The translations under genes were made by a program, and so were the position numbers. A stretch of DNA of 42,362 nucleotides from contig JAFGGA010000139.1 in the NCBI GenBank assembly GCA_016930835.1, forward strand, positions 1 to 42,362, read 5' to 3'. Position 1 is the first letter of the stretch. The number at the start of each line of letters is the position of its first letter. This DNA comes from Deltaproteobacteria bacterium (GTDB lineage: Bacteria > Desulfobacterota > DSM-4660 > Desulfatiglandales > HGW-15). Below the pieces are notes generated by a model. That model saw nothing but the letters and a program-made list of their open reading frames with translations, searched no databases and had not been told where the DNA came from. This document shows, one piece after another, positions 1 through 42,362 of this stretch.

Positions 1-130
1 ATTACCCTCCCGCGCTGACCCATATCAGTCCATCCACATGATTACCCAAAGCAATTCGAACCCCTGTCGTCCCGCTGAAGTCCGGGGGACCTTCGGTAAC
101 ACTCAGGTTAAAATGTCCTGGTTCATTGCA
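1..130. other. Left-edge stretch without a gene
   Basis: I see no supportable gene here. Positions 54-69 repeat, in the same orientation, 16 bases of the T-arm of the neighbouring tRNA-Glu gene (196-211), but the rest of a tRNA is absent. It could be a decayed tRNA end or an attachment-site remnant. It lies just beyond the terminator of the tRNA operon. Confidence 0.4.
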
Positions 131-165
131 ATAAAAAAAGGATTAACTCATCACTGAGTTAATCC
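131..165 (-). terminator. Rho-independent terminator of the tRNA operon
   Basis: A perfect 11-bp stem (140-150 with 155-165) encloses a 4-base loop. Read on the minus strand it is followed by seven T residues (133-139). It lies 15 bases beyond the encoded CCA end of tRNA-Glu, where the tRNA-Lys/tRNA-Glu transcript should stop. Confidence 0.85.
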
Positions 166-179
166 CCCTGTATAATGGA

Positions 180-257
180 TGGCGTCCCCAAGGGGATTCG
201 AACCCCTGTCGCAGGCGTGAAAGGCCTGTGTCCTGGACCGGGCTAGACGATGGGGAC
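180..257 (-). tRNA. tRNA-Glu (anticodon TTC)
   Basis: On the minus strand this folds as a complete tRNA. The acceptor stem starts GTCCCCA, and the T-arm carries GGTTCGAATCC. The anticodon stem CAGGC/GCCTG holds a loop with TTC, which decodes Glu. The discriminator base is G, and CCA is encoded in the DNA (180-182). The sequence closely resembles bacterial tRNA-Glu. It is the second gene of an operon with tRNA-Lys. Confidence 0.96.
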
Positions 258-270
258 GTACTTTTTCTAT

Positions 271-293
271 ATAAAATCGCCAAGCGATTTTAT
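271..293. other. Hairpin between the two tRNA genes
   Basis: A perfect 10-bp inverted repeat (271-280 with 284-293) has a 3-base loop and sits in the 39-base spacer between tRNA-Lys and tRNA-Glu. No T-run follows on the minus strand, so it is more likely a processing signal for separating the two tRNAs than a terminator. That role is inferred. Confidence 0.45.
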
Positions 294-296
294 GAA

Positions 297-373
297 TGGT
301 GGGCCGTGCGAGAATCGAACTCACGACCAACGGATTAAAAGTCCGCTGCTCTACCAAACTGAGCTAACGGCCC
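297..373 (-). tRNA. tRNA-Lys (anticodon TTT)
   Basis: On the minus strand this folds as a complete tRNA starting GGGCCGTTAGCTCAG. The anticodon loop CTTTTAA gives TTT (Lys). The T-arm contains GTTCGATTC, the discriminator is A, and CCA is encoded (297-299). It is the first gene of the tRNA operon, a short distance downstream of a consensus-like promoter at 391-419. Confidence 0.96.
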
Positions 374-390
374 AACGAGAAAAATATTAC

Positions 391-419
391 CATATAATTA
401 GTTTTTTGGCCAATGTCAA
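391..419 (-). promoter_or_regulatory. Promoter of the tRNA-Lys/Glu operon
   Basis: On the minus strand a perfect -35 box TTGACA (419-414) is followed by a 17-base spacer and TATATG (396-391). The -10 end lies about 18 bases upstream of the tRNA-Lys 5' end, which suits a tRNA gene with a very short leader. Confidence 0.7.
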
Positions 420-530
420 AATATTTTTCCTTTATTTTTGTTTTTTATGCTTTTCTGATACACATCAGGGGCTTTAAAGGCTTCAATAAATTTCCTTCAG
501 TTAAACCTAACCCCCCTCCCCCTAACCCAA

Positions 531-684
531 ATGTTGTTGACTTAAGGGAAATCTTATCGGCCCGGTCGTCACCCCGGCGGAGGCCGGGGTCTAGAAGATT
601 CCGGAGACCCTGGATTCCGGCCTCCGCCGGAATGACGGCAGAGGCTTCTGTGCCTAAATTGGGAGATTAATAAGTCAACAACAT
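531..684. repeat. REP-type double hairpin flanked by 14-bp inverted repeats
   Basis: The core (568-636) contains two palindromes: GTCACCCCGG...CCGGGGTC, a spacer, then TGGATTCCGG...CCGGAATGAC. The same two-hairpin design recurs at 3225-3293. This copy is also bounded by a perfect 14-bp inverted repeat (ATGTTGTTGACTTA at 531-544 and its complement at 671-684), giving a MITE-like unit of about 154 bp. A further GC-rich hairpin (696-714) lies just outside. No gene is seen between 374 and 801 apart from the tRNA promoter. Confidence 0.7.
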
Positions 685-801
685 CGCCCCCTAATCCCTC
701 CCACATGGGGAGGGGAATGATTAAGCAATGTGTTCAAGCACCCCCTACCTCCTCTGCCTTCCATGCGTCGGAAGAGAGGATGTCAATGTACCCCATTAAG
801 C

Positions 802-1845
802 TTATTCAACATGAAAAATATTTTTCCGAATCAGATTTAATTCTTCCTGATTCGGCGCATAAGGATAATTCCATTGCTTCACATCGGGCAGACAATTACC
901 GAATGGACGATTACAGGCCACGCGACCGTCGTCCCCATGACAACCAGTGGTCATAAAAGGGACACCATGGTCAATGATCTCGTCTAATGAATCACCATCC
1001 AAGCCAAAATCCGAGATACGGCCGTGGCCGTCAAAATCCATGTCGCTGAAACGACTCAAACCTTCTTCAATAAGATACCGGGCCAATTGTATTCTTAGGT
1101 AGACCGGCCACGGAGGTTGGGGTCGATCCTGGAGCGTGGACCCCTTTTCGGCAAAAAATGAAAACAGATGATTGGACACACCCATCTGCCATAACCTATC
1201 CATGATAGAGACCATCTCCTGCTCGGTCTCTCCCATACCGACCATGAGATGGGCCCCCACTTGAAGGGGGCCGAATATCTCACGGCCCTCCTCAATGGTA
1301 TGCCAGTACCAATCCCATTTGTGAGGGCCGGATACGCCTTTGCCGCGGTATTGATCAAAGAGCTCAGGCGTGGCCAGATCAACGGCGACCCCGATCTTGT
1401 CCACCCCGATATCCTTAAAGCCTTGCAAATGCTCTTTTTTTAAGATCGTGGGGGCGATCAGCACGGATAAAGGAATCCTTGTATCGCGGATGAGCGTCCG
1501 GGCCATATCGAAGGTAGCTTGACGCGATTTTCCGTTGGTGATCATGGAGATGCAGGTCCGCTTGACATATGCCGGGGCCATGTTGATGGCATCGACAACC
1601 TGCTCCAGGGAATAAACGGGCCAGGCCACATGGATGAAGCTTTTATCTCCATAGGTCCCGGGACGCTTTTTGGCCAGCCCGCAATAGGCGCAATTGGCGG
1701 AACACCCTTCCTCAAAATGGACCAGAAGATTCACGCACCTATTGACCGCTCCCCGGTACATCCTTCCCTGCATCAATCCGAGTGAAATGGCCGTGGCATG
1801 GCTTGCTTTGACAAATTCAGGGCTTTCCAGTTTCATGTTCTTCAT
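802..1845 (-). CDS. Radical SAM protein, probable lipoyl-synthase-like (LipS1/LipS2 type)
   Basis: A radical SAM enzyme of about 347 residues. Near residues 48-55 a C-x3-C-x2-C motif (CSANCAYC) would bind the [4Fe-4S] cluster that cleaves S-adenosylmethionine. Three further cysteines near the C-terminus (about residues 302, 311 and 318) could hold an auxiliary Fe-S cluster, as sulfur-inserting enzymes need. It is last in the minus-strand series GcvH-like carrier, lipoate-protein ligase, radical SAM protein. That context fits the two-protein LipS1/LipS2 lipoyl synthases, which act on octanoylated carrier protein. I see only one such gene here, so the partner would have to lie elsewhere. Start choice is uncertain: ATG at 1845 or 1836 or TTG at 1851, with no clear ribosome site. 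The radical SAM family is sure; the substrate is inferred. Confidence 0.72.
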   Translation of the reverse strand: MKNMKLESPEFVKASHATAISLGLMQGRMYRGAVNRCVNLLVHFEEGCSANCAYCGLAKKRPGTYGDKSFIHVAWPVYSLEQVVDAINMAPAYVKRTCISMITNGKSRQATFDMARTLIRDTRIPLSVLIAPTILKKEHLQGFKDIGVDKIGVAVDLATPELFDQYRGKGVSGPHKWDWYWHTIEEGREIFGPLQVGAHLMVGMGETEQEMVSIMDRLWQMGVSNHLFSFFAEKGSTLQDRPQPPWPVYLRIQLARYLIEEGLSRFSDMDFDGHGRISDFGLDGDSLDEIIDHGVPFMTTGCHGDDGRVACNRPFGNCLPDVKQWNYPYAPNQEELNLIRKNIFHVE

Positions 1846-1878
1846 TTTCAAATAATTTACGATATATGGTATACAGTT

Positions 1879-1902
1879 TACGGTTTAAGGCCTTAAACCG
1901 TA
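1879..1902. repeat. 24-bp perfect palindrome between radical SAM gene and lplA
   Basis: TACGGTTTAAGG is followed directly by its reverse complement. Variants of the half-site (ATACCGTATACC, ACCGTAAACC) continue on both sides through about 1865-1935 and fill most of the 92-base spacer. It looks like a dispersed intergenic palindrome. No transposase is associated with it. Confidence 0.6.
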
Positions 1903-1937
1903 TACCGTATACCGTAAACCTTACACCCTATACCGTT

Positions 1938-3017
1938 TTATAATCTGACTTGATTTTCTTTGGCAACGAGTATGGCATCCGTAAGTACCCCCACATCCAA
2001 GCCGTAGATCATATCATCATGCCAGACCGCCGCCAGATTTTGTTCAATCTTTTCCCGTCGGGACGATGTCCATTTGAGCGTGTTTTCCAGGCGCGCAATA
2101 TCCGCTGATGTGGAAAAGAAATCCCCTGTGATCATGACATTCTCTATGGAGCCGCCCGCCAGGGTCAAATAAATCTCCAAAAGCCCCCCCCTTGTCTTAA
2201 CGCGGCCGACACCCATCCGGGTCCGAGGATGCTTATGGGAAAAGATCCATTCCGGGTTGGTGAATCTTTCCTGAATCAGGCGATCAATGGTCTCTTGTTC
2301 CCAATTATCAGGGACGTCATCTTTGAATCTTACCTTAAAATGCTCTTCAAATGATTCCTGAATCGCCTGAACCACCTGCGCCACGGGTACGGCTCGACCT
2401 GTTTCCTGATAAATGGTGGTCATACGCTGGCTGAAACAGTTATAACCTTTATCCTGAAGTTTAATGACAGGGCTGTTCATAATATCCAACATCAAGGGAA
2501 TGTCAAAATTCACAAGAAGACTGGTATGAAAAAGCAGGCTCTTTCCCGTCTCGCCAGCCGCTGATAGACCCGCGATCTTCTTCCCGTTCACTTCAAGATC
2601 ATTTTTGGGGCGAAATTGAGCCTGAACGTTAAACACCCTCAAGGCATCCTTCAAAACGCGGCTCAGGGTTTCAAACAGGCCCCCGATTCCCCTCGGGAGC
2701 TCCGGATAATCGGCGTTGATACCCAAACCAAGGGCCACGATCTCCGGCCCCATAATCACGGTTCCCCCGCCCGTACTCCGCCGGTTATATTCTATGCCCA
2801 GATCCCGGCAGCGATCCAATCTCAGCGCAGCCTGGATGTCCTGATACTTTCCCACGATCGCGGATGGCCTGAAGGTATAAAGATGAAGAATAGGGGGTGA
2901 TTGGTGATACTCCACCGCATGCGGTAACGCATCATCAACGGCAAGCCCCTCAGCAGTGGTGAGGGGCCTTGATAGATCCTTAAAAAGACGCCAAAAGGTA
3001 GGCATGATATAACTCAT
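1938..3017 (-). CDS. lplA: Lipoate-protein ligase A family protein (two-domain)
   Basis: A ligase of about 359 residues that activates lipoate (or octanoate) with ATP and attaches it to the lysine of carrier proteins such as GcvH. The LplA/BirA-fold signature RRSTGGGT is at residues 79-86. The catalytic-lysine region is K-N-D-L-x-V-N-G-K-K-I-A-G, with K147 matching the conserved lysine. FHTSLLVNFD follows near 170. The extra C-terminal part (about 240-359) corresponds to the accessory domain of long LplA proteins, so both halves needed for activation and transfer seem to be on one chain. It lies between a GcvH-like protein and a radical SAM protein, supporting a lipoyl-assembly module. The start may instead be the second Met at residue 5. 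Confidence 0.88.
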   Translation of the reverse strand: MSYIMPTFWRLFKDLSRPLTTAEGLAVDDALPHAVEYHQSPPILHLYTFRPSAIVGKYQDIQAALRLDRCRDLGIEYNRRSTGGGTVIMGPEIVALGLGINADYPELPRGIGGLFETLSRVLKDALRVFNVQAQFRPKNDLEVNGKKIAGLSAAGETGKSLLFHTSLLVNFDIPLMLDIMNSPVIKLQDKGYNCFSQRMTTIYQETGRAVPVAQVVQAIQESFEEHFKVRFKDDVPDNWEQETIDRLIQERFTNPEWIFSHKHPRTRMGVGRVKTRGGLLEIYLTLAGGSIENVMITGDFFSTSADIARLENTLKWTSSRREKIEQNLAAVWHDDMIYGLDVGVLTDAILVAKENQVRL

Positions 3018-3224
3018 CGGGTAAATGACGGTTTTGACAACCGAGACTGAAACAGGTTCGACCTTTAGCGGGAATGATCTGAGATACTGGTTTCTGGATG
3101 CTGGATGCTAGCCCTCTTTATAGGCAAAGACGTTACGTGCTCCTGGATACTGTCACTGGAGTATCCGGCATCCGCCAATGGTGCTGGGTAAAAAACCCGG
3201 ATTGAACGAAAATGAAACGATGTT

Positions 3225-3293
3225 GTCACCCCGGCGAAGGCCTGGGTCCACAAGCCATTGGAAATACTGGATTCCGGCCTCCGCCGGAATGAC
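3225..3293. repeat. REP-type double hairpin (second short copy)
   Basis: This has the same arrangement as the copy at 568-636: GTCACCCCGGCGAAGGCC... hairpin, about 20 bases, then CTGGATTCCGGCCTCCGCCGG... hairpin ending GGAATGAC. It sits in the 350-base gap between lplA and the GcvH-like gene, which otherwise holds only short CATCCAGTATCCAGTAT-like direct and inverted repeats (3085-3110, 3351-3367). No gene is seen in the gap. Confidence 0.7.
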
Positions 3294-3367
3294 GGAAAAG
3301 GCTTATACCCAAGACAAACGATCTATGGATTCCTTAAAGTTTCATACAAGCATCCAGTATCCAGTAT

Positions 3368-3805
3368 TTAGGCCTTGGCCTTTTCCTGCTCCGCGACCTT
3401 GATCTCTTCCTCGATAAAATGGACAACGGCTTCACCCTGCATGAGGCTTTCCAGTTCCGAGTCCAGGTCTTCGGCCTCAATGACCAAGATCCAACCCTCG
3501 CCATAAGGATCTTTATTAATCAGGCTGGTATCCTCTTCCAGGTCTTCATTGATCTCCACGATCTCACCGGAGATCGGCGCCACCAGTTTACCGATCCACT
3601 TCCGTGATTGGATCTTGCCGCAAACCTCCCCCTGCGAGACGTCATCTTCCTCTTCAGGTAGATCAATAAATACAATATCGCCGGCCTCTTTTTGAAAGAA
3701 ATCCGTCATCCCAACCGTGACCTTCTTACCTTCCACGCGCGCCCAGCTATGATCCTTATGATAATAAAGCTCATCAGGCATGTTATATCCTTTTATATCC
3801 GCCAT
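3368..3805 (-). CDS. GcvH-like lipoyl carrier protein
   Basis: A small lipoyl-domain protein of 145 residues. Its core resembles the H protein of the glycine cleavage system: HSWARVEGKKVTVGMTDF near residue 19, then GKIQSRKWIGKLVAPISGE at 63-81. K69 aligns with the lipoylated lysine. The tail beyond about residue 125 is longer and more charged than in typical H proteins of about 129 residues. The start at 3805 is chosen because a strong AAAGGAGG site lies 9 bases upstream; an upstream extension in the same frame has no support. No gcvT or gcvP is nearby. The neighbours are a lipoate ligase and a radical SAM protein, so this may be a dedicated lipoate-binding carrier rather than a glycine-cleavage subunit. 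Confidence 0.85.
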   Translation of the reverse strand: MADIKGYNMPDELYYHKDHSWARVEGKKVTVGMTDFFQKEAGDIVFIDLPEEEDDVSQGEVCGKIQSRKWIGKLVAPISGEIVEINEDLEEDTSLINKDPYGEGWILVIEAEDLDSELESLMQGEAVVHFIEEEIKVAEQEKAKA

Positions 3806-3932
3806 ATCCTTATCTCCTCCTTTAATAAAATCCTTGTATTGGTTGGATTTCCATAACGCGGCCATGCCGCTATCAAAAAAATCCTTCAAAAATCGTAACA
3901 ATTCAGATCTTTTCAAAACCCAAATATTGACA

Positions 3933-4109
3933 GTCTCATAAAAGGCGGAAAACACCTGTTTTGGTCATTCCGGCCTGCCTGTGCGTGTCCGCACGCAGAC
4001 AGGCGAAGGCCGGAATCCAGTCTTTTCAAATAGTTATAGGAACTCTGGACCCAGGCTGTAGTCTATCCCATACTTGATACGGGACCGGGGTGACGACTTT
4101 TTACGAGAC
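3933..4109. repeat. MITE-like element, copy 1
   Basis: The element is about 177 bp and bounded by imperfect inverted ends: GTCTCATAAAAGGCGG at 3933-3948 and CGACTTTTTACGAGAC at 4094-4109. Inside are two palindromic arms: one from GTCATTCCGGCCTGCC to GGCCGGAATCC (3964-4018), the other from CTGGACCCAGG to GGGGTGACGAC (4044-4097). An inverted second copy lies at 36436-36605. It encodes no protein. Confidence 0.7.
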
Positions 4110-4120
4110 CATCAAACATT

Positions 4121-4228
4121 GGATTCCGCGATCAAGTCGCGGAATGACGGGCAAAAAACAAAAATGACAAGTTACTGTTCCGTAACCGTGAACGATATTG
4201 GTCATTCCGCGACTTGATCGCGGAATCC
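4121..4228. repeat. Element with 28-bp perfect inverted ends
   Basis: The 28 bases at 4121-4148 (GGATTCCGCGATCAAGTCGC... ending AATGAC) are repeated exactly as their reverse complement at 4201-4228. Each arm is itself almost a palindrome around GATCAAGTC. About 52 bases lie between the arms. The 489-base gap between hisD and the GcvH-like gene is therefore made largely of repeats. Confidence 0.75.
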
Positions 4229-4294
4229 ATGAATTTGGCCAAAGTTTTTCAAAAATCTAAGATCATACCAAAAATCAAAGAGGATCCGCACATA

Positions 4295-5587
4295 CTATTG
4301 AAACCTTGTCTTTACGGCCTTTGCGTGAATAGGCAGGCCCTCCGCCTCGGCCAGTGTCACGACCACATCCTTGAGGCTGGCTAGACCTTCCTTACTCAGA
4401 TATTGAAAAGTCGGCTTTTTGATAAAGTCATCCACGGATAAACCTGAAAACATACGGGCACACTGGCCTGTGGGCAGGACATGGTTGGTCCCTGATGCGT
4501 AATCGCCCACGGGCACCGGGGCATAAGGTCCCAGGAAGATCGACCCGGCATGCCGGATCTTATTCAATGTGATAAAAGGCTCCCTGGTCATGATCTGTAG
4601 ATGCTCAGCGGCATACTCGTTCGTAAAATCAATGGCCTGTTCCATATCTTTCGCCACAAGAACATAAGAATGTTTATTCAAAGATGATTCAAAGATCTCT
4701 TTCCTGGGCAAGAATTCAAATTCCTTATTGATCCGCTCGCAGACATCTTTTGCCAGCTTTTCCGAAGTGGTGACCAGCACGGCCGCGGAATCGGGATCAT
4801 GCTCGATCTGTGACAGGAAATCCACGGCTATATATTCGGCATTGCCGCTCTCATCTGCAAGAATGAGGGCCTCGCTCGGGCCAGCGGGTGAATCGATATC
4901 CACCTGACCATAGACCGCCATCTTGGCCGCCGTGACATACTTGTTACCGGGTCCTACGATCTTGTCCACCTTTGGGATGGTTTGTGTACCATATGCCATA
5001 CTGGCCACGCCCCAGGGACCTCCCACCTTGAAGATTCGATCACATTGCGCGACATCAGCGGCCACCAGGGTATAAGGATTGGCAACCATCCCTTTATTGG
5101 GTGGGGTCACCGCCACCACCTTCCGGACCCCTGCCACTTTTGCGGGGAGCACTGTCATGAGTATGGAACTGGGGTAAGCCGCCGTTCCCCCGGGGATATA
5201 GCAACCCACGCTATCCATGGCCCTTGTGACACGGCCCGCCAGGATGCCGTCCGATATCTCTATGGACCACATGTCCCTTTCCTTTTGGGCCCGGTGAAAT
5301 TTGATAATGTTTTCTGCCGCTATCTTCAAACATTCAACGATCCTGGGGCCCACATGCTTATAGGCCTCTTCAATCTCTTCTTCCGTCACCTCTAGGTCGG
5401 CCTCGGTGATGTTGGATTTATGCTTTTTATAATGCGCTAAAGTGACCGCATCGCCGTTATCCCTGATGTCCTCCACGATTCGACGCGTATCTTCATAGAT
5501 CGCGTGAATATCCTCCATGGATCTTTCCATAATGCCTCGGTATCTCTCAGGACTTAACGCATCAATTTTTTCGGGTTTTAAGGTCAT
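4295..5587 (-). CDS. hisD: Histidinol dehydrogenase
   Basis: A 430-residue enzyme for the last two steps of histidine synthesis, the NAD-dependent oxidation of L-histidinol to L-histidine. Family motifs are present in order: VGCYIPGGTAAYPSS, KVDKIVGPGNKYVTAAK, GPSEALILADE, QIEHDPDSA, EYAAEHLQI (the E-H pair matching the catalytic Glu/His), and GDYASGTNHVLPTG near the end. Length is normal. It starts 18 bases after the stop of the Nudix gene and is probably co-transcribed. No other his gene is in the window. HisD-like paralogues such as sulfopropanediol dehydrogenases exist, but the motif set here looks like ordinary HisD. Confidence 0.92.
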   Translation of the reverse strand: MTLKPEKIDALSPERYRGIMERSMEDIHAIYEDTRRIVEDIRDNGDAVTLAHYKKHKSNITEADLEVTEEEIEEAYKHVGPRIVECLKIAAENIIKFHRAQKERDMWSIEISDGILAGRVTRAMDSVGCYIPGGTAAYPSSILMTVLPAKVAGVRKVVAVTPPNKGMVANPYTLVAADVAQCDRIFKVGGPWGVASMAYGTQTIPKVDKIVGPGNKYVTAAKMAVYGQVDIDSPAGPSEALILADESGNAEYIAVDFLSQIEHDPDSAAVLVTTSEKLAKDVCERINKEFEFLPRKEIFESSLNKHSYVLVAKDMEQAIDFTNEYAAEHLQIMTREPFITLNKIRHAGSIFLGPYAPVPVGDYASGTNHVLPTGQCARMFSGLSVDDFIKKPTFQYLSKEGLASLKDVVVTLAEAEGLPIHAKAVKTRFQ

Positions 5588-5605
5588 CTTTTCTTTTTTC
5601 TCCTC

Positions 5606-6124
5606 TCATTGTTTTACACCTCGAAATGAACAATAATCTTTTAAGGCGTCTGTCGTACTTTGGAAAGCAAGGTCTTCCCATGGAATGACATTCGGTTCAA
5701 CCAGTTTTGCCTCGAATACCTCGTCCCCGTTTACCAGGTCTCCACCTGTATATTCGGCAATATAAAAGACCATGGCCTCGACCGTCCCCGGGTAGGAATA
5801 AACACCCAAAAGCCTTTTTATTCGAATGTCAATCCCGCATTCCTCCCTGGTTTCCCGAAGGGCTGCCGCATCGACCACTTCACCGCGATCCACATACCCT
5901 CCCGGAACCACCCATTTCCCTTTTTGGGGTTCTATGGCTCGTTTGAGAAGAACGATCTTTCCGTTCATCTCCACAATCACACAGGCCACAAGCTTCGGAT
6001 CAAGATAAAATATAAAGTGACATTGAGAACAAACCAACCGGGCCGGCTCGAATTCCTTCAAGGTGGAAGAAATCAATTTTGCGCCGCAAACCGGACAAAA
6101 TCGAAATGTGTACCCATGATGCAT
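5606..6124 (-). CDS. Nudix hydrolase with N-terminal zinc ribbon
   Basis: A 172-residue Nudix pyrophosphohydrolase. C10, C13, C32 and C35 form a zinc ribbon. The Nudix box G-x5-E-x7-R-E-U-x-E-E-x-G-U is complete at residues 76-98 (GGYVDRGEVV...REECGI), so metal binding should be intact. Zinc-ribbon Nudix proteins commonly act on NADH or ADP-ribose-type substrates, but the substrate cannot be read from the sequence. The ATG at 6124 has GGAG 5 bases upstream. It is the first gene of a pair with hisD. Confidence 0.88.
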   Translation of the reverse strand: MHHGYTFRFCPVCGAKLISSTLKEFEPARLVCSQCHFIFYLDPKLVACVIVEMNGKIVLLKRAIEPQKGKWVVPGGYVDRGEVVDAAALRETREECGIDIRIKRLLGVYSYPGTVEAMVFYIAEYTGGDLVNGDEVFEAKLVEPNVIPWEDLAFQSTTDALKDYCSFRGVKQ

Positions 6125-6414
6125 CGGGACTCCAAGGTTCGTTGATCATGCTTCTGGGGCAAATGATCCTCTTTTATTTTTATAAAATATCCTCAAAAAA
6201 CGGTTCGATAACCATGTTATATACCATCGGTGTCCAAAATAGATTCGATTCGTCGCGGTGATGAGGGCGAACAAAAAGCAACGTCGATTTTCGGGTGTGA
6301 ACTTGAAAAGAGATCCCCGCACCCCCGAATATCATTTTTGGACAGGTGTGATACCATACAATAATGTCTTATCAGATATAATATTTTTTGCCAATATTGA
6401 AGGAAAAAAGAATC
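6125..6414. other. Intergenic stretch upstream of the Nudix gene
   Basis: AT-rich sequence without a supportable gene. It contains a separated inverted repeat (TGTCCAAAA at 6231-6239 and its complement around 6336-6344) with partly matching flanks. No convincing promoter for the Nudix-hisD pair was found. Confidence 0.4.
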
Positions 6415-6454
6415 AAAAAGGGCCTTAAAAGTCCATAATGAACCTTTAAGGCCC
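6415..6454 (-). terminator. Terminator downstream of clpB
   Basis: A 10-bp stem GGGCCTTAAA/TTTAAGGCCC (6420-6429 with 6445-6454) has a 15-base loop. On the minus strand it is followed by TTTTTG. It lies about 60 bases beyond the clpB stop and is oriented to end clpB transcription. Confidence 0.7.
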
Positions 6455-6514
6455 CATAGGTTCTAAAATGAATCGATTTGTCGATGCTTTTCTGGCTTGG
6501 AATGGTAAATCGGG

Positions 6515-9097
6515 TTAAGCAAAGATCACCTGCCCATCTTTAACATCCACGGACACATGACTTCCTTCGCTAATACTGCCTTCAAGGATCTTCATGGCCA
6601 ATGGGTCCTGGATCAGATGCTGAATGGTCCTTTTCAACGGCCTGGCCCCGTATACAGGGTCAAACCCCGTATTGGCCAAATAATCCTTGGCCCGGTCCGT
6701 AAGTTCCAATGTGATCTTATTGTCCGCCAATCGTTTTCGCAAATACCCCATCTGGATATCCACGATCTTTTTGATCTCTTCAGTACCTAGGGAATTAAAG
6801 ATAACCGTTTCATCGATCCGGTTGAGGAATTCAGGCCGAAAGGTATTTCGCATGGCCTCCATGACCCGTTTTTCAAGTTCTTTGCTGTCTTTCCCGCCCA
6901 GTTCGGTGATCCACTGGCTCCCCACATTGGAGGTCATGATCAAGACCGTGTTCTTGAAATCCACGGTTCGCCCTTTCCCATCCGTCATCCGCCCATCGTC
7001 CAGAATCTGGAGCAGGGCGTTAAATACATCCGGATGGGCCTTTTCGATCTCATCAAAGAGGACCACCGAGTATGGATGACGCCTTACCGCCTCTGTCAAA
7101 TATCCACCCTCATCATATCCCACATACCCCGGCGGTGCGCCGATGAGTCTCGCCACTGAGTGTTTCTCCATATACTCGGACATGTCCACCCGGATCATGT
7201 ACTGTTCGTCGTCGAATAAAAACTGGGCCAATGCCCTGGCAAGTTCCGTTTTCCCCACTCCGGTGGGCCCCAAAAAAATAAATGAACCAATGGGGCGATT
7301 CGGGTCCTGAAGTCCGGATCTGGCCCGTCGTACGGCATTGGCCACGGCGATGATCCCTTTTTCCTGTCCGACCACGCGCTGTCCAAGGCGATCCTCCATC
7401 TTGAGCAATTTCTCTTTTTCACCTTCCATAAGCCTAGAAACAGGGATATGGGTCCATTTGGCGATTACCTCGGCAATATCCTCGCTGTCCACTTCCTCCT
7501 TGAGCATCTTCTTTCCGGACTGGAGTTCAGCAAACCTTCGGTTTTCTTCTTCAAGGCCCCTTTCCAGTTCAATGAGCTTGCCGTACTTGAGTTCCGCCGC
7601 CTTTGAAAGATCACCATCCCGCTCCGCTACCTGTGCCGCCGACCGGGTGGCCTCCAGTTTTTCTTTGATGCTCCTGATCTTGGAGATGGCATCCTTCTCC
7701 ATCTTCCAATGTTTGATCATCTCGTCAGTGCTGGATTTGAGTTCCTTGAGTTCTTTTTCAATCTTTTCCAGCCGGTCCTTGGATGCCCTATCCTTCTCTT
7801 TTTTCAAGGCCTCTTTCTCAATCTCAAGCTGGGTGATCTTCCTCTGCACATCATCGATTTCAGCGGGCATGCTGTCGATCTCGATCCGCAGCCTGGATGT
7901 GGCCTCATCAATCAGGTCAATGGCCTTGTCCGGCAGAAAGCGATCCGTAATATAACGATGAGACAAGGTGGCCGCCGCCACCAGAGCGGAATCCTGGATC
8001 CTTACACCGTGATGGACCTCGTACTTCTCCTTGAGCCCGCGCAGGATGGAGATGGTGTCCTCCACGGTGGGCTCTTCCACCATCACCGGTTGAAACCGCC
8101 TCTCCAGGGCTGCATCTTTTTCAATGTGTTTCCGATACTCCTTGATGGTGGTGGCGCCTACGGCCCGGAGTTCACCTCGGGCAAGAGCCGGTTTTAACAT
8201 GTTGGAGGCGTCCACGGCCCCTTCAGCCGCACCGGCACCCACCAAGGTGTGCATCTCATCAATAAAAAGGATGATCTCGCCATGGGCGTCCGTTACTTCC
8301 TTAAGCACCGCCTTGAGCCGGTCTTCAAATTCACCGCGGTATTTGGCCCCCGCAATCAAAGCGCCCATATCGAGGGCCACAACACGCTTATCCTTCAAGG
8401 TCTCCGGCACATCACCCTGTACGATACGCTGGGCCAAACCTTCCACAATGGCGGTCTTACCCACACCCGGTTCACCGATGAGAACGGGATTATTCTTCGT
8501 TCGTCTTGAAAGGACCTGGATGATCCGCCGGATCTCATCATCCCGCCCGATCACCGGATCCAGATTTCCCTTGGAAGCGATCTCGGTGAGATCCCGTCCA
8601 AAACGCTCCAGGGCCTGGTACTTATCTTCCGGATTTTGATCGGTTATCCGCTGACCACCCCGGATATCCACCAACACCTTGAAAATGGCTTCCCGTGTAA
8701 TACCAGATTCATTCAGTATCCGTCCCGCTTCACTCCCCTTCTCATCCGAGATAGCCAAAAGGATATGCTCCAGACTCACGTATTCATCTTTCATCTGCTC
8801 GGCCTCCTGAAAGGCCGATTCCAGGACAGCCTTGGTCCGTGGCGAAATGTAGGCCTGACCATATCCCGTTCCGGAAACCCTGGGTATTTTTTCAATGGCC
8901 TCGTGGGCCTCCTTTTTCAGATACTCCGCGTTGGCCCCTATCTTTCCCAATAATGGAGGGATGGCCCCCTCTTTTTGTTCTAAAATGGCCGTCAATAAAT
9001 GCTCAGGCTCGATCTGCTGGTGTCCGAATCGTTCAGCGGTCTGTTGGGAAGCCTGTATCATTTCCTGGCCTTTCAATGTCAGTTTATCGAGACGCAT
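6515..9097 (-). CDS. clpB: ATP-dependent disaggregase ClpB
   Basis: A Hsp100 chaperone of 860 residues that works with DnaK to pull proteins out of aggregates. It has a Clp N-domain (about 1-145), a first AAA+ module with Walker A GEPGVGKT at 208-215 and [12 protein letters not shown], and a charged coiled-coil middle domain (about 400-530) that separates ClpB from ClpA/ClpC. The second AAA+ module has [10 protein letters not shown] near residue 605, then [13 protein letters not shown] and [14 protein letters not shown]. The C-terminal D2-small domain (VYGARPLKR) is complete. It is a single gene with its own terminator and candidate promoter, and it reads away from the neighbouring plus-strand genes. 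The partner genes grpE and dnaK lie about 10 kb away on the other strand. Confidence 0.97.
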
Positions 9098-9188
9098 ATG
9101 TCGCGTTCCTCCTATCGATAATCAATTAGAAATATATCAAATTAATTAATATTGAGATTTTTTTAATTGGATCAATCTAATCGTTAAA

Positions 9189-9217
9189 AAAATAAGTTCG
9201 CTTCCGCCTTATGTCAA
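9189..9217 (-). promoter_or_regulatory. Candidate clpB promoter
   Basis: On the minus strand TTGACA (9217-9212), a 17-base spacer and TATTTT (9194-9189) lie about 90 bases upstream of the clpB start. It looks like a housekeeping-sigma promoter. I found no CIRCE operator, and no sigma-32 -10 box at the right distance. Confidence 0.5.
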
Positions 9218-9335
9218 GGTGTCGAGGGTCTTTTTTATCGGAACAGTTTTTTCGGTAAGAAATTTGCAATCATCAATTCTGCAAGCTATTTGCTTGGTCT
9301 CATTTCGGAACATCTTCGTCCTATAAGGAGATCCT

Positions 9336-10859
9336 ATGACCACTAAGGGAATAAGGGGCTTTTTCTTGTCGTTTTTATTTTCTTTTTCAATTCTCTATCC
9401 AAGTCTGAACGGATACTGTCAAAATCCGAACACCCTTCAAAAGGGTATCTTCCTTTATCAGGATGAAAGCTATGAAGAGGCGGTGGAGATGCTTTTCAAG
9501 GCCAGGCAGGAAGATCCTGGCGCTTCAATACCCGCCTTCTTTTTAGGCCTGGCCTATAAGCAGATCATGGATTATGAAAATGCGGCCAAGCAGTTTCAGG
9601 AGGCCGTGACCCTTACCCCCAAGATCAAAGAGGCCTTGCTGGAGTTGATCGATGTGTCTTTGCAACTCAACAACCTGGAAGAGACGAAAAAATGGATCCA
9701 TATGGCGGAAGAACAGGGTGTTTTACCCGCCAGGACAGCCTTTTTGAAAGGCCAATGGCTCTTAAGGGAAGGAGAAAATATGGATGCGGTGGAATCCTTT
9801 GAGGTCGCTAAATTGATCGACCCATCCATATCCCAGGCCGCGGATGTTCAAATCGCCCTTGCCTATTTAAAGGAACGAAAACTTGAGCAGGCCCGGGAAC
9901 GTTTTCAATCGGCAATGGTGTATGATCCTCAATCCGATCTGGCCGGTTTTGCGAGACAATATCTGGATATGGTGTCCAAAAGGATGTTTATGGAAAGGTC
10001 ACTGCGTTTCACCCTTGGATTCACGGGCCAATATGATACCAATATGTTAGGCAAGTGGACGGATGAGTCCTACACATGGACCGGAGGGGAAGAAAAAAGC
10101 GGGGTCGGAAACAGCTCGTTTCGGGTGAGTTACGTCCCTGTTTTTAATAGCCCCTGGCTGTTCAATGCCCAGTATGCACTCTTATCAAGCCTTCATCAAA
10201 AAAATACCCATACCCACGATACCATTGCCAACAGCCTGACCTTCACACCGGGTTATCATTTCAGCGTGTTTTCCCTCAACCTGGCCGTAAGCGGATCCTA
10301 TGTCTACCTCCGTCAGCCGGATTATGAAAAGTATATGGGTTCGGCAGGCTATGGTCCGCTCTTTCGGGCTGCCTTTGCCCAAAATCACATGCTGGAATTA
10401 TTTGTCGGTAACACATGGAATGAATATTTCAAAGACCCCTTGACGACTGAAGAAGACAGGGACTCAAAGGATCTCAATACATATGTTAGTTGGATATGGA
10501 TCTTCACTAGGGATGCCTTCTTTAACCTTCGTTATGATTACGTGGAACAGGACACGAATGGGATATATTGGGATAATGAAGGACACAAATTATCCCTGAA
10601 TATGATCATTCCCCTGATGGACCGGATGAAGTTCCAGGTAAACGGACAGTCTTTTCATCAGGAATATCTCAATCACCATCCGGTTTTCGATATAATCAGA
10701 GAAGATGATACACATACCTTCTCGGGTGGATTAACCTTTGATATGCATGAAAACGTAACGATCATCGCCCAATATTCACGAACAAGAGCCGACTCCAATA
10801 TCTGGGCCTATGACTATGAAAAGGATGTATATTCATTGGGTATGGAATATCGTTTCTAA
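9336..10859 (+). CDS. Outer-membrane beta-barrel protein with N-terminal TPR repeats
   Basis: An exported protein of 507 residues with a signal peptide at about 1-28. Residues about 30-210 form TPR-type helical repeats (for example YEEAVEMLFKARQEDPGASIPAFF and YENAAKQFQEAVTLTP). From about 225 to the end the chain alternates aromatic and polar residues in strands typical of a beta-barrel and finishes in YRF, the aromatic C-terminal signature of outer-membrane proteins. The layout resembles TPR-barrel proteins such as surface lipoprotein assembly modifiers, but I cannot assign a cargo. AAGGAG lies just upstream of the ATG. A large FecR-domain protein follows 222 bases downstream, so the two probably act together at the envelope. 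Confidence 0.78.
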   Translation: MTTKGIRGFFLSFLFSFSILYPSLNGYCQNPNTLQKGIFLYQDESYEEAVEMLFKARQEDPGASIPAFFLGLAYKQIMDYENAAKQFQEAVTLTPKIKEALLELIDVSLQLNNLEETKKWIHMAEEQGVLPARTAFLKGQWLLREGENMDAVESFEVAKLIDPSISQAADVQIALAYLKERKLEQARERFQSAMVYDPQSDLAGFARQYLDMVSKRMFMERSLRFTLGFTGQYDTNMLGKWTDESYTWTGGEEKSGVGNSSFRVSYVPVFNSPWLFNAQYALLSSLHQKNTHTHDTIANSLTFTPGYHFSVFSLNLAVSGSYVYLRQPDYEKYMGSAGYGPLFRAAFAQNHMLELFVGNTWNEYFKDPLTTEEDRDSKDLNTYVSWIWIFTRDAFFNLRYDYVEQDTNGIYWDNEGHKLSLNMIIPLMDRMKFQVNGQSFHQEYLNHHPVFDIIREDDTHTFSGGLTFDMHENVTIIAQYSRTRADSNIWAYDYEKDVYSLGMEYRF

Positions 10860-10865
10860 TCAGGC

Positions 10866-10896
10866 TCCATCCGGAAACAAATATTTCCCGGATGGA
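10866..10896 (+). terminator. Hairpin after the TPR-barrel gene (possible weak terminator)
   Basis: The 9-bp stem TCCATCCGG/CCGGATGGA (10866-10874 with 10888-10896) begins 7 bases after the stop codon. There is no T-run behind it, so it could be an attenuator or an mRNA-stabilising hairpin between this gene and the FecR-domain gene. Confidence 0.4.
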
Positions 10897-11081
10897 ACAT
10901 TCCGCAATCAGCTAATCGTCGACTATTCGGTTTTGATGGTTTTGGTCCCACAAGGCGGGACTGAAAGCTGATGGCTGACCGCTTTTTTCCTTTCAAGCTT
11001 CTCTCCATTTTTGCCGATTTCCAGAAAAGAAGTTGTTTTATCCTGCCCATTCATATGGACCATCATCATGGAGGCATGATC

Positions 11082-14000
11082 ATGAAATATCTTGTCATTC
11101 TTTTTTTTGGACTTGCTTTGACCGCACATTCCTCGTTGGCCGCCGAAGGGGCAACCGTCGGTAAGATCACCCAGTTGGAAGGGCGTGTGGATATAACCAG
11201 GGATGGAGAGGCCGCCTTTTCAGCGGAGATCAATACCCCCATATTCATGGGGGATATAATACGAACCAAAAGCCGATCAAAGGCCGAGATCCTATTCGAG
11301 GACGGGAGTATTCTACGGCTGGCATCGAGTACACGCATAAAGATTACCGAATATGTTATCAAACAGGACCAGTTAAGCAGCGTTATCAACCTGTATCGCG
11401 GAAAAATTCAGAGCAAGGTTACGAAGACCCTTGGAAGATTATTCGGCTTGAAAAAGAGAAATCGATTCGAGGTGCATACGCCCACGGCCATAGTGGGTGT
11501 TCGAGGGACGGATTTCTTTACATTTCATCAAAGGGGCATCACCGGATCGATATTTAAAGAAGGGATCGGGTATTGTTATAGCCTCCATCGGCCCGATGAT
11601 ATCAGAGAAATCAGCGCGGGACAGACCATGCTCGTGACCGGACCGGATCAACCCCCTGTTTTAAGACCGGCAACGGATCAAGAAATAGAGCAGCATGAAG
11701 GGGATACCGCGCCCCCTGAAAAAGAAGAGGATAAAAGCGATACAGATGATGATTCGGATACTGTGGAGAATGAAAGTGAAGGGAATCAGGACAATGATGA
11801 GGGTGTCACTGAAAATGAAAATGGAGAAGAGGCTTCCGAGTCTTCTCCGGCTGAGGCTGTGGAAGAAGAGCCCAATGACATGGGACCTGGAGATGAGGGG
11901 CCAAAAGACACCGCCCAGGGGGAAGAAGGTCCGGACGAACAGACACCGGCAGAGGATCTCCCCGGTGAACCGGATACCCAGCCGGCTGAAACCGATCCCC
12001 CGGGTCCGGAGCCGAATGAACCCGACGCAATCATGACCGAGGAAACTGAAGCGGAGACCTTTATTGACGGTCAAAATGCGCCGGAGCCTTTGCATCTCGA
12101 CCCCGCAGGTGAAGATCCACTCATGGCAGCGCCCCAACCGGATGATCAGAATGCCTTTGATACTGAAATAGGTGAACCTGGAGTCATGGAGCCAGTTCTC
12201 TCTGATTCGTTTTCCACAGAACCTTATCCGATGGATCCCCATATCATGGAGTCCTTTCTTATGGAGCCTTTTCCTGCGGAAATGGACACCATGGAACCCC
12301 TGCTTGCGGACCCATATCCCATGGATGCGATAACCACTGATACGGCCATCCTCTATATCCCTCCGGAAATCCCCGATGAGACACCACCGCCCATGGAAGT
12401 CCTCTTTGATGGCATCGTCTTTCGCCTGATCTCTGGAACGGCCTCCCAAGGTACCTATTTTAACCCCAATGAGACCTCGTGGCCTTATGACAGTACATCA
12501 GATCATATGGGGCCATTTGACGGGGAGCGTTATGAGTATTTCTATATTTCAGATACAAACGGGAACTATCTTTATGGTCGTGATGAATCATGGGGTAACG
12601 GCGCAGGTGATGAGATCGAGCATGAATATCTGCAAGACGGAAGGATCATCACATTTTGCGAAAATGAAGAGGACTATTTTTCGGAGATACTGGTGACCGG
12701 AACATGGGAAGGGGATCTATCCTTTTTGGACGAATCCCCATCCTCGGATCACCGGCTCCTGTTTGCGGAAAGCGCGCCCTTTGACGTCCTGGGCCCTAAC
12801 GGATGGCTTAGAGGCGGTTTCAGCAGTGATCTGAACGGTCTCTGGACCAATACCGTCACACCTTTTCTAATGAAAGGGGAGTACAACACCGGTACCTCCC
12901 CATCGATCTTCGGGATGCAGATCCGGCAGGCGACCGATGATGGGGCATATGCCGGATTCATCGGCGGATTCATTGGCGAAATGACAGGTGATGATATCGA
13001 AGGCCTGACTTACTCTATTTACATAGATTCCAATAATGAGGCGGGTATCCTGAACGGTCACCTTGCCGGCTCAAAAATCTCCACGGACGGAACATGGGAA
13101 GCGGCGGGTGAGTTCACAAGGACTACCATCACATCGGATCTGAGCGGTATCGATGCCTCGTTACTTGAGGACAATCTGGATCTGGGGATGATGGGGTCTG
13201 ACAGGGTATTTGGCACCTTTACAGGTGATGGATGGATTAAGAGCAAAGGGGGTCATGGCACCACGATCAGTATTCATGGTCAAGACTGGGGCGTATTCAA
13301 CCTGTTTCAAGGCGGCGGCAATATATTTGAAAACCCGACAGGAAGTACTTCATGGACGGCGGGTTTTGTAGGTTGGGGGAAATTTGGAAGTTTCCAGGAT
13401 GACGCCAGCGCGTGGAAGAGTGATTTCGGCATATGGCAGTCGGGTTTTGGCAATGGCCAATGGAGCAATGGCAGGCTCTCCGGAACCTTCGGCACCGGTA
13501 GCCGATTCCTTACACTGACCAAGATCGGAAATCTGGATGGTGAGATTTTAGGCACCTACGATGGTAACGGCTCTTCCGGAACATGGCAGGCCGTATCCAT
13601 GGGATCTTGGAGCAAGACACAGGACCTTTCGTTCAGCACGTATTTGGGTAGTGAGAATCACCTGCTGAAAGCCGTTACAAGCGGCAACTATTATTATTCA
13701 GATGGTTCCGACTATTCATACCGCTACGACATGGACGGCAGGGATGGTAACTCCTATTACCATAACACCGCCGATGATACTGAAACCCGAAAAGAATATA
13801 ACCGCCGGGGATTAGACGATAACCTCTATGCCTCTGTGTGGGTGCACGATGATACCACCCATACCCTGCAGTCTTATTCGTCTTCAGGGCCTTTAACGGA
13901 TTTTGATATGACATCATTAGGGGTTGCCCCGAACCCCGATTATTCCGATCATTATGAATGGGATGACTATCGCATGCGGGAGGACAGTTGTTTTGAGGGG

Positions 14001-15296
14001 ATCTTGGGCGGGCTAAGTGACCCCTGGACGGCCACGGCAGCAAGCCCGTCCGAAATCGTCCTTTTGGGAGAGAGGGAACTCTCCAACAACGGCGCCGTCA
14101 ATCAACCCACGATCTTTAGTGATTCCATGCAGAGTTATAACCCCTATAACGATACATTTACGACACCGGACGGGGGGAGTTTCCAGGGATACTTCGGAGG
14201 GCGTTTTCAGGGTGATGTGAAGGGGAGAATCTATAACCTATATATCGCCCCGGATGGCACCGGAGGGATCCTCAAGGGCGGTTTCTCAGGAATACCCAAT
14301 GCCGGTGGTGGTGCGTGGTCGGCCGAAGGAGGCATATATCCCATACAAATGGATGCCGGGATCGCTGTCAGCCCTCAAGATCTTTGCGGGAATGTAATAG
14401 AGTCGGAATTCTATTTAAACGGGTATTATGATAATGGGTTTCAGGCCCCCGGCTCCGGCTCCTTTTATGATCCTTCCGGCGCAATTACAGGAGATATCCT
14501 CTTATATAACGGGGACGCCCGTCTGGCCTCCATCCAAAATCAATCCTGGGGTGTCTGGCAAAATTGTATCGGCGGTATCTATAGCGGTACACCCGAAGGG
14601 ACATGGTCTCTTGATTTCAAGGCGGACAAATATACGGACGGCTCCCTGGAAGCCCAATTGCTAGCAAGTTATGATATCACCGGCCTATGGAACTCGGTCA
14701 ATAATAGAATAGACGGCACCGTCTTGGGCGGCTGGGCCGACCTGGATGAACTATCCCCCATGACCGGCGTTTCAGCGGGTGAGATTGTCGGCACCTTCAA
14801 TCCCACGGATTCCACATGGCAAGCGGCGCTTGTGGGGGCCTGGATTGAAACGGATCAATTTCTAACCCTTGCCGCCACCTCTGCGGGCCGTGCGCGGCTG
14901 GAAGCCCTTCATATTCCGGCCATCGAGATCGGCAGGGCCAATCTTTACGGGAGCAGCTCCTCCATGTCCGTGATGATGAATGATGTCGTATTCTTTTCCA
15001 ATGCATCGGGCGGAGATCCGAAAATATGGGCCACCAATGATGTAGATGGATATTATTCCGCCACCCCATATATCGATGAGGCCGTTACCCTGACGGGCAA
15101 CGGCCTGTCCGTTGACTTCCAGATCAAGAAATGGGACAGCGGGCATTGGGGGGCTGCGGTGAATGGTGGCGGAGCCTATAGTGGTACAGGCACCATGGAT
15201 GGGGAGACCATTGGGATGGATGGGGCGGCAGCGGGAACCTACGATGGCGCGGGGACCTTTTCAGGCACAGCGGCGGGCGTAGCGAAAAAACAATAA
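11082..15296 (+). CDS. Very large exported FecR-domain protein
   Basis: A secreted or surface protein of 1404 residues. A signal peptide (about 1-21, ending SSLAA) is followed by a FecR domain (about 25-148) with the family signature TPTAIVGVRGTDFF at 133-146. Residues about 200-440 are an acidic, proline-rich low-complexity linker. The remaining 960 residues are rich in Gly, Ser, Thr, Trp and Tyr and contain repeated phrases such as GTWQA, GTFTGDG, FLTL and AGTYDGAGT, which suggest many short beta-strands. The start at 11082 is chosen because GGAGG lies 7 bases upstream and a signal peptide follows directly; ATG at 11076 and a longer upstream frame are less likely. FecR domains are usually periplasmic and often occur in large surface proteins. 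The preceding TPR-barrel protein could be an export or anchoring partner; this is inference. Confidence 0.82.
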   Translation: MKYLVILFFGLALTAHSSLAAEGATVGKITQLEGRVDITRDGEAAFSAEINTPIFMGDIIRTKSRSKAEILFEDGSILRLASSTRIKITEYVIKQDQLSSVINLYRGKIQSKVTKTLGRLFGLKKRNRFEVHTPTAIVGVRGTDFFTFHQRGITGSIFKEGIGYCYSLHRPDDIREISAGQTMLVTGPDQPPVLRPATDQEIEQHEGDTAPPEKEEDKSDTDDDSDTVENESEGNQDNDEGVTENENGEEASESSPAEAVEEEPNDMGPGDEGPKDTAQGEEGPDEQTPAEDLPGEPDTQPAETDPPGPEPNEPDAIMTEETEAETFIDGQNAPEPLHLDPAGEDPLMAAPQPDDQNAFDTEIGEPGVMEPVLSDSFSTEPYPMDPHIMESFLMEPFPAEMDTMEPLLADPYPMDAITTDTAILYIPPEIPDETPPPMEVLFDGIVFRLISGTASQGTYFNPNETSWPYDSTSDHMGPFDGERYEYFYISDTNGNYLYGRDESWGNGAGDEIEHEYLQDGRIITFCENEEDYFSEILVTGTWEGDLSFLDESPSSDHRLLFAESAPFDVLGPNGWLRGGFSSDLNGLWTNTVTPFLMKGEYNTGTSPSIFGMQIRQATDDGAYAGFIGGFIGEMTGDDIEGLTYSIYIDSNNEAGILNGHLAGSKISTDGTWEAAGEFTRTTITSDLSGIDASLLEDNLDLGMMGSDRVFGTFTGDGWIKSKGGHGTTISIHGQDWGVFNLFQGGGNIFENPTGSTSWTAGFVGWGKFGSFQDDASAWKSDFGIWQSGFGNGQWSNGRLSGTFGTGSRFLTLTKIGNLDGEILGTYDGNGSSGTWQAVSMGSWSKTQDLSFSTYLGSENHLLKAVTSGNYYYSDGSDYSYRYDMDGRDGNSYYHNTADDTETRKEYNRRGLDDNLYASVWVHDDTTHTLQSYSSSGPLTDFDMTSLGVAPNPDYSDHYEWDDYRMREDSCFEGILGGLSDPWTATAASPSEIVLLGERELSNNGAVNQPTIFSDSMQSYNPYNDTFTTPDGGSFQGYFGGRFQGDVKGRIYNLYIAPDGTGGILKGGFSGIPNAGGGAWSAEGGIYPIQMDAGIAVSPQDLCGNVIESEFYLNGYYDNGFQAPGSGSFYDPSGAITGDILLYNGDARLASIQNQSWGVWQNCIGGIYSGTPEGTWSLDFKADKYTDGSLEAQLLASYDITGLWNSVNNRIDGTVLGGWADLDELSPMTGVSAGEIVGTFNPTDSTWQAALVGAWIETDQFLTLAATSAGRARLEALHIPAIEIGRANLYGSSSSMSVMMNDVVFFSNASGGDPKIWATNDVDGYYSATPYIDEAVTLTGNGLSVDFQIKKWDSGHWGAAVNGGGAYSGTGTMDGETIGMDGAAAGTYDGAGTFSGTAAGVAKKQ

Positions 15297-15531
15297 ATAC
15301 GGGCGCGAAATGTGCGTTTCTAGGAAGGATCGTATGGTGTCAAGATCGAGTAATTCCAGCTGATATGGGCCTTCCACTGGATGCATGTTAGAATAGCATG
15401 GCATGCCTCTCCAAGAATGATATCCAGGGACGCGGGGATTTCTTTTTCAAAATAAAGTATGTTTTTCAGGTTATTGAATTGTGACGAGCCACGGGATCAG
15501 AAATTTTAAGGATTTAAATCCAATCAATTGA
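15297..15531. other. Intergenic stretch after the FecR-domain gene
   Basis: Nothing gene-like is seen. It contains small palindromes (GGCATGCC near 15400 and GGATTTAAATCC near 15510) but no clear terminator. Confidence 0.4.
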
Positions 15532-15560
15532 TTGACTTTTTTCGCTTTATAAGTTATTGT
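15532..15560 (+). promoter_or_regulatory. Candidate promoter of the lytic transglycosylase gene
   Basis: TTGACT (15532-15537), a 17-base spacer and TATTGT (15555-15560) lie 54 bases upstream of the ATG in an AT-rich stretch. Confidence 0.5.
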
Positions 15561-15613
15561 TTATTTTACTATATTTTATCCTTTTACCTGAGATGTAAAC
15601 GGCGCTGAATATT

Positions 15614-17050
15614 ATGAAACCCAAAGGCAAAAGACATCACACCACTACCCTTCTATCCTTTCTTTTCATCGCATTGATCATAATGATTCTATTACCTTCC
15701 GCGGGCCTTGCCGATTACGGTCTCCTGAAAGAGATCATCATTCATTACAACAAGGAGGCCCTTGAGAAGAGTCTTCAAGATGATTCCTACAGAGGCGAAG
15801 AAGGCATCTTAAGGATGCGTCCTGAGATAGCTGAATCATTGGGGATGATCGTCCTGATGGACCCGGACTATCTGGAGGCCAAACAATTATTTGAAAAGGC
15901 GGAGGATTCGCTAAAAAAGGCCAAAGAGATTCTGGTCATTACGGAAAAAGATAAAACCACCGAGGAATACGCTCAGATAGTCGCGGATCTTGTTCTCCAG
16001 TATAAAAAGGATCTGGTAACGGCCCAAGAAAAACTCAAAACCTATCACTCACGACTCAATCTCAACCCTCAACTGGATGAAAGGTTGAATGATGAAATCA
16101 GCGAAAAGGTGATGACCCTGATTTTAGAGCAGAGTTTCCAGAAAATAGATTATGGTTTTAGAGACGCTCTGGCGTATTTTTTTAACATATGCCAGGGTGT
16201 CGAAAATGAAACGGAGCCGCTTACTACGGAAAATGTGCGTTTTGTAAACAGCGTATATAACGCCTTTACCGAGCAGGCATCCGAGCAGGTGTTAAAAACC
16301 TTCATCTTGGGTCAAGGGAACAATCATTCCAAACAGGATGAGAGTCATGAACACGACTGGAAACGAGCCCTATGTGAAGAGGCTTCTCCTTTTTTACAAA
16401 CTCTCGACGAGGCCTTTCAAAAATACGGCAGACAAATATATGAGATGGACCCATTGATTTTTGTGGCATTGATCCGCCAGGAATCCAATTTTAATCCGGA
16501 TGCCATCTCATATGTGGGCGCGGCCGGCCTGACCCAAATCATGCCGAAGACCGCCAAGAGCATGGGTATGCAAAAAGTCCATATGCCCGATTATCTGGAG
16601 GATGCGGAATCTCTTCTCAGAAGGGAGCAGAAAATCCGACAGGAGGCCATAAGGACCCTCTTGCGGATTAATGAAGAAAACAAGCTCCAAAACGCCAAAC
16701 AATCCATCATATTGATGAGAATGTCCCTGGTCCTGGGGAAAAAACGCAAGCGATTATATGATAAATATAGAAATGAATTATTGGCGCTTCGGGCCGACAG
16801 CCGACTTCAACCGAGCGAAGCCATCGAATACGGTCTTAAATATTTTGCCCGATTGATGAAAAACCAGGAAGGTGATATCAGCCTGGCCTTGGCCTCATAT
16901 AACGCCGGACCCAGTCGCATAAGTACCTATAACGGTATCCCTCCGTTTGAAGAAACGGTCACCTTCCGAAACAAGGTGCTCAGATACTACCGTGCTTATC
17001 TTGAAAGGACCAAAGATCCCATCAAAACCACCCAGAATAGATATCCATAA
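15614..17050 (+). CDS. Membrane-anchored or secreted lytic transglycosylase (SLT domain)
   Basis: A peptidoglycan-cleaving enzyme of 478 residues. A hydrophobic signal/anchor spans about 13-33. A helical, charged region follows (about 40-260), then a C-terminal SLT domain. Catalytic Glu290 is in ALIRQESNFNPDA, followed by GAAGLTQIMPKTA at 302-314 and SYNAGP at 428-433. Between the GLTQIMP motif and the YGLKYF helix there is an insertion of roughly 70 residues, mostly charged helix, which usual SLT domains lack. A promoter candidate precedes it and purC follows after 220 bases with its own promoter, so it is probably transcribed alone. Confidence 0.88.
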   Translation: MKPKGKRHHTTTLLSFLFIALIIMILLPSAGLADYGLLKEIIIHYNKEALEKSLQDDSYRGEEGILRMRPEIAESLGMIVLMDPDYLEAKQLFEKAEDSLKKAKEILVITEKDKTTEEYAQIVADLVLQYKKDLVTAQEKLKTYHSRLNLNPQLDERLNDEISEKVMTLILEQSFQKIDYGFRDALAYFFNICQGVENETEPLTTENVRFVNSVYNAFTEQASEQVLKTFILGQGNNHSKQDESHEHDWKRALCEEASPFLQTLDEAFQKYGRQIYEMDPLIFVALIRQESNFNPDAISYVGAAGLTQIMPKTAKSMGMQKVHMPDYLEDAESLLRREQKIRQEAIRTLLRINEENKLQNAKQSIILMRMSLVLGKKRKRLYDKYRNELLALRADSRLQPSEAIEYGLKYFARLMKNQEGDISLALASYNAGPSRISTYNGIPPFEETVTFRNKVLRYYRAYLERTKDPIKTTQNRYP

Positions 17051-17168
17051 ACCCTCATACATTGAACGTATCATTGTTCAGTGCGTCCGCTCCGTTTTGC
17101 CCGGTCAGAAAGGAAGGAAATCTAAAAAAGAATTTTCTTCTATCCCCGATCATCAACCATTCAAACCC

Positions 17169-17197
17169 TTGACAATATCGCAAGGATGGGAAATGAT
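17169..17197 (+). promoter_or_regulatory. Candidate purC promoter
   Basis: A perfect TTGACA (17169-17174), a 17-base spacer and AATGAT (17192-17197) lie about 74 bases before the purC ATG. Confidence 0.5.
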
Positions 17198-17270
17198 ACC
17201 TGGGAATAATACAGGTCCGTTGCGTTTGTTCGACAAATGAATACGCTGTTGAGATGAGAGGAGATAGGTT

Positions 17271-18170
17271 ATGGCTGGAACGATTCTATTCAAATCCGAC
17301 CTGAAAGACCTAACACTTATCAAAAGGGGCAAGGTGAGGGATGTATATGAGGTGGATAACAAACTCCTCATTGTGGCAACAGACCGAATGTCCGCCTTTG
17401 ATGTGGTCATGGATGATCCAATACCGGATAAAGGGAAGATCCTTACGGCCATCTCCATCTTCTGGTTTGAACAATTGGCACCGGTTGTTGAAAACCATAT
17501 CATTTCAACAAACCCCCCGGAATACCCCGAGGTATGCAGAAAGTACGAGGACCAGCTGGAAGGACGCAGCATGCTTGTAAAAAAGGCCAAACCCCTTCCT
17601 GTGGAATGTATTGTTAGGGGTTATATCTCGGGTTCCGGATGGAATGAATATACGTCCAATGGCAGCATCTGTAACATACCCCTCCCGAAGGGTTTGAAGG
17701 AGTCCGATAAACTGCCGGAGTCTTTATTCACGCCATCAACAAAGGCCGAAGCGGGGATCCATGATGAAAATATCTCCTTTGAAAAGGTCATTGAAACATT
17801 GGGAAAAGAGACGGCTGAGATTGTACGCTCCCTGAGCCTCCGGATTTATGAGTTTGGACGGGACTTAGCCATAAGCAAGGGGATTATCATCGCGGATACC
17901 AAATTCGAGTTCGGCCTTGATAATGGCCATATCATACTCATTGATGAAGTCCTTACTCCGGATTCTTCGAGATTTTGGCCTATGGACCAATATCGTCCCG
18001 GTGGTCCGCAACAAAGCTTTGACAAGCAATATTTACGTGATTATCTAGATAAGCTTGATTGGCCCAAGCAACCCCCTCCTCCCAGGCTTCCGGATGAGAT
18101 TATCCAAAAAACCAGGGAAAGATACCTGGAGGCATTAAAGCGGTTAACGGGAAAATCATTGCCCAGCTAG
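17271..18170 (+). CDS. purC: Phosphoribosylaminoimidazole-succinocarboxamide synthase
   Basis: SAICAR synthetase of 299 residues, which joins CAIR and aspartate with ATP in purine synthesis. Motifs run in order: [28 protein letters not shown] at the N-terminus, [33 protein letters not shown], and [15 protein letters not shown]. This is the longer form of the enzyme (about 300 residues, like the yeast type) rather than the short form of about 240. AGGAGATAG precedes the ATG. No other pur gene is in the window. Confidence 0.96.
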
Positions 18171-18288
18171 CGAAGCACCCTCTTTCATGCATAAATTGAA
18201 CTCACTATTAGACGGATAGGTCGCTCAGGATGAGTGCTTTTACAAATTCCGACTTTGCGTCTTAAGACCCTAAACGAATAAAGAATTT

Positions 18289-18999
18289 ATGGAAATGATT
18301 ATCTGCTTTATTGATGACTCTGATTTTGAGCATGAGCTTGTGAGAGAGGAGATCGCGCCCCAAAAACCAGACATCCAATTTGTTCAGGCCTATACCTTTG
18401 AAGAAGCGAAACGGCTTTTGGGCAAAAAGATCCCTCTCCTTTTCCTGCTTGATCTTTGGGGGCAGGACCAAGAGGTATCCATCCCCTATCTCACGCCGAA
18501 ACGTGAACTCGAAGAGATGATCTCGGAATTTCCGACACTTGAATCGGTATATGAGGATCTTGATGATTATCCGGGAGACAGGACCAACGAATTTCTGAAG
18601 AGGCTTTTCCGAATCGTGGATAATTGGCGGAATGCGTTTGAAGAGGTTTGCGCGCGCATAGGCCAAAACAGAAAATATGGCCTTGCCAATCTTTCAAAGG
18701 TCCGGAATCATTTCCCGGGTGTGTCCGCTGTGTTCTATACACGAAAATCCCTCATAAGCGATGCGATAGCCCTATTCAAGGCCGGTGCCGATGGTTTGTT
18801 CAAGAAACCCTCCGGCAATAATGACATTGAAACCCATGCCTTAACCAAAGGCTACGCTCCGGAATTGATGCAAGATCTTTTCACCATTATCGATCGAAAT
18901 ATCCATCAATTAATGGCATCCAAAACATTTTATCGAGATAAAATGGGATTGGATGTGGACATCTTGATAAGTACTTGGAAAGAATTCATAAATAAATAA
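18289..18999 (+). CDS. Atypical receiver (REC)-domain protein with a long insertion
   Basis: A 236-residue protein whose ends look like a CheY-type receiver: acidic D9-D10 in CFIDDSDF, a candidate phospho-acceptor D55 in LLFLLDLWG, T151 in VFYTRKS, and K172 in GLFKKPSG. In ordinary receivers about 30 residues separate the acceptor Asp from the conserved Thr/Ser. Here there are 96, so about 65 extra residues (roughly 60-140, helical and charged) lie between strands 3 and 4. After the receiver only a tail of about 60 residues remains, with no DNA-binding or enzymatic domain. No histidine kinase is adjacent. The signalling role is inferred from motifs alone. It lies between purC and grpE. Confidence 0.65.
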   Translation: MEMIICFIDDSDFEHELVREEIAPQKPDIQFVQAYTFEEAKRLLGKKIPLLFLLDLWGQDQEVSIPYLTPKRELEEMISEFPTLESVYEDLDDYPGDRTNEFLKRLFRIVDNWRNAFEEVCARIGQNRKYGLANLSKVRNHFPGVSAVFYTRKSLISDAIALFKAGADGLFKKPSGNNDIETHALTKGYAPELMQDLFTIIDRNIHQLMASKTFYRDKMGLDVDILISTWKEFINK

Positions 19000-19020
19000 A
19001 AAAACCGCCTTTCACCCGCC

Positions 19021-19049
19021 TTGACAAAGACCCGCCCGATGCTTAACGT
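19021..19049 (+). promoter_or_regulatory. Candidate grpE-dnaK promoter
   Basis: TTGACA (19021-19026), a 17-base spacer and a weak -10 TAACGT (19044-19049) lie 67 bases before grpE. No CIRCE repeat or well-spaced sigma-32 box was found, so heat-shock control cannot be read from the sequence. Confidence 0.35.
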
Positions 19050-19115
19050 AAAAGGTAAATTTAAACCCTCACACGGTCCAGTAGATTTTCAAAGCAAGGA
19101 ATACGGATTGAAACT

Positions 19116-19733
19116 ATGAATGAGAAAAAAACCGATACGGTTGTGCAAACAACCGTCACCGACGAAGATCAGAATGATCAAGGAGAAACAATATCTCAAG
19201 GAAATGGGGATGATGTTGAAAAAAAGCCTATTGAAGAAATGTCAAAAGATGAGCTGATCCAAGAACTCGAAAAAATTCAGGAAAAAGCAGACAAATATTA
19301 TGATCAATATCTCAGGTCTCAAGCTGAGATGGAGAATCTGGCAAAAAGAACCAAAAAAGAGAAAGAAGATTGGATCAAGTATTCAAATGAAACCCTGATC
19401 AAAGATCTACTGCCGGTGATGGACAACCTTGAAAAGGCCATTTCCTTCACAAACAATCAAAATCCATTAGACGCCATAAAAGAAGGGGTTGAACTAACTC
19501 TCAAAAACTTCAAGGACACCTTAATCAAATCCGGCCTGGAAGAAATTGAAGCACTGGGTAAACCTTTTGATCCCGCCTATCACCATGCCGTATCCGAGCA
19601 GATTTCTAAAAACGTGGAACAGGGGGTTATCCTCCAGGAGCTTCAAAAAGGTTATATGCTTAATCAACGTTTGATCAGACCGGCCATGGTGATACTCAGC
19701 AAGGGAGATCCCGAAAAAGGGGATAATCATTAA
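19116..19733 (+). CDS. grpE: Nucleotide exchange factor GrpE
   Basis: A 205-residue co-chaperone that releases ADP from DnaK. It has an acidic disordered N-terminus (about 1-40), a long coiled coil (about 40-95, KDELIQELEKIQEKADKYYD), and a C-terminal beta domain with GLEEIEALGKPFDPAYHHAV and the family ending LIRPAMVILSKG. dnaK follows 63 bases downstream, the usual gene order. dnaJ does not follow directly. Confidence 0.95.
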   Translation: MNEKKTDTVVQTTVTDEDQNDQGETISQGNGDDVEKKPIEEMSKDELIQELEKIQEKADKYYDQYLRSQAEMENLAKRTKKEKEDWIKYSNETLIKDLLPVMDNLEKAISFTNNQNPLDAIKEGVELTLKNFKDTLIKSGLEEIEALGKPFDPAYHHAVSEQISKNVEQGVILQELQKGYMLNQRLIRPAMVILSKGDPEKGDNH

Positions 19734-19796
19734 AGACAATCCTGAGATGATATCAGGTTATAGATACTATAAGGTAAGGGTATAAAGGAGGTTAAA

Positions 19797-21707
19797 ATGG
19801 GCAAAATAATAGGAATCGACCTGGGAACAACCAATTCATGCGTTGCGGTGATGGAAGGAGGGGACCCTGTTGTCATCGCTAACGCGGAAGGAAGCAGAAC
19901 CACTCCGTCTATTGTCGCCTTTAGTGATAAAGGCGAGCGATTAGTCGGGCAAATCGCCAAAAGGCAGGCTGTTACAAATCCCGACAATACCATCTTTGCG
20001 GTAAAAAGATTGATCGGTAGGAGATATGATTCCGCTGAAGTACAAAAGGATATCAAAGTCCTTCCCTATAAAATATCAAAGGCATCCAATGGGGATGCCC
20101 ATGTTGCAGCCAGGGGAAAGGACTACAGCCCGGCGGAGATATCTTCCATGATTCTCCAGAAAATGAAAAAGACGGCCGAAGACTATCTGGGTGAACCGGT
20201 CACAGAGGCCGTTATCACGGTACCGGCCTATTTTAATGACAGCCAGAGGCAGGCCACCAAAGATGCCGGTCGGATAGCCGGTCTCAATGTTGAGAGGATC
20301 ATCAATGAGCCCACGGCGGCATCCCTAGCATACGGGCTGGATAAAAAAGGCGATAAAAAGATAGCGGTCTTTGACCTGGGCGGAGGCACCTTCGATATCT
20401 CCATCCTGGAGATCGGCGAAGGCGTTTTCGAGGTCAAGGCCACCAACGGCGATACCCATCTGGGAGGCGAAGATTTTGACCTGCGAATCGTCGACTATCT
20501 GGCCGATGAGTTTAAAAAAGATCAGGGGATTGATCTGCGTAATGACAAGATGGCCCTTCAAAGGCTGAAAGAGGCTGCTGAAAAGGCGAAGATGGAATTA
20601 TCCAGCTCAACGGAAACGGATATTAATCTTCCCTTTATTACAGCGGATGCAAGTGGCCCCAAACATCTTAATATCAAAATGACAAAGGCCAAACTGGAGT
20701 CTCTCGTGGATGACCTCATTGACAAAGTCGTGGGACCGTGCAAAACTGCCCTTCAGGATGCTGGTATAAAGACCGGTGATATTGACGAAGTCATCCTGGT
20801 GGGAGGCATGACCCGTATGCCCAAGGTCCAGGAAAAAGTCAAGGAGATCTTCGGCAAAGAACCTAACAGAAGCGTAAATCCGGATGAAGTCGTTGCCATT
20901 GGTGCTGCGATTCAGGGTGGCGTCTTAAAAGGCGACGTGAAAGATGTTCTACTGCTGGATGTCACCCCGCTGTCATTGGGCATTGAAACCCTTGGCGGGG
21001 TTTTTACCAAACTCATTGAAAAGAACACAACCATCCCAACCAAAAAAAGCCAGATCTTTTCCACCGCCGCGGATAACCAGCCCGCGGTGGAGATCCATGT
21101 GCTCCAGGGTGAACGGGAAATGGCCGCATACAATAAAACCCTCGGCCGTTTCCAATTGGTGGGCATACCACCGGCCCCTAGAGGGATGCCGCAGATCGAG
21201 GTGACCTTTGATATCGACGCCAATGGTATTGTGAATGTATCGGCAAAGGACATGGGGACCGGTAAAGAACAATCCATCAAGATCACCGCATCCAGCGGTC
21301 TTTCAGAGGAAGAGATTAAAAGGCTCGTGAAAGACGCTGAGCTGCACGCCGAGGAGGACAAAAAGAAAAAGGGGCTTGTGGATGCCCGCAATATGGCCGA
21401 TTCATTGATCTATTCCACGGAGAAATCCATCAAGGAAACCGGCGCTGACCTAGATGAATCCACTAAAGGAGACATTCAGAACGCTATTGAAAGACTTAAA
21501 AAGGCCATGGAAGGTGAGAACACCGAAGAAATCAAACGCCTGACCGATGAATTAACCCAGGCGTCACACAAGCTTGCTGAGGCCATGTACGCAAAGGCAA
21601 GTGCCAAACAACAAGCCCAACAAGAGGCTGGAGGTGGCGAATCCAGCACCCAACCCCCTAAGGATGATGATGTGGTGGATGCTGATTTTGAGGAAGTAAA
21701 CAAGTGA
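19797..21707 (+). CDS. dnaK: Chaperone protein DnaK (Hsp70)
   Basis: A 636-residue ATP-dependent chaperone. The N-terminal phosphate-binding signature [13 protein letters not shown] starts at residue 5. The other Hsp70 signatures follow: [14 protein letters not shown] and [14 protein letters not shown]. The linker [19 protein letters not shown] leads to the substrate-binding domain, and the chain ends with the usual acidic tail ([14 protein letters not shown]). A strong AAAGGAGG site precedes the ATG. It forms an operon with grpE and overlaps by 4 bases the next gene, for an LpoA-like lipoprotein. Confidence 0.98.
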
Positions 21708-23875
21708 TAGACCGAAAATGTCAGACAAAAAAAGCCGCCCTTACACTGATAGTAGGGGTGGTTTTTTTTCTAGTGAGTTGTCAACAAAGAGTGATCGTCC
21801 AAGAGCCACCGACGCCGATACCTGTTCAGGAAGTGGCACCGGAAGAGCCGCCCTTGGAGAGGCCTCTTTTAGAAGAACCTCCTCTGGAAGTGCCCCCCTC
21901 ATTGGAACAACCTCCTTTGTTGACAGAGCCTCCTTTGTTGGAACAACCTCCTTTGGAACAAGCGGCGCCCGAAACTGAAATCATCGCCCCTGAACTATTC
22001 GAGATGGCGGAGAAGGACTTTCATGCGGGTGAATATGATAACGCGCTGGAAAAATACAAGCTATTTCTGGAACTAAACCCACTGAGCGAAGAATCCCGAA
22101 CGGCATTATATCAGGTAGCCAGGATTTATTATCATCATTATCGATACGATGAGGCCCTTGCCACATTGGGCAGAATAATTCATGAATATCCCGATCATCC
22201 TGGATTATCACGGATTGGATATGACATGGCCATGACATATTATCGCATGGGGGATTATTCCCAATCCAATAAAAAGGCCATGGATTGGCTGATGACTTAT
22301 CCCAACGACCCTTTAAGAGGAGAGGTCCTCTTTCTGGTGGGGAGGAACCACAATGCCTTGGGTGACATTCCTCAAGCCTTTTTCTGGTGGCTCACGGCTT
22401 CGCAAGAGAACGATATCGGTTATGGGATACCGGATCGGAGAGATGATATCCATGAACGAATCACCGGACTCATCCAGCGGGCCACGATCAAAGAACTTGA
22501 ATATATGACGATATGGGACACGGGAAGTGTTTACCTCCCGGAAATTTATCACAGAATCGCCTCTCTGTATTTGGAAAACCGCGAGCTGGAAAAGGCCAGG
22601 AAGGCGGCCATGGATCTTGTTCGCTCCTCCCCTGAGCAGTACTGGGTCTCGATCGGTCGACAGTTTCTGGAAAGAATTGAGACCGAGTTCAGCGCCCGTC
22701 CCAAGACCATCGGATGCCTATTGCCTCTGAGCGGTCCCTTTGCCATTTACGGACAGGAAGCGTTAAACGGAATCCAATTGGGGATGGGCCTTTTTCATGA
22801 ATCGGGAAATGGAAACGGATTCGAACTGATTATTAAAGATACAAAAGGGAATGTGGATGATGCCATAGCCGGTGTTGAAGCGCTGGCGAATGAAGATCAT
22901 GTTTTGGCCATCATCGGACCCCTTGCCAGCAAGACGGCGGCCGCCGCCGCGAAGAAGGCGCAGGAACTGGGCGTACCCATCATTACCCTTACGCAGAAGG
23001 ATGGCATTACGGATGAAGGGTATATGGTTTTCCGAAATTTCTTGACGCCTATGAAAGAGATTAACCGGCTGGTAAATCAAGCCGTCTATGAGATGGACAT
23101 GAAGCGATTCGCCATCCTATATCCTGATAACCCCTATGGCCAATACATGATGAACCTCTTTTGGGATAAGATTGATACACTTCAAGGAAGTGTGACCGCC
23201 GTGGAATCCTACCAACCCGATCAGACGGACTTTGCCGATGAGATCAAAAAGATGGTGGGCCTTTACTATCCCAGACCGGAATCGATTATTGAAAAACTCA
23301 AGGCCCTAAAGGCCCTTGAGCCCAAGGAAGAGGATTCCGGTGATGCGACCTCCGAGAAAAAAGATGAAAAGAGTGAAGAAGAAAAGCTGGCGGAGGAGCC
23401 GATCATTGACTTCGACGCGGTTTTTATCCCCGATAATTCTCAACGAGTGGCCCTCATCGCACCACAATTTCCTTTTTATGGAGTCTTTAACATCTCCTTT
23501 TTGGGGACCAGTCTCTGGCAGTCAAATGAGCTGATCAACAATGCCGGTGAGTATGTCCAAGGAGCTGTTTTCCCCTCGGGTTTTTTTCCTGAAAGCCCAG
23601 TAAAAGATGTGAGGGAATTTGTTGAATCCTACCGCTTGAATTTCGAATCAGAACCCGGGATTTTGGCGGCAAATGGATATGACACCATCCGGTTCATCAA
23701 AAGCCTGTTGGAAAAACGTGCTATTTATCATCGACGAGATTTTCAGATGGGCCTATACCAACACGCTTCATTTCAAGGCGTCACAGGTGGCATCTCATTC
23801 GACCCCCATGGTGAAGTTGAAAAAGAACCCATTATGCTGACCGTTTCAGGAAAGACCATTCGTATCACCCAATAA
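21704..23875 (+). CDS. LpoA-like lipoprotein with TPR and periplasmic-binding domains
   Basis: A lipoprotein of 723 residues starting at GTG, overlapping the dnaK stop (GTGA). A signal peptide ends in the lipobox LVSC, so C26 would be lipid-modified. A proline/leucine/glutamate repeat region of PPLE(Q/E) units (about 32-90) could span the periplasm. TPR-type helices follow (about 95-320), then a type I periplasmic-binding fold (about 333-720, starting [21 protein letters not shown]) like branched-chain amino-acid receptors. An acidic lysine-rich insertion sits near 540-575. TPR plus this fold is the layout of LpoA, the outer-membrane activator of penicillin-binding protein 1A. That role is likely but not proven. 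Coupling to dnaK suggests read-through expression. Confidence 0.82.
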
Positions 23876-23925
23876 CCCATCTTTTATCTCAATCCATCCG
23901 ATCCGGAAAAACCAAACCAAAATCC

Positions 23926-23952
23926 TTGACAAGGAAAAACGTTTCATATATT
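23926..23952 (+). promoter_or_regulatory. Candidate promoter of the TRAP transporter operon
   Basis: TTGACA (23926-23931) is followed by TATATT (23947-23952) at a short 15-base spacing, or by TATTGA (23949-23954) at 17 bases. It is about 100 bases before dctP, at the start of the accessory catabolic region. Confidence 0.4.
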
Positions 23953-24050
23953 GATTAAAAACTGTCGGCAACGATCATTAAATCAGTGATCAATGAGGTT
24001 TTGATTTCCCTATTTGAAAACCAATAACCATTATCAAGGAGGAAAGAGAT

Positions 24051-25106
24051 ATGAAAAGCAACGTCTTCATAAAAACCTGGTTTTTTAAGTCTGTAATGAT
24101 TTTTATGGCCTTATTTTTGGGGTTGCTCATTTATCTACCACACGCGGGAGCTGCCGATAAACCTATCAAACTCAGATACGGCTCAGCCTATACGGAAAGC
24201 ATGTGGATCGGCCAAGCGGCGGTTCTTTGGATGAAAAAGGTTGAGAAGGAATCGGGAGGAAAAGTGAAATTCGATTCCTATTTTGGAGGAACATTAATCA
24301 CCAATAAAAACGCCGCGGGAGAGGTGCGCGGGGGTACCGTTGACATTGCCCATATCGCCATGATTTTTGATCCCGAGTTTCAATTGCTCCAGAGAATAAG
24401 GGCCTTTATATGGGGACTGGGGATCAATGACGTAAAATTGGAAAATCAAATCTACAACGACCTTATTCAGATGTACCCACTGGAAAAACCCATCGGAGAT
24501 CTAAAAGTGATGGCCCGCACGCGAAATCTACCCTATCAACTCATCACCGCCAAAAAGCCCGTTCGCACCCTGGATGACTTTAAAGGTCTCAGGTTGAAGT
24601 GTTCCCCCCAGTACGTCAGTCTGCTCAAATCGCTCGGTGCTGAAGGAATCAATCTACCCACAAGTGAATTATACGTGTCATTACAAAAAGGAACGGTCGA
24701 CGGGACGCTTTTTGATTATGCCGCCATAAAATCTTTTAAGCTCCAGGAAGTGGCAAAATACGCCACCAATATCAACCTTGGCAGTGGCGTCTTGCCTATG
24801 GAGATCATGAGTCGAAAAAGCTTTGACGGTTTGCCGAAGGATATACAGCAAATCATCGACGGCAGCCTTGGCTATTGGGAATCCGAGATGTATCGCCTGC
24901 ACCTGATCGATGAAGAAGCCGGCACGCAACTGGGCAAAGATAACGGCATGACCTTTTTTGATCTTGGCTCCGCGGATATGAAACAGTTTCACAAACTCTC
25001 TTATGAGGCCGCGCGTGAAGAAGCTAGAGTATTGGATAATATGGGATTGCCCGGCTCCAAGGTTCTTGAGGACATGAGACGACTGAATGAGAAATACAGT
25101 AAATAA
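24051..25106 (+). CDS. dctP: TRAP transporter solute-binding protein (DctP family)
   Basis: A periplasmic receptor of 351 residues for a TRAP transporter that imports organic acids using an ion gradient. A signal peptide spans about 1-35 (ending HAGAAD). The mature protein begins KLRYGSAYTESMWIGQAA and contains the DctP core: ARTRNLPYQLITAKKPVRTLDDFKG, then LRLKCSPQY, with an Arg placed to bind a carboxylate, and later LPTSELYVSLQKGTVDG. The AAGGAGG site is good. It is the first of dctP-dctQ-dctM. The ligand is unknown; the downstream CoA and radical enzymes suggest a carboxylic acid. Confidence 0.93.
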   Translation: MKSNVFIKTWFFKSVMIFMALFLGLLIYLPHAGAADKPIKLRYGSAYTESMWIGQAAVLWMKKVEKESGGKVKFDSYFGGTLITNKNAAGEVRGGTVDIAHIAMIFDPEFQLLQRIRAFIWGLGINDVKLENQIYNDLIQMYPLEKPIGDLKVMARTRNLPYQLITAKKPVRTLDDFKGLRLKCSPQYVSLLKSLGAEGINLPTSELYVSLQKGTVDGTLFDYAAIKSFKLQEVAKYATNINLGSGVLPMEIMSRKSFDGLPKDIQQIIDGSLGYWESEMYRLHLIDEEAGTQLGKDNGMTFFDLGSADMKQFHKLSYEAAREEARVLDNMGLPGSKVLEDMRRLNEKYSK

Positions 25107-25130
25107 AATATGATACTTTCTGGAGAAAAA

Positions 25131-25613
25131 ATGGAAAGGTATATCCGCTTTATCCAGCAGATCAGCTCCCTTGGCGCTGTGTTCGGGGGTATCATTCTCG
25201 TGTTTATCATGCTGCTAACCGTTGCATCGGTCCTTTTCCGTATTTTCGGGAATGCCATAGTAGGCTCTTATGAGCTTACAGAGCTTGTTATCGTCGTCAC
25301 GATCGGTTTTGCCCTGGTCTACAGCACCATGACAAGGGCCAACGTTGCGGTACACATCTTTTACGACCGTTTCTCACCCTCCGTTCAAAAGATGATCAAT
25401 ATCTTTATCGCGGCTCTTTCATTGGGCTTTTGGGGATGGATGGCATGGGAAACCCTTCGCATGACCATTGACAGAGGCTGGATGGAACGAAGTGAGGTGT
25501 TTCTCTTCCCTCTTCTTCCTTTTCGCTTGATCTGGGTTTTGGGATTGGGTGTCCTGACGCTTTTACTTTTGGCGCTATTGACAAAAGGGATCTTCGGGAG
25601 GGCGAACAAATGA
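25131..25613 (+). CDS. dctQ: TRAP transporter small permease (DctQ family)
   Basis: A membrane subunit of about 160 residues with four predicted membrane helices (around 13-38, 48-68, 88-110 and 128-150 from this start). The core NAIVGSYELTELVIVVTIGFAL is typical of DctQ. The start at 25131 is preferred because GGAG lies 5 bases upstream; the ATG at 25110 has no ribosome site. It overlaps dctM by 4 bases (ATGA), so translation is coupled. Confidence 0.92.
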   Translation: MERYIRFIQQISSLGAVFGGIILVFIMLLTVASVLFRIFGNAIVGSYELTELVIVVTIGFALVYSTMTRANVAVHIFYDRFSPSVQKMINIFIAALSLGFWGWMAWETLRMTIDRGWMERSEVFLFPLLPFRLIWVLGLGVLTLLLLALLTKGIFGRANK

Positions 25614-26911
25614 GCGCGGTGGTGATCGGCTTTATCGGCTTTATCATACTGTTTGCCCTAATCGGTTTCGGAGTTCCCATCGGGATCAGCATGGGCGTTA
25701 TCGGCACATGTGGTTTGTGGTATTTTTTCGGGACCGGCTCCGCGATTGTCAAACTCGTCTACACACCTTTAGACCTGGTCATGAACTACAACTTTGCCGT
25801 GCTCCCTCTCTTTTTACTCATGGCCCATATCTGTTTTGTTGCCGGTCTCAGTACAGATCTTTATCGAATCGCCTCTAAATGGCTCGGCCATCTAAAAGGA
25901 GGTATCGGAATAGCCACAGTGGCCGCATCCGCGGGCTTTGCGGCCATGAGCGCCTCCAGCACCGCGACGGCTGCCACCATCGGGTTGGTGGCCATGCCAG
26001 AGATGAAACGGCTTCGGTATGACCCGGCCCTGGCGGCTGGGACGGTTACGGCGGGCGGCACCTTAGGGATTCTGATTCCTCCCAGCAGCACGCTGATCAT
26101 TTACGGCATCATGACGGAGACATCTATCGGACAGCTTTTCGTCGCCGGCATTTTGCCCGGACTCTTGGAGGCTTCTTTCTATATCCTGACGATCTATGTG
26201 CTTTGCACCCTGAATCCAGCCTTGGGACCTAAAGGACCAAAATCCACCTGGAAAGAAAAGATAACGGTTTTAAGCACCTGCGGGGAGATCATCGCCTTGG
26301 TTGTGTTTGTACTGGGAGGCATGATTATCGGCTGGTTCACACCAACGGAAGCAGGCGCCATGGGTTCGTTCGGGGCGATCCTTTTTTCTCTTATCAGGCG
26401 AAGACTGAACTGGCCTAAATTCAAACAAGCGGTCATGGATACGATGAAAACCACCGGCCTTATTTATACGATTTTGATCGGTGCACTCCTCCTGCGCTAT
26501 TTTGTAACCGTCACAACCATCCCGAAGTACCTGGCGGAAACCGTGGCGGGGTTGGACCTTCCCCCCATGGCTATTATGGCGTGTGTGTTTCTTCTTTTTA
26601 TATTCCTGGGTTGTTTTCTGGATGCCATGGCCCTCCTGCTTCTCACGCTGCCGATTTTTTTCCCGCTCGTTACGGGTATGGGATTCAGTCCCATCTGGTT
26701 CGGGATCATCATGGTAAAAATGATCGAGATGGCGATCATCACACCGCCCATCGGGCTGAATCTTTTCGTGGTCTCCGGGATGGCTCCGGATGTCCCGATT
26801 CAGACCGTATACAAGGGCGTCTTTCCTTTTGTGATTGCGGACATCGTAAACGTGTTTCTATTGTTGTTTATACCGGGTATCGCGCTCTTTTTACCGGGTA
26901 TTCTATATTAA
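25610..26911 (+). CDS. dctM: TRAP transporter large permease (DctM family)
   Basis: A 433-residue membrane protein with about 12 hydrophobic segments forming the transport channel. Family motifs include the conserved GTLGILIPPSSTLIIYGI near residue 147, FAAMSASSTATAATIG before it, and a C-terminal MAIITPPIGLNLFVVSG. Length is normal for an unfused DctM. It completes the DctPQM transporter. Confidence 0.95.
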   Translation: MSAVVIGFIGFIILFALIGFGVPIGISMGVIGTCGLWYFFGTGSAIVKLVYTPLDLVMNYNFAVLPLFLLMAHICFVAGLSTDLYRIASKWLGHLKGGIGIATVAASAGFAAMSASSTATAATIGLVAMPEMKRLRYDPALAAGTVTAGGTLGILIPPSSTLIIYGIMTETSIGQLFVAGILPGLLEASFYILTIYVLCTLNPALGPKGPKSTWKEKITVLSTCGEIIALVVFVLGGMIIGWFTPTEAGAMGSFGAILFSLIRRRLNWPKFKQAVMDTMKTTGLIYTILIGALLLRYFVTVTTIPKYLAETVAGLDLPPMAIMACVFLLFIFLGCFLDAMALLLLTLPIFFPLVTGMGFSPIWFGIIMVKMIEMAIITPPIGLNLFVVSGMAPDVPIQTVYKGVFPFVIADIVNVFLLLFIPGIALFLPGILY

Positions 26912-27027
26912 TCGAACGGAAACCCATATGACGACTATCAACCCACAAAAAACATGATTTTTAAAGGCAGCAGGTATTCTGTCCTTTTTACACAACATCT
27001 TTAAAGACCAACAAGGAGGGAGTTTCA

Positions 27028-28554
27028 ATGAAAAAAATGATTCGTTTTATCACCATAATGTTATTTATTGGCTTTTCATTTTTTCAGGTATGCGATGCCG
27101 CCGAACCGCAATATGGCGGCGTTTTAAGGATCATTGACAATGTAGGAACACCGAGTCTTGTCGCGACAGTGGATATTAAGAGTGGGGCACAGTACGGTGT
27201 TACGAGGCACACCATCATGGACCATCTTTTTCGATACGATTCGGAGGGTAATATGACGCCGGAACTTGTCGAGAAATTCGACATCTCCAAGGACGGGAAA
27301 ACCATGACGTGGAGATTGAGGAAGGGTGTCAAATTCCATGATGGAACGGAGTTCAATGCTGAAGCCGTCGAATACCACATCAGGAACATGAAATACGGCG
27401 CCAAACGGTTCGCGAATATAGAGAAAATAGATATTATCGACCCCCACACCATGCGGCTGGTGCTTAAGGAGTATGATAGTACCTTGCTCTGGCTTTCAGC
27501 CTATATTTACGGCGAAATCGGATCACCTACGGCAGCTCAAAAGCCGACAACGCCGGAGAGGGAGGCCAAGGATCATCTTGTCGGAACCGGGCCTTTCAAG
27601 TTTGTCGACTGGGAGCGGGACGTTTCAGTCAAGATGACGAGATTCGAAGACTACTGGCAGAAGGGGAAGCCGTACCTTGACGGGCTGGAGTTCCTTTTTA
27701 TCAAAGATCCCATGTCGGCATCTATGGTTTTTCAGGCGGGACAGGCCCACATCTTAGTCGGTCCTATCCCCCAGGTGGCGGCGGATCTAAAGAAAAAAGG
27801 CTACAATGTTATCTCATCTGATTCTCACACCATGTACCTTGCGGGAGACGGTGCCAATCCTGATTCCCCGTTTGCTGATAAGAGGGTAAGGCTGGCGGTG
27901 GAATATGCCATTGACAGAAAAGCCATCAGTGATTTCATCGGTCATGGCTATACAAAACCATTGACACAGATTTGCCCCCCCAGCCTGGCCATGGGTTATC
28001 ATCCTTCGATAGAGGGACGAGCCTATGACCCGGAAATGGCAAAAAAGTTACTGGCTGAAGCAGGTTACCCCAATGGCTTTGAAACACGAATTATCGCCAT
28101 GGTCAGTGATGACAGGGATGCCCTGGGCGCAATACAGGGATACCTTGGTGAAGTCGGAATCAAGGCCAAACTGGATCTTGCCGATAAAGGCCGAATGGTC
28201 ACGATCATGAAAGACGGTTGGAAAAACGGGCTGAAATTTTATATGGCCGGGCTGGATTACAATTATGCCATCAGCCTGAATGTCTTTTTTGATGAGCGGG
28301 GCATCTATAATAAGAGCATGATAAGGCCTCCCGGTTTCCAGGAAGCTATTGAAAACGCCATCGCTTCATTCGACCCCGTCAAGCGCAAAGAGCATGTTCA
28401 AACCATCGTCAAGATGATGTACGATGAGGCTATGATTGTACCTCTCTATGTATACCCACAAATATTTGCCATGCAGAAGAATGTCCATGATACGGGGTTG
28501 TGTGAAGTTGGGAAGTTTCTCTGGACTCCGGCTGATACTTGGCTCAGCAGATAA
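27028..28554 (+). CDS. Orphan ABC-type solute-binding protein (SBP family 5)
   Basis: An exported binding protein of 508 residues of the peptide/nickel/opine class. A signal peptide spans about 1-25; its Cys (QVC) does not fit a lipobox well. The mature part begins EPQYGGVLRIIDN and shows family 5 features: LVEKFDISKDGKTMTWRLRKGVKFHDG, GTGPFKFVDWERD, and VRLAVEYAIDRKAI. The ribosome site AAGGAGG is strong. No permease or ATPase gene accompanies it, which is unusual for this class. It might serve permeases encoded elsewhere or act as a receptor. It sits between the TRAP operon and the enoyl-CoA hydratase genes. Confidence 0.88.
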   Translation: MKKMIRFITIMLFIGFSFFQVCDAAEPQYGGVLRIIDNVGTPSLVATVDIKSGAQYGVTRHTIMDHLFRYDSEGNMTPELVEKFDISKDGKTMTWRLRKGVKFHDGTEFNAEAVEYHIRNMKYGAKRFANIEKIDIIDPHTMRLVLKEYDSTLLWLSAYIYGEIGSPTAAQKPTTPEREAKDHLVGTGPFKFVDWERDVSVKMTRFEDYWQKGKPYLDGLEFLFIKDPMSASMVFQAGQAHILVGPIPQVAADLKKKGYNVISSDSHTMYLAGDGANPDSPFADKRVRLAVEYAIDRKAISDFIGHGYTKPLTQICPPSLAMGYHPSIEGRAYDPEMAKKLLAEAGYPNGFETRIIAMVSDDRDALGAIQGYLGEVGIKAKLDLADKGRMVTIMKDGWKNGLKFYMAGLDYNYAISLNVFFDERGIYNKSMIRPPGFQEAIENAIASFDPVKRKEHVQTIVKMMYDEAMIVPLYVYPQIFAMQKNVHDTGLCEVGKFLWTPADTWLSR

Positions 28555-28573
28555 TATTCGCGTGTTCATCAAT

Positions 28574-28657
28574 TCGTCCGGTAAAAAGACCTTCTTATGC
28601 CAACCTTGAACCCTGGATCTTATTATAGGGTTCGAAAAGCGGATCATTACCGGACGA
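28574..28657 (+). promoter_or_regulatory. Nested inverted repeats upstream of the hydratase genes
   Basis: An outer 11-bp perfect stem (TCGTCCGGTAA at 28574-28584 with its complement at 28647-28657) encloses an inner 7-bp stem (GAACCCT at 28608-28614, AGGGTTC at 28627-28633). The unit ends 36 bases before the first hydratase ATG, in a 138-base spacer. It could be a leader structure or operator; no family match is recognised. Confidence 0.45.
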
Positions 28658-28692
28658 TATTCAGGTAGTCGATTTTTATGGAGAAATGATCA

Positions 28693-29433
28693 ATGAATCA
28701 GGATAAACAACTTGTATATGAAAAAAAAGGCCCGATCGCCCATATCATATTGAACAGGCCGGGAAAAATAAACGCCATGACGGTGGAACTCTATGATCTT
28801 TTGGAAGCGGCGGTAAAAGACTACACGGAAGATGACAGTCTCTCGTGCGCTGTTGTTTCCGGCGCGGGCGGCAATTTTTCATCAGGGGCTGATCTTAAAG
28901 AGGGTGCCAGGGCAGGGGGGAGTCACTATGACGGTTACGGCATCTTCCCGCCTTACAGGGCCATGACCCTGTGTCCAAAACCCTTTATCGCCGCGGTCGA
29001 CGGCTATTGTATCGGATCCGGGTTTAGTTGCGCAGTCCTCTATTCGGATATGTGCATCGCTTCCGACCGTGCGGTGTTCGGTGTCGCCCCGCAAAGGGAA
29101 TTTCACGGACGCAGCGGTACCCGTTGGTTTTCACAATCCGACAAGCCCAGGTCCGGAGGTTATGCAAAGCCTTATTCCCGCAGGATGAGTCCGGGGAACG
29201 CTTTCTATATATGGATGGCGGTGGAAAAATTCAGCGCCCAGGATGCATTGCGTATGGGCATCGTGAGTGAGGTGGTGCATCATGGTCAATTGATGGAAAG
29301 GGTTTCCGAATTGGCGACAACCATATCGAAAATTCCCATCGCGGAAATTAAACGCCGCACCGAATTTCTACGCCTCTCACTGGAAGTCCCGGGGGCTTTT
29401 GATCAAAGACTGACGGATATCATCAGATGGTAA
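28693..29433 (+). pseudogene. Enoyl-CoA hydratase/isomerase family gene, copy 1, internally frameshifted
   Basis: A crotonase-fold protein readable as 246 residues. The N-terminal half is normal, with the oxyanion-hole regions NFSSGADLKEG and DGYCIGSGFSCA. Between about 29085 and 29190 the reading frame no longer resembles the family. The +2 frame there gives a family-like stretch (PAKGISRTQRYPLVFTIRQ, then LCKALFPQDE), and after that the original frame resumes with MSPGNAFYIW and ALRMGIVSEVV. This implies two compensating indels leaving roughly 34 wrong residues. The protein also stops about 25 residues earlier than copy 2 (29471-30241), losing the C-terminal helix. It could be a decaying tandem duplicate or reflect sequence errors. 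Confidence 0.75.
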
Positions 29434-29470
29434 CAGACGGAATTGCCGTCCTATCAAGGAGAAATGACCA

Positions 29471-30241
29471 ATGAATCAGGACAAAGAACTATTATATGAG
29501 AAAAAAGGCCCGATCGCCTATATTACTTTTAACAGACCGGATAAAGTCAATGCTATCACGACGAACATGTATGATCTGCTTGAAGAAGCCATCAATGACT
29601 ACGCAGCGGATGAAAATCTCCTATGCGCGATTATTACCGGCGCCGGCGGCAACTTTTCATCCGGTGCTGATCTCAAACAGGGCGGAAGGATTGGAGGCAG
29701 CAATAGGGGATATGGCATGTTTCCAGCTTATCGAGCCATCAATCAATGTCCAAAACCACTAATAGCAGCGGTAGACGGATATTGCCTCGCTTCGGGTTTT
29801 AATTGCGCGGTTTTATATTGCGACTTCCGTATTGCCTCGGATCGGGCAAAATTCGGAATCCCCGCGGTCAAACGGGGCCTGAGTCTCCCATACCCTATTC
29901 CGTTTACCTATCAGATGAGCCTGGGTAATGCACTCTACATGGTGCTCACGGGTAAAATCCTTAACGCGGAGGAGGCCCTTCGCATGGGGATTGTCAGCGA
30001 GGTGGTCCCCCATGAAAAGCTCTTGGAGCGGGCCACGGAACTGGCGACGACAATTTCCGAGGCCGCTCCGATGCACGTGCGACTGCACAAGCAATTTTTA
30101 CGCAATTTTGTAGAGGTGCCGGGTTCATTTGGTCAGGGGCTGATCGATATCATCATGCCGTCGCTTCGTAATGCCGAGGATTCCAACGAAGGGAAAAAAG
30201 CGTTCATAGAAAAGCGAAAGCCTGAATTCAAAAATAAGTAA
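29471..30241 (+). CDS. Enoyl-CoA hydratase/isomerase family protein, copy 2
   Basis: A crotonase-fold enzyme of 256 residues acting on an acyl-CoA thioester (hydration, isomerisation or related chemistry). The CoA/oxyanion-hole motifs NFSSGADLKQG and AAVDGYCLASGFNCA are intact, followed by ASDRAKFGIPAVKRGLS and ALRMGIVSEVV. The usual acidic catalytic residues cannot be assigned with confidence. The first 20 codons and the ribosome-binding region closely match copy 1 just upstream, so the two arose by tandem duplication. This copy is complete, ending KKAFIEKRKPEFKNK. It precedes a decayed SDR fragment and four CoA-transferase genes. Confidence 0.9.
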   Translation: MNQDKELLYEKKGPIAYITFNRPDKVNAITTNMYDLLEEAINDYAADENLLCAIITGAGGNFSSGADLKQGGRIGGSNRGYGMFPAYRAINQCPKPLIAAVDGYCLASGFNCAVLYCDFRIASDRAKFGIPAVKRGLSLPYPIPFTYQMSLGNALYMVLTGKILNAEEALRMGIVSEVVPHEKLLERATELATTISEAAPMHVRLHKQFLRNFVEVPGSFGQGLIDIIMPSLRNAEDSNEGKKAFIEKRKPEFKNK

Positions 30242-30248
30242 TCATTCG

Positions 30249-30481
30249 ATGAAAAGAGAACGTCGGTATTGTCACGGGGGTGGGAGCGTGAATCGGGGTA
30301 GGCATCGCAAGACCGTGAAGAACGAGAGGAAGAAGTCGTCATACACGATTTCAATCCTAATGGGGAATTACTCGCGCGGATAACGGGCTGGAACAAAAGC
30401 CCCGGGACCGTGATCATTGAAGGTGATATCAAGGATCTTCAGCAATTCCTGGATTCCTGCAACCGATACGATATAAAATGA
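30249..30481 (+). pseudogene. Decayed short-chain dehydrogenase/reductase N-terminal remnant
   Basis: No intact gene is present, but pieces of an SDR N-terminal half can be read by changing frame. First comes ENVGIVTGVGA, then a TGA stop (30289-30291), then IGVGIAR: the Rossmann motif TGxGxxxGxG with one residue replaced by a stop. A second stop follows at 30316-30318. In the next frame from about 30308 come EEEVVIHDFNPNGELLARI and TVIIEGDIKDLQQFL, ending DIK and TGA at 30479-30481. This corresponds to roughly the first 75 residues of an SDR. The C-terminal half is missing. It lies between the hydratase and CoA-transferase genes. Confidence 0.7.
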
Positions 30482-30497
30482 GGAATAAAAATAAAGC

Positions 30498-31760
30498 ATG
30501 GCATCTGAAAAAACGCGGGACAATCAGACGGTACTCGGAGGATACAGGGCCCTCGATTTGACGGATGAAAAGGGCGCCATGTGCGGGTGGGCACTGGCCG
30601 CCCTGGGCGCGGAGGTCATCAAGGTTGAACCGCCGGGTGGAGATCCGAGCCGGAGCATCCCGCCCTTTTATGGAGGGGTTCCCCACCCCGAAAAAAGCCT
30701 TTTCTTTTTTGCCTACAATACGAACAAAAAAAGCATTACGCTCAATCTGGAAACCGTCGATGGACGGGTGATATTCGAAAAACTCGTACGGTCCGCTGAT
30801 TTCGTGATCGAATCATTCAAACCGGGATACATGGAGGCCCAAGGTCTGGGATATTCCGCATTAGATCATATCAACCCTCGAATCGTAATGACGGCCATCA
30901 CACCTTTCGGGCAGACCGGACCTTACCGTGGCTTTAAGACGTCAGACCTCATGTGTAGCGCCATGTCGGGCTTCATGTATCTGACCGGCGACCCGGACCG
31001 CGAGCCGATTCGTATCAGCGTTCCCCAGGCATATGCCCTGGGTGGAGCGGAAGGCGCCATCGCGACCATGACGGCCCATTATTTCAGGGAACGAACGGGA
31101 GAGGGGCAATACGTGGATGTGTCCATCCGCGAATCCATGCTGAAAACCGCTCCCTATTCCTTGCCGTGGATGGAGAAATACGGCAAGCTCACCAAGCGTT
31201 CAGGCCCCTACTGGACACTCATGGGCCAAAACACAAGGGTGCATTGGCCCTGCAAAGACGGTTCCGTCACTTTTGTATTGCCTGCTATAAAGATAAATCC
31301 CGACCTTTGTCGCCGATTTATCGAATGGATGGCCGAAAAAGGCATCATTCATGAATCTTTCAATCGAATCGATTGGAATCATCCGGACATGGCCTCCATA
31401 ACGCCTCAAATCCAGAATGAATTGGAATCTTCCATCCTCAATCTCTGTAAAACCCTTACCCGATCAGAGTTGATGGAAGGATTGATTGCAAGAGGGATCA
31501 CGGCGGCACCGGTGAATACGATGGAAGATATCTCTCGAAACGAACAGTTAAGGGCCAGGGATTTTTGGGAACAAGTTGAGCATGGGGAAATGGGCGCATC
31601 CATACCTTATCCAGGGGCCTTCATCAGAGCCACGGAAACCCCGTGTGTAAAAAAACATCGGGCGCCCATGATCGGGGAGCATAATCGCGAAATTTACGTT
31701 GATTTTCTGGGGATACCCAAAAAGGAACTCGTGATCCTGAAAGTCGCGGGTATTATTTAG
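30498..31760 (+). CDS. Class III (CaiB/BaiF) CoA-transferase, A-type copy 1
   Basis: A 420-residue CoA-transferase family protein that would move CoA between carboxylates. It has the N-terminal Rossmann-like part (GYRALDLTDEKG, LGAEVIKVEPPGGDPSR), NKKSITLNLET, and GQTGPYRGF. At the position of the catalytic aspartate in this family (after GEGQYVDVSIR) it carries Glu212, whereas the paralogue at 33072-34334 has Asp212. Activity may therefore differ or be lost. It forms an A/B pair with the next gene, as in two-subunit enzymes such as succinyl-CoA:benzylsuccinate CoA-transferase (BbsEF). The family is sure; the substrate is unknown. Confidence 0.9.
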   Translation: MASEKTRDNQTVLGGYRALDLTDEKGAMCGWALAALGAEVIKVEPPGGDPSRSIPPFYGGVPHPEKSLFFFAYNTNKKSITLNLETVDGRVIFEKLVRSADFVIESFKPGYMEAQGLGYSALDHINPRIVMTAITPFGQTGPYRGFKTSDLMCSAMSGFMYLTGDPDREPIRISVPQAYALGGAEGAIATMTAHYFRERTGEGQYVDVSIRESMLKTAPYSLPWMEKYGKLTKRSGPYWTLMGQNTRVHWPCKDGSVTFVLPAIKINPDLCRRFIEWMAEKGIIHESFNRIDWNHPDMASITPQIQNELESSILNLCKTLTRSELMEGLIARGITAAPVNTMEDISRNEQLRARDFWEQVEHGEMGASIPYPGAFIRATETPCVKKHRAPMIGEHNREIYVDFLGIPKKELVILKVAGII

Positions 31761-31831
31761 AATGATCATCCGGTAGACATGATAGCCATGTTTTTCCGGC
31801 AGGGGAATTATTATTGGATCAAGGAGATAAA

Positions 31832-33046
31832 ATGTGCCGACAAGCGCTGGAAGGCGTCAAGATAGCGGATTTCACTTGGGCGGCCGCCGGCCCCTTAACC
31901 ATGAGCTATCTGGCCCACGGTGGAGCTACCGTTGTGAAAATCGAATCCGGTACCAGGTCGGGAGCATCAAGATCTTTTCCTCCTCGGGGAGGCGAAGGCG
32001 GCATGATCAGCAGTATGATGTTCTCCAATGATAACTCTGACAAATTAAGCATCAGCATCAATATGAAAAATCCGAGAGGTGTGGAGGTCGCCAAGAAGCT
32101 GGTTTTATGGGCGGATGTGGTGGCTGAAAATTTTCGCCCCGGCACCATGGAAAAATGGGGTCTAGGGTATGCGGAACTAAAAAAGATCAATCCCTCGATC
32201 ATCATGTTTCGTTCGAGCGCGAGAGGGCAGACAGGACCGGATTCAAAGGTCGCCGAAAATGGAATAACACTACAGAGCCTGACCGGATTTACCTCTCTGA
32301 CAGGTTATCCGGATAAGAATGACCCCACTCCCCCCTGGGGAGCATACACGGATCTGACCGCGCCGGCCCTCGGCGCGGTGATGCTGATCGGAGCATTGGA
32401 TTACAGGGCCAAGACCGGTAAAGGACAATGTCTTGACCTTTCCCAATTGGAAGCCGGGCTGCAATTCCTGGCACCCGCGATACTTGATTATCATGTGAAT
32501 CATTTATGCGCGCGCCGAATGGGGAACGCCTCCTCTTACGGCGTCCCCCATGGTGTTTATCGCTGTTCAGGGAATGACCGGTGGTGCGCCATTGCGATCT
32601 TTGACGACCGGGAATGGAAAGCCTTCTGCCGGATCATGGACAAACCGGAATGGCTTGATGACCCCCGGTTCGCGACCGCAATCGCCCGGAAAAAAAATGA
32701 ATCGGAACTCGATCACCTGATCAACGAATGGACCGTCAAACATCCTGTTGAAGAAATCATGAATCTCCTTCAAGACAATAATATATCGGCCGGGATTGTT
32801 GAAAATTCGGCTGACATCCTAAATGACCCGCAGATCAAAGAGCGGCAATTCTTTGAAAAATTGGAACATCCGCATCTGGGATCTTTCTTTCATCATGGGG
32901 TCGGCTTTAGATTGTCCAAGACGCCGTGCAATCCAAGAACACCCGGTCCCATCCTGGGTCAGCATACGGAACATGTATGTCGGGAGTTATTGGGACTCGG
33001 GAAAGATGAATATGAGAACCTGGTTGATGCAGGTGCCTTTACGTAA
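31832..33046 (+). CDS. Class III (CaiB/BaiF) CoA-transferase, B-type copy 1
   Basis: A 404-residue CoA-transferase family protein. Motifs: GVKIADFTWAAAGPLTMSYLAHGGATVVKIES, SINMKNPRGVEV, NFRPGTMEKWGLGY, and GKGQCLDLSQLEAGL, in which Glu207 stands where the nucleophilic Asp is expected. The start at 31832 is preferred because AAGGAG lies 7 bases upstream and the length then equals the paralogue at 34424-35638; a TTG at 31814 is an alternative. It follows the A-type gene by 71 bases and probably forms a heteromeric enzyme with it. Confidence 0.9.
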   Translation: MCRQALEGVKIADFTWAAAGPLTMSYLAHGGATVVKIESGTRSGASRSFPPRGGEGGMISSMMFSNDNSDKLSISINMKNPRGVEVAKKLVLWADVVAENFRPGTMEKWGLGYAELKKINPSIIMFRSSARGQTGPDSKVAENGITLQSLTGFTSLTGYPDKNDPTPPWGAYTDLTAPALGAVMLIGALDYRAKTGKGQCLDLSQLEAGLQFLAPAILDYHVNHLCARRMGNASSYGVPHGVYRCSGNDRWCAIAIFDDREWKAFCRIMDKPEWLDDPRFATAIARKKNESELDHLINEWTVKHPVEEIMNLLQDNNISAGIVENSADILNDPQIKERQFFEKLEHPHLGSFFHHGVGFRLSKTPCNPRTPGPILGQHTEHVCRELLGLGKDEYENLVDAGAFT

Positions 33047-33071
33047 TCAAAAAGATTTGTGAGAACATGAT

Positions 33072-34334
33072 ATGACGAACCAAAAACAAGATAAAAATAT
33101 GGGTGCCCTGGGTCCTTATCGAGTACTGGACCTGACGGATGAAAAAGGGTTTTTATGCGGCCGTCTCATGGCCGATCTGGGTGCCGAGGTGATCAAGATT
33201 GAGCCGCCGGGTGGAGATCCGGGTCGCAGCCTTCCTCCTTTTTACAAGGATGACCCCCATCCGGAAAAGAGTCTTTATTATTTAGCGTATAACGCCAGTA
33301 AAAAGAGCATCACACTGGATATCGAGACGACCGACGGGCAGGACATCTTTAAGAAACTGGTGAAGACGGCGGATTTCGTCATCGAATCATATAGGCCGGG
33401 ACATATGGATAATCTGGGCCTGGGCTATGAAGACCTCAGCCGGATAAATCCCCGGGTCGTTGTGACGTCCATCTCGCCGTTCGGCCAAACCGGACCCTAT
33501 CGTAATTTTCATTCATTCGATCTGTTGTGCAGCGCCATGTCCGGGCACATGTTTATAACGGGCGACCCGGACCGGGCACCCCTCCACATCAGCCTGCCGC
33601 AGGCCTATTTATTGGGATCGGCCGAGGCCCTAATGGCAACCATGGCCGCGCATTACTATCGCCGGAAAACCGGGCTGGGTCAGCATGCGGATGTGGCTAT
33701 CCGGGATGCCATGATCAAGACCACAGTGAACACTGTCCCCATGTGGGAATACAAGAATGAGATCACGAAAAGAGGTGGTGTTTTTTGGACCCTCAGGGGC
33801 GAAAAGCAGCGCGTCCTCTGGCCTTGCAAGGACGGCGCTGTCTCTTTCGGGATGCATGGGGGCGGATTCGGGGCCAAGACCAATCGCGAACTGGTCAAGT
33901 GGATGGACAGCGAGGGCATGGCGAGTGATTTTCTAAAAACCATTGACTGGGAAAACCTGGACATGGAAACGGCTACACCTGAACTTTACAATGAGTTATC
34001 CGATGCCATCTTAAGGTTTTTTCAAACCCACACCAAAAAAGAACTCGCCCGTGAAGCCCTGGATCGGGGTGTCATGTTATCTCCCGTGCAGACCGTGGCG
34101 GATATTTCAGAGAGTACCCAACTGGAAGCCAGGGATTTCTGGGACGAGGTAGAGCATTGGGACCTGAATGTCCGTATCCGTTATCCCGGTGCCTTTATCC
34201 AGATAACGGAAACCCCTTGTTTAAAAACAACCCGGGCGCCCCATATCGGGGAGCATAACGAAGATATTTATATCCGTGAATTGAAAATGACCAGCGAGGA
34301 GCTGGCCATACTGAGCGGGGCAAGAGTGATTTAA
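33072..34334 (+). CDS. Class III (CaiB/BaiF) CoA-transferase, A-type copy 2
   Basis: A 420-residue paralogue of the gene at 30498, alignable along its whole length with no gap in the first 220 residues. GPYRVLDLTDEKG and LGAEVIKIEPPGGDPGR mark the CoA-binding N-terminal part. At the catalytic position it keeps aspartate (GLGQHADVAIRD, Asp212), making it the only one of the four local CoA-transferases with the canonical nucleophile. The ribosome site is weak (GTGAG), and Met10 is an alternative start. It begins 25 bases after the B-type copy 1 gene. Confidence 0.92.
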   Translation: MTNQKQDKNMGALGPYRVLDLTDEKGFLCGRLMADLGAEVIKIEPPGGDPGRSLPPFYKDDPHPEKSLYYLAYNASKKSITLDIETTDGQDIFKKLVKTADFVIESYRPGHMDNLGLGYEDLSRINPRVVVTSISPFGQTGPYRNFHSFDLLCSAMSGHMFITGDPDRAPLHISLPQAYLLGSAEALMATMAAHYYRRKTGLGQHADVAIRDAMIKTTVNTVPMWEYKNEITKRGGVFWTLRGEKQRVLWPCKDGAVSFGMHGGGFGAKTNRELVKWMDSEGMASDFLKTIDWENLDMETATPELYNELSDAILRFFQTHTKKELAREALDRGVMLSPVQTVADISESTQLEARDFWDEVEHWDLNVRIRYPGAFIQITETPCLKTTRAPHIGEHNEDIYIRELKMTSEELAILSGARVI

Positions 34335-34423
34335 TATGAATCCAAAAACCGTTGTTTCTGGATGAACATAACTAGGCTTCAATAATCAGCTATAGGCAGA
34401 CATTTCAAGATAAGGTTCTTAAA

Positions 34424-35638
34424 ATGAGTAAACAAGCCCTCGAAGGAGTAAAGGTGGCTGACTTCACGTGGGTCGCGGCAGGTCCTTTAACGACCAATTA
34501 TCTGGCCCAGTGCGGCGCAACCGTCGTCAAGATAGAATCCATTACCAAACCGGATGGGATTCGAACCTTCCCACCCAATAAAGATAACCAAGCCGGTCCG
34601 AACCGTAGCCTCCTCTTTTCCATGGAAAATGCCAACAAGCTCAGCATGACCCTCAACCTCAAACATCCCAAAGGCCTTGAACTCGTCAAACGGTTGGTGG
34701 CGTGGGCGGATATCGTCGCGGAGAACTATCGACCCGGCACCATGGAGAGGTGGGGTCTGGGCTATGAGGATCTGAAAAAAATCAACCCGTCCATCATCAT
34801 GTTCAGTTCGAGCGCGCAGGGGCAAACCGGTCCGGACGCTGGAATGGGCGCCACCGGCATCACCCTTCAAAGCCTTTCCGGCTTTACTCATCTGACAGGA
34901 TGGCCGGACAGGGACCCCGCTCCGCCTTGGGGGGCCTATACGGACCTCACGGCCCCGGCGTTCGGCGCGGCCGCATTGATGGCCGCCTTGGATTACCGCG
35001 ATCGAACCGGCAAGGGACAATATCTCGACCTCTCCCAATATGAGGCCGGGCTCCATTACCTCTCCCCCGCCATTCTGGATTATCACGTAAACGGCCGGGT
35101 GGCGGGGAGAACGGGGAATGCGCAACCCTATGCCGCGCCCCACGGTGTTTATCGATGCTCAGGAGAAGAGCGATGGTGCTGTATCGCCGTATTCAATGAA
35201 AAGGAATGGACGGCATTCCGGCAAATTATGGGAGAACCTGGCTGGGCAAAAGAGGAACGTTTTTCAACCTTTCTCAAAAGGAAAAAAAATGAGGCTGAAT
35301 TGAATGCACTTGTCGAGACCTGGACATCCCGGCACAGCCCCGAGGATGTCATGGCCATGCTTCAGGAAAAAGGCATATCCGCCGGAGTGGTGAAAAATGC
35401 CCAAGACATCTACGAAGACCCCCAGCTCAAGGAGCGGGAATTTTTCAAAAAATTGGATCATCCGGAGATCGGACCTCTATCACACCGCAGTGTCGGCTTT
35501 AAACTCTCCAGGACCCCTTGCGGACCGATCAGGCCGGGGCCTTGCCTAGGAGAACATACGGAACAGGTTTGCCGTGAATTTTTAGGCATGTCGGATGAAG
35601 AGTTTGTGGACTTAATTACGGATGGAGTGTTCGAATGA
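34424..35638 (+). CDS. Class III (CaiB/BaiF) CoA-transferase, B-type copy 2
   Basis: A 404-residue paralogue of the gene at 31832-33046: GVKVADFTWVAAGPLTTNYLAQCGATVVKIES, NYRPGTMERWGLGYEDL, GKGQYLDLSQYEAGL. Glu207 occupies the usual Asp position, as in the other B-type copy, so this looks like a family feature rather than damage. It probably pairs with the preceding A-type protein, with the Asp supplied by A. Its stop overlaps the SDR start by 4 bases (ATGA), so the two are translationally coupled. Confidence 0.92.
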   Translation: MSKQALEGVKVADFTWVAAGPLTTNYLAQCGATVVKIESITKPDGIRTFPPNKDNQAGPNRSLLFSMENANKLSMTLNLKHPKGLELVKRLVAWADIVAENYRPGTMERWGLGYEDLKKINPSIIMFSSSAQGQTGPDAGMGATGITLQSLSGFTHLTGWPDRDPAPPWGAYTDLTAPAFGAAALMAALDYRDRTGKGQYLDLSQYEAGLHYLSPAILDYHVNGRVAGRTGNAQPYAAPHGVYRCSGEERWCCIAVFNEKEWTAFRQIMGEPGWAKEERFSTFLKRKKNEAELNALVETWTSRHSPEDVMAMLQEKGISAGVVKNAQDIYEDPQLKEREFFKKLDHPEIGPLSHRSVGFKLSRTPCGPIRPGPCLGEHTEQVCREFLGMSDEEFVDLITDGVFE

Positions 35639-36402
35639 AAAAACTACAGGATAAAGTGGCTATTATTACCGGCGCCGGATCAGGGATTGGAGCCGCTTCC
35701 GCCTATTTATTCGCGCGGGAAGGCGCCAAGGTCGTTGTCGCCGATTTGAACCAAGACACAGGCCGTGAGGTCATGCGTAAAATTACGGAAGCAGGCGGCA
35801 CCGCCGTGTTTATACAAACGGATGTCTCCATATCCAATGATGTCGAACGTATGATCCAAACTGCCGTGGATTCGTTTGGAAGGGTTGATATCCTTTTTAA
35901 CAATGCCGGCATCCTGGGCTCACCCTTGGAAAACCTGACGGAGACCCAATGGCGAAAAGAACTGGATATCATGCTGACAGGCCCGTTCCTGGGTTGTCAT
36001 TATGCCATCCCGATTATGAAAAAACAGGGCGGTGGCAATATCATCAACACAGGGTCGGTGGCCTCATTCATCGCCGGCGGAAGCAGCCCGGGATACACAG
36101 CTGCCAAGGGCGGATTGTTGATGCTGACAAAATATCTAGGTAAGGCCCTGGCCAAGGATCAGATCCGGGTCAATTGCATCTGTCCCGGGGCCGTTGATAC
36201 GGGCATCACCGTTGCCCTTTGGGGGCAACCCTCCACCGACGAAGAGAAAAAGGCCATTGAACAAATCCGTTTTTCACGTATCCCCATGGGTCGGGCGGGC
36301 TCAACCGAAGAAGTGGCCGCTGTGGCCTTGTTCCTGGCATCGGATGAATCATCTTATATCACCGGCGCGGCCATACCTGTGGATGGGGGGATGCTGGCCT
36401 AA
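35635..36402 (+). CDS. Short-chain dehydrogenase/reductase (SDR)
   Basis: An NAD(P)-dependent oxidoreductase of 255 residues, classical SDR. The cofactor motif TGAGSGIG is at 12-19, and VVADLNQ at 34-40 has an Asp after strand 2 that favours NAD. NNAG is at 89-92. The catalytic set is S141, Y154 and K158 (YTAAK). The end ASDESSYITGAAIPVDGGMLA is complete. It is the last gene of the plus-strand catabolic series, coupled to a CoA-transferase. A hydroxyacyl-CoA or alcohol substrate is plausible, as with the BbsC/D class, but this is inference. Confidence 0.93.
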   Translation: MKKLQDKVAIITGAGSGIGAASAYLFAREGAKVVVADLNQDTGREVMRKITEAGGTAVFIQTDVSISNDVERMIQTAVDSFGRVDILFNNAGILGSPLENLTETQWRKELDIMLTGPFLGCHYAIPIMKKQGGGNIINTGSVASFIAGGSSPGYTAAKGGLLMLTKYLGKALAKDQIRVNCICPGAVDTGITVALWGQPSTDEEKKAIEQIRFSRIPMGRAGSTEEVAAVALFLASDESSYITGAAIPVDGGMLA

Positions 36403-36435
36403 TAAGAAAGGCGCGAGGTCCAAGTTTAACATACT

Positions 36436-36605
36436 CGTAAAAAGTCGTCACCCCGGTCCCGTATCAAGTACGGGATAGACTGCGACGCGGGTCCGGAGTC
36501 CATGTAACTATCTGAAAAAATTGAATTCCGGCCTTCGCCTGTCTGCGTGCGGATACGCGCAGGCAAGCCGGAATGACAAAAATGCGTATTTTCCGACTTT
36601 TTACG
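36436..36605. repeat. MITE-like element, copy 2 (inverted relative to copy 1)
   Basis: The element is about 170 bp, with perfect 12-bp inverted ends CGTAAAAAGTCG (36436-36447) and CGACTTTTTACG (36594-36605). The interior carries the same two palindromic arms as 3933-4109, in opposite orientation: GTCACCCCGGTCCCGTATC... and ...GGAATGAC. It fills the gap between the convergent SDR and glycyl-radical enzyme genes, so its hairpins may also stop transcription from both sides. Confidence 0.72.
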
Positions 36606-36628
36606 GGATCGTTAATTTCACTTAAACA

Positions 36629-39055
36629 TTACAACTGCTGTTCCGCGCGTGTAATGATCTGATTTTGAAGGTTGGGATCGAGTTCCACAAAATAGGCGCT
36701 GTATCCGCCGACCCGGACGATTAGATTTTTATATGGCGCCGGTGTTTTTTGGGCGGCCACATATTCTTCCTTGCCATGGATGTTCCATTGGATCTGATAA
36801 CCGTTATAGCCTTTAAAAAAGGCCTCGTTAAGGTCCGCGAACCGGTTCAACTCGCCCTCTGTTTTGAGTAGATCTCTGGGCATTTTTTGGTTAAGGACCG
36901 CGGAGCGGTTCTTTTTAAAATCAAGGGCCTTGGCCACGGATCTCATGGTCACGGTCGGCCCTTTGACGTCATAACCCGCGCATGGGGAGATCCCGCCGTC
37001 GGACAATGGCATGCCGGCCTTTCGGCCGCTGGGCAAGGCACCGACCGATTGTCCTTGCGCCATATGGACCGCTCCCCCCACCCGCGTATCCCGCTTGGGA
37101 TATCCGAAGTATCCTATGCGGGATTGCGAAACAGCCGCCACATGATCATTCAATTCCCGATAAATCTCTTCCGGCCTGCCCAGGTCATTGCCGAACTTGG
37201 ATGCCTTTTCCAGCATGTTTTGTATGTTCGCACCCTGATCACCATGAAAATCATTCTTACAGGCATCGATGATCTCATCTACGGTGATTTTATGATCGCG
37301 GTACACCAGTTCATCGATCGCCACGAATGAATCCACGACATCCGCATACACCTTGTTATTGATATCGCCGGTAAATTGGTTGTATCGGCATCCCCCCTGA
37401 TGAACATCCAATCCCTTATGGATACAATCGGGCGTCAGGGCCGATGCAAAGGGTTGACTGTATAAACCCATTTGGGTGATCTCCCCCAGGTTATACCCTT
37501 TGAGTACCACATCGTAAAAATGATCCCACTGTTTCTTATACGCGTCAATCCATTCCCGGATGGATTGAAAAGCACGTGGATCGCCGGTCCGGAGGCCGAT
37601 CTGCTTTTCCGTCAGCGGATCATACCCGTCGTACATGACCAGCTCGAGGATCTTGGCCCCATTGATAAACATCTGGACCGACCCGTATGCGCTCCCGTAA
37701 GGGTAAGGATGCGAACAGCCGCGGACCACATAATCACGGGCATCTTCCAGTGCCACACCATCCGCCATCAGGCCGGGGATAATCTGTTCGTCATTATGGA
37801 ATGCCGGTTCCGAACCCACGAGGATATTGGTCTGGATGGCCTTGAGCATCAGGTCTCTACTGATTCCGGAATGCCAACGCAGATAAAGGGGCAAGTCCAT
37901 ATTCATTTGACCTGCCACGTGGAGGATCAAATAGGTCAACTCATTACCGGCATCATGACCGTCCCTGTCCACGCCGCCGAGGATGGCTCGCGTCTGCACG
38001 TAACCCGCACCCGCCGTCTTCACATAAGATGGAGGAATTCGCTCTGTTGCCGCCACCTTTACCCAAAAGGCGGCAAGGAGTTCTGCGGCCTGCTCCCGAG
38101 TGATCAATCCCCGTTCCAGTTCCTTTTGATAGATGGGAAAAAGGTATTGATCCATACGATCCAATGAGGCGCCGCTCCCGTTCGCATCCTCCAGGTATAA
38201 CCCGAGATGAATAAACCGCACACTCTGAAGAGCCTCCCAGAAATTTCGGGGCGGGTTTTCCGGCACATGCTCGCAAACATCGGCAATGGTCTCCAGCTCC
38301 TTTTTGCGCCCTTCATTATTTTCCTTGGCAGCCATTTCTCGTACGAGCGCCGAATAGCGCTTGGCCAATCGAATCATGGCCTCGCAGGAAATCTTGGCCC
38401 CCTTTAAGAATGAATATTTTTGCCCGTCCGAAGGGGAGGTGTATTGAAGTCCGGCCATCTCTTTATCGATATCCTGGATGAAACCTTTCAGGCCATGGCG
38501 GACCACCTTTTCGTAATCCGCATCCGGCACAAAATTAGTAAAAGCCCCATAGGCCCTGGTACATGCGGCCGTTGTATCTTCAAACACCGGTCCCATTGTT
38601 TCACGGATGGTCTTCCACATCACCTCGCCCGGGCTTTTCCCTCTCCAGTAAAGGCTGTCCTGGTGGATAATCTTTAAATCATCATCAGTAATGATGCCTG
38701 TTGTCTGTTCCGCCCGTAGTCTTCGATCGCCCTCCGTCAGCTCAAAACCGACCTTTGAATGATAATCCAATTGCAACCCCACTCCCCGTATATAATGGGT
38801 CTGGGAACCCACGATCAATTCGTGATCAAATATGGTGATGGGGATTTCATCACAAATCTTGGCAAAAAGCCTTGCCCGCCTTTCATGAAGGGGCTGACCT
38901 TAGGTCTCTTTCCACGATAAGGTTGCCAGATGGGAGCGCTCAGCGCAAATATGCACGGGGCTGTTATAAAAATTCTCCCGCAAGGCCTCTATCCTGGAAG
39001 TCCTTACATCGATGTGATCGATGTCATCCATATAGTACGTTGATTTTGGGGCCAT
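36629..39055 (-). pseudogene. Glycyl-radical enzyme 1, interrupted by an in-frame TAA
   Basis: A pyruvate-formate-lyase-type glycyl-radical enzyme. From ATG 39055 (GGGAG upstream) the frame reads 51 residues ending SWKET, then TAA (38900-38902), then continues in the same frame with GQPLHERRARLFAKICDEI to a normal end, about 808 codons in all. In enzyme 2 the equivalent site is Glu (SEGE), so one G-to-T change (GAA to TAA) explains it. The radical loop VRVGGYSAYF (Gly784) is intact. The active-site cysteine is Cys447 in RGCSHPYP: Cys-x-His rather than the Cys-x-Glu of lyases and decarboxylases such as choline lyase. Restart at TTG 38818 would give 729 residues lacking the N-terminus. It may be a recent pseudogene, a sequence error, or translational read-through. 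Confidence 0.8.
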
Positions 39056-39168
39056 GGATTTCTCCCTCTCCAGTATCTAGCATCCAGAATCCGGTATCCT
39101 TTTCCTACGCACAATAGTGTTCGCTGTTACACCCAACTCAAACATAAGAATTCCGCCTCCCAGAACCC

Positions 39169-41556
39169 CTACCCCATCCCATCATGTTCGGTACGAGCCA
39201 CGATCTCATCCTGCATGACCTTGTCGAGTTGGACGAAATAGGCGCTATATCCGGCGATCCGCACAACCAGATCACCATGACTCTCCGGATGCCCCTGGGC
39301 ATCGGTTAAGGTCTCTCGATTGACCACGTTAAACTGGATATGTTTTCCGCCTTCTATGAAATAGGTCCTGATCAGCATGGACAATTTTTGCAGGTCCTCC
39401 TCTGTTTTCATGGCCGAAGGATGAAATTTGACGTTCAGCAAGGTGGCTTGAAAAGACTCTTGGTCGATCTTCATAGCACTCTTAAGAAGTGCGGTGGGCC
39501 CACGCTTATCCTTGCCCCTCATGGCCGAGACGGAACCATCCGCCAGACACTCTCCCGCGAACCGGCCGTCCGGCGTTGCGCCGGTACAAGCCCCTCCCGG
39601 CCACTGGGCGGATATGGAAACACCCGAGGATTTATGTTTACCGCCGAAATAATTGTCCATGGCGATGACCGTATCGGTCCAGAAGCCATATATCTCTTTC
39701 ACGATGGAGTCCACGTAGTCGTCGTCATTGCCGTATTTAGGAGCGGCCAGAACCATCTTGCGAATTTCCTCACCCCTGTCATCCGACCAGTTGGTGTCCA
39801 ATGCCTGCTTGAGTTCTTTTAAGGTAAACTTTTTCTCTTCAAAGACCAGCTTCTTGACGGCCGCTAAGGAGTCGGCCGCATTGATCATGCCCACGGGGCT
39901 TAATGCCGCAATATTTTCAAAATCAAATTTGCGGTCCAATAAGGCCTTGCCGTCTTGAATGGCCCCCTTCATCAAGGAAGATAAAAAGGGGTCCGGGAAC
40001 AGCTCGGACCAGACCTGAACCTTGATATTATTATGTTGCGCCGCGAGATCCGTAAAATGGATGATCTGTTTTTTAAAGGCCTCCAACAATTCTTGAAAAG
40101 TCTTGAAATCCTCGAATCGGCCGGTCTTTGGTCCCAGTTGTTTTCCGGTGGATGGAAAGATCCCGTTATTCATGGTGATTTCCAGGACCAGCGGGACAAT
40201 GAACATGGGTACGGCCAAGGTGCGCGATTCCCCCGGCAGACCCACATCGAGGCATCCCACCAGAGTATAGTCCCGGGCCTTCTCAAGGGGTACGCCTTCC
40301 TTCAGGAGATAACCGATATAGGATCGATCACCCACAAAGGCCGGCATACCGATACCCGTCCGGACCAATTCAAGGGCCTTGGTCATGAGGGGCTCGGGCG
40401 TGCCTTCATGAACCCTTAATGTTATGGTGTGATGAGGCGTCCGGCACCTGTTGGCGGCTTCAAGAATGAGATAGGACAGATCATTGGTCGCGTCTTTTCC
40501 ATCAGACGTCTGCCCGCCGATAATGCAATTATGCCATTTGGCCATTCCCGACCATTTTTTGCGATGTTCCCGGCTGGAGGTACGGATCAACTGCATATCC
40601 TTGATCCTCAGACATTGCAGCAGTTCAAGGACTTCTTCATCGGTCATCGCGCCGGCTTCTCTTGTCTTTTGATAAACCGGATACATATATTGGTCAAAAC
40701 GACCCATCCCCACCACGCCGTTAGGATTAAACATAAGGAAAAGAAACCAAAAAAACTGCAAGGCATCGTGAAAATCGCGGGGAGAATGCGCCGGTATCCA
40801 TCGGCACATGTCTTCAATCTTTAACAATTCTTTTTTTCGTGTGGGATTGTTTTCAATTGCCGCCATTTTCTTGGCCAGATCAGCGAATCGCAGGGAAAAA
40901 CGTATGGCGGCCTGATGGGCGATGATAACCGACTTGAGAAAATCGAATTTCTTAATGGACTCTGCGTTGGTAATCCGCGTGTTCTTCAGCTCCTCTTCCG
41001 CCTCTTGAATCATACCTTCAAGACCTTTATTCATGGCCATTTCATAGTCGGGAGCCACCAATATATAGGGACCCAGCCCGATGCCGCTCTCCGCGTAACC
41101 GGCCCAGCCCACACCCCTTTTCCAAGGGGGCAAGATGATGGGGGTCTCCATGAAAGGCCACATCCGTTCCTCATCAAAGTATTGTTCGAACTTGTCGGTT
41201 AATGTTTTTCCTTTCCAATATTCCCTAAGAGACGCAAGATTCTCCTCATCCTCCCGGGTAATATTATACCCTTCTTCCTTCAGCCCCTCCACCTCGTCTT
41301 GAGGCCAAGTACCGGCCCAAAAACTGATCTCAAAACCCATGGGTCTGCTGGCGGTATTTCCCACAATAAGCTCATCATCTTCAATAAATATCGTAACATG
41401 ATCCAGGATATTGGCGAACGCCTTGGCCCTTCGAACAACGGTTGCCTCACCCTCGCTCTGTTTATAACTCTCGGTCCATAATAATGATTTTTCCAGACAC
41501 AAAGGATGATCTTCCACATCCAATGCCTGTCTCAGCCTTTCGATTCGATTCGTCAT
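39169..41556 (-). CDS. Glycyl-radical enzyme 2 (PFL family)
   Basis: A complete 795-residue glycyl-radical enzyme. The radical glycine is Gly769 in VRIAGYSAYFVQLD near the C-terminus, and GGKHIQFNVV precedes it. The active-site cysteine is Cys435 in LVGCLDVGLPG: Cys-x-Asp, where characterised dehydratases, decarboxylases and C-N/C-S lyases have Cys-x-Glu and pyruvate formate-lyase has Cys-Cys. The reaction is therefore not assigned; a decarboxylase or C-C lyase on an organic acid is possible. GGAG lies 6 bases before the ATG. It stands between two related genes on the same strand, with no activating radical SAM enzyme in view. Confidence 0.93.
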   Translation of the reverse strand: MTNRIERLRQALDVEDHPLCLEKSLLWTESYKQSEGEATVVRRAKAFANILDHVTIFIEDDELIVGNTASRPMGFEISFWAGTWPQDEVEGLKEEGYNITREDEENLASLREYWKGKTLTDKFEQYFDEERMWPFMETPIILPPWKRGVGWAGYAESGIGLGPYILVAPDYEMAMNKGLEGMIQEAEEELKNTRITNAESIKKFDFLKSVIIAHQAAIRFSLRFADLAKKMAAIENNPTRKKELLKIEDMCRWIPAHSPRDFHDALQFFWFLFLMFNPNGVVGMGRFDQYMYPVYQKTREAGAMTDEEVLELLQCLRIKDMQLIRTSSREHRKKWSGMAKWHNCIIGGQTSDGKDATNDLSYLILEAANRCRTPHHTITLRVHEGTPEPLMTKALELVRTGIGMPAFVGDRSYIGYLLKEGVPLEKARDYTLVGCLDVGLPGESRTLAVPMFIVPLVLEITMNNGIFPSTGKQLGPKTGRFEDFKTFQELLEAFKKQIIHFTDLAAQHNNIKVQVWSELFPDPFLSSLMKGAIQDGKALLDRKFDFENIAALSPVGMINAADSLAAVKKLVFEEKKFTLKELKQALDTNWSDDRGEEIRKMVLAAPKYGNDDDYVDSIVKEIYGFWTDTVIAMDNYFGGKHKSSGVSISAQWPGGACTGATPDGRFAGECLADGSVSAMRGKDKRGPTALLKSAMKIDQESFQATLLNVKFHPSAMKTEEDLQKLSMLIRTYFIEGGKHIQFNVVNRETLTDAQGHPESHGDLVVRIAGYSAYFVQLDKVMQDEIVARTEHDGMG

Positions 41557-41667
41557 TTTTATCTCCTGCGTTAATCTATTGTATCGTTCCGTAATATGAA
41601 TGAGATCATATCATACTATGTTGCATGCGGGTTATCATCCTCTCTTCATATATCCAATCTCATGGGT

Positions 41668-42362
41668 CTATCGAGACGATAATGGAGTCCGTATGGGTTG
41701 TTCATGAAACTGGGATCGTTTGATCATCTCGGCCTGAAGGTCCGGACTCAACTGCATGAAATAGGCGCTTGTCCCACCCAGGCGCACAATCAAATCCTTA
41801 TGTTTCTCAGGATGTTCCATCGCGTCTCTCAATTCATCGACATCATAAACGTTGAATTGTATATGCTTTCCACCCGAACGGAAATAGAAACGAATCATCT
41901 CTTCCAGGGCATCCAGTGCGTCCTGTTCAGCCAGTACAGGGCGTGAAAAACACATATCCAGCTCAACAACATGATAAGGCAACTGATCCACTTTTAATGC
42001 ACTTTTAATAACCTCCCACGGACCATGCTGCTCTCTCCCCCGCATGGGTGTGAGCGCCTCCTCCGCCAGTGGCTCGTCGGCCCCACGTCCGTCAGGCGTC
42101 GCACCTGTAACCACGCCGCCCGGCCAAGGTGAGGTTCCTATGGTCAGGGCGGAGGGGTTGCATCTTCCGCCCGTCATGTTGGGCAGAACCCGGATCTGAT
42201 CCGCCATATATTCAAATAACTCAGCCGCCAACAGATCCACCCGGTCGTCATCATTGCCGAACTTTGGCGCCGACAGGCAAAGCCCGCGGATCTCCGAGCC
42301 CCGTTCCCCGGCCCAATTGTCTTTCAATACCCGCCGGAGTTCGGCACCCCCCACGACTTTCC
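41668..42362 (-). CDS. Glycyl-radical enzyme 3, C-terminal part (runs off the window)
   Basis: The last 231 or so residues of a third glycyl-radical enzyme; the frame stays open to the right edge. PWPGGVVTGATPDGRGADEPLAEE matches the glycine-rich part before the C-terminal domain. GGKHIQFNVYDVDEL precedes the radical loop VRLGGTSAYF, where the usual Tyr/Phe after the radical glycine is Thr. It is the upstream member of a three-gene minus-strand series, 111 bases before enzyme 2. Its active-site cysteine lies outside the window. Confidence 0.9.
   Translation of the reverse strand, partial: KVVGGAELRRVLKDNWAGERGSEIRGLCLSAPKFGNDDDRVDLLAAELFEYMADQIRVLPNMTGGRCNPSALTIGTSPWPGGVVTGATPDGRGADEPLAEEALTPMRGREQHGPWEVIKSALKVDQLPYHVVELDMCFSRPVLAEQDALDALEEMIRFYFRSGGKHIQFNVYDVDELRDAMEHPEKHKDLIVRLGGTSAYFMQLSPDLQAEMIKRSQFHEQPIRTPLSSR

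Follow-up and report, generated by a model that had tools for sequence, protein, structure and literature searches.

Two uncharacterised clades of glycyl-radical enzymes in a deltaproteobacterial genome: an intact gene, an interrupted gene and a fragment at a contig end

Three genes for glycyl-radical enzyme (GRE) homologues that follow one another on a single strand, with atypical residues around the catalytic Cys or the radical Gly, raise the question of whether they represent three working enzymes, whether these belong to new subclasses, and what chemistry they may carry out. The stretch of DNA analysed here (the window, 42,362 nucleotides) is the whole of contig C196 in a deltaproteobacterial genome of 4.7 Mb and 224 contigs, so that position 42362 is a contig end. 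ORF, Pfam and NCBIfam analyses confirmed the original prediction of three consecutive PFL-like GRE homologues on the minus strand, at 36629-42360 (frames 36629-38818, 39169-41556 and 41668-42360), here named ENZ1, ENZ2 and ENZ3. The genome also encodes a dissimilatory sulfite reductase, in line with an anaerobic life of the host. Table 1 reports the positions of the three genes, of their key residues and of the neighbouring genes. As a side observation, a first look at two whole genomes of the same phylum, G212 and G077, gave 32 and 30 GRE candidates, respectively, a very large expansion.

Table 1. Positions of the GRE homologues, their key residues and neighbouring genes (window coordinates unless a locus is given)
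Feature	Position	Strand	Evidence
ENZ1, 808-codon GRE gene interrupted at codon 52	36629..39055	-	translation through stop; paralogue alignment
ENZ1 in-frame TAA, codon 52	38902-38900	-	translation, paralogue alignment, exact coordinates
ENZ1 Cys368 (TTG numbering)	37717-37715	-	
ENZ1 His370 (TTG numbering)	37711-37709	-	
ENZ1 radical Gly705 (TTG numbering)	36706-36704	-	
ENZ2, intact GRE homologue, 795 aa	39169..41556	-	ORF; full-length PF02901, 591.5 bits; motif columns
ENZ2 Cys435	40254-40252	-	motif columns
ENZ2 Asp437 (Cys435-Leu-Asp437)	40248-40246	-	motif columns
ENZ2 radical Gly769 (RIAGYS)	39252-39250	-	motif columns
ENZ3, C-terminal 230 aa of GRE homologue, cut by contig end	41668..42360	-	ORF; PF02901 570-642
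ENZ3 Gly196, followed by Thr197	41775-41773 (Gly196)	-	
Partial GRE of contig C7, running off its right end	L009:17810-19498 (C7, G000)	+	PF02901 1-542
TRAP transporter DctP-DctQ-DctM, neighbour of the GREs by position alone	24051..26911	+	Pfam
Two enoyl-CoA hydratases, four class III CoA-transferases, one SDR; convergent, GRE neighbours by position alone	28693..36402	+	NCBIfam, Pfam

The unusual residues that first drew attention to the locus are real. Specifically, the Cys and Gly loops read C-S-H and RVGGYS in ENZ1, and C-L-D and RIAGYS in ENZ2, while the Gly loop of ENZ3 reads RLGGTS (RLGGTSAYF); since ENZ3 is a fragment at the contig end, its Cys context is not readable within the window. 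The superfamily hallmarks, namely a full-length PF02901 match together with a Cys loop and a Gly loop, were all found in ENZ2, and ENZ1 shows the GRE residues as well, though its frame carries a stop. All three proteins have the radical Gly, and in none is it replaced by Thr, Ser or Ala as in threonyl radical enzymes. The latter, two of which adjoin one activase in aminoacyl radical enzyme systems (PMC11528403), are alike in having several GRE homologues per activase, but differ in that ENZ1, ENZ2 and ENZ3 keep the Gly, the Thr of ENZ3 following it. In a GRE homologue of another genome (G192, contig C160, locus L019), Thr occupies the position of the radical Gly (RVATYSAYF), as in threonyl radical enzymes.

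In NCBIfam, all three proteins scored below the curated equivalog cut-offs of the named GRE families. The best family-model scores were 455 bits for ENZ1 and 610 bits for ENZ2, the cut-offs being at least 994 for full-length equivalog models and 678 for the broad PFL2-3 subfamily; against the CutC, HypD, HpsG, HpfG, IAD, HPAD and PFL models, the best values were 448 bits for ENZ1 and 534 bits for ENZ2, compared to cut-offs of 994-1150. In phylogenetic trees the two proteins fall in two separate clades, each devoid of a characterised member, in agreement with the suggestion that the locus defines uncharacterised subclasses. Clade A consists of ENZ1 and two paralogues on contig C7 (64% identity; CAN and CVH at the Cys); across 85 genomes from the order and 247 from the phylum, it was seen in no genome but its own. 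With a clade A query, whose alignment also contained the C7 fragment of clade B, the score drops from about 1555 bits to 671 bits for the best match outside the genome, which belongs to clade B. A scan of named genomes yielded no close relatives of ENZ1 beyond homologues of 32-35% identity, and viral collections yielded little. Clade B comprises 13 full-length proteins: ENZ2, six other complete genes of the genome, two of genome G048, one each of G033, G208 and G307, and a protein of Novosphingobium. The view of three mutually different proteins holds for ENZ1, which is 30% identical to ENZ2, and fails for ENZ2 and ENZ3, which share a clade at 42-43% identity. These clades thus extend a well-known superfamily by new branches that are uncharacterised, and do not amount to a new kind of system.

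As for ENZ1, the ORF originally listed (729 aa, with a TTG start) covers what is left of an 808-codon gene, whose true start is the ATG at 39055, behind a good ribosome-binding site of the GGAG type. The 815-codon frame holds one TAA, beyond which neither a further stop nor a frame shift was found. The first 51 codons align with the two C7 paralogues, which read SWKETEGQPLHMRRAKLFAKICDEIP where ENZ1 reads SWKET, the stop and then GQPLHERRARLFAKICDEIP, so that the TAA replaces a Glu conserved in both paralogues (ETEGQP, within the segment SWKETEGQP). ENZ1 and these paralogues differ at 59.5-62.8% of third and 17.6-18.6% of second codon positions, an excess of about threefold. Such a pattern, in an otherwise open frame, indicates that ENZ1 was constrained until recently or that the stop is a consensus error; the interrupted gene is therefore either a recent pseudogene or an error of the consensus.

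ENZ3 has a counterpart elsewhere in the genome. The only other partial GRE gene runs off the right end of contig C7 in an orientation compatible with ENZ3, and when both pieces are aligned to full-length relatives they do not overlap and leave about 20 codons missing between them. Their GC contents are 54.3-54.4%, as opposed to contig averages of 46.7 and 49.2%, and the homologue nearest to both is encoded on a plasmid of Novosphingobium sp. PP1Y (UFBoot 100 for the C7 part, SH 0.995 for ENZ3). The two contig ends share no overlap. From the complementary coverage and orientation, the common nearest homologue and the equal GC content we infer that the C7 fragment is likely the front half of ENZ3, i.e., that the two contigs join. 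In place of the catalytic Cys this putative front half has a Ser (codon TCC; MSGSMN), and the protein whose C-terminal part is ENZ3 is probably a GRE-like one devoid of the catalytic Cys. The Novosphingobium gene (plasmid Mpl, L089:8920-11415) is intact and encodes CLG and RIGGCS loops; no activase was recognised within 9 kb of it, and its neighbours encode aldo/keto reductases, an MFS transporter and a LysR regulator. The reading of a truncated GRE gene of genome G258 as a pseudogene was dropped, its sequence entering Ns in the record.

Taken together, these features might mean that a GRE expansion left ENZ1 and ENZ3 as decaying paralogues and that only ENZ2 works in the row. The nonsense codon of ENZ1 is what decay would produce, and so are the Cys to Ser change in the probable other half of ENZ3 and the deviation of ENZ3 at 25 of 79 clade-conserved columns, compared to 0-5 in ordinary clade members. 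Nevertheless, the ENZ1 frame is open past the stop, with the codon-position bias described above (about 60% versus 18%), and the equally deviant protein of Novosphingobium PP1Y (27 of 85 clade-conserved columns) is intact, suggesting that ENZ3 belongs to a retained divergent type. Decay of both genes is, in our opinion, possible but somewhat doubtful. The notion of three enzymes was not supported, as ENZ1 bears a nonsense codon and ENZ3 is a fragment with a probable Cys-less other half; the row may amount to one working enzyme here.

The residue two positions after the catalytic Cys (Cys+2) was part of what made the locus look atypical. Cys-x-Glu is the mark of GRE eliminases, whose structures place the +2 residue beside the substrate (PMC8473560, PMC7077986), and neither ENZ1 nor ENZ2 carries it. 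Within clade B, +2 is Asp in 11 of the 13 full-length members, Glu in one (contig C132, Cys-Leu-Glu) and Gly in the Novosphingobium protein, which shows the conservation of the motif and at the same time, by the occurrence of D, E or G within one clade, argues against one strict acid-base role. In a sample of 66 environmental homologues, which comes nearly entirely from the same phylum, was drawn by similarity to the ENZ proteins and is no census, +2 is Glu in just 19, Tyr in 14, Asp in 12 and Gln in 8, the rest having Gly, Arg, Asn, His, Val, Thr or Ser; Glu is thus missing in 47. Among characterised decarboxylases, phenylacetate decarboxylase has Gln (PMC9248008) and the PDB sequence of arylacetate decarboxylase has Leu. 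The +2 residue is therefore a clade-level trait, probably linked to substrate chemistry, and a departure from Glu at this site is by itself neither rare nor a sign of novelty.

What, then, does ENZ2 do? In an IQ-TREE analysis of 74 GREs, which included eight references, and in a second tree under the site-heterogeneous LG+C20 PMSF model, clade B emerged as the sister of arylacetate (p-hydroxyphenylacetate) decarboxylase (AAD, 7e7l), its nearest characterised relative, yet outside it, with UFBoot 100 and SH-aLRT 96, respectively; the full HPAD, IAD and PAD sequences were in neither tree. The motifs PH, (I/V)DQ and GGKH(I/V)QFNV are common to clade B and AAD, as opposed to the seven other references, and neither ENZ2 nor AAD has Glu at Cys+2. 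On the other hand, AAD is at most about 35% identical to ENZ2, has Leu where ENZ2 has Asp, and sits on a long branch (1.24-1.57), so that the sister placement may be due to attraction. Judging from these sequence comparisons, ENZ2 most likely depends on an activase and acts on a carboxylic acid, as a radical decarboxylase or C-C lyase.

Alternatively, clade B could consist of GRE eliminases that act on hydroxy compounds as dehydratases or lyases, with Asp instead of Glu as general base. Asp is the nearest substitute for Glu, which the C132 member actually has, and the top overall PDB scores go to the B12-independent glycerol and diol dehydratases (1r8w, 5i2a), with the same Cys and Gly loops; for ENZ2, the bit scores are 526 with glycerol dehydratase and 428 with AAD. 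In addition, a TRAP transporter adjoining a GRE eliminase is known for isethionate lyase (PMC6453916, PMC11668362). However, both trees set the ENZ2 clade outside the group of glycerol/diol dehydratases, CutC, IslA, HypD and YbiW, although with weakly supported deep forks, and the Novosphingobium member has Gly at +2. Moreover, the dehydratases combine Cys-x-Glu with the substrate-binding residues His164, His281 and Asp447 of glycerol dehydratase, a set that is missing from ENZ2, where the corresponding columns hold L166, G280 and A448. We regard an eliminase activity as somewhat unlikely. AlphaFold2 runs on five-row alignments gave poor models, with a mean pLDDT of 55 for ENZ2 and 53 for ENZ1 and values of about 25 in the Cys loops.

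The gene context was then compared with that of the relatives. The gaps between ENZ3 and ENZ2 and between ENZ2 and the ENZ1 ATG measure 111 and 113 nt, respectively, which is compatible with a single transcript for the three genes. The window is devoid of an activase gene; if the C7/C196 join holds, the operon would read GRE(CVH) - activase - aconitase X large and small - C_GCAxxG protein - ENZ3 - ENZ2 - ENZ1, and the activase for the enzymes of the window would lie in the same operon. Another order, PGA_cap - MmgE/PrpD - GRE(CID) - activase - GRE(CLD), is conserved between contig C114 of this genome (G000) and contig C29 of G048, a genome from another family of the same phylum, with identities of 74% for the activase and 64% for MmgE/PrpD, and with a TRAP transporter nearby in both; in G048 the MmgE/PrpD gene and the GRE gene are separated by an additional OppDF-like frame. 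This two-GRE, one-activase cassette keeps alive the idea of a multi-protein system. Its MmgE/PrpD gene is the sole one of G048. G000, in contrast, encodes 17 MmgE/PrpD and 26 DctM proteins, which makes single adjacencies to GREs there weak evidence, yet only two activases above cut-off, on C7 and C114, for 12 GRE matches. Members of the MmgE/PrpD and aconitase X families have hydroxy- and polycarboxylic acids as substrates, which together with the TRAP transporters suggests that the substrate here is an organic acid. Within the window, four tandem class III CoA-transferase genes occupy 30498-35638, followed by the SDR gene and preceded by two enoyl-CoA hydratase genes and the TRAP transporter.

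The best overall explanation, which we put forward tentatively, is that the locus is the distal part of a GRE operon with a competent ENZ2, an interrupted ENZ1 and a probably Cys-less ENZ3. The proximal part, including the activase, would most likely be located on C7. ENZ2 would be a catalytically competent member of clade B, which is related to arylacetate decarboxylase, mostly Cys-x-Asp and uncharacterised: the radical-SAM activase would put a radical on Gly769, which would move to Cys435 as a thiyl radical and there initiate either the oxidation of a bound organic acid or the abstraction of a hydrogen atom from it. Asp437 may take the acid-base role held by Glu in Cys-x-Glu enzymes, and the outcome would be a decarboxylation or another C-C or C-X cleavage. 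ENZ1 belongs to a second clade, with its radical machinery kept and its gene interrupted by the stop.

The Cys-less, GGT-loop GRE-like protein is the most unusual part of the locus, contingent on the contig join. ENZ3 and its C7 half (Ser-Met-Asn, GGT loop) might even be a retained non-catalytic partner or radical-holding subunit of ENZ2, with one shared activase. We consider this improbable; if true, a catalytic enzyme and a pseudo-enzyme would be combined in one GRE system, of which the sphingomonad Novosphingobium has a relative.

Highly improbable is the idea that these GREs are X-succinate synthases adding fumarate to a hydrocarbon or similar compound, with the convergent genes processing the adduct as in the bbs pathway: the class III CoA-transferases, enoyl-CoA hydratases and SDR of that cluster are bbs-like, but lie on the opposite strand, the fumarate-binding Arg at Cys+15 (R508 in BSS, R492 in MASS; PMC12358834) is replaced by M383 in ENZ1 and P450 in ENZ2, and TutD and MasD (benzylsuccinate and alkylsuccinate synthases), though of the same superfamily, score among the lowest of the PFL2-like PDB matches with either clade. 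A BssB-type small subunit found no match in the genome, a weak test given that the model was silent in controls and gave a sub-cut-off match in one of 244 phylum genomes; no accessory subunits were found. Two further comparisons were set aside: a benzene-activation cluster, in whose description no GRE was found (PMC13101534), and limonenylsuccinate synthase, a true succinate synthase with 61% identity to Bss (PMC12583861).

In conclusion, most GRE chemistry rests on few characterised clades, to which a genome with dissimilatory sulfite reductase adds two uncharacterised ones, and the Cys+2 residue is in nature far more variable than the characterised set suggests. The nonsense codon and the split gene matter to anyone ordering these genes. 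Finally, the MmgE/PrpD-GRE-activase-GRE cassette provides a concrete target in the search for a new radical reaction on organic acids.
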